From Myxococcales bacterium (GTDB taxonomy: Bacteria; Myxococcota_A; Polyangia; Polyangiales; Polyangiaceae), in contig JACPVJ010000184.1 of the NCBI GenBank assembly GCA_016191785.1, positions 1-64,000 of the forward strand: DNA of 64,000 nucleotides, written 5' to 3'. Shown in pieces: positions 1-64,000 of this stretch. The position numbers were made by a program, and so were the translations under genes. Below the pieces are notes generated by a model. That model was not told the origin of the DNA, did no database searches, and saw nothing but the letters and a program-made list of their open reading frames with translations. Positions within the stretch are counted from its first letter, which is position 1; the number at the start of each line of letters is the position of its first letter.

Positions 1-1755
1 GCCGGTCGCCGAGCCGGCCGCGCCGCCGCCACCTCCGGCGGCTGAGCCGCCGCTGCCGCCCGAGCCTGCGGCGCCGCCGCTGCCGCCGGTGCGCGGGCCG
101 TAGGTCGGGGGCTGCGCGCCGAGCTCGTACGCACCCAGATCGGGTGCGGTACCCGCGAAGCCATCGTTCACGTTGGCCAGCTTCTCGCCCTTGTCGACCG
201 CGGCCGCGCCGGCCTTGAGGGAGAGGTCGGGGGAGGCGACGCTCGGGAACGGATTTCCGGGGAACGTCACGCTCGTCGCGAACACGCCGAGATCGACCTG
301 TACCGCGTTCTTCTCGCTGGTCTTGCTCTTGAGCTCGGCCAGGCTCGCGAAATTCTGCCCGCTGACCGTGCCGGTGAACTTGCTCGTGCCGATCGACCCG
401 AGCCCGTCGTAGTCGAAGCTGCAGCTCAGAGCTGCCGCCGAGAGGCTGAGCACGTCCCCGTCGCCGTTGCCGTAGCCGCCGAAGGTGCCGCCGCCCGTGC
501 CGCCGATGAACAGGTTGTTGCGGAACCACGCGCGGGCCCAGCTGTCGCTGGCATAGACCGCGAAGGCGTCACCGCACTTGACCACGGTGTTGTGGAAGGC
601 CACATCCCCGATGCTGCCGCGGTGCAGCTTGAACGGCGAGTAGATGATGTTGAACATCACGTTTCGGATGAAGTAGGCCGGGCCGCCCAGGCTGGGCTGC
701 GAGCTCATGCCCACGAAGCTGTTCACCGCGCGGTTTCGGTACACGCGGGTGTTCCCCATGGTGAAGTCCGCCTCGACCGCGTCGTCGGCGCAGACGTCCA
801 GGTCGTTGCCGTAGATGTCGATCGACGTCTGGTTGATGGCGCCGCTGTCTTCCAGCGTGCTGATGCAGTCCCGGAAGCCCTTGACCTTGTTGTGGCAGAT
901 GACGTTGCCGGGGCCCGTCATCGCGATGCCTTCGCCCAAGTTGGCGCCGTTGGCACCCACGGCGGCGGTGTTCCAGCTGGTCGACCCGATCACCACGTTG
1001 TCGCAGAAATAGCCGTCGGTCGACCCCGGGCCGTAGGCGATGATGCCGTCGTCCTTGGTGTTGACCGTGCAGCCCTTGATCGCCACGCCCAAGGCGTCGT
1101 TGAGCTTGATCTTGCCGTTCACGGTCAGGCCTTCCACGATCACCCACTTGCGCCCGTCGAGCCGAACGTCGCCGTCGATCACCGCCTTGCCAGCGTTGGC
1201 CGCGCGGATCACGATCGGCGCCGCCTGGCTGCCGTCGGCCTGAAAGGTGAAGGTGGCGTAGCTGCCGTCGCCCAGCAGCAACACGTCGCCGGCCTTGGCA
1301 CCACTGGCCGTGCTGGCGAAGCTCGACGGCGTCACGTTCTTGATCGCCGCGCCGGGTGCGGCCGCCGGAACCTGGCGCGTGGTGACCGCCAACGTCTTGG
1401 TCGCGTTGCCGCCGTCGGGGTCGGTCAGGGTCAGCTCGACGTCGTAGCTCACGCCGGGCAAGAGGCCGAACACGCTGCCGGCGTGGCGGTTCTGCCACGA
1501 GAAGCCCTGGTTCGACCCGGCGGGCACGCGCACCAGCGGAAGGCCGTCGAGCCACGTGCCGCTGCCGGTCTTGCGATAACGAACCTTGACCACGCCATCG
1601 TTGTCGGCGTCGCCGGTGATGGCCCACTCGAGCGAGATGTTCTCGAGCGTCGGATGTGGCGCCGTCGCGGTGCCGGCGGTGCTGGCGTTCTGCGCCAGCG
1701 CGGGGGATGCGATCAACGAGCCCAAGAGCGCGCACGTGCCGATGCCCAGCCTCAT
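1..1755 (-). CDS. Secreted right-handed beta-helix protein with fibronectin-III-like N-terminus (3' end missing)
   Basis: The minus-strand frame opens at ATG 1755 and stays open to base 1, so the C-terminus lies outside the window. The protein starts with a signal peptide (MRLGIGTCALLGSLIA, cleavage near ALAQ). A fibronectin-III-like domain follows (about residues 25-125; TLENISLEWAITGDADNDG, GVSYDVELTLTDPDGG). Next comes a long parallel beta-helix region with repeated Asn/Asp/Gly turns (for example GDVLLLGDGSY, NNVVIG-like rungs, FRNNLFIGG) that closes with the pectate-lyase-like ending APDLGAYELGAQ. The visible tail is Gly/Ser/Ala-rich (GGSGGAAGSGGSGG). In myxobacteria such a linker often precedes a MYXO-CTERM sorting signal, which would lie beyond base 1 (inference). 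No catalytic residues could be assigned; a carbohydrate-binding or lyase role is a guess. Confidence 0.85.
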   Translation of the reverse strand, partial: MRLGIGTCALLGSLIASPALAQNASTAGTATAPHPTLENISLEWAITGDADNDGVVKVRYRKTGSGTWLDGLPLVRVPAGSNQGFSWQNRHAGSVFGLLPGVSYDVELTLTDPDGGNATKTLAVTTRQVPAAAPGAAIKNVTPSSFASTASGAKAGDVLLLGDGSYATFTFQADGSQAAPIVIRAANAGKAVIDGDVRLDGRKWVIVEGLTVNGKIKLNDALGVAIKGCTVNTKDDGIIAYGPGSTDGYFCDNVVIGSTSWNTAAVGANGANLGEGIAMTGPGNVICHNKVKGFRDCISTLEDSGAINQTSIDIYGNDLDVCADDAVEADFTMGNTRVYRNRAVNSFVGMSSQPSLGGPAYFIRNVMFNIIYSPFKLHRGSIGDVAFHNTVVKCGDAFAVYASDSWARAWFRNNLFIGGTGGGTFGGYGNGDGDVLSLSAAALSCSFDYDGLGSIGTSKFTGTVSGQNFASLAELKSKTSEKNAVQVDLGVFATSVTFPGNPFPSVASPDLSLKAGAAAVDKGEKLANVNDGFAGTAPDLGAYELGAQPPTYGPRTGGSGGAAGSGGSGGSAAGGGGGAAGSATG

Positions 1756-1811
1756 GCCGCGAGTCTAACGCATCGGGCCGGCCCAGGGCGACCCGCCGCC
1801 GGCCGCGGGAA

Positions 1812-2177
1812 TCAGGCGCTGCCGAGCGACTGCAACTTTACTTCTTCGAGCACGGCCTTTAGCTCTGCGCCCGAGCCCGCGCTGCTGCGGGCGATGGAGC
1901 CGTTCTTCGAGCGGTACCCGAGGTATGCGGACTCCAATCGGCGCATGGCGTCGGTCAACGCGATCACTCGCGCCTTGTCTGCGACCGACCCGCTGAAGAT
2001 GCCGGCCGCCAACCGATCTGCGGTGCCCAGGCGCGCGACGAGTCGCGACGCGCTGTCCTTCAACGGCTCGGGCACTTGCTCGGCGGCGTCCCAGCTCGCG
2101 ACTCTGAGGGTGGCATCGAGCGAGTCCACCAGCTCCTCGAGGGCTTTCCGGAAGACCAGGATACGCTTGTCTTTCAT
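1812..2177 (-). CDS. Small helical protein, possibly four-helix-bundle family
   Basis: A 121-residue, almost entirely helical protein starting MKDKRILVFRKALEELVDSL, with no signal peptide or membrane segment. The opening (xILVFRKALEELV) and the later ESAYLGYRSKNGS resemble the four-helix bundle proteins annotated as 23S rRNA intervening-sequence or S23-like proteins, but the match is loose. ATG 2177 is the only sensible start. The gene lies 56 bases upstream of the beta-helix gene on the same strand and could be co-transcribed, though nothing links their functions. The strong G/C third-position bias supports it being real. Confidence 0.65.
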   Translation of the reverse strand: MKDKRILVFRKALEELVDSLDATLRVASWDAAEQVPEPLKDSASRLVARLGTADRLAAGIFSGSVADKARVIALTDAMRRLESAYLGYRSKNGSIARSSAGSGAELKAVLEEVKLQSLGSA

Positions 2178-2277
2178 GTTCGAATCGGAGTCCTAGCACC
2201 GATCGACCGCGGCCCCTATTTGCCGTTCTGACCCGAGCTCGGCGCCTCGTGTCACGAGAGCGTGACGCCGTGCCGAG

Positions 2278-2306
2278 TTGCGTAAACAGCTCCGAGGGAC
2301 TATTAA
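2278..2306 (+). promoter_or_regulatory. Possible sigma70-type promoter
   Basis: TTGCGT (2278-2283), a 17-base spacer and TATTAA (2301-2306) fit a moderate housekeeping promoter in an otherwise G/C-rich gap of about 250 bases (2178-2431) between divergent genes. It would serve the 2432 gene with a leader of about 120 bases, or a shorter leader if GTG 2372 is the true start. Rest of the gap: nothing else recognised. Confidence 0.3.
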
Positions 2307-2431
2307 AGAGAAGTCGAGAGTCCGGCTCGCCTCACACTCCGGAGCTTGAATGGAGCCCGTTGTGTCGAGCCGTGGACGATCACGCATTCATTCCTCGCCT
2401 GACCGCGCGAGCGCGGGCTGACGAGCGCAGC

Positions 2432-2785
2432 ATGCGACACTCTCGACAAGACGACGCGCGACGCGAAGCCGAGCTTCCGGCGCGGATCACCTGCCAGTTT
2501 CGCGACCGCAACACCATGGTCTACGAGCTGGACTGCCGCGGCCGCCAGCTGTCGTTCACCATGTCCGGCGCGCCCGCCGCGGGCGGGCTGTGGCAAGCGG
2601 GTGCGAGCGTGCGACCTCCGGATGCAACTCCGGCCTCCCCCGCCTTGTGCGGCAGCGGAGCGAGCCGCGGCGATGCGCTGGGCGCGCTCGCGGACGAATG
2701 GCAGCGGCGCGGTGAGCCCGCCGGCTATCCGACCGTGGACTGGGGAGCCATTCGCGCGGCGCTGCTCGCCGTGCGTGCGGTCTGA
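2432..2785 (+). CDS. Small hypothetical protein
   Basis: A 117-residue protein from ATG 2432 (MRHSRQDDARREAELPARIT) that I do not recognise. The N-terminal half has a short beta-rich stretch (ITCQFRDRNTMVYELDC, RGRQLSFTMSG), the middle is Pro/Ala/Gly-rich, and the C-terminus is a helix (GYPTVDWGAIRAALLAVRAV). Third-position G/C bias is coding-like. The frame is open upstream and GTG 2372 is an alternative start adding 20 residues. It precedes the DUF3892 gene by 54 bases on the same strand, so the two may be co-transcribed. Confidence 0.5.
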   Translation: MRHSRQDDARREAELPARITCQFRDRNTMVYELDCRGRQLSFTMSGAPAAGGLWQAGASVRPPDATPASPALCGSGASRGDALGALADEWQRRGEPAGYPTVDWGAIRAALLAVRAV

Positions 2786-2839
2786 CCCCCCTGAACGGAC
2801 CTCGATTCGCCAGTACCCACCTCACGCACAGGAAACAGC

Positions 2840-3088
2840 ATGGACCGCAAAGTCAGGATGACGAAGAGGGATCGCAAAGGAAACATCGTTGCGCTCTGCA
2901 ACCCCGGGCAGCCGTGGTCGCCGCGCAAGACCGTCGACGTCATCAAAGACATCAATGGCAACAAGTCGAGCTACTACGTGAAGGCCGCGGAGCGCCGGAA
3001 GTACATCCGCGTGGTCTCGGGCAAGTCACTGGTCACGACCACCGACGCCTCGAACGAGAACCACCTGGACAACCTGCCCACGGTGTGA
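2840..3088 (+). CDS. DUF3892 domain protein
   Basis: An 82-residue protein that is essentially one DUF3892 domain: a basic start (MDRKVRMTKRDRKGNIVALC), WSPRKTVDVIKDINGN, SSYYVKAAERRKYIRVV, then the characteristic end KSLVTTTDASNENHLDNLP. The ATG follows AGGAAACAGC, which supplies a ribosome-binding site. The domain is widespread in bacteria and has no established function. It ends 12 bases before the convergent radical SAM gene, which is on the other strand and so is not an operon partner. Confidence 0.8.
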   Translation: MDRKVRMTKRDRKGNIVALCNPGQPWSPRKTVDVIKDINGNKSSYYVKAAERRKYIRVVSGKSLVTTTDASNENHLDNLPTV

Positions 3089-3100
3089 GCGCCGCGCCGC

Positions 3101-4054
3101 TCACGGCGCGTGCTGGGCGAACCACTGCGCGAGCAACGACGGGGGCTTGTGCGGCGGCACGACGGCGTCCCACGGGCCCTCGAGCTGCGCCGCATGCGAG
3201 AAGACCACCCAGGCGCCGCAGCGATCGCAGTCCGCGTTGTTTCCGTAACAGCACTTGGGCGACGTGAACCGCCCCGCCTCGACGTACAGCGGCAGCACGG
3301 TACGAAGTGCGGGGCAAGCGCCGGTGACCAGCCGCGCGGTAGCCGGACGCATCAGCTCGAGTGCGCGCCGCGAGTTCCAGACGAAATGGGGGTACTTTCC
3401 CTTGACGGCCAGGGCCGCGTCGACGGCGCTCTCGCGCTCGACCACGTCCCGCCAGGCGAGCTCCGACTCTTCACCCACGCTGGGCACGTGAAAGGTGAAC
3501 GCCAGGCCGTTCACCGGCGTGTCGGTGAACGCGACCACCAGCTCTTCGAGCCGATGCTGGTTCAGCCGGGTGACCACGCACTGGATCTGGACGGTGGGGG
3601 AGAAGCCCGGCGGCAGCGCCAGCAGGTTCTTCCGCACGCGCTGGAAGACGCCTTCGCCGCGCACGCGATCGTTCAGGTCCTCGGGGCCGTCCAGCGAGAC
3701 GACGTAGGTGACGTCGCGCCCGAAGTCTCTGAGCGGCACGGTGCCGTTGGTGGTGATGATGTTGCGCGAGAACAGCTTCACGCCGCGCTCGAGCAGTCGC
3801 CAGCGGATCATCGGCTCGCCGCCCATCCAGAGCATGGCGTACAGGCCGTGCCGATCGCGGATCCGCTCGACCTCGACCAGCAACGCGTCGTCGGGGATGT
3901 CGTCGCTCGGGTCGTTGGGGTTGCCGTCGGTGTAGACGAAGCAGTGCTTGCAGCTCAAGTTGCAGCGATTGGTCACGTTGATCATCGCCGCGGGGAAGCG
4001 CGGCGGCGGCTCTCGGCTCAATCGGTCGTGGTCGCCGAGCAGCGGCAGTCGCAT
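3101..4054 (-). CDS. Radical SAM enzyme with C-terminal cysteine cluster region
   Basis: A 317-residue radical SAM protein. The 4Fe-4S/SAM motif CxxxCxxC is at residues 31-38 (CNLSCKHC), followed by the GGEP motif (WMGGEPMI) and TTNGT. The C-terminal part carries further cysteines (CPALRTV, CCYGNNADCDRCGAW), which could bind an auxiliary cluster as in SPASM/Twitch enzymes. This layout is used in peptide and cofactor maturation, but no substrate can be named because neither neighbour is a plausible precursor peptide on the same strand. ATG 4054 is the annotated start; MINVTNR at residue 24 would still keep the cluster motif. Confidence 0.85.
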   Translation of the reverse strand: MRLPLLGDHDRLSREPPPRFPAAMINVTNRCNLSCKHCFVYTDGNPNDPSDDIPDDALLVEVERIRDRHGLYAMLWMGGEPMIRWRLLERGVKLFSRNIITTNGTVPLRDFGRDVTYVVSLDGPEDLNDRVRGEGVFQRVRKNLLALPPGFSPTVQIQCVVTRLNQHRLEELVVAFTDTPVNGLAFTFHVPSVGEESELAWRDVVERESAVDAALAVKGKYPHFVWNSRRALELMRPATARLVTGACPALRTVLPLYVEAGRFTSPKCCYGNNADCDRCGAWVVFSHAAQLEGPWDAVVPPHKPPSLLAQWFAQHAP

Positions 4055-4149
4055 GGGGGGCAGTCTAGCGTTTGTCCGGCGCGGTCGCCGCGAACTGGCG
4101 CCCGGGGCCCGAGCCGTGCGATGGTGGGGGCATGGGTGAGCGGAGGAAC

Positions 4150-4530
4150 ATGGGCGCGTCGCGTTCCCTGGTGGCTGTGCTGGCTGGGTTTCTTGCTCCG
4201 CTGGTGATGGCGGGCGGGTGCAACAAGTGTCAGAAAGACGAGGCGCCGCCTCCGCTGCCGACGGCCACCGCGGTCGAGACCAAGCCCGACGCTCAGCTGG
4301 TGCTCGAGGTCGAAGACGCCGCCGACGACGGCGACGCCGCCGACGGTGACGCGAAGAAGGTCGGCACCGGCAGCTCGGCCAGCATGAAGAAGTGCTGCCA
4401 GGCGGTGGCGCAGAACGCAGAGAGCGCGCCTGAGCCCACGAAGACGTACATGAAGCAAATGGCGGCGGCCTGCTTCGCCGCGGCCGGCGCAGGCAAGGGC
4501 TGGAGCGGCGGCGGCTTCAGCTGCAAGTGA
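4150..4530 (+). CDS. Small lipoprotein with acidic middle and C-terminal cysteines
   Basis: Starts MGASRSLVAVLAGFLAPLVM and reaches a lipobox-like MAGGC, giving a lipid-anchored protein of about 100 mature residues. The next stretch is Pro-rich and then strongly acidic (EVEDAADDGDAADGD). The C-terminal third is helical and holds paired cysteines (MKKCCQAVAQNA, AACFAAAG, FSCK), a pattern recurring in small myxobacterial lipoproteins of unknown role. GGAGG at 4142-4146 sits close to ATG 4150; ATG 4132 (MGERRN) is an equally possible start. It overlaps the next gene by four bases. Confidence 0.7.
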   Translation: MGASRSLVAVLAGFLAPLVMAGGCNKCQKDEAPPPLPTATAVETKPDAQLVLEVEDAADDGDAADGDAKKVGTGSSASMKKCCQAVAQNAESAPEPTKTYMKQMAAACFAAAGAGKGWSGGGFSCK

Positions 4531-4820
4531 GTCATCGGGCCCGCCCGTTCATCGAGCGCCCACGGGAGCCCGAGCTCGGGAGCCGAACGCGCGTGGCGGT
4601 CTTTGCGCAGGCCCGGTCGATGGGACTGCGACCACACGTCGACCCGCACGGTGTCGGCATCGAGGTCGAGGCCTCGAGCCCTGGCGTGACCTGCACGGCG
4701 TGGCTCGTCTTCGAGGCCATCGACGGCTCACCCGTCGCTGGCTTTCGGCCGCAGCCGCCGGCGGAGCTCGCGGACCTGGCTGACCTGGGCGACCGCCAGC
4801 GCTTGTGGCGCGCAGAGTGA
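4527..4820 (+). CDS. Small hypothetical protein translationally coupled to the lipoprotein
   Basis: A 97-residue frame whose GTG start overlaps the stop of the preceding lipoprotein (GTGA). Third positions are almost all G or C, and the antisense frame looks poorer, so I accept it as coding. The protein is mixed alpha/beta with no signal peptide (RVAVFAQARSMGLRPHVDPH, VEASSPGVTCTAWLVFEAID) and no family I recognise. The 163 bases after it (4821-4983) hold nothing recognised before the fliO-like gene. Confidence 0.5.
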   Translation: MSHRARPFIERPREPELGSRTRVAVFAQARSMGLRPHVDPHGVGIEVEASSPGVTCTAWLVFEAIDGSPVAGFRPQPPAELADLADLGDRQRLWRAE

Positions 4821-4983
4821 GGCTCGCCGGCTCGTGCCCCCTCGGAGCGCGAGCTCGCGGGCACGCGGGGGCACAAGTGCCGGTCCACGCGGAGCCAAAG
4901 CCACCAATGCCTTGCCGTTTGCGCTCCCGCTGATTTGCCTACGCCCCGCCCATGGTCTTGCTCTACCCTCCGCGCCCCTGGGG

Positions 4984-5328
4984 ATGAGCCCGCTCACGAA
5001 GTACGTGATCGAAACCGTCGTGACACTGATTGCGGTGATCGCGCTGGCGGTGCTCGTGCTCTACGGCGCGCGGCGGCTCGGCGTGGGCAAACCCGCGGGG
5101 CCGGTGTCGCTGGTCGGACGCCTGCCCCTCGAGGGGCGCCGGGTGATCTACCTGGTGCGCGTGGGAGGCAAGGTCTACGTCATCGGCGGCAGCGAAGCCG
5201 GGCTGGCCAAGCTGGGTGAGCTCGACGACGCCGAGCACGCATTCGAGGCCGACTCACCGTCGTTCAAGGCGGTGCTCGCGCGGGTCGTGCCTCGGCCCGC
5301 CAAGGCCGACGACGGGGAGGCGACGTGA
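4984..5328 (+). CDS. fliO: FliO-like flagellar/type III export-gate assembly protein
   Basis: A 114-residue single-pass membrane protein: short N-terminus, one transmembrane helix (residues about 8-28, VIETVVTLIAVIALAVLVLY), then a cytosolic domain with the FliO pattern of two beta elements (LVGRLPLEGRRVIYLVRVGG, KVYVIGGSEAGLAKLGELD). FliO helps assemble the FliP ring at the base of the export gate. It overlaps the fliP-like gene by four bases (GTGA at 5325), so the two are translationally coupled. An upstream in-frame extension to 4834 lacks domain content; ATG 4984 places the helix correctly. Confidence 0.7.
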   Translation: MSPLTKYVIETVVTLIAVIALAVLVLYGARRLGVGKPAGPVSLVGRLPLEGRRVIYLVRVGGKVYVIGGSEAGLAKLGELDDAEHAFEADSPSFKAVLARVVPRPAKADDGEAT

Positions 5329-6068
5329 GTCGGTGGGCGCTCGGCGCAGCCGCGTTCTTCGCACCGGCAGTCGCCTTCGCGCAGGGCAAGGACGGCGCGC
5401 CCGACGACCTGCTCGGGCGCCCGCTGGCGCTGGTGGTCGCGCTGGCGCTGGTGTCACTCTTGCCGTTCGCCTTCATGACGCTGACCGCGTTCGTGAAGAT
5501 CTCGACCGTGTTGCAGATCGTGCGCGGCGCCATCGGCGCGCAGAACGTCCCCTCGAACACCGTGATCATGGCCCTGGCGGGCGCCCTCACCATCTTGGCA
5601 ATGTCACCGGTCGGCTCGCGCATTCACGATCGCGCCAAGCCGCTGATCGAAGGCGACAAGGTGGCGGACACCAGCGCCTTCGTGAAGGGCGCGCTCGACG
5701 CCACGCGGGAGCCGTTGCGGGACTTCTTGAAGGCCAACGCGTCCGAGCGCGAGCTCACCCGGTTCTACGAGATCGCCAAGGCGGCTCGCCCCGAGCCCGA
5801 GCGCAAGGACGTGGGCCGCCACGACCTGGTGATCGTGATCCCGGCGTTCGTGGTCACCGAGCTGATCGAGGCGTTTGCCATCGGGTTCGCCATCTACCTG
5901 CCTTTTCTGATCATCGACCTGGTGGTGTCCAACGTGCTCTTGGCCCTGGGCATGCAGATGATGAACCCGACCCAGGTCAGCTTGCCCTTCAAGCTGCTGC
6001 TCTTCGTGGCCATCGACGGCTGGGGCCTCTTGGCGCAGGCGCTGGTGACCGGGTACCGGGTGAGCTGA
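5325..6068 (+). CDS. fliP: FliP/SctR-family export-gate membrane protein
   Basis: A 247-residue membrane protein with the FliP/SctR signature blocks: FAFMTLTAFVKISTVLQIVR, GAIGAQNVPSNTVIMAL, then HDLVIVIPAFVVTELIEAF, IGFAIYLPFLIIDLVVS and NPTQVSLPFKLLLFVAIDGW. The N-terminus looks like a cleavable signal (AAFFAPAVAFAQG), as in flagellar FliP. FliP forms the pentameric core of the export pore of flagella and injectisomes. Only FliO accompanies it: no FliQ, FliR, FlhA or FlhB follows, and the next gene is an unrelated esterase. Whether the partners are elsewhere cannot be seen here. Confidence 0.85.
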   Translation: MSRWALGAAAFFAPAVAFAQGKDGAPDDLLGRPLALVVALALVSLLPFAFMTLTAFVKISTVLQIVRGAIGAQNVPSNTVIMALAGALTILAMSPVGSRIHDRAKPLIEGDKVADTSAFVKGALDATREPLRDFLKANASERELTRFYEIAKAARPEPERKDVGRHDLVIVIPAFVVTELIEAFAIGFAIYLPFLIIDLVVSNVLLALGMQMMNPTQVSLPFKLLLFVAIDGWGLLAQALVTGYRVS

Positions 6069-6125
6069 CGCGCCGGGGGCGCCGCCCGTGGGAACCGTGG
6101 CCGCCGTCCGGCGTGGAACGCCAGT

Positions 6126-7124
6126 ATGGGACCCCGTTTCCTGGTCTTCGCGCTGTTCCTCTGCACGTTGAGCGGCTGCGCGGCGGGTTTTCGCGCGGAG
6201 GCCCGGGGCCGGGTCGTGCTCGCGGACGACGGCTACCCGCTGCGGGTCTACGAGATGGTCGAGAGAGGTTCGGCCCGGGCGCCCGCGCGCGACGGATTGG
6301 TGTTCTACATCGATGGCTCGCGCCGGACCTCGGTGCTCGAGCGCATGGGGGCACTGGCGGGCTTCGCGATGCTGGGGTTTCCGGTGATCTTGGTCGAGCC
6401 GCGGGGCCTGGCCGACGACGGCAGCTTCGATGCGGTGCTCGCCTGGCGCTCCGACACCAAGCCACGGCGTGTCGCCGATCAGCGGGCGGTGATCGAGCAC
6501 GCGCTCGCCGGCCGTGCCCCGCGCACCGTGCTTCTGGTGGGCGCGAGCGAGGGTGGTGACATCGCGGCGAGACTGGCCGCCGAGGAGCCGCGAGTCACCC
6601 ATGTGCTTCTCATGGGATCCGGCGGTGGCCTCGATCAGGCCAACGAGCTCGGCATCTTGGTAGATCGGCAGCCGGGCTACCTGGGGATTCGAGATCGAGC
6701 AGAGCTCGAGCGCGCCTTCGCGCGCATTCGGCACGAACCCGATTCGCTGGCGCAGTGGCTCGGGCACCCGTACCGTCGGTGGAGCTCGTACCTCTGGAGT
6801 CGTCCCCTCGACGATCTGAAGCGCAGCCGAGCGAGCGTGCTCGCGCTGCACGGGAGCGAGGACGAAAACGTGCCGCCCGAGAGCGCCCGCGCGCTCGGCG
6901 CAGCGCTGGGCCCAGGATCGTTGGTGGAATACCGCGGGGCCGATCACCGCTTTCGTCAGCGCAGCACCGGTCGGAGCACGCTGCCCTGCGCGGAGATCGA
7001 CGTGGTGAGCTGGCTCCGGCGGACCAGCGTCATTTCCGCCGAAGACGCCCGCACCTTCTCTGATCGGACGCGCCGTGCCCACCCCGAATGGTTCCCCGGC
7101 GGGCGCGAACGCTGCGCGCTGTAG
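6126..7124 (+). CDS. Alpha/beta hydrolase lipoprotein
   Basis: A 332-residue lipoprotein (MGPRFLVFALFLCTLSGCAA; lipobox LSGC) with an alpha/beta-hydrolase fold. The nucleophile elbow is GASEGG (Ser near residue 141), the acid is probably Asp in HGSEDENVPPES, and the His is in YRGADHRF. The LLMGSGGG stretch after the elbow fits a serine esterase or peptidase-like enzyme of the prolyl-oligopeptidase/DLH type. Substrate unknown; the protein should sit at the outer or inner membrane facing the periplasm. It stands alone between the fliP-like gene and the Uma2 gene. Confidence 0.75.
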   Translation: MGPRFLVFALFLCTLSGCAAGFRAEARGRVVLADDGYPLRVYEMVERGSARAPARDGLVFYIDGSRRTSVLERMGALAGFAMLGFPVILVEPRGLADDGSFDAVLAWRSDTKPRRVADQRAVIEHALAGRAPRTVLLVGASEGGDIAARLAAEEPRVTHVLLMGSGGGLDQANELGILVDRQPGYLGIRDRAELERAFARIRHEPDSLAQWLGHPYRRWSSYLWSRPLDDLKRSRASVLALHGSEDENVPPESARALGAALGPGSLVEYRGADHRFRQRSTGRSTLPCAEIDVVSWLRRTSVISAEDARTFSDRTRRAHPEWFPGGRERCAL

Positions 7125-7211
7125 CGATCACGGCGCGCTCCGACCGGGCTCGCCCTCGATCCTGGGAACCGAGCTGGGCGGGGTGCGAGGAAATGCGGTA
7201 CGCTCCCGAGC

Positions 7212-7784
7212 GTGAGCACTGCGCGTCAGCTGCACTACGACTATTCGGAGTACCTCGCGTCGCTCGAGGCGAGCGTTCTGAAACTCGAGTACTGCCGCGG
7301 AGTCATCTACGCGATGGCCGGCGGCACCCGGGCGCATGCTCAGCTCTCCGCGGCGACCATCGTGGCGCTCGCAGGCGCGCTGCCCAAGACCTGCCGCGTG
7401 GCCACCTCGGATCTCAAAGTCCGCGTCGAGGTGCTCGAGCTATCGACCTTCCCCGACGCCTCGGTGACGTGTGGGCAGGCCCAGGCTTCTGCCATCGACG
7501 CCAACGCCATCGTGAACCCCACTCTGCTGGTCGAAGTGACGAGCAAGTCCACCGAGGACTACGACCGCGGCGAAAAGCTCGAGAGCTACAAGCGGCTCGA
7601 CTCGCTGCGCGCCGTGCTCATCGTGTCGCACCGCACGCGAAGAGTCACGGTCATCGAGCGCCATGAAGGTGCGGACTTTACCGAGCGCGAGTTGCACGGT
7701 GGCGAGCAGGTCACCTTGTCGCTACACGCCGTTTCATTTCCCGTGGACGCCCTCTACGACGGGATCGAGCTCGACCCCGTCTGA
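7212..7784 (+). CDS. Uma2-family (DUF820) putative endonuclease-fold protein
   Basis: A 190-residue protein from GTG 7212 with the Uma2 layout: ELEY-like acidic start (LKLEYCRGVIYAMAGGT), RAHAQLSAATIVAL, then the PD-(D/E)XK-like core (FPDASVTC, NPTLLVEVTSKSTEDYDRG) and EKLESYKRLDSLRAVLIV. The family has a restriction-endonuclease fold and is strongly expanded in cyanobacteria, planctomycetes and myxobacteria, where its role remains uncertain. No toxin-antitoxin or restriction partner is adjacent. Confidence 0.8.
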   Translation: MSTARQLHYDYSEYLASLEASVLKLEYCRGVIYAMAGGTRAHAQLSAATIVALAGALPKTCRVATSDLKVRVEVLELSTFPDASVTCGQAQASAIDANAIVNPTLLVEVTSKSTEDYDRGEKLESYKRLDSLRAVLIVSHRTRRVTVIERHEGADFTERELHGGEQVTLSLHAVSFPVDALYDGIELDPV

Positions 7785-7938
7785 GCCCGGCAGGTAGCGG
7801 GCAGACCGAAGGCCCAAGCCAAGCAGGGTGGCCGACCCGCCGCGACCCGGTGCTCGCCTCGATGGTTTTCCGCCCGGGCCGGGAATAGACCACGTTTCCC
7901 GCGGTTTTCGCCGTGCTCGGAAGGGCTATTCCGGTTGG

Positions 7939-7966
7939 TTGACTTGGATCGCGCCGTCTGTAGGAT
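7939..7966 (+). promoter_or_regulatory. Likely sigma70-type promoter of the ABC module
   Basis: TTGACT (7939-7944), a 16-base spacer and TAGGAT (7961-7966) lie upstream of the ABC ATPase gene, in the 268-base gap 7785-8052. Transcription would begin near 7973 and give a leader of about 80 bases. Nothing else was recognised in the first half of the gap. Confidence 0.45.
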
Positions 7967-8020
7967 GCCGCGGCCCGAGCCGGCCGGGTTCCCAGCCGAG
8001 CCTCGGCGTTTCTTTCCCCA

Positions 8021-8043
8021 GAGGGGCTTCCCCTCGTTTCTTT
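8021..8043 (+). terminator. Terminator-like hairpin in the leader of the ABC module
   Basis: GAGGGG (8021-8026), loop CTT and CCCCTC (8030-8035) form a perfect six-pair stem followed by a T-rich run (GTTTCTTT, 8036-8043). It directly abuts the GGAG ribosome-binding site at 8044-8047 and ATG 8053. It could act as an attenuator or occlude translation; with so short a stem a chance hairpin is also possible. Confidence 0.35.
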
Positions 8044-8052
8044 GGAGCTCGG

Positions 8053-9228
8053 ATGACAACCGACGTGATGATCTCTGCGAACGCGCTCAGCAAGCGCTTC
8101 GGGAGCACCCGCGCCCTGGACAAGGTGAGCTTCGAGGTCCGGCGTGGCGAGGTCGTGGGCTTTCTCGGTCCGAACGGGGCCGGCAAGTCCACGACGATGC
8201 GCATTCTGACCTGCTACATCTCGCCGAGCACTGGCACGGCGAAAGTCCACGGGCACGACGTGTTCGACGACCCGCTGGCGGTCCGAAAGACCCTGGGGTA
8301 CCTGCCCCAGCGCGCGCCGCTCTACACGGACATGAACGTGTACGAGTACCTGCAGTTCGCCGCCCAGATCCGCGGGCTGGACGACGGCACCTTCAAGCAC
8401 CGCCTCAAGAAGGTGGTCGAGGTCTGCGGTCTGGCTCAATCCCTGGGCAAGACCATCTCGACCCTCTCCCACGGCTTTCGCCAGCGCGTGGGTCTCGGGC
8501 AGGCGCTGATCCACGATCCGCCGATCTTGATCTTGGACGAGCCCACGAGCGACCTCGACCCGAACGAGAAGGCCGAGGTCCTCAAGTACATCAAAGAGAT
8601 CGGCAAAGACCGCACCATCTTGCTCAGCACCCACAACCTGGGCGAGGTCGAAGAGGCCTGCGCGCGAGCCATCATCGTGTCCAAAGGGCGGGTGGTTGCC
8701 GACGGTCAGCTCGACGACATCCGCGCCAAGACCGGCCGGGTGCGCTACGTGGTCACCATCGACGAGACCCGCGCCGAGGCCGGTAACAAGCCGCCGAAGG
8801 CGCTGGAAATCGAGGAGGCCCTGGGTCGGCTGGGCGGCGCTTCGGCGATCCGCGAGCTTCCCACCGACGAGACGGCGCACAAGTTCGAGCTCTCGGGGGC
8901 GCAAGACTCGGACCTTCGGGCCGAGATCTTCCGGCTGGTCGTCGCTCGAAACTGGACCCTGCTCGAGCTTCGGCGCGACGCGCAGAGCCTGGACGCGGTG
9001 TTCCGCGACCTGACGCGTGGCGACGAGCGGGCGGACCGAGGCGGGGACTGGGAGGACGACTCCGACGAGGACGAGTCCGACGAGGAAGAATCTGACGAAG
9101 AAGAGTCGGACGACGAGTCCGACGACTCGGACGAAGAAGAGTCGGACGACCAGTCCGACGACGAAGACGACGAGGACGACGAAGACGACGAGGACGACGA
9201 CGAGCCCTCGGAGAGGAAGAAGAAGTAG
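8053..9228 (+). CDS. ABC transporter ATPase, gliding/GldA type, with acidic C-terminal tail
   Basis: A 391-residue ATPase. Walker A is GPNGAGKST (about 39-47), the signature loop is the variant LSHGFRQR, Walker B is ILILDEPTSDLDP, and the switch His is in LLSTHNLGEVEEA. It belongs to the ABC-2/GldA branch. After the usual helper domain the protein ends in a tail of about 60 residues (332-391) made almost only of Asp, Glu and Ser (for example DSDEDESDEEESDEEESDDE), then PSERKKK. The tail is not part of the family and is encoded by a low-complexity GAC/GAG/TCC tract. The permease gene starts two bases downstream; three further genes complete the module. Confidence 0.9.
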   Translation: MTTDVMISANALSKRFGSTRALDKVSFEVRRGEVVGFLGPNGAGKSTTMRILTCYISPSTGTAKVHGHDVFDDPLAVRKTLGYLPQRAPLYTDMNVYEYLQFAAQIRGLDDGTFKHRLKKVVEVCGLAQSLGKTISTLSHGFRQRVGLGQALIHDPPILILDEPTSDLDPNEKAEVLKYIKEIGKDRTILLSTHNLGEVEEACARAIIVSKGRVVADGQLDDIRAKTGRVRYVVTIDETRAEAGNKPPKALEIEEALGRLGGASAIRELPTDETAHKFELSGAQDSDLRAEIFRLVVARNWTLLELRRDAQSLDAVFRDLTRGDERADRGGDWEDDSDEDESDEEESDEEESDDESDDSDEEESDDQSDDEDDEDDEDDEDDDEPSERKKK

Positions 9229-9230
9229 CC

Positions 9231-9965
9231 ATGGCGGCAATGATGACGATTGCCCGGCGCGAGTTCCGGTCCTACTTCGACTCGCCCATCGCGTACGTGG
9301 TCATCTGTCTGAGCTTTCTGGCGCTCGGGCTGATGTTCTTCATGTACCGCGGCGGGTTCTGGCAGGTCGACCGCGCGACTCTGCAGACCATGTTCGACTA
9401 CGTGCCCTTCGGGCTGTCGTGCCTGGTGGTGCCGGTGGTGACCATGCGCCTGGTGGCGGAAGAGAAGCGAAGTGGCACGCTCGAGATGCTGATCACGCTG
9501 CCGGTCAAGGACAGCGACGTGATCCTCGGCAAGTACTTCGGCGCGCTGGGCCTGGTGCTGGTGCTGGTGCTGGCGACCCTGGCGTACCCACTGGCGATGT
9601 TCAAGTTCCCGTGGGTGCTCGGTTCCCTCGACTACGGGCCGATCTTGACCGGGTACTTCGGGCTCATCCTGTTCAGCGCCGCGGCCACGGCCATCGGTCT
9701 TCTGATCAGCGCGCTGACCGAGAGCCAGGCGGTGGCGTTCTTCATCACCTTCTTCGTGCTGGTGGTGCTCTGGTTCCTGGGAACGGCCGCAGAGACGCAG
9801 CCGGGCACCCTCGGAGCCGTGCTCGCCTACGTGAGCTTCCAGTCGCGCATGCAGGGCTTCAACCGAGGCGTCATCGACTCGCGGGACGTCGTCTTCTTCC
9901 TGTCGGTCACCGTCATTGCACTGGTGATCGCATTCCGGGCGCTCGAGCGCCGTAAGTGGGCGTGA
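9231..9965 (+). CDS. ABC-2 permease, GldF type
   Basis: A 244-residue permease with six predicted membrane helices and the GldF/ABC-2 pattern: ARREFRSYFDSPIAYVV at the start, MRLVAEEKRSGTLEMLITLP before the second helix pair, and FRALERRKWA at the end. It pairs with the upstream ATPase (two-base gap) and the downstream GldG-like protein (one-base gap), so the three are surely one operon. In Flavobacterium the homologous Gld proteins support gliding; in other phyla the module is common but its cargo is not established. Confidence 0.9.
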   Translation: MAAMMTIARREFRSYFDSPIAYVVICLSFLALGLMFFMYRGGFWQVDRATLQTMFDYVPFGLSCLVVPVVTMRLVAEEKRSGTLEMLITLPVKDSDVILGKYFGALGLVLVLVLATLAYPLAMFKFPWVLGSLDYGPILTGYFGLILFSAAATAIGLLISALTESQAVAFFITFFVLVVLWFLGTAAETQPGTLGAVLAYVSFQSRMQGFNRGVIDSRDVVFFLSVTVIALVIAFRALERRKWA

Positions 9966-9966
9966 C

Positions 9967-11808
9967 ATGGCGACGCAAGATCAGAAGCGAAAAGCTGCTG
10001 CGCAGACCGGCCTGTACCTGGCGGTGCTCCTGGCCATCGCCATCGCGGCGAACGTGCTCAGCGTGGGCATGAACAAGCGCTGGGACCGCACCAGCGCCAA
10101 GCGTTACACCCTGAGCGAGGGCAGCGGCCGGCTGGTGGCTGGGCTGAACAGCCCGATCCAGATCGAGGCGTACGTGACCAAGGGCCTGGCCCAAGTGGAC
10201 GCGTTCGTGCGCGACCTGACCGACCTGCTCAAGGAGTACGAGCGGGCGAGCCGTGGCAAGTTCAAGTTCACCATCGTCGAGGCCAAGAGCGACGAGCAGC
10301 GTGAAGCCGCCAAAGAGGCGGGTCTGCAAGAGATGGCGTTCGGCGAGGCCAGCGCCACCGGTGACGATCAGGCCAGCATTGCCCAGGGGTACATGGGGCT
10401 GGTCTTCAAGTACGGCAGCGAGAAGGGCGTGATCCCGCAGCTTGCGCCGAACCGCACCGAGGGCCTCGAGTTCTGGATCACCAACAAGATCCGCGAGGTC
10501 CGGGACAAGGCCGAGAACATCAAGCACAAGGTCGGCGTCATCACCAACAAGGACGAGCTGAAGATGACCGACCCCAACCTGGTGCCACGCCAGGGCAAGG
10601 GTGCGGCGCCCAGCATCCAGACCATCTTGGAGCAGGCCTTCCCGTTCTACGACCTCGAGACCGTCGACCTGAAGGACGGCGAGAGCGAGATCGACGCCAG
10701 CCTCGACGGGCTGATCATCACCCAGCCCCGCAAGGACTACACCGAGAAAGAGCTGCGCCGCGTCGATCAGTTCCTGATGCGTGGCAACAAGGCGCTGGTG
10801 GTCTACGCCTCGGCGGTGACGCTGAAGCCGCAGGACCCGAAGATGGAGGCCAGCCTGTCGTGGCACGGCCTGGACAAGCTCTTGGTGGGCTACGGCTTCA
10901 ACGTGCAGAAGAACGCTGTGCTCGACTTCGGCGCGCAGTTCCGGCTGGGCGTGATGACCGCCACCGGCACCGTCAGCTCGATCCGTCACCCGGGCATCGC
11001 CCACGTGATCAACGACCCTCGCTTCGAGGGCGACGAGAAGCTGCTCGACACCGGCTTCGCGGGCTTCTTCCGGATGGATCAGGTGGCGATGCCGTTCCCG
11101 TCGAGCATCGAGCTGAAGCGCGACGCTCAGCCCGACGACGTGAAGCTCTACGCCGTGGCGCGCACCACCCCGGCGGCCAGTGTGGTCACCGGCGAGAACG
11201 TCGACATGAAGCTCCGCGCCGAGTGGCAGCCGAAGCCGCCCTACGCGCAGCACATCATCGCTGCCGTGGCCGAGGGCAAGCTCAAGAGCGCCCTCGGCTC
11301 GGCCGAGGGCATCACGGTCCCCGAGCGTTCGCCCGAGCCGTCGCGCGTGCTCTTGATCGCCTCCGGCCTGTTCCTGACCAACCCCTTCGCCTACGCGGGC
11401 AACGGGCCGGATCTGGGCGGGCAGTTCGCGATGATGGGCGCGATCGGCGGCGACCAGCAGCTGCAGATGATCGCCCAGCCGTACGCCAAGGACTACCTCA
11501 CGGGCACCATCCTGAGCGTGAAGAACACGCTGGATTGGATCAGCGGCGACGCGGATCTGCTCGCGGCCAGCGCCAAGCTGCTCCAAGAGCCGAACCTCAC
11601 CTATTCGAGCGTCGGCAAGCCCAAGATCGCGGCCGAGGACGACGAGGCCGCGATCAAGAAGAAGGACGAAGAGTACCGCACCGGTCGTAAAGCGGTGCAG
11701 CAGAAGGTCCAGTGGTCGCTGACCCTGGGTGTGCCGGTGCTGTTCGCCCTGTTCGGTATCGGCAGGTGGCGCTACCGCGAAGGCAAGCGCGCGCAGAGGA
11801 AGATCTAG
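9967..11808 (+). CDS. GldG-like auxiliary protein of the ABC module
   Basis: A 613-residue protein with an N-terminal membrane helix (about residues 13-30, GLYLAVLLAIAIAANVLSV), a large extracytoplasmic region and a C-terminal helix (LTLGVPVLFALFGIGRW). The outer region opens with YTLSEGSGRLVAGLNSPIQI, the typical GldG start, followed by IEAYVTKGLAQVD and later blocks such as DASLDGLIITQPRKDYTEKE and RRVDQFLMRGNKALVVY. This matches the ABC_transp_aux/GldG family, thought to work with the GldF permease. Full length, no disruption seen. Confidence 0.88.
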   Translation: MATQDQKRKAAAQTGLYLAVLLAIAIAANVLSVGMNKRWDRTSAKRYTLSEGSGRLVAGLNSPIQIEAYVTKGLAQVDAFVRDLTDLLKEYERASRGKFKFTIVEAKSDEQREAAKEAGLQEMAFGEASATGDDQASIAQGYMGLVFKYGSEKGVIPQLAPNRTEGLEFWITNKIREVRDKAENIKHKVGVITNKDELKMTDPNLVPRQGKGAAPSIQTILEQAFPFYDLETVDLKDGESEIDASLDGLIITQPRKDYTEKELRRVDQFLMRGNKALVVYASAVTLKPQDPKMEASLSWHGLDKLLVGYGFNVQKNAVLDFGAQFRLGVMTATGTVSSIRHPGIAHVINDPRFEGDEKLLDTGFAGFFRMDQVAMPFPSSIELKRDAQPDDVKLYAVARTTPAASVVTGENVDMKLRAEWQPKPPYAQHIIAAVAEGKLKSALGSAEGITVPERSPEPSRVLLIASGLFLTNPFAYAGNGPDLGGQFAMMGAIGGDQQLQMIAQPYAKDYLTGTILSVKNTLDWISGDADLLAASAKLLQEPNLTYSSVGKPKIAAEDDEAAIKKKDEEYRTGRKAVQQKVQWSLTLGVPVLFALFGIGRWRYREGKRAQRKI

Positions 11809-11820
11809 AGGACCCGAGCC

Positions 11821-12981
11821 ATGGCTCTCAGTACCGAAAACAAGCTGATGGTCGCCGTCGGTGTGCTCGCCGTGCTCGGCGGCGCCGTTTGGTACCAGAA
11901 CAAGAAGCAGAAGGAAGAGGCTCAGACCTACACGGCCGAGGGCCGCAAGGCCGAGCTTCCGAAGCTCGAGATCAGCGAAGAGCAGACCAAGGCCATCGAC
12001 AAGATCGTCTTGTCGAAGCCCCCGGGCGACGCCGGCAAGGGCGTCGACGTGACGCTGACGAAGAAGGGCGAGACCTGGGAGGTCTCGGCGCCGCTGACGG
12101 CGGCGGCCAACCAGACCAACGTCACCAGCCTGATTGGGAACCTGAAGACCCTGAAGGTCACCGAAGAGATCGACCCCAGCGCGTCGGCCTACGACAAGTT
12201 CGGCGTCGGTGACGGCAAGGCTCTGCACGCGACCTTCTACAAGGGGGCCGACAAGGTGACCGAGCTCTGGTTCGGCGACAGCGGCTCGCGCGGGCAGATG
12301 ACCCGCCTTGCGGGTCGCGACGGCGTCTACTCGGTCAAGGGCTATTCGAGCTTCCTCTACGACCGCGAGCTGAAAGACTGGCGCGACCGCACCGTTTTCA
12401 AGTTCGAAGAGGACAAGGTCAAGGCCGTCGACATCACCAACGAGAACGGCACGTTCACGTTTGCCATGTCGGGCAAGGCCGAGGGCGACGCGGGCGCGAA
12501 GGACGCGAAGTGGAGCGGCAAGTTCAAGGGCGCCAAGGACCCGGCCGGCAAGGCGCTCGAGCGCTTCGACGACGCCAAGGTCAAGGACGCGATCCGCGCC
12601 TACAAGGGCCTGAACGCCGACGCCTTTGCCGAGGGGAAGACCGACGCCGACACCGGCCTCGACAAGCCCGCGGCCACCATCACCTTCACGCTGGAGGACG
12701 GCGCCAAGAAGGTGCTCCACATCGGCAAGACCGCCGAGGGCTCGAGCCGTTGGGCCAAGGTCGAGGGCTCGAACGAGACCATCAGCGTGGGCTCGTGGGC
12801 CGCCGACTGGGCCTTGGCCAAGGCCGAGAAGTTCCAGAAGCCCGATCCGAAGAAGGGTGACGCCGGGGCCGAGCCTCCGGGCATGGGCATGCCTCCGGGC
12901 ATGGGCATGCCTCCGGGCATGGGCATGCCTCCGGGCATGGGCATGCCTCCGGGCATGGGCGACGACGGCCACGGGCACTGA
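11821..12981 (+). CDS. DUF4340 protein with PPGMGM repeat tail
   Basis: A 386-residue protein with an N-terminal membrane anchor (NKLMVAVGVLAVLGGAVWYQ) and a DUF4340-type extracytoplasmic region (VTLTKKGETWEVSAPLTAAA, NLKTLKVTEEIDPSASAYDK, ELWFGDSGSRGQM). DUF4340 proteins habitually follow GldG-like genes, as here with a 12-base gap, so it is probably the fourth subunit of the module. The C-terminus carries PPGMGM repeated almost five times and ends DDGHGH, a Met/His-rich tail that could bind metal (inference). Confidence 0.85.
   Translation: MALSTENKLMVAVGVLAVLGGAVWYQNKKQKEEAQTYTAEGRKAELPKLEISEEQTKAIDKIVLSKPPGDAGKGVDVTLTKKGETWEVSAPLTAAANQTNVTSLIGNLKTLKVTEEIDPSASAYDKFGVGDGKALHATFYKGADKVTELWFGDSGSRGQMTRLAGRDGVYSVKGYSSFLYDRELKDWRDRTVFKFEEDKVKAVDITNENGTFTFAMSGKAEGDAGAKDAKWSGKFKGAKDPAGKALERFDDAKVKDAIRAYKGLNADAFAEGKTDADTGLDKPAATITFTLEDGAKKVLHIGKTAEGSSRWAKVEGSNETISVGSWAADWALAKAEKFQKPDPKKGDAGAEPPGMGMPPGMGMPPGMGMPPGMGMPPGMGDDGHGH
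12874..12960 (+). repeat. 18-base tandem repeat inside the DUF4340 gene
   Basis: The unit CCTCCGGGCATGGGCATG recurs four full times and once partially, with no base differences that I can see, encoding PPGMGM. The perfect identity suggests recent slippage expansion, so copy number may vary between strains. Confidence 0.9.
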
Positions 12982-13077
12982 TCTCGCCTTGAGCCGAGGC
13001 TGGCGCCCTCAGCGCTGCTCTGCGAGCATCGCCGCATGCGCGCTTGGCGCCGAGCTGAAGAAGCTCATGGGGTGGTG

Positions 13078-14406
13078 ATGCGCGCCGTCTGGCTCTGCGC
13101 CGCGGGCTTGATCGGGTGTGCGAGCCCCGCGCCGTCGTGTCCGCCGGTCCCCGCGTGCCCCTCGGCGGTGGCGGTCGCCGCGCCGGCGCCGGCATCGGCC
13201 GCCACCGTGGCTGTCCCGCCCCCAGCGCCCAAACCCGCGCCGCCACCCCGCGAGAAGCCGACCGCCCGGCTCTTCGAGGACGCGCTGGTCGAGGGCGGGT
13301 TCTTGCCCCGCGGCGACGCGTTCGAGCTCGGGCTCGACGGCGCGGCGCTCGATCGGCTCGTGACCGAGGCCGAGGCGACCAAGAGCGACTCGCTGATCGT
13401 GCTGAAGAACGGTCGTGTGGTGGCCGAGCGCTACTTCGGCCAGAAGCGTGGCCCGATCGAGACCATGAGCATCACCAAGAGCATCACCGCGCTCGCGGTG
13501 GTGATGTTGCTCGAGAGCGGCAAGCTCGCGTCGCTGGACGAGCCGGTCTCGAGGTTCATTCCGGAATTCGGCGCTGCGCCCCGGAGTCAGGTGACGGTGC
13601 GCCACCTGCTCACGCAGACCTCTGGCCTGTCGCACGGCAAGGACGCCAAGCGGCTGAACGCGCAGAAGGACCGCACGGCGTTCGCGCGCCGCGCGACCGT
13701 GGTCGACCCGCCGGGCACCGTGTTCTCGTACAACAACGAGGCCACGCAGCTCCTGAGCGTGGTGGTCGAGAAGGCCGCCGGCAAACCGGTCGACGCCTAC
13801 CTGGACGAGGTGCTGTTTCGCCCGCTGCAGATCCGTGGCTGGCAATGGGATCGCGATGGGGGTGGCAACGTGCAGACCTATTACGGGCTCGCCCTCGAGG
13901 CGCGACACCTCGCCCGCATCGGGCAGCTCTTGCTCGACCACGGCAGCTTCCAGGGCCGAGCGCTGATCAGCAAGGAGGGGGTCGCCAAGCTGCACGCGCC
14001 CAGCGACAAGAGCCCGTACTATGGGCTTCTGTGGTGGATCCGCTACGAGCGCGTGGTGCACGAGCTCGACCCCTCGCTGGCTTCTCGCCTGGGCCTGGCG
14101 GCCCTCGTGGGCAAGTCGTTCGCCTCGCCGGAAGCCCTCTGGCTCGAGGCGGGTGCGCACCTGTCGCGAGCCGAGCGGGACGAGCTCGGCGGCCTCGTGG
14201 CGGCCGGCGGCAAGCTGAGCCGGGAGCGCCCCGACCACCCGATCGGGCTGTACGCGGACGGCTCTCTCGGCCAGCGGCTCGCGATCTTCAATGGCGACCA
14301 GCTGGTGGTCGTGCGCCAGCGTCGACGCCGGCCCCCCGCCGAAGAGAGCGAGGCCTTGTCGTTCCCTGCGATGCTGAAGCTCGCCTACGCGCTGACGCCG
14401 CGGTAA
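13078..14406 (+). CDS. Beta-lactamase-like serine hydrolase lipoprotein (class C/EstB family)
   Basis: A 442-residue lipoprotein (MRAVWLCAAGLIGC) with a Pro/Ala-rich linker to residue 60 and a serine beta-lactamase-like domain. The SxxK motif is SITK (131-134), the YxN motif is YNN (in VFSYNNEATQ), and RHLLTQTSGLSHG and GKPVDAYLDEVLFRPL are family blocks. The third motif, usually HTG/KTG, is replaced by GSLGQ near the end. Such proteins are more often esterases or D-amino peptidases than true beta-lactamases. The start was set at ATG 13078 because the signal peptide begins there; an upstream ATG at 13036 adds 14 non-signal residues. Confidence 0.82.
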   Translation: MRAVWLCAAGLIGCASPAPSCPPVPACPSAVAVAAPAPASAATVAVPPPAPKPAPPPREKPTARLFEDALVEGGFLPRGDAFELGLDGAALDRLVTEAEATKSDSLIVLKNGRVVAERYFGQKRGPIETMSITKSITALAVVMLLESGKLASLDEPVSRFIPEFGAAPRSQVTVRHLLTQTSGLSHGKDAKRLNAQKDRTAFARRATVVDPPGTVFSYNNEATQLLSVVVEKAAGKPVDAYLDEVLFRPLQIRGWQWDRDGGGNVQTYYGLALEARHLARIGQLLLDHGSFQGRALISKEGVAKLHAPSDKSPYYGLLWWIRYERVVHELDPSLASRLGLAALVGKSFASPEALWLEAGAHLSRAERDELGGLVAAGGKLSRERPDHPIGLYADGSLGQRLAIFNGDQLVVVRQRRRRPPAEESEALSFPAMLKLAYALTPR

Positions 14407-14421
14407 CCTGACGCGGTCCGG

Positions 14422-15204
14422 ATGTGCGAGTTGCTCGGAATGGAGTGCAACGTCCCGACGGACATCGTGTTCTCGTTCTCGGGGCTGCGTCAGCGTGGCG
14501 GGCGCACTGCTGAGCACGCCGACGGGTGGGGGCTGGCGCTGTACGAAGGCAAGGCAGCGCGCGTGTTCCTCGAGCCCACCGCGGCGGCATCGAGCCCTCT
14601 GGCGCGGTTCGTAGCGGACAACCCGATCAAGACGCTGCTGGCCATCGGACACATCCGGAAGAAGACCCGCGGCCCAGTCACCCTGGCGAACACCCACCCG
14701 TTCGTGCGCGAGCTGTGGGGGCGCGACTGGGTGTTCGCGCACAACGGGACCGTGCGTGGGGCGCGGAAGCTGAAGCTCGGGCGCTTTCGTCCCATCGGCA
14801 CGACCGACAGCGAGCACGCCTACTGTCACTTGCTCGAGGTCTTGCGCTCGAGCTTCCGTGACCACCCGAAGAAGCTCGGCGACCTCCGGCAAGCCCTTGC
14901 CGAGGCCGCCGGCCGCGTCGGGCGGCGTGGCAGCTTCAACTTCTTGCTCGGCGACGGCCAGCGCCTGTACGCGCGGTGTGCGACCCGGCTCTGCTACATC
15001 ATCCGCAAGGCGCCGTTCGGCTTCGCGCGCTTGTCCGACGACGACGTGGCCGTCGACTTCTCCGAGGTCACGACGCCGCGGGATCGCGTCGCCATCGTCA
15101 GCACCGTGCCGCTCACCACCAACGAAGCCTGGACGCACGGCGAGCCGGGGACGCTCTGGGTGTTCGACAAAGGCCGGCTCGAGGCCACGCTGCCGTCGCG
15201 CTAG
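14422..15204 (+). CDS. Class II glutamine amidotransferase (YafJ-like)
   Basis: A 260-residue protein whose second residue is the catalytic Cys (MCELLGMECN), exposed after removal of Met. Other type II amidotransferase blocks are HADGWGLALY, GHIRKKTRGPVTLANTHPF and WVFAHNGTV. It lacks any synthase domain, so it resembles the stand-alone YafJ group, whose physiological substrate is not settled. It lies 32 bases upstream of pheT on the same strand and 16 bases after the beta-lactamase-like gene. Confidence 0.88.
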   Translation: MCELLGMECNVPTDIVFSFSGLRQRGGRTAEHADGWGLALYEGKAARVFLEPTAAASSPLARFVADNPIKTLLAIGHIRKKTRGPVTLANTHPFVRELWGRDWVFAHNGTVRGARKLKLGRFRPIGTTDSEHAYCHLLEVLRSSFRDHPKKLGDLRQALAEAAGRVGRRGSFNFLLGDGQRLYARCATRLCYIIRKAPFGFARLSDDDVAVDFSEVTTPRDRVAIVSTVPLTTNEAWTHGEPGTLWVFDKGRLEATLPSR

Positions 15205-15236
15205 ACGCCGGCGCATGCTAGATCCCGGCCCCCCCA

Positions 15237-17711
15237 ATGCTCGTCTCGTATCTCTGGATCAAGCAACTGCTCCCCGGCCTGCACGCCACCGCCGCCGAGG
15301 TCGCGAGTCGACTCACTCGTGGCGGGCTCGAGGTCGAGGCCGTGCAAGAGGTCGGGCTCGGTCTCGACCCGATCGTGGTGGCCGAGGTGCGCGCCATCGA
15401 GCCGCATCCGTCCAAGAGCGGCCTGCGCTTGGTCACCGTCGATCGCGGCGGCCAGACGCAATGCGTGGTGTGCGGGGCGTCGAACGTGCCGGCCCCGGGC
15501 GGCCGGGTGCTCCTGGCGCCGCTCGGTACGGTGATCCCGGGGCTGGGCCCGCTCACGCCGCGAGAGATCGGCGGCGTGTCGAGCGAGGGCATGTTGGTCA
15601 GTGAAGAAGAGCTGGGCCTCGCGACCGAGAGCGACGGGATCATCGTCCTCGACTCGGGGCTCGGCGCGCCGGGCTCGAAGCTGTTCGACGTCCTGCCCGA
15701 GGCGCGGGACACGATTTTCCACATCGGTGTCACGCCGAACCGCCCCGACGCGCTGGGCCACGTGGGCGTCGCGCGGGACGTCGCGGCGCTCTTCGGCATC
15801 GAGTTCGCGCCGCCGGCGCCCGGCGCGGTTGCGCGCTGGTCGGACGAGCGCCTCGACGCGCTGGTCACGGTCGAGAACCACGACTTCGAGCGCTGCCCGC
15901 ACTACGGCGCCGCGGTGGTGCTCGACGTGAGCATCGCTCCGTCGCCTGTCTGGTTGCGCTGGCGCCTGCACAAGCTCGGCGTGCGCCCGATCAGCAACGT
16001 GGTCGACATCACCAATTTCGTCCTGCTGGGCTTCGGCCAACCCATGCACGCCTTCGACCTCGACCGCGTTCGGGGCGGGCGCATCGGTGTGCGCCGCGCG
16101 CGGGCCGGCGAGCCGTTCACCACCCTCGATGGCGTGGCGCGCAGTCTGGACGCCGACGACCTGGTGATCTGTGACGCCGAGGGCCCCAGCGCGCTCGCCG
16201 GCGTGATGGGCGGGCAAGACAGCGAGATCAGGGACAGCACCCGCCGCGTGCTCCTCGAGTGCGCGTACTTCACTCCGCGGGGGGTGCGGCGCACCTCGCG
16301 TCGCCACGGCCTTGGCACCGAGTCGAGCTTCCGCTTCGAGCGCGGGGTGGACTTCGGCGCGGTGCCGCGCGTGCTCGAGATCGCCACCGCGCTGATCTGC
16401 GAGCTCGGTGGTGGCGCCGCGGTGAAGGGCGCGATCCACGCCAAGGGACCGGAGCCCGAGCTGCCCGTGGTGCCCTTGCGCAGCCAGCGACTGAACGCGC
16501 TCTTGGGCGTCGAGGTGCCGTTTGCGGAGGCCACCGGAATCTTGCGGCGCCTCGGGCTCGAGGTCGTCCGCGACGGCAGCACCGAGGTCGAGGTGCGCGG
16601 CGCGAGCCACCGCCCGGACATCTCGCGCGAGGCCGATTTGATCGAAGAGGTGGCGCGGGTGCGCGGCCTGGATCTGATCCCCAGCAAGATCCCGGCGATC
16701 CAGCCGCAGCCGCCGCGTACCAGCGGCAAGCTCGAGCGAGAGGCCGCGACCCACGCCACGGCCCTGGGGCTGTCCGAGGCGCTGACCTATTCGTTCGTGT
16801 CACCGCGCGAGCTCGAGGCGGTGCATGCGCCGCCTCCGCTGGTCCGGATCAAGAATCCTCTGAACGAGGCGCGCACGGTGATGCGCACCAGTCTTCTGCC
16901 CGGGCTGCTCGAGGCCCTGGGGCGCGCTCGCCGCCACGGTGAAGCGGCGGTCCGCCTGTTCGCCGTGGGCTCGCGTTTCTTGCCCGCCGCCGACGAGACT
17001 CGCAGCGTAGCCCGCCCTCGCCGCCCGGAAGACGCACGTGACCTCCCCGGCGAGCGGCCCAGCTTCGCAGCGGTGCTCGCGGGGCCGCGCCCGACCTACC
17101 TGGCGGCGCCCGAGCCGGTCGACGTCTTCGACGCCAAGGGCATCGCGCTCGAGATGGTCGAGCGGATGACCCACCGCACGGCGCGCGCTCGCCTCGCGTC
17201 GGGCGGCGAGGGGCCGCGGCACTTGCACCCGCGCGGTGCCGGCGAGGTTTGGGTCGACGACCAGCGCGTAGGGGTCTTCGGGCCGCTGCACCCCGAGGTG
17301 GTGGACGCGTTCGATCTGGGCGGCGAGGCCTTCGTGGTCGAGCTGGATCTGGCGGCCATCGAGGGCCTGGGCCGACGCACTCCCCGCCACCGCGCGATCC
17401 CGCGGCTGCCCCCGGTGACGCGCGACGTGGCGATGGTGGTGCACGACGACGTCACCGCCGAGCAGGTCGAGGCCGTGATTCGCGAGGCGGCCGGCGAGCT
17501 GTGCGAGTCCGTCACCTTGTTCGACGTGTTCCGCAGCGGCTCCATCCCTGACGACCACCGCTCACTCGCGTTCCATCTGGTCTACCGCGACCCGAAGGCC
17601 GCGTCTGAGCCGGACCGAGCGCGGATGCTCACCGACCGTGAGGTCGACCAGCGGCACGCCCAGGTGCTCGCGGCGGCGGGCCAGCGATTGGGTGGGCAAC
17701 TGCGCGCCTGA
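15237..17711 (+). CDS. pheT: Phenylalanine--tRNA ligase beta subunit
   Basis: An 824-residue PheT of normal bacterial length that with PheS forms the alpha2beta2 enzyme charging tRNA-Phe. It starts MLVSYLWIKQLLPGL. Domains: EMAP/tRNA-binding OB fold near 39-150 (VVVAEVRAIEPHPSKSGLRL, CGASNVPAPGG), B3/B4 editing region (ISNVVDITNFVLLGFGQPMH), B5 (RPDISREADLIEEVARVRG), core (YSFVSPRELE, IKNPLNEARTVMRTSLLPGL) and C-terminal anticodon-binding FDX-ACB domain (PAIPRL-like RAIPRLPPVTRDVAMVV). pheS, normally directly upstream, is absent; a glutamine amidotransferase gene sits there instead. Confidence 0.97.
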   Translation: MLVSYLWIKQLLPGLHATAAEVASRLTRGGLEVEAVQEVGLGLDPIVVAEVRAIEPHPSKSGLRLVTVDRGGQTQCVVCGASNVPAPGGRVLLAPLGTVIPGLGPLTPREIGGVSSEGMLVSEEELGLATESDGIIVLDSGLGAPGSKLFDVLPEARDTIFHIGVTPNRPDALGHVGVARDVAALFGIEFAPPAPGAVARWSDERLDALVTVENHDFERCPHYGAAVVLDVSIAPSPVWLRWRLHKLGVRPISNVVDITNFVLLGFGQPMHAFDLDRVRGGRIGVRRARAGEPFTTLDGVARSLDADDLVICDAEGPSALAGVMGGQDSEIRDSTRRVLLECAYFTPRGVRRTSRRHGLGTESSFRFERGVDFGAVPRVLEIATALICELGGGAAVKGAIHAKGPEPELPVVPLRSQRLNALLGVEVPFAEATGILRRLGLEVVRDGSTEVEVRGASHRPDISREADLIEEVARVRGLDLIPSKIPAIQPQPPRTSGKLEREAATHATALGLSEALTYSFVSPRELEAVHAPPPLVRIKNPLNEARTVMRTSLLPGLLEALGRARRHGEAAVRLFAVGSRFLPAADETRSVARPRRPEDARDLPGERPSFAAVLAGPRPTYLAAPEPVDVFDAKGIALEMVERMTHRTARARLASGGEGPRHLHPRGAGEVWVDDQRVGVFGPLHPEVVDAFDLGGEAFVVELDLAAIEGLGRRTPRHRAIPRLPPVTRDVAMVVHDDVTAEQVEAVIREAAGELCESVTLFDVFRSGSIPDDHRSLAFHLVYRDPKAASEPDRARMLTDREVDQRHAQVLAAAGQRLGGQLRA

Positions 17712-17749
17712 GCGTGCGCGTGCCCAGAAGTTCGAGTAGGGTGAGCGCG

Positions 17750-18640
17750 ATGCGCCGCTCGCTGTCGTGCCTGGCAGTCCTTGCCGCCGCATCCAGTGCA
17801 GCGGGCCAGGCGGCGCCTCCCCGAGCACCGGGCGCGGCGCCGGCCGCCGCCACCAAGCACGGCGACGCGACCGACGACCTCGACGACGACGACGTGGCCC
17901 CGCCGGCGAAGGTCGCGGCCCCGTCGAAGGCCGAGCCCGACCGTGGCGCGAAGCCCAAGGCGCTGCCCCCTCCGGTGGTTCCCCGCGCCGACGAGCAAGA
18001 GCCTCGTCCAGTCTTCGGGGCGGGCGCGACCGAGGCAGAGCGCCACCTGGAGATCGGTCCCGACTTCGGGATCTGGTCCCGTCCCGCGAAAGGCGAGACC
18101 GTCGAGTACGCGCCGGGCTTCGCCTGGGGCGCCCACGTCCGCGCCGAGCTCCTGCCGTTTCTCGGCCTTCGCGCGTACTTCGACAACTCGACGCACGCGG
18201 TGGACGTACCCCGCGGCGCGCTGGGTCTGGACGGCACGCAGATCGAGCAGCCAGATCTCCAGGTCTTCCAGCTCGGCGCGCGCCTCGAGCCGACGTTCAT
18301 GCCAGCACCCACCTTGCGCCTCTGGGCCGGGGTGGGCGTTGCATGGGCGCGGGCCACCGCGCCGGCTCCTTCCAGCACCGGCGCGATGCAGATCCGTCAC
18401 GCCGATCGCTCGGGCGTGTTCCTGGAGTACAGCGGCGCGCTCGGGGCGACCTGGGACTTCGTTCCTCGCTGGCTGGCGGCCACGCTGTCCGTGTCGGGCG
18501 GGCTGCTCACCGATCCGTCGGGCGACTTGTTCGACGAAGCGCCCGTCAACGACGGGGCCGGCGGAACGGCGAAGATGGGGGGGCTCCCCGAGTTCAGTGC
18601 GAGCTACGTCGCACAGCTCGGCGTTGGATTGATCCTGTGA
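17750..18640 (+). CDS. Putative outer-membrane beta-barrel protein
   Basis: A 296-residue exported protein: signal peptide (MRRSLSCLAVLAAASSAAGQ), a charged, Pro/Ala-rich linker with an acidic patch (DDLDDDDVAPP), then a beta-rich region with alternating hydrophobic residues and aromatic girdles (HLEIGPDFGIWSRPAKGE, GAHVRAELLPFLGLRAYFDN, FQLGARLEPTFMP, WAGVGVAWARA). It ends in Leu (QLGVGLIL). This looks like an OmpA-type eight-strand barrel, as seen in many myxobacterial outer-membrane proteins. No ligand can be named. ATG 17750 is chosen for the signal peptide. It overlaps the next gene (GTGA). Confidence 0.7.
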   Translation: MRRSLSCLAVLAAASSAAGQAAPPRAPGAAPAAATKHGDATDDLDDDDVAPPAKVAAPSKAEPDRGAKPKALPPPVVPRADEQEPRPVFGAGATEAERHLEIGPDFGIWSRPAKGETVEYAPGFAWGAHVRAELLPFLGLRAYFDNSTHAVDVPRGALGLDGTQIEQPDLQVFQLGARLEPTFMPAPTLRLWAGVGVAWARATAPAPSSTGAMQIRHADRSGVFLEYSGALGATWDFVPRWLAATLSVSGGLLTDPSGDLFDEAPVNDGAGGTAKMGGLPEFSASYVAQLGVGLIL

Positions 18641-19080
18641 CGCTCGCGCGCCTCTTGTCCCTGTCCTTGCTCTTCGTCGCCTGCGGTGGCGCTGCGGGTC
18701 GGTCGGCCGAGGCACCGAGCCACGGGCCCGACGTGCTCATCCCGAAGGTGACCGACGACGCATCCAAGGCCTTGCGAGACGACCCGCCGCCACCGACGGC
18801 AGCCCGAGAAAACCCGGTGGTTCCTGAGGAGCCGATGGCTCCCGACCCCGGGTCGTCGGACGACATGTGGGGCAGCTTCGGCGGGCCCGGCGCGGCTCGC
18901 GGCGGCGTGGACTGCGATCGGGCGGCGGATTGCTGCCTCAAGTTCTACCAGCAGAGCGGCGGCGACCCGTCGGTGCACCGCATCTGCGGCTCGATGCGGA
19001 TCGCGCCCTCGTCGCTCTGCTCGCAGCTCTTGTCGAGCTTTCGGTCCACCGCGCCCGGCGTCGGCGTCCAGTGTCCGTGA
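18637..19080 (+). CDS. Small cysteine-containing lipoprotein
   Basis: A 147-residue lipoprotein starting at GTG 18637, overlapping the stop of the barrel gene by four bases. Signal MTLARLLSLSLLFVACGG has lipobox VAC. A Pro-rich disordered stretch follows, then a C-terminal domain with five cysteines (VDCDRAADCCLKFYQQ, RICGSMRI, SLCSQLL, VQCP), probably disulfide-bonded outside the cytoplasm. Coupling to the barrel protein suggests they work together, perhaps as a barrel with an associated lipoprotein (inference). Confidence 0.72.
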   Translation: MTLARLLSLSLLFVACGGAAGRSAEAPSHGPDVLIPKVTDDASKALRDDPPPPTAARENPVVPEEPMAPDPGSSDDMWGSFGGPGAARGGVDCDRAADCCLKFYQQSGGDPSVHRICGSMRIAPSSLCSQLLSSFRSTAPGVGVQCP

Positions 19081-19166
19081 GCAGTCACGCCTCGACGCCC
19101 GATTGACTCCCGTCCCGGGCCGGGCGAAACCCTCCGGCGGCTGGCCTGACAGCCGAGGAGGCTTCG

Positions 19167-20570
19167 ATGAAGAGAGCGCTATTGGGCGTGTTGATGGTGA
19201 CGTGGATCCCGCTCGGCTGCGCCGGCGGCACCGAATCGGCTCCCCCGCCGGCCGCGCCCCCCGCGCCCCCCGTCGCGCCGATGCCGGCGCCCGCACCGGT
19301 GGCGCCGCCGCCCACGCCGGCGGAGCCCGCCAAGCCCAGCATGCTCGAGCAGCAGAAGGCCCACATGGCGGCCAACGTCGCTGCCTGGCAGGCCCACGAC
19401 GCGAAGAAGCTCGCGGCGCTCTACGCCGACGACGTGGTGCTCGGGTTCCCGTCGATGGAGGGCTGGCGCGAGACCCGCGGCCGCGCCGACCTCGAGAAGA
19501 ACATGGCCGAGTTCTTCGCCGCCTTCTCGGACGCGAAGGTGACCACCATGCGCGGCATTCACGCCGGCGACGTGCTGGTTCTCGAGTGGCTGCTCAACGG
19601 CACGCACAGCGGCGACTTCATGGGCGCCAAGCCCACGGGTAAGCGGATCGGCTATCGCGGCGTGAGCGTCCTGTGGTTCGGTGACAAGGGCGTCAAGCGC
19701 GAGCACATGTACTTCGATCACGTGACCTTCATGGCGCAGATGGGCACCGCGCCGAAGGGCATGGCCGGTCGTCCGGTGATGGAGGCCCCCGCCGGGCACG
19801 AGCCCGAGTGGGTGGTCGCCGCGAACAACGACGTCGAGAAGAAGAACGCCGAGGCCGCGACGGCGTTCTATTCGGCGTGGGAGAAGAAGGACGGCAAGGC
19901 CTTCGTCGACGCGCTCACGGAAGATGCGCAGCACCTGGATTTCTCGCGTCCCGCGGACGGGCCGAAGGGCAAGGCCGCCGCGAAGAAGGACTTCGACGCG
20001 TTCCTCAAGGCCTTCCCCGACATGAAGATGACCGTGAAGAACATGTGGGCGGCTGGCCCCTACGTGGTGCTCGAGTCGGAGGCGACCGGCACGTTCAAGG
20101 GCGCGCTGGGGCCCCTCAAGCCCACGCAGAAGACCGGAACTCTCCACGGCGTGGACGTGATGAAGCTCGCCGACGGCAAGCTCTCGCTCGGTCACTCGTA
20201 TGGCTCTGGCGCCGAGTTCGCCGGCGCGTTCGGCCTGATGCCCAAGGACGCCGGCAAGTCTGCCGCGAAGCCCGCCGGTGGGGTGAAGGCCCCGAGCACC
20301 CCGCTGCCCCCGCCGGGTCTGCCCCCGGCCGGAGGCGCCAAACCCGGAGGGGGCGCCAAGCCCACGCCGCCGCCCGCCGGTGGGCCGAAGCCGCCGCCGC
20401 CGCCCGGCGGTCCCAAGCCGCCGCCCGCTGGAGCCAAGCCGCCGCCCCCGCCGCCGGTGGGTGGTGCGAAGCCCCCCGTTCCGGCGGGTGGCGCGAAGCC
20501 CCCGGCGCCGCCCGCGGGCGCGAAACCGCCCGCGCCTCCTCCACCGAAGCCTCCCGCTCCCAAGCCGTGA
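19167..20570 (+). CDS. Lipoprotein with two SnoaL-like domains and a Pro-rich tail
   Basis: A 467-residue lipoprotein (MKRALLGVLMVTWIPLGC). After a Pro/Ala linker come two tandem NTF2/SnoaL-like domains: about 60-190 (NVAAWQAHDAKKLAALYADD, VVLGFPSMEGWRETRGRADL, VSVLWFGDKGVKREHMYFDH) and about 215-350 (AATAFYSAWEKKDGKAFVDA, PKGKAAAKKDFDAFLKAFPD). A tail of about 100 residues rich in GGAKPPxP repeats follows, probably disordered and possibly cell-wall contacting. SnoaL-like folds can be enzymatic or just ligand-binding; no catalytic set is evident. It shares a GTGA overlap with the next gene. Confidence 0.78.
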   Translation: MKRALLGVLMVTWIPLGCAGGTESAPPPAAPPAPPVAPMPAPAPVAPPPTPAEPAKPSMLEQQKAHMAANVAAWQAHDAKKLAALYADDVVLGFPSMEGWRETRGRADLEKNMAEFFAAFSDAKVTTMRGIHAGDVLVLEWLLNGTHSGDFMGAKPTGKRIGYRGVSVLWFGDKGVKREHMYFDHVTFMAQMGTAPKGMAGRPVMEAPAGHEPEWVVAANNDVEKKNAEAATAFYSAWEKKDGKAFVDALTEDAQHLDFSRPADGPKGKAAAKKDFDAFLKAFPDMKMTVKNMWAAGPYVVLESEATGTFKGALGPLKPTQKTGTLHGVDVMKLADGKLSLGHSYGSGAEFAGAFGLMPKDAGKSAAKPAGGVKAPSTPLPPPGLPPAGGAKPGGGAKPTPPPAGGPKPPPPPGGPKPPPAGAKPPPPPPVGGAKPPVPAGGAKPPAPPAGAKPPAPPPPKPPAPKP

Positions 20571-21343
20571 CGCGAGCCGCGATCGTCGCGGCGGCGTTGT
20601 TCGCGGGCTGTGGCGCACCAGCCGAGCCCGCGTCGCCGCCGCCGCACGTTGCGGCCCCCCCGTCGTCGATCGCCGCCGACCCCGCGCCGACCTCGACGCC
20701 GACCGCGTCGCCGGTGGTCGCCGTACGCGGGCCCGAGCCCAAGGGCCCGGCGTCCCTCGCGCTCCATGTCGAGCGCGGCAAACGCCAGCCTCTGTCACTG
20801 GTCGGAACCCTCGACGCAATTCGCGCTCCCATTGGGGACCAAGGCCTCGATGCGTGGACCGAGCTCACGCTGAGCGTGGCGGGCAAGCCCGAGAAGCTCT
20901 ACGTGCAGTCATCCCCGCCAGGGCTGACGCTCCCCTTCGAGGTCGGCGCGCGTCTCTCCGTCGAGATCGACTGCCGGCGCGGGGGCTGGCACCGCGTGTG
21001 CGATGGCGTGTTTCGCGACGCGGCTCGGCGCACGCTGATGATCGTCGCTGGCAGTGGCGACGACGGCGCGGCGCCAGGTTGGAAGGTGGGGCGCGGAGCC
21101 GTGACGACCAGCGAGGTGCGTCCTTCGAAGGAGAAGTCGGTGCGCCACACCCACGCCCTCGCGCTCGAGTCCGAGGGCGCCCGGGTGTCGGTGATGCCCC
21201 ACGAGTGGAAGCGCGTCCTGGTGCACGGTCGCAGCTTCTTGGTCACCGGCTACGAGGTGGTGTGGGAGGGCGAGCGCCCACCCGACGCGCGAGATCACCG
21301 CTCGTTTGCCATCGTGTTCGAGAAGCCGTCGGCTGGGCCTTGA
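20567..21343 (+). CDS. Lipoprotein of unknown function
   Basis: A 258-residue lipoprotein beginning at GTG 20567, overlapping the stop of the SnoaL-like gene. Signal VTRAAIVAAALFAGCG gives lipobox FAGC. A Pro/Ala/Thr-rich linker reaches residue 60 and a beta-rich domain follows (ASLALHVERGKRQPLSLVG, DAWTELTLSVAGKPEKLYVQ, RLSVEIDCRRGGWHRVCDG, RSFLVTGYEVVWEGERPP). Two cysteines (DCRRGGWHRVC) may form a disulfide. I recognise no family. Coupled expression with the SnoaL lipoprotein is likely. Confidence 0.72.
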   Translation: MTRAAIVAAALFAGCGAPAEPASPPPHVAAPPSSIAADPAPTSTPTASPVVAVRGPEPKGPASLALHVERGKRQPLSLVGTLDAIRAPIGDQGLDAWTELTLSVAGKPEKLYVQSSPPGLTLPFEVGARLSVEIDCRRGGWHRVCDGVFRDAARRTLMIVAGSGDDGAAPGWKVGRGAVTTSEVRPSKEKSVRHTHALALESEGARVSVMPHEWKRVLVHGRSFLVTGYEVVWEGERPPDARDHRSFAIVFEKPSAGP

Positions 21344-21377
21344 CCCGACCCGGTCAGCGGAGAACATTTTCGTCTAG

Positions 21378-22385
21378 GTGGACCGCGAGCCCAACATCGT
21401 CGAGCGCATCGCCGGCAGCCAAGAGCGCGTGCACATCGCCATTGGCGCGATCTGCAACAACAACTGCGTCTTCTGCATGGAAGAGGACCGCGAGGGTCGT
21501 CAGGTCATCAACTCGGCAATGACCGCCGAGCGCGTGCGCTGGGTGCTGGAGTCACATCGTGGCGCCGAAGAGGTGTGCTTCACCTCGGGCGAGCCGACCA
21601 CGCGCGACGACCTGCCGAGCTTCGTGGCCTTGGCCAAAGAGCTGGGCTACTCGCGGATCAGCCTGATGACCAACGGCCGGCGCCTGGGTCACCTGCCCTA
21701 TGCCGCGGCCTTGGTGAAGCGCGGCCTCAATCGAGTCTACGTCTCGATCCACGGTCACGAGCCCGCGCTGCACGAGGGGTTGACCCGCACACCGGCCAGC
21801 TTCGACCAGACTGTGGCCGGGATCCGCTCCGCGGCCAAGCTCGCTGCGGCCGGCGTCGAGCTCCACACTTCGACCGTGGTCACCAAGCGCAACCTGCCGC
21901 ACCTCGAGGCCATCTATCGCTTCTTGCGCGGGCTCGGGGTGCATCAGGTGGTGTTCAACGTGATGCAGGCGAACGGCCGCGCGCACACGCACTTCGATCG
22001 ACTCTTCCCCCGCTACACCGAGATTGCCGCAGAGTTCGCCCGTATGCTCGCGGCGCTGAGCGAGGCCCCGCCGATGGCGTACTTGGTGGACATTCCGTTG
22101 TGCACCACCGAGGCGGTTCCCGATCTGGCTCGCGGGTACGTCGAGAAGCATCGCCGCTACGACCCGGACACCGGGGGCGGCGCAGCAGAGCGCCGGGCAT
22201 CCGGGAACGGAAGAGGGCTCACGCTCTCGACGCGCGCCGATCTCGACCACGCCCAGCGCGACAAGAGGCAAGAGTGCAGCCAGTGTCGCTACGATGCCGT
22301 GTGCGAGGGGGTCTGGAAGAACTACCTCGGGCGCTACGGCTGGGACGAGATGGTCCCGGTGCCTCGGGTCGCCGCCGCAGAGTGA
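21378..22385 (+). CDS. Radical SAM enzyme with SPASM-like C-terminal cysteines
   Basis: A 335-residue radical SAM protein. The cluster motif CNNNCVFC lies at residues 26-33, then GEP-type motif (CFTSGEPTTRDD), SLMTNGRRL and VYVSIHGHEPALHEGLTRTP. Near the C-terminus ECSQCRYDAVCEGVWKNYL is the usual SPASM-type half-cluster seen in MoaA/peptide-maturase relatives. A short insert (DPDTGGGAAERRASGNG) precedes it. The GTG start has only a distant GGAG upstream. It stands alone between a lipoprotein and a convergent channel gene; no precursor peptide is visible, so the substrate is unknown. Confidence 0.87.
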   Translation: MDREPNIVERIAGSQERVHIAIGAICNNNCVFCMEEDREGRQVINSAMTAERVRWVLESHRGAEEVCFTSGEPTTRDDLPSFVALAKELGYSRISLMTNGRRLGHLPYAAALVKRGLNRVYVSIHGHEPALHEGLTRTPASFDQTVAGIRSAAKLAAAGVELHTSTVVTKRNLPHLEAIYRFLRGLGVHQVVFNVMQANGRAHTHFDRLFPRYTEIAAEFARMLAALSEAPPMAYLVDIPLCTTEAVPDLARGYVEKHRRYDPDTGGGAAERRASGNGRGLTLSTRADLDHAQRDKRQECSQCRYDAVCEGVWKNYLGRYGWDEMVPVPRVAAAE

Positions 22386-22391
22386 GCCGGC

Positions 22392-24464
22392 TCAGAGCGC
22401 CGTCGTGTCGCTGAACTTGTCGTAGTCCACTGCCAAGCGGCCGTCGGGCAGGTCACTGATCACGTCCACGAAGCGGTGGCCGAATCGAATGTCCTCGGGG
22501 TAGTAGATCTTGCGAGCGTAGGTCGTGGTTCCGTAGGTGCCGTCGTGCCCCATCAGTGTGCAGACGATGGCGCGGACCTTGTCGTGTGCGTTCTCGGGGG
22601 TGATGTCGCGCATCGGGCTGTCGTCGCCGACCACGTGCATCACCAGCCACGAGAGGGTGAACAGCGGCTGCGTCGCCCGCTCGAGCGGCAGCTCGTACAG
22701 GCGGCGCAGTTTGTGGCCCTCGAGCGTCACTTCGTCCCGCAGCACCGTGACCCGTACGCTCGCTTCGACCACGTCGTTGCCTCGGGCGTTGGCCACGCGA
22801 AACATCAAGGTGGGTTTGCCCTGCCGCGGCTCGACGGTCATCACGTCACTGAACAAGACGCCGGACCGCGGCCGCGCCAGCTTGGCGAAGATCAGGCCGG
22901 TGACCACAGCGACGCTCACGAGGGACAGCGCCGCCTCGACCGTGACCAGCACGTTGGTGAAAGTGCTGGCCGGAGCCAGCGCTCCATAACCAATGGTCGC
23001 CATGGTCTGCACGCTGAAGAAGTAGGCGTCCAAGAACGAGTGCGGCGCCGCGTTGGCGATCCCACCCGGGTCGAGCAGGTAGAGCGAGGCGAACACCAGG
23101 TTCCCGAACGAGTAGGCAAACCCGCACGCGCCGAACAGCCGCCACCACGACCCTTCCATGAAATAGACGTAGAGGTCTCGCCGGAGCGCGCTCGGTGCGC
23201 CCCGCCTCACGGCTTCGCCGGGATCCCAGCGACGCGCCCCGGGGGCCCACGGGGCAGGCTCCGCGGGCGACGGCTGACGACTCATCGCGTGCGCGTGATG
23301 GTCGGCCTGTCGGGGCGACGTGGAAATGTCGAAGACGACCTGTGCCACGCACACCACTGCGATCAGCCCCAGCCAGACGAAGGAGGGGACGAAGCCGCCG
23401 ACCACCCCGAGGGCGAGCACCAACACCGCCGACACCAGGCGTGCGCTGACCCGAGCGTCGTCCGGGAAGTCCGACTCCCGACGCTCGGTGAGGTAGTCGA
23501 TGAAACCCACCGCGGCGAGCGCCAGCGCCAGGCTGCCGCAGAACAGCCAGCGATACTTGGCCGAGCCGACGTCCGACAGGCCCATGCTCGCGGCCTTCTT
23601 CAACGAGACCCCCACCGCGGTCACCGCCACCGCCAATGGCAGGTGCCCGTACACCCAGAGCACGCTGCCCAGCCTCTTCGCCTTCAGGCGTGCGCCGGCG
23701 ACGTCGTCGAAATAGATCCACCAGATGGTGCAAGTGACCAGCAGGCCCAGCGCCGAGAGCGTGCCGGTCTCGAGTGTGAGCCCACGGTCGGCCAGCTCGG
23801 ACAGCACCTTCACGAAACCCTCGCCGAGCACGATCAGCACCAAGATGCCGTAGCGTTCGGAGACGTGTCCGAAGTCGATCGGGAAGCGTTCGATCAAGCC
23901 GAGCGCGCTCTTCCCGAGCGGAGTCGACAGATCCACGGCCTGCGCCAGGGCCCAGAGGAAGAACGCCCAGGGCGGCGGCACGAACGCGCTCGCCAGCCAG
24001 ATCGCCGCTCCCAGCGCGAACCCGACCCCGTAGCGCCGCGTCATGCCTCGAGCTTCGGGCACTTGCGCGTGGGCGCGAACGTACATGACCACGACGACGA
24101 CCCGCGCGACTCCGTACGCCAGCGCGAAGGTCTGATGCTGCCCATCCAGGACCTTCGGAACGCTGCTGGCCACCGCGCCGATGGCGAGCATCTGCGCGAA
24201 GACCAGCAGCCGGTGGACCGCGTCGTCGACCAGGAAGCGATTGTTGTAGAAGGTGAACCCGGTCCAGGTGAACCAGAGCGGGATCATGAGTCCGGTGAAG
24301 GCCAGCGCGCCGAACAGGCTCACGTGCGATGCCAGCGCCGAACCGAGCTGGATCAGCGCCGCGACGTAGACCAGATCGTAGAACAGCTCGAGCCACCCGA
24401 CCTTTCGCTCGTGCCCCGGCTTGGGGCTCCAGAGCGCCGCCCGATGGAACCACCGACTCTCCAC
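22392..24464 (-). CDS. LtrA domain fused to a KirBac-type inward-rectifier potassium channel
   Basis: A 690-residue fusion. Residues about 1-400 are an LtrA (low temperature requirement A) multi-helix membrane domain with its hallmarks WLELFYDLVYVAALIQLG, SERYGILVLIVLGEGFVKVL and IWWIYFDD. Residues about 425-690 form a complete KirBac unit: slide/M1 helix (LYVYFMEGSWWRLFGACGFA), pore helix and selectivity filter ATIGYG (489-494), M2 helix, then the cytosolic IRK beta-sandwich (GVLFSDVMTVEPRQGKPTLM, FRVANARGNDVVEASVRVTV, MHVVGDDSPMRDITPENAHD). Start GTG 24464 is chosen because longer frames overlap the methyltransferase by about 280 bases; it begins VESRW, just before LtrA. The methyltransferase lies 31 bases upstream. 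A sensor- or transporter-gated potassium channel is inferred. Confidence 0.88.
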   Translation of the reverse strand: MESRWFHRAALWSPKPGHERKVGWLELFYDLVYVAALIQLGSALASHVSLFGALAFTGLMIPLWFTWTGFTFYNNRFLVDDAVHRLLVFAQMLAIGAVASSVPKVLDGQHQTFALAYGVARVVVVVMYVRAHAQVPEARGMTRRYGVGFALGAAIWLASAFVPPPWAFFLWALAQAVDLSTPLGKSALGLIERFPIDFGHVSERYGILVLIVLGEGFVKVLSELADRGLTLETGTLSALGLLVTCTIWWIYFDDVAGARLKAKRLGSVLWVYGHLPLAVAVTAVGVSLKKAASMGLSDVGSAKYRWLFCGSLALALAAVGFIDYLTERRESDFPDDARVSARLVSAVLVLALGVVGGFVPSFVWLGLIAVVCVAQVVFDISTSPRQADHHAHAMSRQPSPAEPAPWAPGARRWDPGEAVRRGAPSALRRDLYVYFMEGSWWRLFGACGFAYSFGNLVFASLYLLDPGGIANAAPHSFLDAYFFSVQTMATIGYGALAPASTFTNVLVTVEAALSLVSVAVVTGLIFAKLARPRSGVLFSDVMTVEPRQGKPTLMFRVANARGNDVVEASVRVTVLRDEVTLEGHKLRRLYELPLERATQPLFTLSWLVMHVVGDDSPMRDITPENAHDKVRAIVCTLMGHDGTYGTTTYARKIYYPEDIRFGHRFVDVISDLPDGRLAVDYDKFSDTTAL

Positions 24465-24495
24465 CGCTCCGGTGTCGTACCCGCGGGCGCACGAG

Positions 24496-25338
24496 TCAAG
24501 GGGTCGAGGCCGATCGGCCGCTGGCCCGCCACACCCGCGCGGGCGTGCGGAGGCCGGCGAGGTGTGGTGCTGCCTGCTCGGCCGCGATCGGCTCGGAGCG
24601 AGCGAAGCCCGCCCGCTCGAAGTAGCTGCCGATGGCAGCGCGACTCGGGAAGTCCTCGCGAGCGCCGCGCCCCCGCGTGACGAGCCAGATCCCGGCGCGC
24701 AGCAGCTTGGCTCCGGCCGCCACCGCGGGCCCGCCTTCCCGCGAGCGCAGGTCGCACAGGAAGCCGCCTCGGCCACCCAGGGCCCGGGCCACCGAGCGGG
24801 CGACGTGCTCGCGGTCCGAGAGATCGAAGTAGCCCAGGACCCCCTCCGCGATCACGACCGGCCGTTTGGCGCCGTGCAGGGTCCTCTCGAGCCAGTCCTC
24901 GAAGCCGGGCCCGGTCACGTCCACCGCCTCGTGGCGCAATCGCTCGCGCGCCCGGGCACGCAGCTCGGCAGGCACCCGATCGGCGATGATCTGCCGCTTG
25001 GCCTCGACCATGTGAGGCAGATCGATCTCGAGGTAGTCGACGCCGCGATCCGCTGCCCAGGTCAGGCCGCGCCGGGAGAGCCCCGCGCCGATCTCGACTA
25101 CCCGGTCGGGCTGGGCCTCGTCGAGCGCGTGCTCGATGCATCGGTGTCGCAGCTCGAGGTACTGCAACATCGAAGGCACGGTGGGGTGAACCACTGCGAG
25201 CCACTCCCCGGCGGCTCGAAACGACCAGAACAAGCGGCGGCCTCTCGCCGTCGCGAAGTGTTCGGCGTGGGGAAAACCCAGCCGGTGCCAGGCGTAGGCG
25301 GTGTAGTGAGCGGTCGGGGCGATTTCGGCGTGGGACAT
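24496..25338 (-). CDS. Class I SAM methyltransferase, leucine carboxyl methyltransferase (LCM) family
   Basis: A 280-residue methyltransferase starting MSHAEIAPTAHYTAYAWHRL. SAM-binding motif I is VVEIGAGLSRRGL, motif II contains DYLEIDLPHMVEAKR, and VVIAEGVLGYFD matches the EG(V/L)xxYL block of the LCMT/PPM1-type family that includes O-methyltransferases of secondary metabolism. The frame runs upstream to 25722, but that part is the antisense of the neighbouring membrane gene; ATG 25338 begins the conserved region. It leads a two-gene unit with the LtrA-Kir channel; no functional link between the two is known. Confidence 0.82.
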   Translation of the reverse strand: MSHAEIAPTAHYTAYAWHRLGFPHAEHFATARGRRLFWSFRAAGEWLAVVHPTVPSMLQYLELRHRCIEHALDEAQPDRVVEIGAGLSRRGLTWAADRGVDYLEIDLPHMVEAKRQIIADRVPAELRARARERLRHEAVDVTGPGFEDWLERTLHGAKRPVVIAEGVLGYFDLSDREHVARSVARALGGRGGFLCDLRSREGGPAVAAGAKLLRAGIWLVTRGRGAREDFPSRAAIGSYFERAGFARSEPIAAEQAAPHLAGLRTPARVWRASGRSASTP

Positions 25339-25417
25339 CGGCAAGGGCGGGGGAAGGTGGGTCGCCCCACCGGCGTAGCAGGACGCGAACGGTTCGTCAG
25401 CGACCCTCATACAGGCC

Positions 25418-25885
25418 GTGTCTGGTACGCCCACCTTTTCTGCGCAAGCAGACGCCGAGATCTCCGCGGCGACGCCCCCGCTGGTTGCGGTCGTCGCGGG
25501 CCGAGTCGTGCTCGTGCTCGGCGTTTTCACGGTCTTGTACGGCGCCCAGTCGCTGACGAACCTTCGTTTTCTCTCGTGGCACTGGCTCTTGCCGGCGCTC
25601 CTCTTGCCGGTCGGAGCCGCCAGCGCGGTGACGGGCTGGAAGCTCTCCCGCGGGCGCGGCTGGGCGGCGGTCGCCGGGTTCGTGCTCGCGGCGCTCAGCG
25701 CCCTGGTCACCACGGTCTTCACCGTCCTCGCCCTGACCTGGGGCTACTTCTCGCTCCTTTCGCCGATGGTCGGACTGGCCGCCACGGCCTCCGGCCTGCT
25801 CGCGGCGCTGTCCATCGGCGCGTGCCAGCGCACCGATCGCGCCCGGGCGGTGCTGGCCGAACAGGGCTTCGAGCTCGGCGTCTGA
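25418..25885 (+). CDS. Small multi-pass membrane protein
   Basis: A 155-residue protein with about four hydrophobic helices (PLVAVVAGRVVLVLGVFTVL, LLPALLLPVGAASAVTGWKL, AAVAGFVLAALSALVTTVFT, LLSPMVGLAATASGLLAALS) and a short charged C-terminus (QRTDRARAVLAEQG). Starts at GTG 25418 (VSGTPTF). No family recognised. It is divergent from the methyltransferase across a 79-base gap and ends next to the convergent cyclophilin gene. Confidence 0.65.
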   Translation: MSGTPTFSAQADAEISAATPPLVAVVAGRVVLVLGVFTVLYGAQSLTNLRFLSWHWLLPALLLPVGAASAVTGWKLSRGRGWAAVAGFVLAALSALVTTVFTVLALTWGYFSLLSPMVGLAATASGLLAALSIGACQRTDRARAVLAEQGFELGV

Positions 25886-25886
25886 C

Positions 25887-26393
25887 TCAGGCGCGTCGTG
25901 CGCTCTGAATCACCACCGGTTCGAGGGGCGCGTCTTTGGTGAACGGGCCTGCCGCGCCGGTCTTCACCGCCTTGATGCGATCGACCACATCCATGCCCGC
26001 GGTCACTTGCCCGAACACGGTGTAGCCCCACCCGGCGTCGTTCTTCCCCTTGTGGTCGAGGGAGGCGTTGTCCTTCACGTTGACGAAGAACTGCGCCGTC
26101 GCCGAGTGCGGGTCGCTGGTGCGCGCCATGGCCACCGTGCCCCGCAGGTTCTTGAGGCCGTTGTCCGCCTCGTTTTGTACCGGCGCGCTCGTCGGCTTCT
26201 TGTCGTAGGCCTGAGTGTACCCGCCGCCCTGGGCCATGAAACCGTCGATCACCCGGTGAAAGATGGTCCCGTCGTAGTGCCCCGAGTCCACGTAAGACAG
26301 GAAGTTGGCGACGGTCTTGGGAGCACGCTCGACGTCGAGCGAAAGAGTGATGCTGCCGAAGTTGGTGTCGATCACGACCGAGGTCTCTGCCAT
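25887..26393 (-). CDS. ppiB: Cyclophilin-type peptidyl-prolyl cis-trans isomerase
   Basis: A 168-residue cytosolic cyclophilin that speeds cis/trans isomerisation of Xaa-Pro bonds. It is nearly all catalytic domain: [40 protein letters not shown] (active-site FHR and Gln), [20 protein letters not shown] and [20 protein letters not shown]. No signal peptide, so cytoplasmic like PpiB. It starts at ATG 26393 and is a single-gene unit as far as can be seen. Confidence 0.95.
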
Positions 26394-26480
26394 GGGGCGG
26401 ACTCTAAGTCACCGCCTCGTCACCGGCGACAGCGAATGACGGCTGCGCTGGTTTTGCGCGGCTTCCGACCTCGGACTACG

Positions 26481-27296
26481 TCAGCCCAGACAGAACTCGT
26501 TGATCAGCTTGGCGGTGGCCTCGGGCTCTTCAGTGGGGAAATCGTGCCCGGCGCCCGGCAAGATCGCCAGGCGAGCCCCGGGGATCGCTGCCGCCAGACG
26601 AGCCGAGTTCTCGGCGTCGATCAACTTGTCGGCGTCGCCGGTGACCACCAGCGTGGGCGCGCGGATGCCCGCCAGGCGCGCGCCGGCTTCGTGACGGGCA
26701 GCGGCGATCAGCTGATACACCACTCCCCGGCGGCTGGGCGGTACCTGTCGCGCGATCTCGACCCACTCGTCGATCACCTCAGGCTCGCGCGCGAGGAAGT
26801 CGTCCGACAAGATCAGGCGGGCGGTCTCGCGGATCGCGCGCTCGGGCGGCAGGCGCCTCGGGGCCACGAGCTCGAGCACCCGGCCCGGGCGCAGCCCCTT
26901 GCCGAGGCGGCGCCCCGGGGTGGTACAGCCGAGGATCAGCGAGCGCAGCCGCTCGGCGTGTCCCAGCGCCAGCTCTTGAGCGATCATCCCTCCCAGCGAG
27001 ATGCCCAGCACGTGCGCACGCTCGACCCCGAGGGTGCGCAGCACCCAGGCCGCGTCATCGGCCATGTCGCGCGTCGTGAACGGGACGAGGGGCACGCCGC
27101 TCCGGCCGACGCCGCGGTTGTCGATCAGGATCAGGCGGAAGCCCTTCTCGAGCTCGTGCACGATGCGCCCCCAGTGGCGGCTGGTTCGGCCGAGCCCGCG
27201 GAGCATGAGCAGCGGCGGAGACGCGGTGCTGCCCCGGAGCGAGTACGCGATGCGGTGGCGTCCACGCCGAGCGTACTGTACGCGCCACGTGCTCAC
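26481..27296 (-). CDS. Alpha/beta hydrolase
   Basis: A 271-residue soluble alpha/beta hydrolase. The oxyanion region is LRGLGRTSRHWGRI, the nucleophile elbow GISLGGMIAQELALG (Ser), the acid Asp in VVTGDADKLIDAENSARLAA and the His in LPGAGHDFPTEEPE. This set fits esterase/lipase/enol-lactonase-like members; no specific substrate. I place the start at GTG 27296 (VSTWRVQYARRGRHRIAYSL), which overlaps the stop of the upstream membrane gene by four bases; a longer frame reaches 27311. Co-translated with that gene. Confidence 0.82.
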   Translation of the reverse strand: MSTWRVQYARRGRHRIAYSLRGSTASPPLLMLRGLGRTSRHWGRIVHELEKGFRLILIDNRGVGRSGVPLVPFTTRDMADDAAWVLRTLGVERAHVLGISLGGMIAQELALGHAERLRSLILGCTTPGRRLGKGLRPGRVLELVAPRRLPPERAIRETARLILSDDFLAREPEVIDEWVEIARQVPPSRRGVVYQLIAAARHEAGARLAGIRAPTLVVTGDADKLIDAENSARLAAAIPGARLAILPGAGHDFPTEEPEATAKLINEFCLG

Positions 27297-29059
27297 GGCT
27301 TCTCGAACCACTTGGCCATGTAGCGACCGCGGAACTGCTCGAAGCCGTCCTTCAGCATGCTGTCGTAGACCGCTGCCTCGAGCGCGCCCGCCGCGGGCTG
27401 GTCCGAGTGCCGGGCGATCAGCTCGTGGGACACGTTCTCACCGGCGGTGTACTTGCTCTTCAAGAGGGCGGCGTCCCCCGGAACGACGAAGACGGTCTTG
27501 AAGAACAGTAGGATCCCGATGAACACGCCCCGGGGGTTGTCCCGGGCCACCGCGCCACCCGACCACTCGAGGCGGTGGCTGATGACCAGCGTGGGCGCGG
27601 TCACTTCGGGCGGCTCGTCGGATTCGCCCTCGACTGGCGGCCCCACCACGAAGGTCAGGATCTCGGGCTCGAAGACCTTGGCGAAGCGCTCGGCGATGGT
27701 CGTCGCCGTCGCCGCTTCGATCGGCTCGAGCCGCTTCGGCTCGAAGTACTGGGCGGGGTAGCTGGCCGCGCCGTTGAACATCGGGTTTTTCCGGATCGCA
27801 GCGTCGGCGCGCCCGAGCGTCTTCGAGGGCATGCGCTGGAAGCGGATCTCGACGGCCGGCCCGCGATGCCCCACGTCCGTCTTCTTCGCGCCGACCTTCT
27901 CGGCGTGGGCGAGCAGCCGATCGATCAGCGCCGAGTGGTCGTCGGCACCCGCGGGCATCTCTTTGCGATACCGCGCCTTGGCCCGGGCGAAGAGGGCGCG
28001 GCGCGCCTCGGTCAACTGCGCTTCCAACCCGTGATCGGGCTGAGCTTCGGCGAAAGCCAGCAAGGCGGCCAGCGAGCCCTTGGCCTTCGCTCGCTCGAGC
28101 TCGGCGACCATCGCGTTCCGTCGCGCGGCGTCCACCTCCGGTTGAATGCCGGTCTTGGGGAAGTCCTTGATGAACTGATCGATCGCCGCGACGGTCCCGA
28201 GCGCGATCGCGCCACGCAGCTCGGCCCGGGGCAAGAGCACGCTCGAGACGACGTCGCGGTGACGCTTGCCCCGCGCGAGGTAGGCTCGGTACGCGCCGAC
28301 GTCGTTCTTGGACTGGGCGGCGGCCAGCATGCGGTTGTCGCTGGAGGTATTACGCAGCCAGAACAGTGCGGCTCCGAGCAGGCAACCGAGCAAGATGCCG
28401 GCCACCCAGCGCTGGCGCTCCCAAATTGGCGCGCTCCGCGCGTGCGGTGTGGTCGGCGCCAAGGGGCTCACCACGGCCGGTGGCTGAAGCGGGTCGATCT
28501 CGAAGCGGCCCTTGTCGTCCAAGATGGCGAGCCGGTTCTTGGCGGACTCGATCAGCTGCACGGCCTCGTCCGCGCGCGCCGGGTCGGCCAGCGGAAACGA
28601 GAACTGCTCGCCGCCGAACACCAGCGCGACCGTGGCCCCGGGCCCCTTGGTGACGCGCGTGAGCCGCTCGAGGGGGTACACGCGGAAGCGGCTGTCGCGT
28701 GCGTCGATCAGCGACGCGCCGAACAGGTAGAGCCCCGGTCGGAAGGGCAGGTCGCCCAAGCGGGACTTGATCTCGAGAGCCGAGAGCAGGCCCACGCCCA
28801 CCGCGGCCAAGAGCACGGCGTAGAGCGCGACCACCGGCAGGGGGTGGAGGGCGAGCGCGCTGTCGACGCGGCCGAGCCCGACGACCGCGACCAGCCCGAC
28901 CGCCAGCGAGGCACCGAGCGCGACGCCGAGCCAGCGCATTGCCCCGCGCGCCGCTCCGAGGTGGTGCAAGATCGGGCGCGGCTCGAATTGCCCGCTCAGG
29001 GATTCGAGGAGCCGGTCCTGCACGGGCCGGGGCAAGCCGTAGAAGTCGACCTGGTTCAT
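27293..29059 (-). CDS. Membrane protein of unknown function with PH-like region
   Basis: A 588-residue protein with two N-terminal membrane helices (WLGVALGASLAVGLVAVVGL, VVALYAVLLAAVGVGLLSAL), a beta-rich region resembling a PH-like fold (DLPFRPGLYLFGASLIDARD, SRFRVYPLERLTRVTKGPGA), a third helix near residue 240 (WVAGILLGCLLGAALFWL) and a C-terminal half of helices and mixed structure outside or inside the membrane. The segment GAYRAYLARGKRHRDVVSS has a TPR-like look. I recognise no named family. Start ATG 29059 follows a long palindrome (29068-29102). Coupled downstream to an alpha/beta hydrolase. Confidence 0.75.
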   Translation of the reverse strand: MNQVDFYGLPRPVQDRLLESLSGQFEPRPILHHLGAARGAMRWLGVALGASLAVGLVAVVGLGRVDSALALHPLPVVALYAVLLAAVGVGLLSALEIKSRLGDLPFRPGLYLFGASLIDARDSRFRVYPLERLTRVTKGPGATVALVFGGEQFSFPLADPARADEAVQLIESAKNRLAILDDKGRFEIDPLQPPAVVSPLAPTTPHARSAPIWERQRWVAGILLGCLLGAALFWLRNTSSDNRMLAAAQSKNDVGAYRAYLARGKRHRDVVSSVLLPRAELRGAIALGTVAAIDQFIKDFPKTGIQPEVDAARRNAMVAELERAKAKGSLAALLAFAEAQPDHGLEAQLTEARRALFARAKARYRKEMPAGADDHSALIDRLLAHAEKVGAKKTDVGHRGPAVEIRFQRMPSKTLGRADAAIRKNPMFNGAASYPAQYFEPKRLEPIEAATATTIAERFAKVFEPEILTFVVGPPVEGESDEPPEVTAPTLVISHRLEWSGGAVARDNPRGVFIGILLFFKTVFVVPGDAALLKSKYTAGENVSHELIARHSDQPAAGALEAAVYDSMLKDGFEQFRGRYMAKWFEKP

Positions 29060-29067
29060 GCGGGGCC

Positions 29068-29102
29068 GTCTCCACCGGAACCCCGGGGTCCGGGATGGAG
29101 AC
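29068..29102. promoter_or_regulatory. Long imperfect palindrome upstream of the membrane-protein gene
   Basis: GTCTCCA (29068-29074) pairs with TGGAGAC (29096-29102), with inner arms CCGGA/TCCGG and a CCCCGGGG centre, giving arms of about 17 bases. It ends 8 bases before the minus-strand ATG at 29059, so it could be an operator over the promoter/leader or a leader hairpin. The rest of the gap to 29238 holds nothing else recognised. Confidence 0.45.
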
Positions 29103-29238
29103 TCAATGGAGCTACCCGACCTAGCCCGTGCCGGGAAGCGGGCCGTCTTCGCAGCCCAACCGGGCTCCGTTGCGCGCCGGCCCGTTCCGTGGCCCACTCC
29201 CCGGGCGGCTGGTTCGAGTTCCTTGCCCCGGGGTAGCC

Positions 29239-29550
29239 ATGCGCTGGCTCGTCCTAATCCTCTTTCCCGTCTTGCTGCTGAGCGGCTGCGATCTCAATCC
29301 GCAGCCCGAGGTGCCGGGCTCCGACGAGCCGGGTGGCGGGGGCAGTGCGGGTGCCGCCGGTGCGCCAGGGGCCCTCGAGACGCCGCCTCGCGACGACGGC
29401 GAGCGGGACCCCGCGCCGGACGTCGGCCCGGGTGACTACGGCGGCCTCGCGGCGGGCAAGGCCACGCGGCCGGACGCTGGCCCGGTCCGAGAGGCGCCCG
29501 ATGGCGGCGCAGACGCTGCGCCCGCGCCCCCCGTCGTGGTCGTGCAGTAG
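29239..29550 (+). CDS. Small low-complexity lipoprotein
   Basis: A 103-residue lipoprotein (MRWLVLILFPVLLLSGCDLN; lipobox LSGC). The mature part is Gly/Pro/Asp/Ala-rich and looks disordered (GGGGSAGAAGAPGALETPP, DGGADAAPAPPVVVVQ). It is probably a lipid-anchored linker-like protein with no enzymatic fold. Followed after 29 bases by another lipoprotein on the same strand. Confidence 0.65.
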   Translation: MRWLVLILFPVLLLSGCDLNPQPEVPGSDEPGGGGSAGAAGAPGALETPPRDDGERDPAPDVGPGDYGGLAAGKATRPDAGPVREAPDGGADAAPAPPVVVVQ

Positions 29551-29579
29551 CGCGGGACTTCGACTAGCGTCCCGCGACC

Positions 29580-30011
29580 ATGATGCTTCGCACCACACTC
29601 ACCTCTCTGGCCGTGATCTCGCTCGCCGCGTGCGGCGGCTCTCCGCCCCCGGCGCCGGAGGGCGGGCACGGACACGGGCACGGACACGGACACGGGCACG
29701 GACACGGGCACGGGCACGGGCACGAGCACGGGCACGGCAAGGGGCACGGTGACCATGCCAAGCTCTCGCCGCCGCTCAAAGAGTTCCACGCGGTGCTCTC
29801 GCCGCTCTGGCACGCTGACAAGGGCCCGCCGCGGAACGACAAGATCTGCGCAGAGGCCAAGACGCTCGAGGACAAGGCTGCGGCGACCGGGGACGACGAG
29901 CTCGCCAAGGCCACCAAGGCCGTCGGCGAAGCCTGCGCGAAAGAAGGCCGCCCAGATCTCGAGAAGCTGTTCGTGGTCGTCCACGAGCGCTTTCACGTGC
30001 TCGCGAAGTGA
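29580..30011 (+). CDS. His-Gly-repeat lipoprotein, probable metal binder
   Basis: A 143-residue lipoprotein (MMLRTTLTSLAVISLAACGG; lipobox LAAC). The mature N-terminus carries a run of alternating Gly-His of about 14 histidines (GHGHGHGHGHGH then EHGHGKGHGDH). The remaining 90 residues are helical with two cysteines (KICAEAKTLEDKAAATG, AVGEACAKEGRPDLEKLFVV). His-Gly tracts bind Ni, Zn or Co in known chaperones, so metal storage or sensing at the envelope is plausible (inference). The helical part resembles a small four-helix domain. Confidence 0.78.
   Translation: MMLRTTLTSLAVISLAACGGSPPPAPEGGHGHGHGHGHGHGHGHGHGHEHGHGKGHGDHAKLSPPLKEFHAVLSPLWHADKGPPRNDKICAEAKTLEDKAAATGDDELAKATKAVGEACAKEGRPDLEKLFVVVHERFHVLAK
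29664..29757 (+). repeat. Hexanucleotide repeat encoding Gly-His
   Basis: GGGCAC/GGACAC units repeat about ten times, then diverge (GAGCAC, AAGGGGCAC). Only the third position of the Gly codon varies, so the repeat has begun to drift while the protein sequence is kept, consistent with selection for histidines. Confidence 0.85.
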
Positions 30012-30015
30012 ACCC

Positions 30016-31107
30016 CTAGAGCGCGCCGTGCGTGCGAGCCCAATACAGGCCGTAGGCCGTCAGGGCGATGGCGAGCACCAGCAGCGCGGCCGTGGCCACG
30101 AGCCAGCCCGCCGTCTTGCTCTCGCGGGCGGTGGCTCGGGCCGCCGGCGGAAGCGTCGACGGAGAGCGGGCGGGCTCGGGCGCCTGCATCACCGTGGTGG
30201 GCACGAACGACGTGCGGTCCCCGTCTGCGCGCGGCGCTCGGGAAATGAGCGGAGCGGGCGAGAGCCGATCGTAGACTCGCTCGAGCGCTCCGAGCATCTC
30301 GTTGGCCGTAGCGTAGCGCTTCTCGAGTGACTTCTCCGTCGCGCGAGCGATCACCGGCCAGAGGCGCGAGCTCTCGAGGAAGGCGGGCAGAGGGATGCGC
30401 CTGTCGTCCAGCTGCGCGAGGCACGCCTCGGCCACCGAACAGGTGAGCGTGGGCTCGCCGCTCAGCATCTCGGCCATCATCATGCCCGTGGCGTAGAGAT
30501 CCATGGCGGGGATGGGCGTTTCGCCGCGGATCTGCTCGGGTGGCATGTAGCGCGGCGTGCCGACCAAGATCCCGGCTGCGGTCACCTGGGCCTGGAGCCC
30601 GTCGACGCTCTTCGCGATCCCGAAGTCGAGGACCTTCACGGCACCGAGACGCGCCTCGTTGCTGCACACGAAGACGTTTCCTGGCTTGATGTCGCGGTGC
30701 ACGATGCCGACCTCGTGCGCCTCCATCAGGCTGCGGAGCACCTGCATGGCGATGGCTGCCACCCGCATTTCCGCGAGCGGCCCTTCGTGGTCCATCACGT
30801 GCTTGAGCGAGTGCCCCTCGAGCAGCTCGTACACGATGAAGGGCAGGGGCTTCCCCCTCAGATTGAAGCCGATTAGCCGAATCGTGTTCGGGTGACTCAA
30901 GCGGGTAGCCAGCTCGGCCTCGCGGCGAAAGCGATCGAGCCCAGCCGAGTCGATGCTCTCGGCCGCGAGCAGCTTCATCGCGACGCCGCTGCCGTCCTTC
31001 AGGTCGGTGGCGCGGTACACCTGACTGAACGCGCCCTCGCCGATCAGCTCTTCGAGCCGGTAGCGGTCGGAGACGACCATCCCGGGGTGCGGCTCGACGA
31101 CTTCCAC
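30016..31107 (-). CDS. Membrane-anchored Ser/Thr protein kinase
   Basis: A 363-residue Hanks-type kinase. Kinase domain about 14-285: Gly loop GEGAFSQV (23-30), VAMKLL (Lys45), catalytic HRDIKPGN (137-144), DFG (161-163), activation end GTPRYMPPEQIRG. All key residues are present, so it should be active. After a Pro/Ser/Ala linker a single transmembrane helix near 335-355 (WLVATAALLVLAIALTAYGL) anchors it with a very short tail outside, so no large sensor domain is visible. Such kinases are numerous in myxobacteria. It is convergent with the His-Gly lipoprotein gene. Confidence 0.93.
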   Translation of the reverse strand: MEVVEPHPGMVVSDRYRLEELIGEGAFSQVYRATDLKDGSGVAMKLLAAESIDSAGLDRFRREAELATRLSHPNTIRLIGFNLRGKPLPFIVYELLEGHSLKHVMDHEGPLAEMRVAAIAMQVLRSLMEAHEVGIVHRDIKPGNVFVCSNEARLGAVKVLDFGIAKSVDGLQAQVTAAGILVGTPRYMPPEQIRGETPIPAMDLYATGMMMAEMLSGEPTLTCSVAEACLAQLDDRRIPLPAFLESSRLWPVIARATEKSLEKRYATANEMLGALERVYDRLSPAPLISRAPRADGDRTSFVPTTVMQAPEPARSPSTLPPAARATARESKTAGWLVATAALLVLAIALTAYGLYWARTHGAL

Positions 31108-31157
31108 GCCCGACCATCATTGCCCGGAGCGGGGGCCAATGGCGAGCTTCCGGTGCG

Positions 31158-31922
31158 TCAGTTGCAGGTGGCCTCGCCGCAGTAGACCCAGCAGGCGTCC
31201 TTGTTGCCGGCCTTGCAGTCCTTCGCCGCGGCGTCGTCCGCTGCCTTGAGCGCGGCCAGGTCGGCCTCGTCCGCGCCTGCCCCCGGCTTGGCCTTCATGG
31301 CCTGACCGCCGGCCTTCCCGTAACCCGCGCCCCAGTCCGAGCCATCGCACGGCGGGCCGTGCCCCAGCGCGATGTTCTTCGGCTTGTCCGTCGATGGCGG
31401 CCAGCTGACGAAGAGGGACGCTCGGTCGTTCTCCCGGCAGATGCGGATCTTCTGGTTTTCGCCCCGCTTGAGCCGGATCACGAGCGACGCGTATTTCCCT
31501 TCCACGAACTTCTCGTAGTAGTCGCTGCCGAGCTCACCGAAGTCTTCTTTCTTCTCGTAGCCGACCACCTTGCCCGAGCAATAGATGCGCAGCCACTCGC
31601 GCAGCACGTGCATGCTGCAGCGCTTGGCGCGCGCATTGGCGCCCTGGGTGTTCACCGCCACGCCCTGGTCCCACTCCGTGCCTTGCGGCGGGTTCGACTT
31701 CTCGCTCGGGATGTCCGGAACGTCCGAGATCTTGAAGCTCGGTGCCTTCGCAGCCGTCGTGGCCCCGGTGGGCGCCGGGGACGGCGCAGTCGCCGGCGCG
31801 GGCGAGCTGGGCTTCGCTGCTTCGGAGGCCGCGGGCGCCGGCGCGCCCTCTTTCTTGCAGGCGAGTAGGGCGAGCGCGAGGGCGCCGCCGATGGCAAACG
31901 TGGTGCGTGCGTCGGATCGCAT
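31158..31922 (-). CDS. Lipoprotein with C-terminal cysteine cluster
   Basis: A 254-residue lipoprotein: signal MRSDARTTFAIGGALALALL with lipobox LLAC, a long Ala/Pro/Ser linker to about residue 65, then a compact domain (WDQGVAVNTQGANARAKRCS, LREWLRIYCSGKVVGYEKKE, YASLVIRLKRGENQKIRICR) and a C-terminal Cys-rich end (AKDCKAGNKDACWVYCGEATCN) of the type seen in Sel1-like endings. Function unknown; disulfides likely. Start at ATG 31922 because the signal begins there. It is downstream of the divergent acyltransferase and upstream of the kinase. Confidence 0.75.
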   Translation of the reverse strand: MRSDARTTFAIGGALALALLACKKEGAPAPAASEAAKPSSPAPATAPSPAPTGATTAAKAPSFKISDVPDIPSEKSNPPQGTEWDQGVAVNTQGANARAKRCSMHVLREWLRIYCSGKVVGYEKKEDFGELGSDYYEKFVEGKYASLVIRLKRGENQKIRICRENDRASLFVSWPPSTDKPKNIALGHGPPCDGSDWGAGYGKAGGQAMKAKPGAGADEADLAALKAADDAAAKDCKAGNKDACWVYCGEATCN

Positions 31923-31988
31923 GGTGCTTCCTCCCGCGGGCAGCATATCGAAGTGACGAGCGGCCCGCGAGCTTGCTATGAGGGGAGC

Positions 31989-32951
31989 GTGCATCGCGCG
32001 TTCTCGCTCGACGACTGGCGCCGGCGGGCAGCGAAGCACTTCCGCCCGGGCGACTTCTGGCGGCTCGGCCCGGGTGGGCTCATCAACGCGGCCGTGGGGC
32101 TGGCCACCGGCCGCGATCGCCACGCCGCCAGCGCCGGCGGTCTCGACGCGCGGGATCCGGAGCTCGTCGAGCTCTTGCTCGACCTGTCGCGCTTCGTCGG
32201 CGAGCGCTACTTCCGCTGGAAGGTCCAGGGCGTCGAGCACGTGCCGGCCGAGGGCCCGGCGCTCTTGGTCGGCAACCACAACGGAGGACTCCAGACCTTC
32301 GACAGCCTGCTGACGCTGGTCGCGATTCGCGACCGGTTCGGGCCCGGCCGAGTCGTGCACCCGTTGGCGCACGATCTCTTGTTCCACGAGCCGCGGCTGG
32401 GCGAGCTCGCGGTGAAGCTCGGGACACTGCGCGCCGACCACGAGGCCGCCCGGGAAGCGCTTCGCCGCGGTCGGCTGGTGTTGGTGTACCCCGGGTCCGA
32501 CCTGGACTCGACCCGCCGGTTCGCCGATCGCCATCGCATCGAGCTGGGCGGGCGGACCGGGTTCGTGAAGCTCGCGCTGCGCGAGCGCGTACCGATCGTG
32601 CCGGTCGTGAGCGTCGGCACTCACGAGCAGTTCATCGTGCTGTCGCGCGGGGACGGCCTGGCGCGAGCGTTGGGGCTGAAGCGCTGGCTCCGAGCCGAGG
32701 TGTTCCCCATCGTGCTCAGCCTGCCTTGGGGGCTCACCAGCGGGTTCGTTCCGTACATTCCGCTGCCCGCGCAGACCTCGTTGCGCTTCGGTCCGGCCCT
32801 GCGGTTCGACGGCCTCGACCCGGAGGCTCCGGCCTCGATCGCGCTCGCCTACGAGCAGGTGCGCGAGCAGATGCAGGCCGAGCTCGACGTGCTGGCGAAG
32901 GGTCGCGTGCCGTTCTTGGGTGACGTTCGCGAATGGCTCGCGGGCCGTTGA
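31989..32951 (+). CDS. Lysophospholipid acyltransferase-like protein
   Basis: About 320 residues of PlsC/LPLAT type, likely moving an acyl chain onto a lipid or other acceptor at the cytoplasmic membrane. The core is GPALLVGNHNGGLQTFDSLL, holding the catalytic NH and Asp but with seven residues between His and Asp rather than the classical four, as in TMEM68-like relatives. Later blocks: GRLVLVYPGSDLDSTRRFAD and VPIVPVVSVGTHEQF. I prefer GTG 31989 (VHRAFSLDDW), which follows AGGGGAGC; GTG 31953 is an in-frame alternative. Gene neighbours give no substrate. Confidence 0.8.
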   Translation: MHRAFSLDDWRRRAAKHFRPGDFWRLGPGGLINAAVGLATGRDRHAASAGGLDARDPELVELLLDLSRFVGERYFRWKVQGVEHVPAEGPALLVGNHNGGLQTFDSLLTLVAIRDRFGPGRVVHPLAHDLLFHEPRLGELAVKLGTLRADHEAAREALRRGRLVLVYPGSDLDSTRRFADRHRIELGGRTGFVKLALRERVPIVPVVSVGTHEQFIVLSRGDGLARALGLKRWLRAEVFPIVLSLPWGLTSGFVPYIPLPAQTSLRFGPALRFDGLDPEAPASIALAYEQVREQMQAELDVLAKGRVPFLGDVREWLAGR

Positions 32952-32993
32952 GCCGGACGCCCCCGGGTTTTTCCGCTAGGCTCGGCTTGCCCC

Positions 32994-35900
32994 GTGCTCC
33001 CCGTCGTCTTCGTCGATCTGTTCGACCACGCCGAGCTGATCGGACTGGTTCAAGCCGCTTTGAACGGCGAGGTCGCGCTCGTGCCGGTGGGCGAGCAGCA
33101 GGTGCGGCGCCGGCCCAACGCCTTCGAGCTCCGGGTGCCAGGGCTCCGGCCGGTGGTGCTCTTGGGCGAGCCCGACGGCGACGTGAGCGCCGGCATGATC
33201 CCGGTGCGATTGCGCCCGTTCGACGACGCCCACGCCGGGCAGCTCTTGGTGCTCGCCTGCTCGGCCTCCGACGACCCTAGCTCTGGCGTGGCGGAGAAGT
33301 ACGCGCCCGGTCGCTGGGAAATGTTGTCCGTGGTCGATCGTCTGGAGGTCGACGGCGGTGGCGCGCTCGAGATCGACCTGCCCCCGCCGTCGCAGAAGCC
33401 CTATCGCAAGCTGTCGACGGTGCCCCACGTGAACGGCATGGGCGAGGCCCTCTCGTCGCCGCCTCGCCTCGACAGTCACGACCCCCTGGTGGGTCGTTCG
33501 GTGGCTGGCGGCAAGTACATCATCGAGGTCGCGCTGGGTGCCGGGGCGACCGGCATCGTCTATCGCGCGCAGCAGGTCGCGCTGCGCCGGGCCGTGGCGA
33601 TAAAGGTGATGCACGCCCACTTCCGCGCCGCGCCGGGCTTCGCTCAGCGGTTCCACGCCGAGGCCCTGGCCGCCAGCAAGCTCGACCACCCGAACGTGCT
33701 CCGCGTGCTCGACTTCGGCGAAGAGCCGGACGGGTTGCTCTATCTGGTGATGGAGCTCGTGACCGGCAAAGAGCTGCGCGCGCTCTTGAACGAGCGCGCC
33801 CTGGGACGCGACCGCGAGATCGAGGTCATGATCCAGGTGTGCTCGGCGCTCGCGGCCGCGCACGAGAGCGGCATCGTGCATCGGGACATCAAGCCCGAAA
33901 ACGTGATCATCGCGACCGGCGCCGACGAGGACGGTCGGGTGGTCGACGTGGTGAAGGTCTGCGATTTCGGCCTGGCCACCGTGGAATCTCCGCGCGCCGG
34001 CAAGGACGACGGCTCGCTGGCGGCTTCGGCGGTCAACCTGGTCGCAGGCACGCCGCACTACATGGCTCCCGAGCAGATCCGCGGCGAGCGGCTCGACGGC
34101 CGCGCCGATCTTTACGCGGTGGGCGTGATGCTGTTCGAGATCGGAACTCGCCGGCTGCCGTTCGATGGCGAGAGCGCGATGGACGTCGTGCAGATGCAGC
34201 TCTACACCGAGCCGCCCCGGCCGCGCACCCTGGACCCGCGCGTGGACCCGCGGCTGGAGAAGATCACCCTGCGAGCGCTGGCGAAGAGCCGCGACAGTCG
34301 CTACCCCACCGCGCGCGATCTGCGCGCCGACCTGCGTGCCCTGATCGACGCCCGAGCCGAGACCCGGGACGTGCAGCGCACCAGCGTGCCGCTCGAGAGC
34401 CCGGAGTCCGGGTTCTTGGAGCTGTTCATCGCCCTCACCGCGGGGCTCGCGCCGGCTGGCGTCCGGGACGACGTCGAGCGCGAACGGACCCTCGAGCGGC
34501 TTTCGACGGCCACCCGCACCGCCATCGGCGGCCGCGGCGAGGTCCGCTTCTTGACCCGCGCCGTGGATGGCCGCGACCTCCGAGTGCAGAGCGGCACCGG
34601 GGAGACCTACGACATCCGCGCGCTGGTGGGGCAGACGGCCGAGCCCTACGTACGCCGTTTGGTCGACGTGTTCGCGCAGCACGAGGTCGCCTGCCTGGCG
34701 CTCAAAGAGGGCGTCGGCCGTCCGGAGCTGGCTGACCTGGTCTGGGCCTTCGAGACCGCGTTCTCGCCACGCGAGGTGATCACCCGTCTGCGCGAGCGCA
34801 CCGGCCGCGGGGTGGTGGTGATCGCGACCACCGACCTCGTCGGGGCGACTCAGCCGCACATCCCCCGGAGCGTCGATCTGGCGCTGACCCGCATCGCTTT
34901 CGACCTGGCGGGGGCCGGCGGCGCTGCCCTGGCCGGGCGCGACGCCGCGCCGTTTCACGCTTCGGTGTTGGACGTGACGGCGGGTCTCACGGCACCCGAG
35001 CTGCGGTCTCTGGTGACGCACCTGGACTACGTTCGCGCTTCGCTCGCTGGCCTCTCGCACCTGGCGAGAGTGGACGTTCGTCGAGCAGTGCTCCACGCGC
35101 TCTCGACCGACCATCTCGCCGAGGTGGCGCAGTTGGTCCTCGACGAGATGAGCAGCCGCGCGGGCATCAGCGCGGACTTCGAGGGCGGCATTGCCCGGGC
35201 GCTGGCCGAGATCTTGGTGGCCCGAGACGACCCCGATTCGTACGACTTGCTCAGGAGCTTCTACGAGGTCTCGGTCCTGCAGCTGAGCGAGCTTCCCATT
35301 GCGCTGCGTGAGTGGGCAGACGCCGAGCTGCTCGCCTTCGACCTGTCGCGCGACGCGGTCCGCGTGCTGGGGAGGCTGCAAGGCATTCCCGAGCTTCCAG
35401 CTCTGGCGAGTGAGCTCGAGCGGGTGCGCCGCGCCATGCGCGTGCTGGCGCGGCGCGAGGACAACCCCGGCCTTTGGGCCACCGCCGCGCGCCTGCGAGA
35501 GCTCTCGGGAGGGGTCGAGCCGGGCGACGCCAGCCACGAGGCGCTCGCCGCTCGCGCCGCCGACACGATTCGAGAGCCCGACGTGCTCGCGGCCATCGCC
35601 GAGGCGCTGTTGCGTGGGACGGGCGATCAACGCAACGCCGGGATCGGTATCTTGCGCTTCGCCGGCTCGGCGGGTGCCCGCGCGCTGATCACCGCCCGCG
35701 AGCGGCTCGGCGACGACTCGGCGGTTCGCGGGCGGTTCATCGCCGCGCTCAGAGCCGTGGGCGACACCGGCGTGGCCGTCGTGGCCGAGCAGCTCGCGCA
35801 GCTCGCGGCGCAGGGTCCCCGCTCGAACCCCCACGATGCCGAGGACTTGCTGCGCGCGCTGCCCGAGCGGCCGTTCCCGAAGCTTGGGCCCATCATAGGC

Positions 35901-36416
35901 GAGTTCTTGCGGCACGAAGCTCCGGCGGTGCGCCGCGCCGCCACCCACATGATGGCGAGCACGCTCGGGCCACCGGCGCGGGACTCGCTGGTGAGCGCGC
36001 TCAACGACACCGACGATGGCGTGCGGATCGCGGCGTTGGCCGGTCTGCGCGAGGCGGGGCTGATCGACGGTCTCGCGGTCTCGCGCATCGACCGCATCTT
36101 GAACGCGGGTTCCGGCGCCAGCGAAGAGTTGCGCGCCGCCGCCGCGGGCGCCCTTGGCGCCGTCAGCGTCGATGCGCGCGTGGCGGCGGTCGATGTCCTC
36201 CGCCGCGCCCTCCGGCCGGTGAGAAGCTCGTTCATGGCGATGCTCAAAGATGCCGCGGGCAGCCCGGGCGAGAGCGTGCTGGTGCTGACCACCATCGGCC
36301 GCGTGCTGATTGGCCTGGCGGGGCCACTGGGCAAGAGCGACGTCGAGGCCAGAGCCCGCGCCAGCCGCGGCGAAATCAAGAAGGCGCTCTACGCCCTGAT
36401 CGGCGTCACGCCCTGA
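32994..36416 (+). CDS. Large Ser/Thr kinase with C-terminal HEAT-repeat scaffold
   Basis: An 1140-residue soluble protein with no membrane segment. Residues 1-150 are a small mixed domain (LPVVFVDLFDHAELIGLVQA, RPVVLLGEPDGDVSAGMIPV), perhaps PilZ-like (weak). Kinase 172-440: GAGATG (182-187), VAIKVM (Lys204), HRDIKPEN (296-303), DFG (324-326), GTPHYMAPEQIRGERLDGRA; all catalytic residues present. Residues about 470-700 form an unknown domain, and about 730-1110 are helical HEAT-like repeats (NAGIGILRFAGSAGARALIT, PAVRRAATHMMASTLGPPAR, DGVRIAALAGLREAGLIDGL). The repeats probably bind partner proteins. GTG start 32994 gives full domain coverage. Confidence 0.88.
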   Translation: MLPVVFVDLFDHAELIGLVQAALNGEVALVPVGEQQVRRRPNAFELRVPGLRPVVLLGEPDGDVSAGMIPVRLRPFDDAHAGQLLVLACSASDDPSSGVAEKYAPGRWEMLSVVDRLEVDGGGALEIDLPPPSQKPYRKLSTVPHVNGMGEALSSPPRLDSHDPLVGRSVAGGKYIIEVALGAGATGIVYRAQQVALRRAVAIKVMHAHFRAAPGFAQRFHAEALAASKLDHPNVLRVLDFGEEPDGLLYLVMELVTGKELRALLNERALGRDREIEVMIQVCSALAAAHESGIVHRDIKPENVIIATGADEDGRVVDVVKVCDFGLATVESPRAGKDDGSLAASAVNLVAGTPHYMAPEQIRGERLDGRADLYAVGVMLFEIGTRRLPFDGESAMDVVQMQLYTEPPRPRTLDPRVDPRLEKITLRALAKSRDSRYPTARDLRADLRALIDARAETRDVQRTSVPLESPESGFLELFIALTAGLAPAGVRDDVERERTLERLSTATRTAIGGRGEVRFLTRAVDGRDLRVQSGTGETYDIRALVGQTAEPYVRRLVDVFAQHEVACLALKEGVGRPELADLVWAFETAFSPREVITRLRERTGRGVVVIATTDLVGATQPHIPRSVDLALTRIAFDLAGAGGAALAGRDAAPFHASVLDVTAGLTAPELRSLVTHLDYVRASLAGLSHLARVDVRRAVLHALSTDHLAEVAQLVLDEMSSRAGISADFEGGIARALAEILVARDDPDSYDLLRSFYEVSVLQLSELPIALREWADAELLAFDLSRDAVRVLGRLQGIPELPALASELERVRRAMRVLARREDNPGLWATAARLRELSGGVEPGDASHEALAARAADTIREPDVLAAIAEALLRGTGDQRNAGIGILRFAGSAGARALITARERLGDDSAVRGRFIAALRAVGDTGVAVVAEQLAQLAAQGPRSNPHDAEDLLRALPERPFPKLGPIIGEFLRHEAPAVRRAATHMMASTLGPPARDSLVSALNDTDDGVRIAALAGLREAGLIDGLAVSRIDRILNAGSGASEELRAAAAGALGAVSVDARVAAVDVLRRALRPVRSSFMAMLKDAAGSPGESVLVLTTIGRVLIGLAGPLGKSDVEARARASRGEIKKALYALIGVTP

Positions 36417-36463
36417 GCCCTGCCCCTCGACGCGCGCCCGCCGCCGGCGGTATCGTCGCCGCC

Positions 36464-36988
36464 ATGTGGGGTCTCCTCCGAGTCGGGTGTTTCGCGATCT
36501 TCTTCGCCGCGTGCGGCGGCACTCCCACTCCGGCCGCGTCGCCGGAGCCGGCACCGAGCGAACCAAGCGCCGAGCCCAAGGGCGAGCCAAGCGTCGAGCC
36601 CAAGGGCGACGACGAGAACGGTGAAGGCAAGGGCGAGGGCGGGGGCGAGGGCAAAGCCAAGCCTCCGGCGGGCGAACCGAGCTTCAAGGAGGGCAGCTCG
36701 GTGGACGAAGCGATCAACGCGGTGCCGCAGGGCACGCCTCGGGTCAACGTCGAGCAAGACCATCTCGCCAAGCCGCTGATGGACGAGAACCTGTACAAGC
36801 CGTGCAAGCTGGCCCAAAACCAGCACTTCAAGCTGAAGGTCGCGATCTGGGACGGCAAGGCCGTGGGCATCGACGTGAACGCAACCCCGAAGAGCGACAA
36901 GGTCGTGGCCTGCATCAAGCAGCAGGTGAGCGGCATCACCTGGAAGGACAAGGTGAAGTCGCTGAACACGGTCGAGTATCAGTACTGA
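36464..36988 (+). CDS. Lipoprotein with acidic Gly/Glu/Lys linker
   Basis: A 174-residue lipoprotein (MWGLLRVGCFAIFFAACGG; lipobox AAC). The linker to residue 70 is rich in Glu/Pro/Lys/Gly (EPKGEPSVEPKGDDENGEGK). The C-terminal domain of about 90 residues has two cysteines (YKPCKLAQNQHFKLKVAIWD, VVACIKQQVSGITWKDKVK) and a beta-alpha-beta outline reminiscent of TonB-C/AgmX-type domains found in myxobacterial lipoproteins. Function unknown. It lies 48 bases after the kinase-HEAT gene and may be co-transcribed. Confidence 0.72.
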   Translation: MWGLLRVGCFAIFFAACGGTPTPAASPEPAPSEPSAEPKGEPSVEPKGDDENGEGKGEGGGEGKAKPPAGEPSFKEGSSVDEAINAVPQGTPRVNVEQDHLAKPLMDENLYKPCKLAQNQHFKLKVAIWDGKAVGIDVNATPKSDKVVACIKQQVSGITWKDKVKSLNTVEYQY

Positions 36989-36990
36989 GC

Positions 36991-37262
36991 GAACCGCCAA
37001 GTCGCCAAGGTCGCCAAGGATTTGAGGGTGGAGGATCCGGGCGCGGAGCTCGACGACCTTGCCCACCGTGCATCGGCGCAGCCCGGGGAAGCACGGCTCG
37101 GTCTTCGCTTGGGCGACCGCCTCGAGGTCGAGCTCGGGGCGGTGGAGGCCATCGCGTCGATCCACGTCGCGCAGGTCCTCTCCGACACGTTGCTTAGACG
37201 TGGCATCGAGCGGGTCATCCAGAGCTGGTGAGAACTTGGCGCGCTTGGCGTCTTGGTGGTTC
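36991..37262. repeat. Inverted repeats framing the decayed GxxExxY gene
   Basis: The left arm at 36991-37016 (GAACCGCCAAGTCGCCAAGG and onward) is itself a triple CGCCAAG run. The right arm at 37235-37262 (CTTGGCGCGCTTGGCGTCTT and onward, ending GGTGGTTC) is its near reverse complement. The arms lie about 220 bases apart and bracket the pseudogene at 37022-37231. This looks like the border of a small mobile or cassette-like unit rather than a terminator. Confidence 0.6.
37022..37231 (+). pseudogene. Decayed GxxExxY-family gene remnant
   Basis: The frame reads as the C-terminal part of a GxxExxY protein: LEVELGAVEAIASIHVAQ matches the conserved VELKAVExLxxxHxAQ block, and LLRRGIERVIQSW matches its ending. 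The 15-20 residues normally between these (the YLRLTG...GLLINF block) are missing. Upstream, VHRRSPGKHGSVF in the +1 frame looks like a mutated VHRxLGPGLLExxY start. A frameshift plus internal deletion has therefore killed the gene. GxxExxY proteins are small helical proteins of unknown function that often sit between such inverted repeats (my recollection; not checked). Confidence 0.6.
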
Positions 37263-37313
37263 CCGCAACGTTACACTCATTGATGCACGCCGCCCGAGTG
37301 AACGGCGTTGGCC

Positions 37314-37814
37314 CTAAGCGCGGCGTTTCGGTCTGCGCAGCCGCCGGCGCGCTTCGGCGTAGGCGGCAACCACACGGCGGAATGCCAGCGCGTCCCCGCC
37401 GCGATCGGGGTGCGTTTCGAGCGCCTTCTTGCGGTACGCGGTCTTCAGCTCGGCTTCCGTGACGTGGGTCGAGACGCCCAAGACGGACCAGATCGAGGCG
37501 TCGTCGTGGTGGCGCTCGAGCGTGCCGCTGCGCGCCGCGCGGGGCTCTCGGCTCGCCTGGCTGGGCCACGGAGGCTGACCTCGCAGCATTCGCTTCCAGG
37601 CTCGGGCCCAGAGCCCGTCGATCTCGATCAGGGGGGTGCCCGCCCGGCGTTCGGCCGCGGCGAGCGCCGCCTCTCGCGTCGCCGCTCCGCCGCCCTCTGC
37701 ATCCGGTTTGCGGAACGGAACGTCGTGGGGCGGGCTGCTCCACCACGCCGCCCAGAAATAGCGGCCCCGGCTCGTCCGGGTGACCGAGCAGACGGGGGCG
37801 AAGAGCGACGACAC
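37314..37814 (-). CDS. Protein with C-terminal J-domain
   Basis: A 166-residue protein whose last 65 residues form a DnaJ J-domain (SIWSVLGVSTHVTEAELKTA, YRKKALETHPDRGGDALAF) with the HPD tripeptide needed to stimulate DnaK-type ATPases. There is no Gly/Phe or zinc region, so it is a class III J-protein with the J-domain at the C-terminus. The N-terminal 90 residues (RGRYFWAAWWSSPPHDVPFR, EREAALAAAERRAGTP-like) are unassigned. The start at GTG 37814 is a choice; the open frame extends upstream into another gene. Gap 37263-37313 holds nothing recognised. Confidence 0.7.
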   Translation of the reverse strand: MSSLFAPVCSVTRTSRGRYFWAAWWSSPPHDVPFRKPDAEGGGAATREAALAAAERRAGTPLIEIDGLWARAWKRMLRGQPPWPSQASREPRAARSGTLERHHDDASIWSVLGVSTHVTEAELKTAYRKKALETHPDRGGDALAFRRVVAAYAEARRRLRRPKRRA

Positions 37815-37912
37815 CGCGCCGAATCTAGCGCGGGATCGGCGTGGGGCGTTGCGCAGCACTGTCGTGGCCTGCGACAGCACGCCATTTTGCCGGCAGTGGA
37901 ACGAGGCCGCCG

Positions 37913-38386
37913 TCAGCGCTTGGCCGCGACCTCGGCCAGCGCTTCCCGAAACAGCTGGTCCAGCTCCCGGGCGCTCACCGGCGCGTCGAGACCGGCTTGC
38001 CCGCGCGCGCGCGCCTCTGCCGGCCGCGAGGCCGGGCGTCGCTCCGGCGAGGCAAACGTCCCGGACGCCTGCGCACGCCTGCGGTGCTCGTCGATGAACG
38101 CGGCGAGCGGCTGAGGCCGGGGCTCCCGCACGCTCACGAAGGACAGGCGCCAGCGCCACTCGTCGCCGAGCTTGGTGCACGCCGCGACGACCGTGTCCGC
38201 GTCCAACCAGTGCTGGGCGTCGAGGTGGCACTGGAGCCGCACGAAGGTGGTCTCGCCCCGGGCGACGGGCGCAGCCACGCTGGCCCAGTCACAGCCAAGC
38301 TCCAGCGTCTTGCACCGGATCGCGTCGTTGCCGACGAACGCGACGGCGTCCACCTCGTGAAGCACGCACGCACTACTCTCTGACAT
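37913..38386 (-). CDS. Hypothetical protein, possibly PilZ-like
   Basis: A 157-residue cytosolic protein (MSESSACVLHEVDAVAFVGN). The first 100 residues are beta-rich (ETTFVRLQCHLDAQHWLDAD, EWRWRLSFVSVREP), with a layout that could be a degenerate PilZ fold but without the RxxxR c-di-GMP motif. The C-terminal 50 residues are charged and helical (ELDQLFREALAEVAAKR). The start at ATG 38386 avoids a longer, less coding-like N-terminus. It is 98 bases upstream of the J-domain gene on the same strand. Confidence 0.6.
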   Translation of the reverse strand: MSESSACVLHEVDAVAFVGNDAIRCKTLELGCDWASVAAPVARGETTFVRLQCHLDAQHWLDADTVVAACTKLGDEWRWRLSFVSVREPRPQPLAAFIDEHRRRAQASGTFASPERRPASRPAEARARGQAGLDAPVSARELDQLFREALAEVAAKR

Positions 38387-38470
38387 GGGCGCCCCCCTGG
38401 CGGCGCGGCTTGCACGCGCCATGCCACCGGGAGAAGTGACGCGCTGGCGCCTGCGTGATAGCGCTCGCGG

Positions 38471-39727
38471 ATGTCACCTGCTGCCCCCGACGGTTGCCTG
38501 ACCTGTCGCATCGATCTGGACGCCATCGTGTTCGACGGCGATCGCGACATGCGCCAGGCGCTGATGGCCGACGATCAGTTCCGCGAGGTGGTCGAAACCG
38601 CCGAGGCCAACGCCTTCGTGGCCTCGGCCCGCCGCGACCTCTTGCTGCAATCGCTGAAGCTCACGCCCAAGATCGCCCCCGAGTGCTTCGCGGCCATCGC
38701 GAGGGTCACTTCGCGGCTCGGCATCGACACCCCGATCGAGGCGTATTGCGTCCCCGATCCGCTGATCAGCGCCTTCGTGACTCCGCCCGAGCGGGGGCGG
38801 CTGATCTTGGGCGTCTCATGCGCCACGCTCGAGCGTCTGGACGCCCCCGAGCTGACCTTCGTGCTCGGTCACGAGATCGCACACGCGCTCTTCAATCACT
38901 TCTCGCTCACGCCCGAGGCGCTTCAGAGCGACGAACGCCTCTCTCCAGAGACGCTGGCCCGCTACTACGCGTGGATGCGCTATGCCGAGCTCAGCGCCGA
39001 CCGCGTCGGCCTCTTGTGTTGCGACGACCCAGACGCGGTGGTGCGCGCGTTTTTCAAGTTGACCAGCGGGCTGTCGGAGCCGCGCTTCGCGAGCCAGGCC
39101 TGCGAGAGCGCCCAGCAGTGGACCGAGATCAGCGGTGAGACCATGGAGAGCGCCGAGGCCGACTGGTTCAGCACGCACCCGTACAGCCCGCTGCGTCTCA
39201 AAGCCATCGACGTCTTCTCACGCTCGCGCACCTATCACCAGCTGCTCGGCCGCGACGGGGGTGAGCTCAGCGAAGCCGAGCTCGAGCGTGAGGTCGCAGC
39301 CATCATGAAGCTGATGGATCCGACCTTCTTGGACGATCGGAGCGACGGCAGCGCCGAGGTGCGCGATTTCCTGGCCCTGGCCGGCGTGGCCGTGGCCACC
39401 GCCGACGGCACGGTGGTGGACGCCGAGCACGACCTGGTCGTCGGTCTGGTCGGTCCGGAGGGGAAGCTCTCCGACGGTGCTCTGATCGAAGAGCTGGGTG
39501 ACGAAGAGTTCGAGCGGCGGATGATCGTCGCGGCCGAAAAGCTGTGTCTGAAGCTGCCGCCGGTGCGCCGTCAGAAAATCCTGGAAGACCTGGTGTCGAT
39601 CGCGCTGGCCGATCAAGAGCTGGCCCACGAAGAGGTCGAGGTCCTGGGGACGGCGGCGGTGTGGCTCGGAGTGGACCCGACCTTCGTCGAGGAGGCCATC
39701 GCGCGCTACGCGGCGGCGCTGGACTGA
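38471..39727 (+). CDS. M48-type metalloprotease with C-terminal TerB-like domain
   Basis: A 418-residue soluble protein. Residues 60-270 carry a gluzincin site: HEIAH (134-138) and a third ligand Glu in YAELSADRVGLL (E173), the M48/HtpX-like pattern. There is no membrane helix, unlike HtpX. Residues about 300-415 are an all-helical TerB/DjlA-type domain (FLALAGVAVATADGTVVDAE, SIALADQELAHEEVEVLGTA). The protease-TerB pairing hints at a stress-related role near membranes, but the substrate is unknown. It is convergent with the GMC oxidoreductase gene. Confidence 0.85.
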   Translation: MSPAAPDGCLTCRIDLDAIVFDGDRDMRQALMADDQFREVVETAEANAFVASARRDLLLQSLKLTPKIAPECFAAIARVTSRLGIDTPIEAYCVPDPLISAFVTPPERGRLILGVSCATLERLDAPELTFVLGHEIAHALFNHFSLTPEALQSDERLSPETLARYYAWMRYAELSADRVGLLCCDDPDAVVRAFFKLTSGLSEPRFASQACESAQQWTEISGETMESAEADWFSTHPYSPLRLKAIDVFSRSRTYHQLLGRDGGELSEAELEREVAAIMKLMDPTFLDDRSDGSAEVRDFLALAGVAVATADGTVVDAEHDLVVGLVGPEGKLSDGALIEELGDEEFERRMIVAAEKLCLKLPPVRRQKILEDLVSIALADQELAHEEVEVLGTAAVWLGVDPTFVEEAIARYAAALD

Positions 39728-39730
39728 GCG

Positions 39731-41254
39731 TCAGCTTGGCGCTTCATCCAGCGACAGCCCGCCCAGCTTGCGCGAGGTGATGTCCGACAGTGCCATGATG
39801 GTCGCCTGGGGGTTCACCGCGCTCGGGCTGGGGAACACGCTAGCGTCGCACAGGTACAGGCCGTCCAGGCCGCGCAGCTTGCCGTTCGGATCCACCGGGC
39901 CCCGGTCGTCCGCCGTCATGCGACACGAGCCGAAGGTGTGGTTCATGGTCATGGCCAGGTGCTTCGCCTGAACTCGCGGTGACAGCATGCTCTCGGTGTC
40001 TGCCGGGGTCCGCATCTCGTCGACCACGCTCACGATGCCGGTGTGCACGTAGCGCGCGCCCAGCGCCAAGAGCGCGTCTGCGGCACGCTTCATCCCGCGC
40101 ATCACGGGCGCCACGTTGTGCTCGGGGATCCACAGCCGCATGTTCGGATCGCCGCTGCGCGAGGCCTTCACCGTTCCGTGCACGTCGCCCCGGTACACGC
40201 AGGCGATCACCGCGGCGCGCTTCACTTCGTCCAGGCGCTCGACGAAGCGCCGCCCGACGTCACCCCAGCGCACCATCAGCGCCGCCGGCGAAGCCCACAG
40301 CCCCTCGTACTTGAGCCCGCGGATCTCTTGCGAGATCGCTCCCCAGCCCTGGGTGGCGCCGACCCAAGGGTCGACGACCTCGTCCATGATGCCGACCAGC
40401 CCGCCGCCGATGTGACAGAACAAGGTGGCGCCCACCAAGCCCCGAGGGTTGATCCCGCTCTGTTGCAAGATCACGGGCGTGTGCATCGTGCCCGCGGCCA
40501 TCACCACGTGCTTGGCGTACACGCGAAACCGGCCGTGCTTCTGCCAGCCGGGGACCTGCACCACGTGGCCCTCGACGCCCACCGCCCGCTTGCCCCGGGT
40601 CAGCACCCGATCGACCTGGCAGCACGTGAACACCTCGGCGCCGGCGCTCTCGGCCTCGGGCAGGTAGACCCGGTCCATCGACTGCTTTCTGCCGGACGCG
40701 CAACCGGTGAGGCAATCGGAGCTGCCCTCGCAGTCATGGACCGCTCGGGGCAGGCCCCCGCCCGACTCGCCCAGCACCCCCTGCACCGCGTCGCGAACCA
40801 GGTGGTTGCGTCGCCCCCAGACCGCCTGTGGCGTGGGCGCGACCCGACAGCGCGCGAACACCCGGGCGTAGGCTGCGTCGAGCTCGGGGCCATCGAAGTG
40901 CGCGACGCCGCTCTCGGCTCGCCACTCTCTCCGCACCCAGGCCGGCAGCGGCAGCATGATGGCCGAGTTGACCACGCTGCCCCCGCCCAGACAGCGCGCG
41001 TGCATGGTCGGGCTGGGGGCGGTCCCCATGATGATGCGCAACCCACCTTCCCAGAAGTAGCGGGCCAGGAAGCGCGGCGTGTCGCGGGCCATGTCTTCGG
41101 GCCGGACCTCGGGACCCGCCTCGAGCACCACGACCTTCATTCCGGCGCGCGCCAGGTTGGCCGCGGCCACGGCGCCGCCCGGACCCGAGCCGACCACCAC
41201 CACGTCGGCTTCCGTCTCGAAGCCCGCCTTCACGTCGTCGAACGCGAGTCTCAC
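39731..41254 (-). CDS. GMC-family FAD oxidoreductase
   Basis: A 507-residue GMC oxidoreductase oxidising an alcohol, sterol or sugar with FAD. FAD-binding motif VVVGSGPGGAVAAANLARAG lies near residue 15. CLGGGSVVNSAIMLPLP is the GMC signature region, HVVMAAGTMHTPVILQQSG is the second FAD block, and the C-terminus has NHTFGSCRM and YLCDASVFPSPSAVNPQATI. An insertion with Cys residues (DCEGSSDCLTGCASGRKQ) resembles the Fe-S-like or disulfide segment of some bacterial members (cholesterol-oxidase-like). Start at GTG 41254 overlaps the stop of the small upstream partner gene. Confidence 0.88.
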   Translation of the reverse strand: MRLAFDDVKAGFETEADVVVVGSGPGGAVAAANLARAGMKVVVLEAGPEVRPEDMARDTPRFLARYFWEGGLRIIMGTAPSPTMHARCLGGGSVVNSAIMLPLPAWVRREWRAESGVAHFDGPELDAAYARVFARCRVAPTPQAVWGRRNHLVRDAVQGVLGESGGGLPRAVHDCEGSSDCLTGCASGRKQSMDRVYLPEAESAGAEVFTCCQVDRVLTRGKRAVGVEGHVVQVPGWQKHGRFRVYAKHVVMAAGTMHTPVILQQSGINPRGLVGATLFCHIGGGLVGIMDEVVDPWVGATQGWGAISQEIRGLKYEGLWASPAALMVRWGDVGRRFVERLDEVKRAAVIACVYRGDVHGTVKASRSGDPNMRLWIPEHNVAPVMRGMKRAADALLALGARYVHTGIVSVVDEMRTPADTESMLSPRVQAKHLAMTMNHTFGSCRMTADDRGPVDPNGKLRGLDGLYLCDASVFPSPSAVNPQATIMALSDITSRKLGGLSLDEAPS

Positions 41255-41721
41255 CGGCCGGCCTCGGTGGCACCGGAGAGCGCAGCTGGGCGAACCGCGA
41301 TCTTCACCGGATCGAGCGGGCGGTCGCAGACGCGATACTCCCCTATCCACTCGATGGCGAGTGGGTGCGACATGTACATCATGGTGGTGGTCGCCTTCAA
41401 CGCGTCGCCCAGCACCCGCAGCACCAGCAGGTCCGAGCGGCGGAAGCTGTGGAGCGCCCAGGTGCGGTGGCGTACCGGCAGCCGCGAGAACCGCGAGAGC
41501 CGGAAGCTGAGCAGCCCGGCGCAGAGCTCGGTCAGCACGAACAACAGCACCAAGAGCCGACGCTGGCGCGGAGGCAGCTCGTCGAAATACTCGAGCGTGC
41601 GCGCCACCATCGCGGTGGACTCGAAGTCCGGTGCCCCGAGGTCGTTCTCGGGAAACGTGGCCTCGCTGGTCGCGGTGATCCCCGCGATCGCGAGGCGCAT
41701 CCAGAAGCCCGGATCGGTCAC
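41251..41721 (-). CDS. Small partner protein of the GMC oxidoreductase
   Basis: A 156-residue protein (GTG 41721, VTDPGFWMRLAIAGITATSE) with one hydrophobic segment (RRLLVLLFVLTELCAGLLSF) and a basic stretch (RLSRFSRLPVRHRTWALH). It overlaps the GMC gene start by four bases, so the two are co-translated. Small subunits beside GMC enzymes (as in gluconate 2-dehydrogenase) can carry export or membrane-anchoring duties for the large subunit. I infer a similar helper role, without sequence proof of the family. Confidence 0.65.
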   Translation of the reverse strand: MTDPGFWMRLAIAGITATSEATFPENDLGAPDFESTAMVARTLEYFDELPPRQRRLLVLLFVLTELCAGLLSFRLSRFSRLPVRHRTWALHSFRRSDLLVLRVLGDALKATTTMMYMSHPLAIEWIGEYRVCDRPLDPVKIAVRPAALSGATEAGR

Positions 41722-41784
41722 CGCTCTTCGTCTAGCACGCCCGGGCCGGGGAGTGGCTGGACTCTCCCTGGAGGTGACCCCAAA

Positions 41785-43059
41785 GTGGGCTCCGTGGTTG
41801 CGAGTGACACCCCCGAACCGAGTGAGGACGACGCCTCGCGCTGGCCGTTTCGGAGAGCGCGCATCCGACCACCGACGTGGCGGACTGCGCTGCTCGCGAC
41901 CGCGTTGTTCGCCGCCGGCCTGCCAGCGCTGGTCGCTGTCGCGGGCGTGGTGGTCGGTCACTTCTCCTTTGCAGTTTGGGCGTTCCCGCTGCTCGCAGTC
42001 CTGGTGTTCGCCTGGGGCTCGCGGCGGCTCGAGGAGCTTGGCCCAGGCTCCGCCGCCGTCTTCGCGCAAACGCTGGACCTGTCCGGGCGCGACCGCTCGG
42101 TCCGCCTCGACCTGGCGAAGATCCGCTTCGGGGCCCGCGCGGGGAAGGCAGTGAACCTCGAGCTCGAGCACGGGCGCCGCGCCGAGCTCGAGCTCGAGAG
42201 CGAAGAGGACGCCGAAGTGCTGCTGCAACGGACCGGCACGAGCGTCGAGCAACGCACGCTCACCTTCACGCTGCGCGCCACAATCGGTCCGTTCGTGGCC
42301 GGTCTGCTGTTTTACCTGGCGCTGGTCACTCCCGTGTCCGCGCTGATCTCGTGGCTCGGTCGCGCTCTGGCCGGCGCGTCACCGGCGGGCTCTAGCTCCC
42401 TGCCCATGCTCGCAGCGCTCGTCCTCGGGCCGCTCGTGACGTTCCCGCTCTCCTGGTGGCTTGCGCGGGCGCGCGTGTCGACGGTCACGATCGGGCAGGA
42501 CGGGATCACGCTCCATCGGTGGTTCGGGGACCGCTTCATCCCGCACTCAGCCATCACGGGATTCAAGGCGATCTCCCCCCCGCCACGTGCGGACGATGCG
42601 GCTCCGCTGGCGGGCATACGGGTCGGCATTGGCGAAGAGCAGCTCATCCTTGCGATGATCGGCTGCAGCCCAGAAGACCTGGAGCGCGCGCTGACTCGGC
42701 TGCGCGGGGCACGCAAGGCCTTCGAGCAGGCGCGGGAGGCCGCACCTCGGGTCGACACTGCGTTCGGGCGTCGGGGTCGGACGATGGGTGAGTGGCGCCA
42801 GCATCTGCTCGACTCCGGCTTTCGCCAGCGTGTAGTGACCGCCCCCGACGCCGAAGCAGTGCTCTCTGACGCGACTCAGCCCCTCGAGCATCGCGCCGGC
42901 GCTGCGGTCGCACTGCGTGCGCTCGATCCCGAGCGGGGCCCGGAGCGGATCCGCGTGGCCGCGGACGTGGCGGCGGATCCGCGCGCCCGCGAGCTCTTGC
43001 TCGCAACGCTCGATGATGACGCCGAGGTCGAGGAAGCGCTCGAGCGGCTGGAGCGTTGA
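41785..43059 (+). CDS. Membrane protein with PH-like and helical C-terminal region
   Basis: A 424-residue protein: N-terminal double membrane hairpin (TALLATALFAAGLPALVAVA, FSFAVWAFPLLAVLVFAWG), a basic cytosolic stretch, another hairpin (FVAGLLFYLALVTPVSALI, MLAALVLGPLVTFPLSWWL), a beta-rich PH-like segment (VSTVTIGQDGITLHRWFGD) and a helical HEAT-like tail (QPLEHRAGAAVALRALDPER). No family named. Start chosen at GTG 41785, seven bases after GGAGGTGA (41770-41777). The region to 43164 after it holds nothing recognised. Confidence 0.72.
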   Translation: MGSVVASDTPEPSEDDASRWPFRRARIRPPTWRTALLATALFAAGLPALVAVAGVVVGHFSFAVWAFPLLAVLVFAWGSRRLEELGPGSAAVFAQTLDLSGRDRSVRLDLAKIRFGARAGKAVNLELEHGRRAELELESEEDAEVLLQRTGTSVEQRTLTFTLRATIGPFVAGLLFYLALVTPVSALISWLGRALAGASPAGSSSLPMLAALVLGPLVTFPLSWWLARARVSTVTIGQDGITLHRWFGDRFIPHSAITGFKAISPPPRADDAAPLAGIRVGIGEEQLILAMIGCSPEDLERALTRLRGARKAFEQAREAAPRVDTAFGRRGRTMGEWRQHLLDSGFRQRVVTAPDAEAVLSDATQPLEHRAGAAVALRALDPERGPERIRVAADVAADPRARELLLATLDDDAEVEEALERLER

Positions 43060-43164
43060 CGCATCGCCGGCCACGACTTTCTAGCGGGTTCGGCAATCAC
43101 TGGGCCAGCTCTGCGAACCTACTTCACTCGCCCGACGCGGCTCGCGAGGGCTCCGCGACGACGG

Positions 43165-43686
43165 TCAGCGCGAGTTGAGCTCGGACACCTTGCGCGCTTT
43201 GCACGAGGAAAAGCAGCCCTGATACTCGGGGCTGCTGGGGTTGGACGCCTTGTCCCTGCACTCGCTCACGCACGCCTCGATGACTTCGGGAGACATCGCT
43301 GAGACGCGGGCGGGCTTGGAGGTCGTCACCTGGCCATCGATGGTGCCGTATCCGCGCATGGCGCACATCGAGAGCGTGAGGGTCTTGTACTTGGGCCCTG
43401 GATTGGCGATGCGCAGCGGGCAATACGTGTCGCAGTCCTTGATGCGCGAGGTGTCCTTGCAGGCGGCGTCCAGACGAAGGTCGAACGCCTCCGTCAGCGA
43501 GCCAAACTCGGGGGCCTCGGCGTTGGCCTTCCACGCCTCGTGACACGTCTTGAGACCCGCGCCCGAAAAGCCATCGGCCTTCTCGCACTCGGCGAGTGCC
43601 TTCTTTGCCTTGCTGGTGCAGCCGCCGAGCATCAGCAGAGTCACCACGAAACCAACCACTCGTCGCGCCAAGTACTCGTTCGCCAT
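43165..43686 (-). CDS. Cysteine-rich lipoprotein
   Basis: A 173-residue lipoprotein starting MANEYLARRVVGFVVTLLML with lipobox LGGC. The mature protein has many Cys spaced through a helical body (ALAECEKADGFSGAGLKTCH, LDAACKDTSRIKDCDTYCPL, MCAMRGYG, ACVSECRDKASNPSSPEYQG, CFSSCKARK). No CxxCH motif, so no haem; more like a disulfide-rich envelope protein. The start follows from the signal peptide (an upstream ATG adds 18 basic residues). Just downstream (minus strand) of the respiratory cluster, not clearly part of it. Confidence 0.75.
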   Translation of the reverse strand: MANEYLARRVVGFVVTLLMLGGCTSKAKKALAECEKADGFSGAGLKTCHEAWKANAEAPEFGSLTEAFDLRLDAACKDTSRIKDCDTYCPLRIANPGPKYKTLTLSMCAMRGYGTIDGQVTTSKPARVSAMSPEVIEACVSECRDKASNPSSPEYQGCFSSCKARKVSELNSR

Positions 43687-43957
43687 GTTCCACCTGGCGC
43701 GTGAGCGCCTTCTCCCGCCGACGGTGCCACGCACGCACAACGGGTCGCCATGGTCATTTCGAAACGGTGTCCCGGCGCGCCGTCCGGATCACCGCGGGGC
43801 GCAACTTGTTCAAGAAGCAGCACCGAGCGGCAAGCTCGCGGGCTCGTGCGCCGCCGTGCGGCCAGGGCGGGGAAGAGGTCTTAACACGCTGAGGCAGGAA
43901 GACCCCGCGCGCGCGACCGGTGCCGACCGCGCGCGATTCCCCGCGACCTCGATCGAA
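43687..43957. other. Gap without a gene (271 bases)
   Basis: No convincing reading frame. Just past the cytochrome-lipoprotein stop (minus strand), two CGCGCGCG tracts around an ACCGGT-containing spacer (near 43900-43935) could fold as a G/C hairpin, then GGTCTT and AAGACC form a small inverted repeat. It could contain a terminator for the respiratory operon; it lacks a clear T-run. Confidence 0.5.
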
Positions 43958-44689
43958 TCAGGGTTTGATGAGCTTGAGAGCGACGTGGCAACTGCTGGAG
44001 TTGCATGTCGCGGCCTGAGCGCTCTTGGTGTTCATCGGCTTGTCGCCGGTGGCCGAGCGCATGCGGATCTCCGCGGTCGCCCAGTTCGGCGCGGTCGTGC
44101 CCGCGGCATCGACGAAGAACACTCCCTTGCCGTCCGTGCAGGCGTAGTGGAAGGTCGAGCCGTCCTTCACGCCGATCTCCACCTTGGCTGCGCCGTTGGT
44201 ACCGCCGGCCTCGAAGACCACGCCACCGAAGAGCCAGTTCTTGCCGGCCGCCGCGCCGCCGGCCTTGTGGCAGTTGATGCACTCCATGCCGGTGAACCCG
44301 CTGTGGGTGCTGGGTGAGTCCTTCGAGGGTGTGCAGTTCGCGTTGTATGCGTTCGGCCAGAACCCGCTGCCGCCCCCCGTACCGCCGGTGCCGCCCCCCG
44401 TACCGCCGGTGCCGCCGGTCGAGCCGCCAGTGCCACCCGTCGAGCCGCCCGTGCCGCCCGTCGATCCACCGCTGCCTCCGGTCGAGCCGCCCGAGCCAGC
44501 CGTACCGCCGCCGGACCCCGCCGTACCGCCGCCGGACCCTGCCGTTCCGCCGGTCGAGCTGCCGCCGGTCCCGCCGGTCGAGCTGCCGCCGGTCCCGCTG
44601 CCGCCGGACCCGCCGCCGTCGTCATCACCACCGCAACCCGCGACCGCGGCGAGCGCCACTGCCGAAGCCAACCAAATCGTCTTTGTCAT
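43958..44689 (-). CDS. Haem-binding lipoprotein on a Gly/Ser/Thr stalk
   Basis: A 243-residue lipoprotein (MTKTIWLASAVALAAVAGC, lipobox C19). Residues 20-108 are a repeat stalk of Gly/Ser/Thr (GGSTGGTGGSTGGTGG). The C-terminal domain is a small cytochrome-like fold: CINCHK (C137, C140, H141) is a normal c-type haem site, and CNSSSCH (C229, C234, H235) is a CX4CH variant that may bind a second haem. The stalk suggests display away from the membrane, so it may hand electrons across the cell surface (inference). Strong ribosome-binding site GGAGGT. Last gene of the molybdoenzyme operon, 154 bases after the ferredoxin subunit. Confidence 0.8.
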   Translation of the reverse strand: MTKTIWLASAVALAAVAGCGGDDDGGGSGGSGTGGSSTGGTGGSSTGGTAGSGGGTAGSGGGTAGSGGSTGGSGGSTGGTGGSTGGTGGSTGGTGGTGGGTGGTGGGSGFWPNAYNANCTPSKDSPSTHSGFTGMECINCHKAGGAAAGKNWLFGGVVFEAGGTNGAAKVEIGVKDGSTFHYACTDGKGVFFVDAAGTTAPNWATAEIRMRSATGDKPMNTKSAQAATCNSSSCHVALKLIKP

Positions 44690-44843
44690 GAACTTACCTC
44701 CTCGAGCCGGGGCTCGAAATTCCCATTGTCATCAGAAGCAGCTCGCTCCGGGCCCGGGTCAGGCTCGGCGCAGGCTCTGCGCGGCCGGGTCAGGAGCCCG
44801 CAGTGCACGAGAAGACGGGACCAGCGCTCCCGGCCCGCGGCGT

Positions 44844-45452
44844 TCACCAACGCTTGTTCGAGAACCGGATGTTGGGATCGGTGTACTTCGGGTCGGCGAT
44901 GTCCGGGGTCGTGCCGATGGTCTTCTTGGCGTCCCCGTACTTCCCTCCGTCCGTGAGGTCCGTGGCGACGTCGCCCCAGTTCAGAGCCCGCGATGAGCAG
45001 GTCAGGACGCACGCGGGGATGCGCTTCTCCTGCGGTAGCGTGGTCGAGTTGATGCGGTGCAGGCAGCCCGTGCACTTGTCCATGATGCCGAGCTCGGCGT
45101 CGAACTGCGGGGCGCCGTACGGGCAGGCCGCCTCACAGCGTCTGCAGCCGATGCAGTCCACACCGTTGACCGGGTCCTCGCTCTTGCTGGGCTTGATGTG
45201 CACGATGCCCGTTGCCGCGTCCTTGACGTAGCGCTTCACGGGGCAAGCATTCAGGCAGCCGGGGTTCGTGCAGTGGTTGCACGCCATGGAGACGTAGCGG
45301 CGAACCGGCTTGCCTGCGCTCTCCCACTCGTGGGTCAAGATCCGGCGCCTGAGCACGCCGGGCGGTAGATCGTACTCTTGTGCACAGGCGGCCTCGCACG
45401 CGCGGCAGCCGATGCAGTTCGCAATGTTCAGATGAAATCCGTACTGCGGCAT
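44844..45452 (-). CDS. Four-cluster ferredoxin subunit of the molybdoenzyme
   Basis: A 202-residue electron-transfer subunit of the DmsB/PhsB/PsrB type. Four 4Fe-4S groups can be read: CIGCRACEAACAQ (13-23), MACNHCTNPGCLNACPV, DCIGCRRCEAACPYG and MDKCTGCLHR with ACVLTCSSRA supplying a Cys. It starts MPQYGFHLNIANCIGC. It passes electrons between the catalytic subunit and the quinone or cytochrome partner. It is 19 bases downstream of the catalytic gene. There is no signal of its own; in such enzymes it is exported with the Tat-carrying subunit. Confidence 0.92.
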   Translation of the reverse strand: MPQYGFHLNIANCIGCRACEAACAQEYDLPPGVLRRRILTHEWESAGKPVRRYVSMACNHCTNPGCLNACPVKRYVKDAATGIVHIKPSKSEDPVNGVDCIGCRRCEAACPYGAPQFDAELGIMDKCTGCLHRINSTTLPQEKRIPACVLTCSSRALNWGDVATDLTDGGKYGDAKKTIGTTPDIADPKYTDPNIRFSNKRW

Positions 45453-45471
45453 GGTCGGTCTCCTTCGCGCG

Positions 45472-48195
45472 TCACCCGATCTTGTAGACCCGGCAAGCGG
45501 CTTCCTTGTGAACCGCCTGGCCCGAGTGAACTTCCGCTCGGCCCTTCAGGAGCCAGCCGTCGTGGACGCCCTTGCCCACCGCGTTCTTGCCGAGGGCCCA
45601 GTGCCCGAAGCCGCGGACCCAGCCCACGCACTCTGGGTGGATGGTCGGCGCGACGTGCGCGCGCGCTTCCACGAGCCCGTCCGGGGACTCGACCACCACG
45701 CGATCGTTCTCGGAGATGCCGAGCGGCGTCGCCTTGGTCGGGTGGATGATCACGCGGTTTTCGCCGCGCATCGCCATTAGCCAGCCGTTGTTGAAGGTGC
45801 GGGTGTGGGTGTGCTCGACCTCCTTCCACGACAGGAAGTAGAGCGGGTACGCCGCCGTCGGCACGTCGATGGGCGGCAGGTAGTAGGGCAGCGGGTGGTA
45901 GTTCGGGTCGTTCGTGACGGTCACGTTCGCTGGCTTGATGGTCCCGAGCCAGGCGCTCGCGAGCAGCGGGTCCCAGAACTGCGCGAAGCGCGTCTGGGTC
46001 GCGAACCCGCCCTCGTAGGGCTCGCCGTTGGGCAACGCGTAGAAGCCGTTACCGTCCGGCCCGGTGAGCTTCGACTTGTCGATGACGATGCCGTCGGCCG
46101 TCCCGACGCCGGCGCTGACCTTCTCCACCGTGTAGGCCACGCTGCCGGTGCCGGCGCTCTGCTTCTTCACGCGCATCGTGGCGGCGGCGTAGGTCTTGGC
46201 CGCCTTGTAGGCGTCGGTCTTGCTCCCGCCGGCCGAGCCTGTCTCGACCCAGACGCCGTTCTTCTTCAAGTCGGCCCAGGTCATCTGGTTGGCCCAGGGT
46301 CCGCCGTTCAGGCCCTTGGCCATGTACTCTTCCCACTCCGTCCTGAGCCAGTTCTCGTCGGTGTCGTTCTTTCCGGGCTGGTCACCGAAGCCGACCATGC
46401 CCATGGCCTTGCCCAGGTCGATGAAGAACTGCGCCTCGGGCTTGCCGCCGATCCAGCTCTTTACCGCGGGCTGCCGCAGGCCGACCGAGTAGAACGTTCC
46501 CCACATCGCGTTGAAGTCGAAGCGCTCGAGGTAGTTCGAGCCGGGGATGATGAGGTCCGCCATCAGCGCCGTCTCACTGAGGTGGGTGTCGACGCAGAGC
46601 ACGAAGTCCATCATGCCGAGCGCGTCGAGCACTTTCTGCGTGTTGGGCGTGCTCATCACGACGTTCTGAAACACGATCACCGCCGCCTTGAGCGGATACG
46701 GGTTCCCGAGGAAGTCCTTCTGCTCGAGCATCCGGTTGACCATCTCGACGTAGATCCCGGAGCCGTGGCTGTAGAGGTACTTCCGCGTGTACTTCGTTCC
46801 CGAGATGGTCACGTCGTCACGACCGTCGACGCGCCACTTGTCCTTGGCTGGGAACGCCGGCTTCAGGTTCGCTGGACCCGAGCGGCGCGGAAACCGCAGC
46901 GTCCCGTTGCCGTCGATGGCACCGAACAGGAGCGGCAGGCAGGCGATGGCGCGGCCGCCCTGGGTCGCGTTGGTGTGGTGTCCGGGGCCGCTCCAGCTGT
47001 CGATGAGGATCTTGCGGCCCGCGGCGTACGCGTTCTCCAGCGTCGTCGCGGCCGCGTCGATTTCGGCGATGGGGACTCCGGTGATCCCGGCGGCCCAGGC
47101 CGAGTCCTTGACCACGGTGTCGTAGGTCCCGTCGCCGTCGAGGTACTTCACGAACTCCTCGAACCCGTAGGTGTACTTGCCGACCCAGGCGGTATTGTAC
47201 TTCCCGCTCTTGATCACGTGCCGGGCGATGGCGAGGGCGAGCGCCCCGTCGGTCCCCGGGCGCGGCGCCACCCACTGCGTGGCCTTCGAGGCGGTGGTGT
47301 TGAAGATCGGATCGACGTAGATGAACTGCTTTTCCGTGCTGTCCGAGGCCTTCTTCGCCATGCCCCGAGAGAAGATTGCCGCCAGATGGATCCACTTGAT
47401 CGCGGACAGGAAGTTCCAGCCGAAGATCAGGATGCAGTCTGCGCCCTCCATGTCGGAGATGGGGCGGTCGTTGCCGATCACGCTCTTGAACATCGACTTG
47501 CGCGACGTGTCGCAGAGGTTCGAGTGGTTCGAGTAGTTCGGGGTAGCGAAGGAGTCGCAGAAGTTGGACTGAGCGTGGGTGAAGGAGTGGTCTTCGCCGA
47601 ACCAGACCAGCGCAGAGGCGCCGTACTTCGCCTTGATGGTCTTGAGCCTCATCGCCGCCTCCTGGACCGCCTCGGTCCAAGTGATGGGCTCGTACTGTCC
47701 CGAGCCGCGCGGGCCGACGCGTCGGAGTGGCGTCTTGATGCGGTCCGGGTCGTAGAGCGAGCGCAGGCCGGCGTTGCCCTTGCAGCACAGGCGCCCGAGA
47801 TCGCCGCCGGTCTGCGCCTGCGTGAAGAAGTCGTTTGGCGCCGGGCCGTTCACGTTGGCGACGTTGTTCGGGTTGGTCTTGAGCGGCTCGATCTTCTTGG
47901 CCACGCCATTCTCGACGAACACCTCGATGCCGCACTGGCCGCCGCACATGTTGCAGCCGCTGGGGATCCAGGCGCCCGTGGCGGGGTAGTCCTTGTACTC
48001 GGCGGCCTCGGCGGCGTTCACGCCCAGGCTACCGTTCTTGTTGACCAACTGCGCCGAGACAGCGGCCGCTGAGCCCACGGCGCAGCCGCGGAAGAAGTTG
48101 CGGCGGTTCATCCTGAATTTGGCGGCGCGCTCCAGCGCCTTGGCAAACTGCTCGGCCCCTTGTGCCCTGAGAGTCGGAAGCTTCTTGCTTGACAT
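45472..48195 (-). CDS. Molybdopterin oxidoreductase catalytic subunit, Tat-exported
   Basis: A 907-residue complex iron-sulfur molybdoenzyme. Tat motif RRNFFRGCAVGS near residues 31-42. An N-terminal 4Fe-4S site is C81-C84-C88 with C137/C138 (CNMCGGQC, CCKG). Mo-bis-MGD domains follow, with candidate Mo ligand Cys228 in NLCDTSRKS. The C-terminal cofactor domain has LPPIDVPTAAYPLYF and GWVRGFGHWALGKNA. It resembles the PsrA/PhsA/ArrA/TtrA group, whose substrates are S, As or Se compounds; none can be chosen from sequence alone. Ribosome-binding site GGAG eight bases before ATG 48195; gap to the haem lipoprotein gene is 16 bases. No NrfD-type anchor follows. Confidence 0.92.
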   Translation of the reverse strand: MSSKKLPTLRAQGAEQFAKALERAAKFRMNRRNFFRGCAVGSAAAVSAQLVNKNGSLGVNAAEAAEYKDYPATGAWIPSGCNMCGGQCGIEVFVENGVAKKIEPLKTNPNNVANVNGPAPNDFFTQAQTGGDLGRLCCKGNAGLRSLYDPDRIKTPLRRVGPRGSGQYEPITWTEAVQEAAMRLKTIKAKYGASALVWFGEDHSFTHAQSNFCDSFATPNYSNHSNLCDTSRKSMFKSVIGNDRPISDMEGADCILIFGWNFLSAIKWIHLAAIFSRGMAKKASDSTEKQFIYVDPIFNTTASKATQWVAPRPGTDGALALAIARHVIKSGKYNTAWVGKYTYGFEEFVKYLDGDGTYDTVVKDSAWAAGITGVPIAEIDAAATTLENAYAAGRKILIDSWSGPGHHTNATQGGRAIACLPLLFGAIDGNGTLRFPRRSGPANLKPAFPAKDKWRVDGRDDVTISGTKYTRKYLYSHGSGIYVEMVNRMLEQKDFLGNPYPLKAAVIVFQNVVMSTPNTQKVLDALGMMDFVLCVDTHLSETALMADLIIPGSNYLERFDFNAMWGTFYSVGLRQPAVKSWIGGKPEAQFFIDLGKAMGMVGFGDQPGKNDTDENWLRTEWEEYMAKGLNGGPWANQMTWADLKKNGVWVETGSAGGSKTDAYKAAKTYAAATMRVKKQSAGTGSVAYTVEKVSAGVGTADGIVIDKSKLTGPDGNGFYALPNGEPYEGGFATQTRFAQFWDPLLASAWLGTIKPANVTVTNDPNYHPLPYYLPPIDVPTAAYPLYFLSWKEVEHTHTRTFNNGWLMAMRGENRVIIHPTKATPLGISENDRVVVESPDGLVEARAHVAPTIHPECVGWVRGFGHWALGKNAVGKGVHDGWLLKGRAEVHSGQAVHKEAACRVYKIG

Positions 48196-48211
48196 GACTG
48201 GGTCTCCAAGT

Positions 48212-49024
48212 TCAGGGGAAATTCGTCGGGTAGTTGGCGTGGCAGACCTTGCACTTTGCCGGGTCCACCTGCTTGCGGAGGGCGAAGCCGGAGGTGTTGC
48301 CCCAGCCGCCCGGGTTCACCTCGGTCGCGGTGTGGCAACCGGAGACGCAGTCGAGCATCGCGTGGGTCTTGACCACGTGATAGGTGACGAGCGGCGGAGT
48401 CGCTGCGCTCGTTGTCTTGAAACCCTGCATGTCGGTGTGGCAGACCTTGCAGTTGGCTGCCTTGGAGATGGGCACGCCGCCCTTGTGGATGGCAGTCAGG
48501 TTGACGGTGCCCGGATCCCAACGAAGGACGCGTACCTTGGCAGTCGCGAGCTCTCCCGATTTGACCACCGCCACCTCTTGCGGCGAGTCCTCGAGCTGGG
48601 TGTCGAGCGCCACGGTGTCGGTGCCGACCGTCACGCCAGCCGCGGTCGCCCAGACCTTGTAGACGCCAGGCGGAACGGTGAGGGTGAGCTCGCCGAACTT
48701 GTCCGTTTGGCCGCCCCCCGCGTTCGGGTCCAAGCTGACCTCCGCTTTCTCGAGCGGAGCCTTGGTCTCGCGGTCGATCACCTTGATCAAGAGGGAGGTC
48801 ACTCCGGCGTCCGGGTCGACACCGCCTTCACCAGGCGGACCCGCTTCTCCAGGCGGCCCGCCTTCGCCGGGCGGCCCCGCCTCGCCGGGGGGGCCGGGCG
48901 TGCCTGAGTCGCCGTTCTTGCCGGCAGGGCCCTTCGCGCCGGGGTCGCCCTCACATCCGCATCCAAATACCGCCGCGCCCGAGAGCAGCGTGAGCAGGCC
49001 GAGTAGCTCGACGTGTCGCCTCAT
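48212..49024 (-). CDS. Three-haem lipoprotein with collagen-like segment
   Basis: A 270-residue lipoprotein (MRRHVELLGLLTLLSGAAVF; Cys near 22-24). Residues 27-67 are Gly-X-Y collagen-like (GPPGEAGPPGEGGPPGEAG). A beta-rich carboxypeptidase-regulatory-like domain follows (LIKVIDRETKAPLEKAEVSL, DKFGELTLTVPPGVYKVWA). The C-terminus carries haem sites CKVCH (192-196), CVSGCH (226-231, a CX3CH variant) and CKVCH (258-262). It should feed or receive electrons for the molybdoenzyme whose gene follows after 16 bases. First gene of the operon and directly preceded by a sigma54-type promoter (49059-49074). Confidence 0.85.
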   Translation of the reverse strand: MRRHVELLGLLTLLSGAAVFGCGCEGDPGAKGPAGKNGDSGTPGPPGEAGPPGEGGPPGEAGPPGEGGVDPDAGVTSLLIKVIDRETKAPLEKAEVSLDPNAGGGQTDKFGELTLTVPPGVYKVWATAAGVTVGTDTVALDTQLEDSPQEVAVVKSGELATAKVRVLRWDPGTVNLTAIHKGGVPISKAANCKVCHTDMQGFKTTSAATPPLVTYHVVKTHAMLDCVSGCHTATEVNPGGWGNTSGFALRKQVDPAKCKVCHANYPTNFP

Positions 49025-49058
49025 GATGTTACTCCGTTCACCGGGACGTGTGCGCGAA

Positions 49059-49074
49059 TGCACCGCGCATGCCA
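49059..49074 (-). promoter_or_regulatory. Sigma54 (-24/-12) promoter of the molybdoenzyme operon
   Basis: TGGCATGCGCGGTGCA on the minus strand keeps the invariant GG and GC twelve bases apart and agrees with the TGGCACG-N4-TTGCA consensus at most positions. A start site near 49048 leaves a leader of about 24 bases with GGAG placed seven bases before ATG 49024. Its position, directly downstream of an NtrC-type regulator gene, supports it. Confidence 0.75.
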
Positions 49075-49115
49075 GAGCAAGTTCCGCGACTATTTCGCGG
49101 CGCGCTCGCGTGGAC

Positions 49116-49166
49116 GCGTTACGAGCCTCGGACGCTCGTCACCTGCGCGTTACCTGGGCGTAACGC
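49116..49166. promoter_or_regulatory. Palindromic upstream activator sites
   Basis: GCGTTAC (49147-49153), six bases and GTAACGC (49160-49166) form a perfect 7-base inverted repeat. A second, imperfect copy has GCGTTACGAG (49116-49125) and CTCGTCAC (49135-49142). They lie about 70-120 bases upstream of the predicted start, the usual place for enhancer sites bound by a sigma54 activator dimer. Confidence 0.6.
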
Positions 49167-49193
49167 GAGCTCGGTCGAAGGACTCTGCCGCTC

Positions 49194-50528
49194 TCAGCGC
49201 TGCTCGCGCCGCTTGAGCTTCTCCCAGAGCGTCTTGCGGCTGATGCCCAGCAGGTCCGCCGCTTCGGCCTTGCGACCGCCGGTCTGGGCCAGCGCAGCGT
49301 CGATGCGCCGGTCTTCCTCGGCCTGCAGGGAGTCCGAGAGCGAACCGTTCGCGCTCGCGGGTGCTCCGATCGGCAACCCCAGCGCGACAGGCTCGATGGC
49401 GTGGGCAGTGGTCATGGCGACCGCGCGAGCGACGACGTTGGCGAGCTCACGCACGTTTCCAGGCCATTGGTGGCCTTTCAGTGCGTTGCGGGCAGCGCCG
49501 GTCAGCATTTTTTCCGGCTTGCCGGCGTCCTGCGTCTCGCGCCGGAGAAAGTGATCGGCAAGGAGCTGCACGTCCTCGCCGCGCTCGCGGAGCGGCGCGA
49601 CGCGGATGGGGAGGACCGCCAGGCGATAGTACAGGTCCTCGCGAAACCGACCCTCCGCCACGCGTCGGAGCAGATCGACCTTGCTGGCGGCGACCACGCG
49701 CACGTCGACCCGAACGGGCCCGGCCGCGCCGAGGCGCTGCACTTCCTTCTCCTGAATGGCGCGCAGGAGCTTCGCTTGGAGCGCCATCGGGATCTCGTCG
49801 ATCTCGTCGAGGAAGAGAATGCCCCCGTGAGAGAGCTCGAAGTGCCCTCTTCGCTGGCGGTCGGCGCCGGTGAATGCGCCGCGCTCGGTGCCGTAGAGCT
49901 CCGACTCGAACAGGGCCTCCGGAATGGACGCGCAGTTCAACTTCACGAGCGGCCCCTGAGCGCGCGGGCCCGACGCGTGGATGGCGTTCGCCACCAGCTC
50001 CTTGCCCGTGCCCGTCTCGCCTGTGATCAGGATGGTCGAGGCACCATCGGCGACCGCTCGGATCACTCGAAATAGCTCCTGCATCGGCGGCGAATCGCCG
50101 ACCATGCCGCAGCACACGGGGCCCGGGGACGAGAGCGTGAGGCTGCCAGCCCGGGCCTGCCGCACGCGCAGGTAGCCGTTGACGGTCTCGAGCAGCAGGG
50201 TGGTCTCGAATGGCTTGGTCAGGAAGTCGCGGGCCCCGAGCTTCATGGCCTCGACCGCCGCGGGGACGTCGCCGTGGGCCGTGATCATCACCACGTCTGT
50301 GCTGGCGCCTCGCCGGCCGAGCTCGCGCAAGAGCTCGATTCCGCTCAGGTCCGGCAAGCGCAGGTCCAGGACCGCAACCTCGAAGTGTCTCCGCGAAATG
50401 AGCGCGAGGGCCTCGGCGCCCGACGCCGCCGTCGCGACGTCGAGCCCAGCTTCCTCGAGCGCATCCCCGAGCGCGATGCGGATCAGGGGCTCGTCGTCCA
50501 CGAGCAGCACAGCGGGCAGATTCGTCAC
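49194..50528 (-). CDS. NtrC-type sigma54-dependent response regulator
   Basis: A 444-residue regulator. Receiver domain 1-120 with phospho-acceptor Asp55 (VLDLRLPD), AAA+ domain with Walker A GETGTGKE (170-177) and the sigma54-contacting GAFTGA (217-222), then a C-terminal Fis-type helix-turn-helix (RKAEAADLLGISRKTLWEKL). It overlaps the kinase gene by four bases. The sigma54 promoter and palindromes lie directly downstream of its stop, in front of the molybdoenzyme operon, so this is the obvious target. Confidence 0.96.
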   Translation of the reverse strand: MTNLPAVLLVDDEPLIRIALGDALEEAGLDVATAASGAEALALISRRHFEVAVLDLRLPDLSGIELLRELGRRGASTDVVMITAHGDVPAAVEAMKLGARDFLTKPFETTLLLETVNGYLRVRQARAGSLTLSSPGPVCCGMVGDSPPMQELFRVIRAVADGASTILITGETGTGKELVANAIHASGPRAQGPLVKLNCASIPEALFESELYGTERGAFTGADRQRRGHFELSHGGILFLDEIDEIPMALQAKLLRAIQEKEVQRLGAAGPVRVDVRVVAASKVDLLRRVAEGRFREDLYYRLAVLPIRVAPLRERGEDVQLLADHFLRRETQDAGKPEKMLTGAARNALKGHQWPGNVRELANVVARAVAMTTAHAIEPVALGLPIGAPASANGSLSDSLQAEEDRRIDAALAQTGGRKAEAADLLGISRKTLWEKLKRREQR

Positions 50529-51970
50529 TCGGGCTCCGTCGGGCCTTCGATACCCCCCAGCCCCGAGAGCGGCAAGAGGACCTCGAACGCGGCCCCCTCG
50601 CCCGGCGTCGACTCGACCTGGATCGTTCCCCCGTGGCGCTCGACGATCCCCATGCTGACCGAGAGCCCGAGGCCCGAGCCCGAGCTCCCGGCCTTGGTCG
50701 TGAAGAACGGGTCGAAGATCCTACCCAGCGACTCCGGAGCGATGCCGACGCCTTCGTCTTGCACAGTGACGACTACGAGCTCCCCACGCTGCTCGATGCC
50801 CACACGGAGCTCGCCCCCCTCCGGCATGGCGTCGATGGCGTTCAGCACCAGGTTGAGGAACACCTGCTCGATGGCGTGGGCGTCCGCGCGAACCAGAGGC
50901 AGACTCGGCGCGTCGTCGAACACGAGTCGGACCGCACTCTTCTCGAACGATGGCGCCAGGAGCTCGAGCACGCGTGCGAGCAGGACACCCAGATCCACGT
51001 CCGCCGGCTGGAGCTCGTGCTGCTTCGAGTACTCGAGCAGCTGTCGGACCACCCGTTGCGCGCGAACGACACCGTCCGTGACGAGGTCGTAGTACTTCCG
51101 GCGCTTGGCCTCGTCCCGGTCGTTCTTCTGCAGCGACTCCACGCAGTGGACGACTCCCGACAGCGGGTTGTTGATCTCGTGCGCAACCCCGGAGGCCAGT
51201 CGCCCAACGGCCCAGAGCTTCTCCGACTGGGCCAGGCGCTGAAAGGTCTTTTCGCGCTCGGCGCGGGCGGCGTCCAGCCGTTCGGCCATGGCGTCGAACG
51301 CGTTCGAGAGGCGGCCGATCTCGTCGCCGCTCACGTCCGCCACTCGCGCCCGAAGGTTGCCCTTGCCGACCGCCTCCGCGGCGTCGGAGAGGCGCCGCAG
51401 GCGCCGGAGCACGCGCGAGGACAGGGCCAGCGTCACCGCGACGCCCGTGAGCACGACGCCCACACCGATCAGCGACAGCCGCATCAAGAGGTCGCGCGAG
51501 AGCGCCGTGGCGCGGCCGGTAGAGATCCCGACGTGCACGTGGCCGGCGAGGCCGCCCACGACCGGCGCCATCACGTCGTGGACCTCGCGCTCGCCGATCC
51601 GAACGACGAGGGAGGGGCGTTCGGCCCTGGGCGTCGTGTGAGCCAGCAGCAAGTCGGAGGGGAATCCTTCCTTGAACGTGTGAGCGAGCACCCGGTGGTC
51701 TTCAGCGATGGCGAACGCGTATTCCACGTCGGGTTGGGTCGTGACCACGTCCTGCATCAGGCGCTCGGCCGCGAAGCGTTGTCCGGTGAGGAGATCGTCC
51801 ACCGTCATCGCCGCGATCTGTTGAGCCAACGCGGCACCTCGGGCGTCGGCCTGCGCGCTGATGGCGGAGCTGACAGCGTTGAAGACGATGGTGACCGTCA
51901 CCGGCGCGAACAGCGCGAGTGGGACCAGCAGCGTGAGCAGGATCCGTGGTCGCAGCCCCAGGGACTTCAC
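50525..51970 (-). CDS. Sensor histidine kinase with periplasmic domain
   Basis: A 481-residue kinase: TM1 (LLTLLVPLALFAPVTVTIVF), a periplasmic region of about 120 residues (VEYAFAIAEDHRVLAHTFKE, MAPVVGGLAGHVHVGISTG), TM2 (LIGVGVVLTGVAVTLAL), a HAMP domain (RVADVSGDEIGRLSNAFDAM), H-box GVAHEINNPLSG and a C-terminal ATPase domain (NAIDAMPEGG, DEGVGIAP, FFTTKAGSSGSGLGLSVSMG). It should phosphorylate the adjacent NtrC-type regulator. Overlap with the binding-protein gene (ATGA) couples all three genes. Confidence 0.94.
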   Translation of the reverse strand: MKSLGLRPRILLTLLVPLALFAPVTVTIVFNAVSSAISAQADARGAALAQQIAAMTVDDLLTGQRFAAERLMQDVVTTQPDVEYAFAIAEDHRVLAHTFKEGFPSDLLLAHTTPRAERPSLVVRIGEREVHDVMAPVVGGLAGHVHVGISTGRATALSRDLLMRLSLIGVGVVLTGVAVTLALSSRVLRRLRRLSDAAEAVGKGNLRARVADVSGDEIGRLSNAFDAMAERLDAARAEREKTFQRLAQSEKLWAVGRLASGVAHEINNPLSGVVHCVESLQKNDRDEAKRRKYYDLVTDGVVRAQRVVRQLLEYSKQHELQPADVDLGVLLARVLELLAPSFEKSAVRLVFDDAPSLPLVRADAHAIEQVFLNLVLNAIDAMPEGGELRVGIEQRGELVVVTVQDEGVGIAPESLGRIFDPFFTTKAGSSGSGLGLSVSMGIVERHGGTIQVESTPGEGAAFEVLLPLSGLGGIEGPTEPE

Positions 51971-52908
51971 GGCGTGGCCGCTCCGGCGTCCGACCCGAGC
52001 ACCACGCGTTGCATCGGTGCGATGCTGGCGTAGGCCTTCGGGTCGCCCGGCGCGAAGCGGTCGAAGCCGAGGGCAGCCAACGCCGCCTGGCCGTCGGCGT
52101 GCTCGTTCGCCTTCAGCAAGACGCTGCGCAAGAGACCCCTGACCGGCGCGTCGAGGGCGCGCCGGGCCACGAACGGAGGGATCCCGAACTCGGGTGAGCG
52201 ATGCAACACGCGCAACCCCTCGACGCGCGCAGGGTCCGACTTCGCCAGCCGCTCGTAGATCAAGCTGTCGACCCCCGCGCCGCGCACGCGACCGCTCGCG
52301 ACCAGGTCGATGGACCCCGTGTGCGAGTGCGAGTAGACGACCTCGGCGAAGGGCTGGCTCGCCTCACCCGCTGTCTGGCGCGCGAACCACTCCGGATAGA
52401 TCCGCCCAGACAGCGAGAGCGGGTCCACGTACGCGAACTTGTCCTTGGCCAGGTCTCGGATCTCGCGGGCCGGGTCCGTCGCGCGAACGAGGATTTGCGA
52501 GGCGTAGGTCGACTTTCCGCTGACGACGGGGACGGCGAGGATTTCGACTTCGTCGCCGAGGGCGAGGTATGCGCCGGTGCACACGAAGCCGAAGTCTGCG
52601 TCTCCTCGCTCGAGCAAGGTGTTGGTCTCGGCGTAGCCGCGGCGCTGGAGCACCTCGATGCGATGTCCCGTCCGCGCCTCCAGGTAGTCTGCGAGGTGTC
52701 GAAACTCGCGCGCCGTTTCGCGTGGCGAGAGCATGGTCCCGACCGCCAGACGAAGCGTCGAACGATGTTGGCTCGGCTCGGGCTCACCGCGTCGAGTCAG
52801 ATCGACCTGAACGTCGGCCCGACGCTCGGAACAGGCCAGGAGAAGGCAGGCGCTGGCGCCGAGCGCCAACAGGCGCCGTCGAGAACAGAGGGGCGGGCGA
52901 ACTGCCAT
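51967..52908 (-). CDS. PhnD-like periplasmic binding lipoprotein (sensor)
   Basis: A 313-residue protein of the phosphate/phosphonate-type (PhnD/AioX-like) binding family. The N-terminus has an Arg pair and a lipobox (SRRRLLALG, LLLACSE; Cys26), so a Tat- or Sec-lipoprotein anchored in the envelope. Conserved blocks: LRLAVGTMLSPRETAREFRH, YLEARTGHRIEVLQRRGYAE, DFGFVCTGAYLALG, PEWFAR and VVYSHSHTGSIDLVASGRVR. No transporter genes are adjacent; the kinase and regulator are, which is the AioX/ArxX-type arrangement where the binding protein senses the substrate for the kinase. Ligand unknown. Confidence 0.87.
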   Translation of the reverse strand: MAVRPPLCSRRRLLALGASACLLLACSERRADVQVDLTRRGEPEPSQHRSTLRLAVGTMLSPRETAREFRHLADYLEARTGHRIEVLQRRGYAETNTLLERGDADFGFVCTGAYLALGDEVEILAVPVVSGKSTYASQILVRATDPAREIRDLAKDKFAYVDPLSLSGRIYPEWFARQTAGEASQPFAEVVYSHSHTGSIDLVASGRVRGAGVDSLIYERLAKSDPARVEGLRVLHRSPEFGIPPFVARRALDAPVRGLLRSVLLKANEHADGQAALAALGFDRFAPGDPKAYASIAPMQRVVLGSDAGAATP

Positions 52909-52926
52909 GGCCGGGGCGGGTGAGTC

Positions 52927-53700
52927 TCACTCCGCCGGGTCGAGCGGGTCGAAGGCGGCGGCCTCGCCGCGCACGACCTGGTCCGAGGTCCGGCCGAAAC
53001 GCCGCTCTTTGCGGGAGAAGAGCTCGACCGACTCGAGCAGGGTGGTCGGCTTGAAGTCGGGCCACATGATCGGCAAAAAGACCAGCTCGGCGTACGCCGC
53101 TTCGTACAGCAAGAAGTCCGACAGTCGGCTCTCGCCGCCGGTGCGGATCAGCAAGTCCACGTCGGGCAGGGTGCGGGTGGTCATCTCGCGGTGGAAGAAG
53201 CTCTCGTCGATCTCTTCGGGGAGCACGAGCCCTGCGCGGGCCCGCACGGCCAGCGCCCGAGCCGCCTCGACGATGTCTTGTCGGCCGCCGTAGGACAGCG
53301 CGAGCGTCAGGGTCATCTTCTCGCCGTCGGCGGTGTAGCGGATCAGATCTTCGACCGCGTGGCGGGTGCCGGTCGGCAGGTCTTCGAGCGCGCCGATCAC
53401 GTTCACGCGAATGCCCAGCGAGCGCAGCTCGGAGCGCTCTTTCTTGGCGAAGTCGACCAAGAGCCGCATCAGCGCTTCGACCTCGCCCCGCGGGCGAGCC
53501 CAGTTCGCGACGCTGAAGGCGTACAGCGTCAGGTACTCGACCCCGATGCGAGCTGCCGTCTCGACCGCGTCGCGCACCGCGCGCGCGCCCTCGGCGTGGC
53601 CTTCGACCCGCGCGAGCCCGCGCTCGCGAGCCCATCGGCCGTTGCCGTCCATGATGATTGCGACGTGACGCGGGACCCTGACTCTTTCGTTCTCAGACAC
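52927..53700 (-). CDS. uppS: Isoprenyl diphosphate synthase (undecaprenyl diphosphate synthase)
   Basis: A 257-residue cis-prenyltransferase that lengthens farnesyl diphosphate to the lipid carrier used for cell-wall synthesis. Family motifs: HVAIIMDGNGRWARERGLAR at the active site (Asp), EYLTLYAFSVANWARP, LALSYGGRQDIVEAARAL and DLLIRTGGESRLSDFLLYEA plus EAAYAELVFLPIMWPDF. Cytosolic. GTG start 53700 (VSENERVRVPRHVAIIMDG). It ends 18 bases before the PhnD-like gene, which could be read from the same transcript, though their roles differ. cdsA/dxr, often next to uppS, are not present here. Confidence 0.97.
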   Translation of the reverse strand: MSENERVRVPRHVAIIMDGNGRWARERGLARVEGHAEGARAVRDAVETAARIGVEYLTLYAFSVANWARPRGEVEALMRLLVDFAKKERSELRSLGIRVNVIGALEDLPTGTRHAVEDLIRYTADGEKMTLTLALSYGGRQDIVEAARALAVRARAGLVLPEEIDESFFHREMTTRTLPDVDLLIRTGGESRLSDFLLYEAAYAELVFLPIMWPDFKPTTLLESVELFSRKERRFGRTSDQVVRGEAAAFDPLDPAE

Positions 53701-53845
53701 GATTATCCGTTTCCGTTCCCGAAGCCCGGCAGGCCGACCTTCATGGGTGCAAGGTGGCAGACAAAAGCGCGGGCTCTCGGGGCCCTGTGTGGAGGTTTGA
53801 TGGAATCGCCCGGCGGGCTTCGATAAGCCCTGAGATTCCAGCTGG

Positions 53846-55333
53846 TTACCCGGCTTCTTCGGGTGCGTCGTGGCGCGGCCGCGAGCGCCGTTCCAAGGCG
53901 TCGCGCGCCTCGCCGGCCGCCTCTTTCAGCTGCTCGCTGGCGCGCCGGCGCGCCGGCGGGAAGACCAACCGGAACACCACGCGCGGGGGGCCCGCCGCGG
54001 TGAGCTCGGCCCGCCCGCCGTGCGCTTCGGCGACGGCGCGCACGATCGAAAGCCCCAGGCCGGTGCCGCCCTTGTCCGAGCGGGTGGTCACGAAGCGTCG
54101 AAACAGCCGCTCGCGCACGTGCTTGGGAACCGCGCCGTCGTTCGCGACCTCGAGCACCACGCCGTCCTCGTCACGTCGCAGCGTGAGACGGATGCCGTCT
54201 CCGTTGGTCGCGTGGATCGTCGCGTTCTCGAGGAGGTTGCTCACCGCGCGCACGAGCCAAGTCTCGTCGCCCCGGATGCGTGTGTCGCCTTCCGCGACGA
54301 TGGCGATGCCGCTCGCGTTGTCGCCCAGGGCGTCGACCGCCACCCTCGCGGCATCGGCGAGGTCCACGGTCTCCAAGTCCTCGGCGCCTCGGGCCTCGAT
54401 CCGGGCCAGACTGAGCAGATCTCCGAGCAAGCGCTCGATCCGCTCGGTCGACTCGCGGATGCGCGTGACGAAACGGCGCGCCTCTTCCGGCTCGTCGATG
54501 GCGCCCTCTTCCAGCACCTCGGCGCTGGCTCGGATGGCCGCCACCGGGTTCTTCAGCTCGTGAGAGAGATCGGCGGCGAACGCCTCGACGAAGGGGCGGC
54601 CTTGCAGCTGTCGTCGCATCGAGTCGATGGACCGGTTCAGGCGGGTGACCTCGCGACCTGCCGGCTCGAGCGGCGCAGCGACGGGCTCACCGGCGCTCAC
54701 CTTTTCGGCGAAGGTGCTCAGGTTCTCGATGGGCCGTGCGATGGCGCGCCCGATCAGCGCTGCGGCCGCGGCCGCCACCGCCCCGAGCACCAGGCTGATC
54801 ACCAGCACCGTCGGCGCGAAGTCCTCGAGCAAGCGCCGCATCACCACCGTCGGTTTCACCACCCGCGCAGCGCCCGCCACCTGCCCCTGACTCACGATCG
54901 GCGAGTCCACGCTGACCGTCCCCGCCTCGCCCTTCTTGCTGGGGGCCCCCCGGGGGAAGAGCATGCGGCCGTCGCGGTCGAGGAGCTCGAACGAGAGCTC
55001 GGCGCCGCGCTCGCGCTCGGTCTCGAGCCGCACCGCGATCTCTTCGATCCGCAGCTTGCCGCGGTCCATCTCGGCGCCGAAGATCCCCGCCACCACGGCG
55101 CTCTCGTCGAGCGCGGCCTGGTTGGCCAAGCGCACGGCCCGCGCCTCGATGCGGTCGATCACCATGATGCCCAGGCCGAAGGCGAAGGCGCCGACGATCA
55201 GCGCCAGGGCCACGAACACCTGCATGCGGATCGAAAGGCCGCGGGTGCGGGTGGCGAGCAGGCGAGCGACGACGAACGCCGCGAACAGGATCAAGCCGAT
55301 GGCGGCGGCGGCGACGACGATCAGGCGTGTCAC
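53846..55333 (-). CDS. Sensor histidine kinase (OmpR-system partner)
   Basis: A 495-residue kinase with two N-terminal membrane helices (LIVVAAAAIGLILFAAFVVA, ALALIVGAFAFGLGIMV), an extracytoplasmic region, a further helix (VLVISLVLGAVAAAAAALIG), a HAMP-like stretch (RPIENLSTFAEKVSAGEPVA), H-box FAADLSHELKNPVAAIRASA and ATPase blocks (ENATIHATNG, GGTGLGLSIVRAVAEAHGG). The layout of sensor domain and H-box resembles CreC-type kinases. Overlaps the response-regulator gene by four bases. The signal it senses is unknown. The 145 bases after it hold nothing recognised. Confidence 0.92.
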   Translation of the reverse strand: MTRLIVVAAAAIGLILFAAFVVARLLATRTRGLSIRMQVFVALALIVGAFAFGLGIMVIDRIEARAVRLANQAALDESAVVAGIFGAEMDRGKLRIEEIAVRLETERERGAELSFELLDRDGRMLFPRGAPSKKGEAGTVSVDSPIVSQGQVAGAARVVKPTVVMRRLLEDFAPTVLVISLVLGAVAAAAAALIGRAIARPIENLSTFAEKVSAGEPVAAPLEPAGREVTRLNRSIDSMRRQLQGRPFVEAFAADLSHELKNPVAAIRASAEVLEEGAIDEPEEARRFVTRIRESTERIERLLGDLLSLARIEARGAEDLETVDLADAARVAVDALGDNASGIAIVAEGDTRIRGDETWLVRAVSNLLENATIHATNGDGIRLTLRRDEDGVVLEVANDGAVPKHVRERLFRRFVTTRSDKGGTGLGLSIVRAVAEAHGGRAELTAAGPPRVVFRLVFPPARRRASEQLKEAAGEARDALERRSRPRHDAPEEAG

Positions 55334-56031
55334 GGCTTCTCGCCGGAGGGTCGTGGCTGATCGGCGACGCGATAGCCGACGCCGCGCACGGTCTCGATCA
55401 GCCCCGGGTCGCCCCCCGAGTCGGCGACCTTCTTGCGCAGGCTCTTGACGTGGGAGTCGATGGTTCGATCCGTGATCGCGAAGCCGTCCCCCCAGACCTT
55501 GTCGATGATCTGCGCGCGCGTGTAGACACGGCCCGGGCTCTCGAGCAGGCTCGACAAGAGATCGAACTCGACGCGGGTGAGCTCGAGGGCCCTGCCGTCG
55601 ACCTGCGCGCGGCGTGTGGATTCGTCCACGCTGAGCGGGCTCAGATCGCTGGCGGCCGGCGAGCTTCGGCCCGGCCCGGCCCGGCGCAGCACCGCGCGCA
55701 CCCGGGCCACGACTTCGCGGGGCGAAAACGGCTTCATCACGTAGTCGTCTGCGCCCGTCTCGAGGGCGGCCACACGATCGGCCTCACCATCTCGGCTCGA
55801 GAGCACGATGATTGGCGTGAGCTTGCCCGCGCGCCGCCAGGCGCCGATCAGATCGAAGCCGCTGCCGTCCGGCAGCATCAGATCGAGGACGATCAGGTCC
55901 GCCTCGCCGGCGGTGGTGGCCGCCGCGCAGGTGCCGGCAGTCTCGACCGTGAAGCCGTCGCGTCGCAACGCGTAGGCGACCGACTCCGCGATGGCGGGCT
56001 CGTCCTCGACGACCAGGATCTTCTGCGCCAT
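55330..56031 (-). CDS. OmpR/PhoB-type response regulator
   Basis: A 233-residue regulator. Receiver 1-115 with Asp50 (LIVLDLMLPDGSGFDLIG) and Lys in DDYVMKPFSPREVVARVRAV; winged-helix C-terminal domain (LELTRVEFDLLSSLLESPGR, VYTRAQIIDKVWGDGFAITD, SHVKSLRKKVADSGGDPGLI, ETVRGVGYR). ATG 56031 gives MAQKILVVED. It controls genes by DNA binding after phosphorylation by the coupled kinase; targets are not visible here. Confidence 0.95.
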   Translation of the reverse strand: MAQKILVVEDEPAIAESVAYALRRDGFTVETAGTCAAATTAGEADLIVLDLMLPDGSGFDLIGAWRRAGKLTPIIVLSSRDGEADRVAALETGADDYVMKPFSPREVVARVRAVLRRAGPGRSSPAASDLSPLSVDESTRRAQVDGRALELTRVEFDLLSSLLESPGRVYTRAQIIDKVWGDGFAITDRTIDSHVKSLRKKVADSGGDPGLIETVRGVGYRVADQPRPSGEKP

Positions 56032-56075
56032 TCCGAGCTGACGGTAGCACCGTCCGGCGGCGCGCACAGGCCGTG

Positions 56076-56678
56076 TCAGCCGCGCGTGAGCTCTTTGACC
56101 AGCGGGCCCACGGCCTGGAACAGACGGTCGAGGTGCGCAGGGACGGGTTGCGTGCCGGCGAAGTGGACGACCAGCCCGCCGGGGCGGACCTCGACGTGCC
56201 CCGAGAACTTCCACGACGCGAAGAGCGCTCGCGCCCCCTTGGGGAACGCCGCTGCCGCCTCGGACGGCGAGGCGGCCAGCGTGAGCATGTGCTGGTCCCA
56301 CACCGGGTCACCGACCTTCACGGTCGGCATGGGCGGGTTCTCGAGGTAGCTGACCCGGGTGTTGAAGTGCTCGCCGCCGCGCGCGGCGGCCCGCCGCACG
56401 AACCCCGGATGGGTGACGAACAGGAGCGCGGTGCGATCGACCGGCTCGCTGTCGAGGGGCGCGTGCCAGGGCTCGGCGATGGTGGCGCTGCCCGGGGGCA
56501 CCGACCACGACGCGGCGTTGAACCAGGCTTCTGCGGCGACCATGGTGTCGAAGGGCTCCCAGGCCGAAAACCAGGACTGATCGGGCCATGGCTCGAGCTT
56601 CATGCGCCGGGCGCGTGCCCAGGCGGCGACCTCGGCAGAGCCTTCGGGGAGCGCGGGTGAGGGCGTCGGCACGGACAC
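56076..56678 (-). CDS. Hypothetical protein
   Basis: A 200-residue protein of unknown family with no signal peptide. It starts MSVPTPSPALPEGSAEVAAW, with WFSAWEPFDTMVAAEAWFNA and TALLFVTHPGFVRRAAARGG in the middle, and a beta-rich end (ALFASWKFSGHVEVRPGGLV). Coding bias is strong and the length is full in one frame. It is 45 bases upstream of the OmpR-type regulator on the same strand, so it might lead that unit. It is divergent from the 56755 gene. Confidence 0.65.
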   Translation of the reverse strand: MSVPTPSPALPEGSAEVAAWARARRMKLEPWPDQSWFSAWEPFDTMVAAEAWFNAASWSVPPGSATIAEPWHAPLDSEPVDRTALLFVTHPGFVRRAAARGGEHFNTRVSYLENPPMPTVKVGDPVWDQHMLTLAASPSEAAAAFPKGARALFASWKFSGHVEVRPGGLVVHFAGTQPVPAHLDRLFQAVGPLVKELTRG

Positions 56679-56754
56679 TCATTAGATCGACTCGGGGCCC
56701 GATGGAACCGCCCGGCCTTGACGGCGACCGCGGCTCGGCGGAAGCATCGCCTGG

Positions 56755-58374
56755 GTGAAACGCTCGATTTCGAAAGCTGGGATGGTCGTGCTCGCTTTTT
56801 CGGCTGCCTTCGGCGCAGCAGCCTGTGGCGGGGGTGCGCCTGGCCCCGATTCCCCCGCGGGTTCGGCCCGTGACGAAGAGCGAGCGACCAACCTGCTCGA
56901 CAAGGCCCGGGCCGAGAAGAAGACCGAGACCTACCGGCGGTTGGTCTCTCGCTTCCCCGACAGCAAGGCGGCCGGCGAAGGCCGGGACGAGCTGGCGAAG
57001 CTCTTGGTCGACGAGGCCAAGGCGCTGCTCAAGAGCGCCGACTTCGCGACCGCGGACGAGCGCGCCGAAGAGGCGACGCTCTACGCGGGGGTCGAGCTGA
57101 CGCAGGCCGCGCGCGAGGTGCAGAAGGGCATCGACGAGGCCCGCGCGGATCGCGCTGCGAAGCGTGCGCTCGAGAGCGCGAGCGCCGGGAAGTGCGCCAG
57201 CGCGCTCAAGGCCGTCGCCGACCCGGTTCGCGCCAAGGCTCGCGCGCACTTCAAGAGCGCGCTGATGGAGAAGACCAAGGCCGCGCTCTTGACCTGCATC
57301 GAGCAGAAGCTGGCGGAAGAGGTCAAGGCCGGCAACGTCGAAGCCGCGCGATCGCTGCTCACCGCCCCCGACACCACCGCCGCGCTGGACAAAGAGAGCT
57401 ACAAGAAGGCCGAGGCCGTGCTGCAAAAGCAGCTGGTCGAGCAGGGCTTGGGCGTGCTGAAGCCGCTGCTCGACGCGCAGAAGTGGCAAGACGCGTTCAC
57501 CAAGCTGGACGAGCTCGAGAAGGCTGGCAAGCTCAGCGCTTCCGAGCGCACCATCGCGAACGGGGTGGTCCGCGACGCGGTGAAGCAGCACGTCCAGGGG
57601 CTGGTCAAGACCGCGCTGGGCGCGAAGAAGCCCGGCGACGTGCAGGCCCAGATCGACGCAGCGGTCAAGGTCGCGGGGTGGGACACCGTGCCCGAAGAGA
57701 TCGAGATGGCGCGCTGGCGTCTGTCGATTGCCGTCGAGTGCGAGCGGCTGCGCTGCAAGCTCGGCAAGCCCGCCGCGGCTTGGGCGTGGGGCGCGGTCGG
57801 GCTCCGACCCGCCGAGAGCTCGGGCGGCGCCGAGTCGGGCAAGCTGAGCCACGGCCAGAAGATCTGGATCCTGGGCAAGAGCCCGGCCTTCGCGCTGATC
57901 GCCAAGGACGATCCGGGCGCCGCCGACGGCCCCGCCCTGTTCGAGAAGGCGAGCGCGTGGGCGCCGGCCAAGGGCTTGATGGCGGCCGACACCAGCGGCT
58001 GGCTGCCGCCCAACGACCAGCTCGCCGGCGTCGTGGTTTGGGCACCGCTCCGAGCACCGGCCAAGGACTATCACCTTGGTACGGTGAAGAAGGTCGACGG
58101 GCGCAAGGCGACCGTGGTGCGCATGGCGGACAAGGCCGACGTGGTGGTCGATCTCGCGTCGCTGCGCGCGGGCACGGTCGGCTCGGGCCTCAAGGTGATG
58201 GCCTTCTGCACGGATCAGGTCCACACCGAGACGGCGAAAGTCGACAGCGTGGTGAGCACCGACGAGGGCGTGCCCAAGGTGAAGATCAAGTGCGACAAGG
58301 GCGACATCACCCGCGTCGAGATCGGAACCGCGCTCGTCACCAAGGCCGAGTGGCTGCCGCCGAAGAAGCCGTGA
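56755..58374 (+). CDS. Lipoprotein with helical-repeat body and C-terminal beta region
   Basis: A 539-residue lipoprotein (GTG start 56755; signal MKRSISKAGMVVLAFSAAFG with a weak lipobox AAC). Residues 40-300 are helical and Ala/Lys/Glu-rich with TPR-like spacing (LVSRFPDSKAAGEGRDELAK, LVKTALGAKKPGDVQAQIDA). Residues about 340-539 contain beta strands (KLSHGQKIWILGKSPAFALI, YHLGTVKKVDGRKATVVRMA, LKVMAFCTDQVHTETAKVDS). No family recognised; a scaffold or envelope-stress protein is plausible. sixA starts four bases after its stop. Confidence 0.72.
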   Translation: MKRSISKAGMVVLAFSAAFGAAACGGGAPGPDSPAGSARDEERATNLLDKARAEKKTETYRRLVSRFPDSKAAGEGRDELAKLLVDEAKALLKSADFATADERAEEATLYAGVELTQAAREVQKGIDEARADRAAKRALESASAGKCASALKAVADPVRAKARAHFKSALMEKTKAALLTCIEQKLAEEVKAGNVEAARSLLTAPDTTAALDKESYKKAEAVLQKQLVEQGLGVLKPLLDAQKWQDAFTKLDELEKAGKLSASERTIANGVVRDAVKQHVQGLVKTALGAKKPGDVQAQIDAAVKVAGWDTVPEEIEMARWRLSIAVECERLRCKLGKPAAAWAWGAVGLRPAESSGGAESGKLSHGQKIWILGKSPAFALIAKDDPGAADGPALFEKASAWAPAKGLMAADTSGWLPPNDQLAGVVVWAPLRAPAKDYHLGTVKKVDGRKATVVRMADKADVVVDLASLRAGTVGSGLKVMAFCTDQVHTETAKVDSVVSTDEGVPKVKIKCDKGDITRVEIGTALVTKAEWLPPKKP

Positions 58375-58378
58375 TGAG

Positions 58379-58867
58379 ATGAAGACGCTGCTCTTGATGC
58401 GCCACGCGAAGTCCGATTGGGACGACGCCGGCACTCCGGATCACGACCGCCCCCTGAACGCCCGCGGCGAGCGAACGGCGCCGCAGATGGCGGCGCTCTT
58501 GGTCTCGGAGCACGTCCCGCCCGACCTGATCCTGAGCTCCACGGCGCTGCGCGCCCGCGCCACCGCGCTGGCGGTCGCCGAGGCCACCGGCTGGAAGCCC
58601 GAGCTCTGCCTGCGACACGAGCTCTATCTGGCCGCGCCCTCGCGCATCGTCCAAGCGATCGTCCGCGCGCCCTCGGGGGTCGACTGCCTGCTGGTCGTCG
58701 GCCACAACCCAGGCATGGAAGAGCTGGTGAGCGACCTCGCGACGACGCGTCAGTCGATGCCGACCGCGGCCGTCGCGCGCTTCGCGATCCCCGTCGACGA
58801 CTGGGCCGCGTTCGCCGGCGCGCGCGCAGAGCTGGTGCAGGTCTGGCGCCCGCGCGACGTGGCGTGA
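58379..58867 (+). CDS. sixA: Phosphohistidine phosphatase SixA-like
   Basis: A 162-residue histidine phosphatase of the SixA branch, which removes phosphate from phosphohistidine proteins such as phosphotransfer domains. RHAKSD at the N-terminus (LLLMRHAKSDWDDAGTPDHD) is the catalytic RHG-type motif, DLILSSTALRARATALAVAE the second, and LLVVGHNPGMEELVSDLA the third with its His. Full length for the group, soluble. Close to the preceding lipoprotein gene (4-base gap). Confidence 0.92.
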   Translation: MKTLLLMRHAKSDWDDAGTPDHDRPLNARGERTAPQMAALLVSEHVPPDLILSSTALRARATALAVAEATGWKPELCLRHELYLAAPSRIVQAIVRAPSGVDCLLVVGHNPGMEELVSDLATTRQSMPTAAVARFAIPVDDWAAFAGARAELVQVWRPRDVA

Positions 58868-58949
58868 CGAGCGCACGTGCGCCGTCGCGCTGAAAGCATG
58901 AGCACGACTTTTCTGGAAACTCGGCGCGCGCGCGGGCCGAGGCGGAGGC

Positions 58950-60095
58950 ATGACCTCGATCCGTGCGCTCGTCGTTGGGCTCTGTTCGCTCTGCCTCGCC
59001 AGCTGCTCCGGGGAACCCTTCCGGGCCATCGCCGAGCCCGAGCCCGAGCGCGGTGAACCGCAGCTCGGCCTTCCGGTGAACCCCGTGGCCGGCCCGCCCG
59101 TGACCACCCTCCCGCGCCATACCGAGCGGGCCTTCGCTCGCAAAGGCGGGAGCCTGATCGCCGAGCTCGACGCGCAGACGGGGCGCGTCTTTTCGACCAC
59201 CGTCGCCGGCGCGGTCCTGCGCGACCTCGCGCGGGAGGGCGATCGCCTGGTGGCGGCGATCTCTGGGGACGATCTCGAGTCGACCACGGTTCGCGCGCTG
59301 CGGGTCCAGAAAGGAGAGATCGCACCCGCTGGCGAGAGTGACCCGCTGGGCCCCGGCGGCCGCCTGTTTGCGTTTCCGCCGTTCACGCTGGCGCTCACCG
59401 AAGACATGGCCGTGACCTGGTCCCTGCTCGACGCCGATCTCCGACTCGTCCCGGGAAGCCAAGCCGTGGCTCGCCCCGCCAGCCTGGTCTCGTCCACCCT
59501 TTTGTCGCAACTGCTCGCGCTCAGCCCCACTGGCTACGACTCTGGCGAGTACTCGGACACGCTGGTGGTCGCGCGCTTCGACGAGGCCTGGCAGCTCGAC
59601 TTCCATTCGATCCCCGCGCCGGGCCGGCCGAGCTCGCGCTTGGCCGGCGCACCTGACCGCGACGAAGCGTATCTGGTGCGCAAGCACGCCGATTCGTACG
59701 ACCTCGAGCTGGCCGAGATCTCTCGCGTCACTCCTGCCGTGCCGGCCACCTTCCGCACGGTGACAGTCCCCGGCGCGCTCGGAGAACTAGAGGACATCGT
59801 GGTCGTGCCGGACCGTGACCTACTGCTCGTGCTCCTCTCGCGGGGGGCCTCCACTGGAGCGCTGGCGATCGTCCCCTTGAACGACGGGGCGACTCCCGGG
59901 CTCGTCCCGCTCTCTGCCCCCGTCGAGTCGTCACCGTGGTTTCAGCGGGCGTTGGCTCTCTTGCCCTCGGGGCGGGTGCTCGCCGCGACGACCCTGCGCC
60001 TCGAGGCCTTCGACCTGGTCGCCGGCCCTGCGTTGCTGCGCCGCGACGACTTCGACGGTGAGGGGCTGGTCGCCCCGGTGGTCGGGTGGGAATGA
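58950..60095 (+). CDS. Lipoprotein, possible beta-propeller
   Basis: A 381-residue lipoprotein (MTSIRALVVGLCSLCLASCS; lipobox LASC) preceded by GGCGGAGG. The body has repeated beta-rich blades (AFARKGGSLIAELDAQTGRV, LVAAISGDDLESTTVRALRV, LEDIVVVPDRDLLLVLLSRG, RVLAATTLRLEAFDLVAGPA), suggesting a propeller-like fold. No binding site identified. Single gene; the TetR gene promoter follows within 20 bases of its stop. Confidence 0.7.
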   Translation: MTSIRALVVGLCSLCLASCSGEPFRAIAEPEPERGEPQLGLPVNPVAGPPVTTLPRHTERAFARKGGSLIAELDAQTGRVFSTTVAGAVLRDLAREGDRLVAAISGDDLESTTVRALRVQKGEIAPAGESDPLGPGGRLFAFPPFTLALTEDMAVTWSLLDADLRLVPGSQAVARPASLVSSTLLSQLLALSPTGYDSGEYSDTLVVARFDEAWQLDFHSIPAPGRPSSRLAGAPDRDEAYLVRKHADSYDLELAEISRVTPAVPATFRTVTVPGALGELEDIVVVPDRDLLLVLLSRGASTGALAIVPLNDGATPGLVPLSAPVESSPWFQRALALLPSGRVLAATTLRLEAFDLVAGPALLRRDDFDGEGLVAPVVGWE

Positions 60096-60111
60096 CTGCC
60101 GTCCGAAGCGC

Positions 60112-60163
60112 TTGACACCGCCTCCGTGGCCTGTTAAACACTCGTTTAGAACGGCTGTTTAAC
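60112..60163 (+). promoter_or_regulatory. Promoter and palindromic operator of the TetR operon
   Basis: TTGACA (60112-60117) with TAAACA 17 bases on (60135-60140) reads as a sigma70-type promoter with a perfect -35. GTTAAAC (60133-60139) and GTTTAAC (60157-60163) form a perfect 7-base inverted repeat around an 17-base spacer. It overlaps the -10 region and ends one base before ATG 60165, ideal for autorepression by the TetR protein. It is one of the few A/T-rich stretches here. Confidence 0.6.
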
Positions 60164-60164
60164 G

Positions 60165-60767
60165 ATGGATTCCAGCACGATTCCTGCGGCAACCAACGAC
60201 GGGGTGAAGGAACGCATCCTCGCAGCTGCCCGCGCCGAGTTCGCCCAGCGCGGGCTCGGCGCCGCCTCGGTCCGGACCATCGCCCAGCGCGCCGAGACCA
60301 CCGCGGCAATGATCAACTACTACTTCGGCGGCAAGCAGGCGCTGTACGACAACGTCGTCGCCGACGCGCAGGGGCGCCTCTTCGCTCGGCTCGCCGCGGC
60401 GATCGCGGCCGGGGGCAGGGAAGGGCTGCCGGTCCGGCTGGCGCTGGCACACTTCGACTTCTTGGTCGAAGAGCGCGAGCTGCAGCGGCTGTTGCTGCGG
60501 CAGATGCTCGACCAGGGTGACGCCGTGCGCGAGCGCTCCGAGGTCATCGTCGGTCCGCTCACGAAGCTCATGCACGAGCACTTCGGTGACCGCGACGAGG
60601 CGCGCGAGATCGCGATCAGCGTCTTCGGCGCCATCTCTGGCTACTTCATCTACGAGCCCGTGCTCGGAGTGTTTCTCGGGCAAGACCCGCTGTCGCCCGC
60701 GCGCCTGGCCGCGCGTCGACGTCACGTGGCCGAGCTCACCCTGCTTCTGGAAAGGTCCACGCCATGA
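60165..60767 (+). CDS. TetR-family transcriptional regulator
   Basis: A 200-residue repressor. The N-terminal helix-turn-helix is classical TetR (KERILAAARAEFAQRGLGAA, SVRTIAQRAETTAAMINYYF, GGKQALYDNVV). The C-terminal ligand domain is helical and resembles CecR/YbiH-type (FDFLVEERELQRLLLRQMLD, FGAISGYFIYEPVLG). It overlaps the radical SAM gene by four bases (ATGA at 60764), so it is the first gene of that operon and likely represses it together with itself. Ligand unknown. Confidence 0.93.
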   Translation: MDSSTIPAATNDGVKERILAAARAEFAQRGLGAASVRTIAQRAETTAAMINYYFGGKQALYDNVVADAQGRLFARLAAAIAAGGREGLPVRLALAHFDFLVEERELQRLLLRQMLDQGDAVRERSEVIVGPLTKLMHEHFGDRDEAREIAISVFGAISGYFIYEPVLGVFLGQDPLSPARLAARRRHVAELTLLLERSTP

Positions 60768-61840
60768 ATCACAGAGTCGACTTCCTCGAATTGGCCCGCG
60801 GCATCGCCGGCGCCCGCTTGGGCCTGCAGCACCCCATCTATCTGGTGCACGCACTCACTGCGCGCTGCAACGCGCGCTGCGGTTTCTGCGCCTGGAACCC
60901 GGACTTCTACGACCCACGGCAGCAGCTCTCGACGGCCGCCATCAAGCAGCTGTACACCGACGCGCGTCGGGCTGGGTTCGTGGGGCTCTCGATCTGGGGC
61001 GGCGAGCCGCTGGTCTACCCGGACTTCGAAGAGTGCGTCTCGCACGCCCGCGAGCTGGGCCTCTTCACCAACATGGTGACCAACGGCTTCCTCTTGCGAA
61101 AGAAGCTGGCCGCGGTCGCGGACAACATCGACAAGCTGAGCATCTCGCTCGACCACCCGTCGGCGAAACACGACGAAATGCGAGGGATCCGCGGGCTGTT
61201 CGACGAAATCGTGGCAGGCACGAAGGCGCTGCGCGCGCGTGACCCGAAGAAGACCATCCTCTTCGTGTGCACCCTCCAGAAGGCCAACGTGGACCGGCCC
61301 ACGTTGCGCCGCTTGGCGGAACTCTGTGCCGATCTGGGCGTCTTGGGGGTGTTCAACGGGCTGCGCGAAGAGGCCGCCACCGAGGGCGGGGACGCCGGGC
61401 TCTCGCAGTACGCGCCGTCAGAGGACGAGCTCGGGGAGGCCTTCGCGTTCTTGCAGCAGCTGAAGCGGCAGGGGTACCCGATCCTGAACTCGAACACCCA
61501 CCTGAACATGATGCAGAAGGGCCCGCCCGAGTATCACTGTCACTGGCCGAAGTTCATGCTGCCCATCGAGGCCAACGGCGACGTGGTCGACTGCATGCAC
61601 TGGGGCACGCGTCCCATTGCCAACCTGAAAGAGACGACGCTGGACGAGGTGCTGCGCCATCCGCGCGTGCGTGCGCTCGCGGGCCGCGAGGGCGAGAGCT
61701 GCCACAAGTGCGTGTCGATTCATCGCGTCGAGATCTCGGAGGTGTGCGGCGGTAATCTCGAGCCGGTGGTCTCGTGGGCCAAGCTCAAGGCACCCCGGCG
61801 CTTGCCGGTGTTCGGAGCGCGTGCCGCGGTGTCGGGGTGA
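60764..61840 (+). CDS. Radical SAM enzyme with C-terminal cysteine-rich region
   Basis: A 358-residue radical SAM protein. Cluster motif CNARCGFC at residues 35-42, GGEP motif in LSIWGGEPLVYPDFEECVSH, then NMVTNGFLL and KLSISLDHPSAKHDEMRGIR. C-terminal Cys (YHCHWPKFMLPIEANGDVVD, CMHWGTRP, ESCHKCVSIHRVEISEVCGG) form a SPASM-like region that may hold an extra cluster. It overlaps the TetR gene and lies 3 bases before the SCP2-E1 gene. No precursor peptide is visible, so a small-molecule or lipid substrate is as likely as a peptide. Confidence 0.88.
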   Translation: MNHRVDFLELARGIAGARLGLQHPIYLVHALTARCNARCGFCAWNPDFYDPRQQLSTAAIKQLYTDARRAGFVGLSIWGGEPLVYPDFEECVSHARELGLFTNMVTNGFLLRKKLAAVADNIDKLSISLDHPSAKHDEMRGIRGLFDEIVAGTKALRARDPKKTILFVCTLQKANVDRPTLRRLAELCADLGVLGVFNGLREEAATEGGDAGLSQYAPSEDELGEAFAFLQQLKRQGYPILNSNTHLNMMQKGPPEYHCHWPKFMLPIEANGDVVDCMHWGTRPIANLKETTLDEVLRHPRVRALAGREGESCHKCVSIHRVEISEVCGGNLEPVVSWAKLKAPRRLPVFGARAAVSG

Positions 61841-61843
61841 GTC

Positions 61844-64000
61844 ATGGGCAAGTTCACCGACCGTGCCGAGTTCGAGCGGGTGATGGCGCGCTTGTTCGAG
61901 CGCCTGATGGCGTCGCCCGACGTGGCTGACCCGCTGACCCGCACCGAGCTGGTGGTGCGCTTTCGCTATCCGGATCTCGGCTCGGTGCTCACCTTCGACC
62001 TGAAGCACCGCCCGGCCGAGTTCTCGACCACCGAGGGCGCGACCGCCGACGTCGAGATGGTGCAATCGTCCGACACCGCCCACGAGTTCTGGCTGGGCGA
62101 GCTGAACCCGGTGCGCGCCATCGCCACCGGGCGGGTCCGAGCGCGCGGGGACGTGGCCAGCGCGCTCAAGCTGCTGCCGGCGATTCGCCCGGCGTTTCGC
62201 ATCTACCCCGACGTGCTCCGGGAGCTCGGGCTGGCGGAGGTGGCCGGCCCGAGCAAGCGACGACACCGCCTCGACTGGAAGCGCTTCTTGACGCGTCTCG
62301 GTCGCCCCGGTGCAAAAGCCCCGCACGGCCTCGAAGACACGCGACCGCCGACCCAGGCCGAGCCCGTGGTGCCGGCCACCGAGGCAAGGCCCCTGCCCGA
62401 CGACGAGCCCGCGCTGCGCGTGGAGATGCTGGGCCGCATGCACTTGATCCGCGAGCTCGAGGAGCGACTGGCCGCCGAGTGGCACGCCGGCGCCTTGCCC
62501 ACCGCGGCCATCCACCTGAGCACCGGGCAAGAGGGCGTCGCCGTGGGCGTGTGCTTCGCGCTGCGTCGCGACGACGTGATCGCCACCACGCACCGCGGGC
62601 ACGGCCACATGCTCGCCAAGGGGGCGCCGGCCGATCGCATGATGGCCGAGATCTTCGGGAAAGAGACCGGGCTGTGCGCGGGGAAGGGCGGCAGCATGCA
62701 CGTGACCGACGCCAGCGTGGGCGCCATCGGTGCCAACGGCATCGTGGGCGCGTCCCCACTCATGGCGCTGGGCGCGGCGCTGGCGTTCTCGCACCAAGAG
62801 CGCGACGCGGTGGCGGTGGCATTCCTGGGCGACGGCGCGACCAACCAGGGCATGTTCCACGAGGCGCTGAACCTGGCGTCGGTCTGGAAGCTCCCGGTGC
62901 TGTTCGTGATCGAGAACAACGGTTACGGCGAGTTCACGCCGCAGTCCGGTTCGACCAACCTGCCCCGGCTGGCCGAGCGCGCTCGCAGCTACGGGATGCC
63001 CGGGGTCACCGTGGACGGCAACGACGTGGGCGAGGTGCACCGGGCGGCGAGCGAGCTCGTGGCGCGCGCCCGCGCGGGTGACGGGCCGGCGCTGCTCGAG
63101 TGCGTGACCTATCGCTGGCGTGGCCACATGGAGGGCGACGCGCAGAGCTATCGCTCGGCGGCCGAGCTCGAAGCGTGGAAGGCCAAGGACCCGTGCGTGC
63201 AGCTGAGGGACCGGCTGATCGCGGAGCGTGTGATCGACGCGCCGAAGGCTCAGGCGATCTCGGACGAGGCCCGCCGGGCCGTCGATGCGGCGATCGATTT
63301 CGCGCGTCGTTCCCCCGAGCCCGAGCCGTCTGCGCTGATCACCCACGTGTTCTCCCCCGAGCCGAACCGCGTCGACGCCGACCCGGCGGGGCCGTACGAG
63401 ACGGTCACCGCGTCGGCCGCCATCAACCGTGCGCTGCGCGAAGAGATGCAGCGCGATCCGAGCGTGCTCTTGCTCGGTGAAGACATCACCCTGGGCGGGT
63501 ACCTGGCGGTGACGAAGGGGCTGGTCGAAGACTTCGGCACGCGGCGGGTGCGCGACACACCGATCAGCGAGAACGCCATCGTCGGTGGGGCAGTGGGCGC
63601 CGCCATGAATGGCCTCAGGCCCGTGGCCGAGATCTTGTTCTCGGACTTCCTCACGGTGTGCGCCGACCCGCTGGTGAACCAGGCCGCCAAGCTGCGCTAC
63701 ATGTCGGGTGGGCAGTACTCGGTGCCGATGGTGGTGCGCACGCCGGGCGGCGCCGGGCTGGGCATGGCCGCGCAGCACTCGCAGTCCCTCGAGTCGTGGT
63801 TCATGAACGTCCCCGGTCTGATCATCGCGGCGCCGGGCACGGTGCGGGACTGTCGCGCGCTGCTCAAGGCGGCGATTCGCTCGGACAACCCGGTGCTGTT
63901 CTTCGAGCACAAGCTGCTCTACCTGACCGAGGGCTCGATCCCCGTCGCCGACGACGTGGCCCCCCTCGGGGTCGCGAAGGTGGTGCGCTCGGGTGGCGAC
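61844..64000 (+). CDS. SCP2 domain fused to E1-alpha and E1-beta of a thiamine-dependent dehydrogenase (3' end missing)
   Basis: Open from ATG 61844 to the window end (719 codons, no stop). Residues 1-105 are an SCP2/sterol-carrier-type domain (LVVRFRYPDLGSVLTFDLKH, AHEFWLGELNPVRAIATGRV, KLLPAIRPAFRIYP). After a linker (115-185), residues about 187-500 are E1-alpha of the acetoin/pyruvate dehydrogenase type (IHLSTGQEGVAVGVCFALRR, THRGHGHMLAKG, GKGGSMHVTDASVGAIGANG) with the thiamine-diphosphate motif GDGATNQGMFHEALNLAS near 329. From about 518 runs E1-beta (AAINRALREEMQRDPSVLLL, GEDITLGGYLAVTKGL, TPISENAIVGGAVGAAMNGL). A lipid-carrier domain on such an E1 is not usual. Expected partners E2/E3 would lie beyond the window. 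Confidence 0.9.
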   Translation, partial: MGKFTDRAEFERVMARLFERLMASPDVADPLTRTELVVRFRYPDLGSVLTFDLKHRPAEFSTTEGATADVEMVQSSDTAHEFWLGELNPVRAIATGRVRARGDVASALKLLPAIRPAFRIYPDVLRELGLAEVAGPSKRRHRLDWKRFLTRLGRPGAKAPHGLEDTRPPTQAEPVVPATEARPLPDDEPALRVEMLGRMHLIRELEERLAAEWHAGALPTAAIHLSTGQEGVAVGVCFALRRDDVIATTHRGHGHMLAKGAPADRMMAEIFGKETGLCAGKGGSMHVTDASVGAIGANGIVGASPLMALGAALAFSHQERDAVAVAFLGDGATNQGMFHEALNLASVWKLPVLFVIENNGYGEFTPQSGSTNLPRLAERARSYGMPGVTVDGNDVGEVHRAASELVARARAGDGPALLECVTYRWRGHMEGDAQSYRSAAELEAWKAKDPCVQLRDRLIAERVIDAPKAQAISDEARRAVDAAIDFARRSPEPEPSALITHVFSPEPNRVDADPAGPYETVTASAAINRALREEMQRDPSVLLLGEDITLGGYLAVTKGLVEDFGTRRVRDTPISENAIVGGAVGAAMNGLRPVAEILFSDFLTVCADPLVNQAAKLRYMSGGQYSVPMVVRTPGGAGLGMAAQHSQSLESWFMNVPGLIIAAPGTVRDCRALLKAAIRSDNPVLFFEHKLLYLTEGSIPVADDVAPLGVAKVVRSGGD

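Follow-up and report, generated by a model that had tools for sequence, protein, structure and literature searches.

A KirBac-type potassium channel with a built-in LtrA membrane module of predicted TMEM175-like fold

The window analysed here, the first 64,000 nucleotides of contig JACPVJ010000184.1 from a Myxococcales bacterium, holds a gene in which a membrane domain of the LtrA family precedes an inward rectifier of the KirBac type. The LtrA family has, to our knowledge, no agreed function. The locus raises the question of what such a domain does at the front of a potassium channel and, because it ties LtrA to a channel with a measurable output, it makes LtrA function directly testable.

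The fusion gene and its occurrence

The gene lies at 22392-24464 on the minus strand as one uninterrupted frame of 690 residues, which opens with GTG at 24464 and closes with a TGA whose last base is 22392 (Table 1). The GTG start is backed by homologues with Met at the same place. A Pfam search of the protein returned LtrA (residues 21-375), Ion_trans_2 (458-529), IRK (475-532) and IRK_C (536-688), all four above their cut-offs. The LtrA match (PF06772) scored 253.2 bits against a cut-off of 31.9 and covered profile positions 1-354 of 356. For the Kir half, the best PDB chains by sequence were 7swj, 1p7b and 2wll, which we take to be KirBac1.1, and KirBac3.1 (E = 7.7e-62 to 1.1e-56). The initial annotation had described an N-terminal LtrA domain and a complete KirBac channel with the filter TIGYG in a single frame, and had proposed a Pfam search for LtrA and IRK as a check; the open frame and the domain matches agree with it on each count.

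Table 1. Positions of the fusion gene, its parts and its two neighbours in the window
Feature	Position	Strand	Basis
Radical SAM protein gene, convergent with the fusion gene and facing its 3' end	21378-22385	+	PF04055, E 7e-19
LtrA-KirBac fusion gene	22392-24464	-	690 codons + TGA; open frame, Pfam, start and architecture common to relatives
LtrA domain, residues 21-375, 12 predicted transmembrane helices	23340-24404	-	PF06772, E 5.8e-75; AlphaFold2 helices
TM1 motif E26-L-F-Y-D30	24375-24389	-	In register with TMEM175 FSD motif in repeat-1 profile alignments
Linker, residues 382-419	23208-23321	-	Mostly disordered in model (386-409 pLDDT < 50); variable; often histidine-rich in relatives
Kir N-terminal stretch with short slide helix, residues 420-438	23151-23207	-	Holds P424, R428, G438; 425-432 pLDDT < 50
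Kir two-helix pore domain, residues 440-530	22875-23147	-	Pfam, PDB sequence matches, model
Selectivity filter TIGYG, residues 490-494	22983-22997	-	Translation and alignment
Kir cytoplasmic domain (IRK_C), residues 536-688	22401-22859	-	PF17655, E 4.2e-25; strands in model
Leucine carboxyl methyltransferase-like gene	24496-25722	-	PF04072, E 6.8e-10

The LtrA and Kir parts had 0.90 and 0.89 GC at third codon positions, and the linker 0.81. The gene is the sole LtrA match and the sole IRK_C match in its genome (8.3 Mb, estimated 95% complete). The filter pattern T-x-G-Y/F-G was found in 28 of 30 relatives; the fusion proteins L022 and L027 have SIGYG in place of TIGYG. Histidine is often abundant in the linker of relatives (L024, L025, L026 and L031 are examples), though not in every one, and a histidine-rich linker is a possible metal or pH element in these proteins.

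Genome contigs contained 13 related loci, nine of them intact fusions at 41-92% identity; in L011 the frame of the fusion is broken once, within LtrA, and the other three are Kir alone. Residues 400-425 had been singled out at the outset as a place where a frameshift would undo the fusion, a concern that fails on the nine intact loci, in which the linker there varies in length and sequence. The named relatives are metagenome-assembled genomes, which would be compatible with an artefact, be it a missed stop, a frameshift or a chimeric assembly of neighbouring ltrA and kir genes. This explanation was rejected, because dozens of separate assemblies carry the same stop-free architecture, including that of G002, a 5-contig genome of the same genus as the window with an intact fusion, and because trees separate fused from solo LtrA and fused from solo Kir (see below). 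We give it virtually no chance of being correct.

LtrA was searched for in 377 genomes from Myxococcota, the phylum of the window. There were 48 matches, 47 of them over the cut-off, and LtrA and Kir share one open frame at 35 of the 47 loci, three of which (L032, L034, L106) are cut by a contig end. The remaining 12 comprise one fused but frame-broken locus (L108), seven stand-alone LtrAs (L020, L021, L041, L096, L098, L099, L102) and four cut or partial loci (L036, L105, L107, L109). For G327, the 48th match, below the cut-off, the fused-family profiles gave no match. This set and the 13 contig loci overlap, several genomes being common to both. The Kir fusion is the usual form of LtrA in this phylum.

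LtrA was present in five of the 59 nearest genomes and fused in four of these. Among 247 genomes of Acidobacteriota, the phylum of L004 (Holophagae), five had LtrA over the cut-off, two fused (L063/L004 and L076) and three stand-alone. Two further groups contained the fusion, intact in G406 (group of 5 genomes) and frame-broken in G408 (group of 74). The joined protein is present in many bacteria that are only distantly related. A match was found in 149 plasmid records, none covering 80% of the query, so that no full fusion was found there. Viral contigs gave 39 pattern matches and no relative of the fusion protein, and a search of NCBIfam returned no family over cut-off. Large solo Kir frames (L047, L053, L061) were considered as other kinds of fusion and rejected, since they hold no Pfam domain beyond the Kir part.

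Neighbouring genes were compared across fusion loci. The leucine carboxyl methyltransferase-like gene precedes the fusion gene on the minus strand, with 31 bases between them, and the two are perhaps co-transcribed; it was absent from the non-congeneric fusion loci compared. No neighbour was common to the window and the non-congeneric loci L003-L011 (frames of at least 90 amino acids, E 1e-10), the remaining matches being antisense frames that overlap the fusion gene. An operon or set of partner genes was rejected on this basis. On a Nostoc edaphicum plasmid (L112, 1704-6179), a stand-alone LtrA gene and a gene for an ion channel of the bestrophin family lie close to each other, separated by a gene for an ATP-binding protein.

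Predicted fold of LtrA and its relation to TMEM175

The LtrA part was modelled with AlphaFold2 from a 51-row alignment, which gave 12 long helices at high confidence (pLDDT 91.1, pTM 0.89). In a Foldseek search of the PDB with this model, human TMEM175 came first, with five chains at probability 1.00, TM 0.59-0.66 and rmsd 5.2-7.3 A (9vsp, TM 0.64, E = 7.6e-4; 6w8p, 0.66 and 0.59; 6w8o, 0.59; 6w8n, 0.61). A further TMEM175 chain, 8vic, matched at probability 0.92 and TM 0.49. The match spans the whole length of the model and its full 12 helices. E-values were modest, only one of 185 matches (9vsp) falling below 0.001. LtrA is TMEM175-like in predicted fold, and not a proven member of the TMEM175 family. 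In the accessible text of PMC7176437, vertebrate TMEM175 has two repeats of six helices and bacterial TMEM175 has one; that of PMC10216561 describes a proton-activated channel that conducts K+ and H+.

LtrA might instead transport a solute or act as a membrane enzyme, in either case drawing on the flux of K+ or reacting to it. Its many invariant charged and aromatic residues would suit such a role, as would the lack of a solved structure related to it by sequence; a PDB search with the LtrA profile gave no match at E up to 10. Against this, nothing besides TMEM175 exceeded probability 0.23 or TM 0.28 among the best 50 of the 185 Foldseek matches, and we think a transporter or enzyme highly unlikely.

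At the level of sequence, the resemblance is no more than suggestive. The TMEM175 family PF06736 was not among the 20 families matched by any of the 51 LtrA rows (E up to 10, HMMER filters on). Comparison of LtrA and TMEM175 profiles gave P = 0.11, and in a separate run repeat 1 of LtrA scored E = 0.22 against 0.14 for the reversed control. With deeper profiles, repeat 1 matched TMEM175 at P = 0.0072 in local and 9e-4 in global mode, reversed controls giving 0.019-0.027; its score was reached by 12 of 200 block-shuffled controls in the local comparison and 2 of 200 in the global one. Repeat 2 matched TMEM175 no better than controls, 71 and 66 of 200 shuffles scoring as high. A possible internal six-helix repeat of LtrA scored P = 0.016 with a shallow profile and 6.8e-4 (local) and 2.7e-4 (global) with deeper ones, scores that 8 and 7 of 200 shuffles reached, so that the repeat is not firm.

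The alignments of repeat 1 place W-L-E-L-F-Y-D of LtrA on R-L-E-A-F-S-D of TMEM175. According to the accessible text of PMC7176437, TMEM175 has an FSD motif at the start of TM1 in each repeat, and in MtTMEM175 the motif residue Asp30 touches Trp74 of helix 2. F-Y-D of LtrA repeat 1 is in register with the motif, which has no clear counterpart in repeat 2. The LtrA equivalents of Asp30 and Trp74, D30 and W67, are invariant in all 51 rows, as are E26, H200 and R204 together with D30 in fused and solo proteins alike.

The position of the K+-selective Thr38 of MtTMEM175 (Asp+8, TM1) corresponds to position 38 of LtrA. This was Ile, Val or Leu in 40/40 fused rows, while the solo LtrAs had Thr in 5/11 and Ala in 6/11. 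At D+4, the fused rows had Val in 37 cases and Ala in 3; both counts treat L036, which is cut by a contig end, as fused. Judged by position 38, the stand-alone LtrAs may be better candidates for K+ channels than the fused ones. LtrA could be a missed two-repeat branch of the TMEM175 superfamily, in which case the fusion would couple an H+- or ion-conducting LtrA to a P-loop K+ pore. We regard this as doubtful; were it true, two unrelated cation-channel folds would sit in one protein, and the LtrA family would have its first molecular function.

History of the fusion and residues specific to it

Trees were built for both halves of the protein, pieces under set lengths being omitted here and from the profiles, and their roots are not proven. 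In the Kir tree (60 domains), 19 of 21 solo Kirs formed one clade (100/100), and the other two, L058 and L081, fell among the fused Kirs. The fused label required three changes on this tree, of which the starred branches force at least two, and none of 500 shuffles gave so low a number. In the LtrA tree (60 rows), the fused domains formed one clade (100/99), which also held L114, a solo LtrA on a very long branch, and L036, the locus cut by a contig end. Here too the fused label required three changes, at least two of them forced.

L058 is a Kir with fusion-signature residues from a genome (G009) that is 97% complete. A profile search of this genome found no LtrA, although the same search gave matches in other genomes. 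Since L058 keeps the signature residues in a genome with no LtrA match, its fused ancestor probably lost LtrA. The Kir part thus persists alone in G009, and the pore is therefore the part able to stand alone. L081 (genome G660) consists of the Kir part only, lies on a long branch and has none of the six residues first listed as fusion-specific; we are unsure whether it marks a second loss. The tests do not show a single origin; the trees are most simply explained by one ancient fusion that has mostly been retained and from which LtrA was lost at least once.

The probable loss in L058, with the Kir kept, would suit a module that serves assembly, stability or localisation, by dimerising or anchoring the channel, and has no part in gating. 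Simple anchoring, however, would give little reason for charged residues in membrane helices (E26, D30, H200 and R204) to stay invariant in fused and solo proteins, and this explanation seems to us quite improbable.

Residues that set fused LtrAs apart were then mapped on the model. A position was called fusion-specific if fixed in the 39 fused rows (at least 95%) and not in the 18 solo rows (at most 50%); L036, L052 and L060 were omitted from this contrast, and truncated genes and duplicates from the set of relatives used for the filter and linker alignment. Of 22 such positions, 18 lie on the cytoplasmic face, which accounts for 109 of 385 positions, and none on the periplasmic face (p = 1.2e-7). 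Within TM1-TM12, 15 of 19 were cytoplasmic (p = 1.5e-7). The depth cut of 0.17 behind these values was set after the positions had been seen; five other cuts, from 0.05 to 0.5, gave p = 3.7e-4 to 7.1e-7. The same contrast for three solo LtrA clades placed 8/44, 3/18 and 0/3 positions on the cytoplasmic face, showing no such bias, and the third clade compared with fused rows alone gave 0/4. When six fused rows were drawn at random, three such subsets had p = 0.0016, 3.6e-5 and 0.011. The orientation of the model follows the positive-inside pattern, with a mean over 31 fusions of 10.5 Lys and Arg in 68 cytoplasmic loop residues versus 2.6 in 58 periplasmic ones.

In the Kir part, clear fusion-specific residues, as judged from extended rows, were P424, R428 and G438, just before the first pore helix, and Y644 in the cytoplasmic domain. 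L461, L464 and G562 were weaker, being common to 9 or 10 of the 21 solo Kirs. R420 and G422 were rejected: their apparent specificity came from gaps where solo rows had been trimmed, and it disappeared once these rows were extended. The cytoplasmic-face bias in LtrA and the residue pattern in Kir are the trace to be expected from a docking surface between LtrA and the Kir gate.

Possible role of LtrA and comparison with known systems

From sequences and models we infer that LtrA is a TMEM175-fold sensor that docks on the Kir gate and regulates it, with pH or an ion as input; we favour this reading tentatively, its chances of being right falling a little short of those of being wrong. The protein would be a KirBac-type K+ channel in which every subunit carries an N-terminal LtrA module. 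Both LtrA termini would lie in the cytoplasm: LtrA has 12 predicted helices and Kir channels start on the cytoplasmic side, so the N-terminus of the protein should lie there too. Four Kir parts would form the pore, with four LtrA modules around it, probably as two TMEM175-like pairs. By pressing on the slide helix and cytoplasmic domain, the modules would control whether the Kir gate is open or closed. Their input would probably be pH or an ion, read by a charged set on TM1, TM7 and TM9 (E26, D30, H200, E203, R204, H274), because TMEM175 is proton-activated and LtrA keeps this set in its helices. Fused LtrA appears more likely to be a sensor than a K+ pore, since the position matching the K+-selective threonine of TMEM175 is Ile, Val or Leu.

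The initial annotation had taken the fusion as a clue to LtrA function, and rightly so, as the conserved fusion gives a handle on LtrA. A putative role in gating or accompanying K+ flux fits both this conservation and the fusion-specific residues of the cytoplasmic face, and the predicted TMEM175 fold is a stronger clue than the fusion alone. Several observations weigh against gating of Kir by LtrA. L058 has no LtrA and yet retains the Kir signature residues, so that these need not serve contact with LtrA unless the loss was recent, and the conserved cytoplasmic face could also bind another partner. The sequence link between LtrA and TMEM175 is weak, the full-length AlphaFold model (pTM 0.55) does not give the mutual placement of the LtrA and Kir parts, and no neighbour gene is conserved.

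LtrA could itself be a path for H+ or cations, the adjacent Kir pore supplying a K+ counter-current, so that coupling would be more electrical than mechanical. Thr at the selectivity position in five of the 11 stand-alone rows (the other six being Ala) is in keeping with this, as is the predicted fold of a channel that, in the accessible text of PMC10216561, conducts K+ and H+. The fused rows point the other way, with Ile, Val or Leu at position 38 throughout and Val or, in three rows, Ala at D+4. Electrical coupling alone would not require fusion-specific cytoplasmic residues either, and we consider an ion path through fused LtrA unlikely.

The initial annotation knew of no described protein of this architecture, and none appeared in the mainly open-access literature searched: no work was found there linking LtrA with TMEM175, inward rectifiers or potassium channels. 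At title level, no paper devoted to LtrA was among the matches listed. LtrA is absent from the main text of PMC4607889, on the KirBac-like NirBac channels. The architecture may sit uncommented in databases such as InterPro. The protein is a KirBac channel extended by an integral membrane module of a new kind. If the predicted fold is right, LtrA would be a bacterial relative or look-alike of the Parkinson-associated channel of lysosomes, with which it would share the layout of 12 helices, and a novel type of membrane regulator would form part of a Kir channel.

The Kir half resembles KirBac1.1 and KirBac3.1, its closest PDB relatives by sequence and fold, in its slide helix, two-helix pore, TIGYG filter and IRK_C domain; unlike them, the fusion has about 390 extra N-terminal residues with 12 transmembrane helices. 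Fused Kirs also stand apart from the main solo Kir clade. The LtrA half belongs with the low temperature requirement protein A family, nearly the whole Pfam model being matched, and has in common with stand-alone LtrAs the invariant E26, D30, W67, H200, R204, W248 and Y251. It differs from them in being fused to a channel, in its fusion-specific cytoplasmic residues, and in having Ile, Val or Leu, not Ala or Thr, at position 38. With TMEM175 it would share the predicted 12-helix fold and, in repeat 1, LE.F.D in TM1 and Trp in TM2 in register. It differs in that PF06736 is not matched, repeat 2 is without a clear FSD motif, and the fused forms are without the Thr layer and are joined to Kir. 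Bacterial TMEM175 has one repeat (PMC7176437, accessible text), in contrast to the 12-helix LtrA.

Two other systems offer parallels in design. In the KATP channel, a Kir6 tetramer is surrounded by SUR, an ABC-type membrane regulator, as separate chains. The arrangement proposed here likewise surrounds a Kir tetramer with a large regulator in the membrane, and by analogy LtrA would act as SUR does around Kir6, but in one chain and with a TMEM175-like fold. Bestrhodopsins are rhodopsin-bestrophin fusions, in which a multi-helix membrane sensor is joined to an ion channel. LtrA-Kir similarly fuses a multi-helix membrane domain, a putative sensor, to an ion channel, although the domains are unrelated and no retinal site is known in LtrA-Kir.
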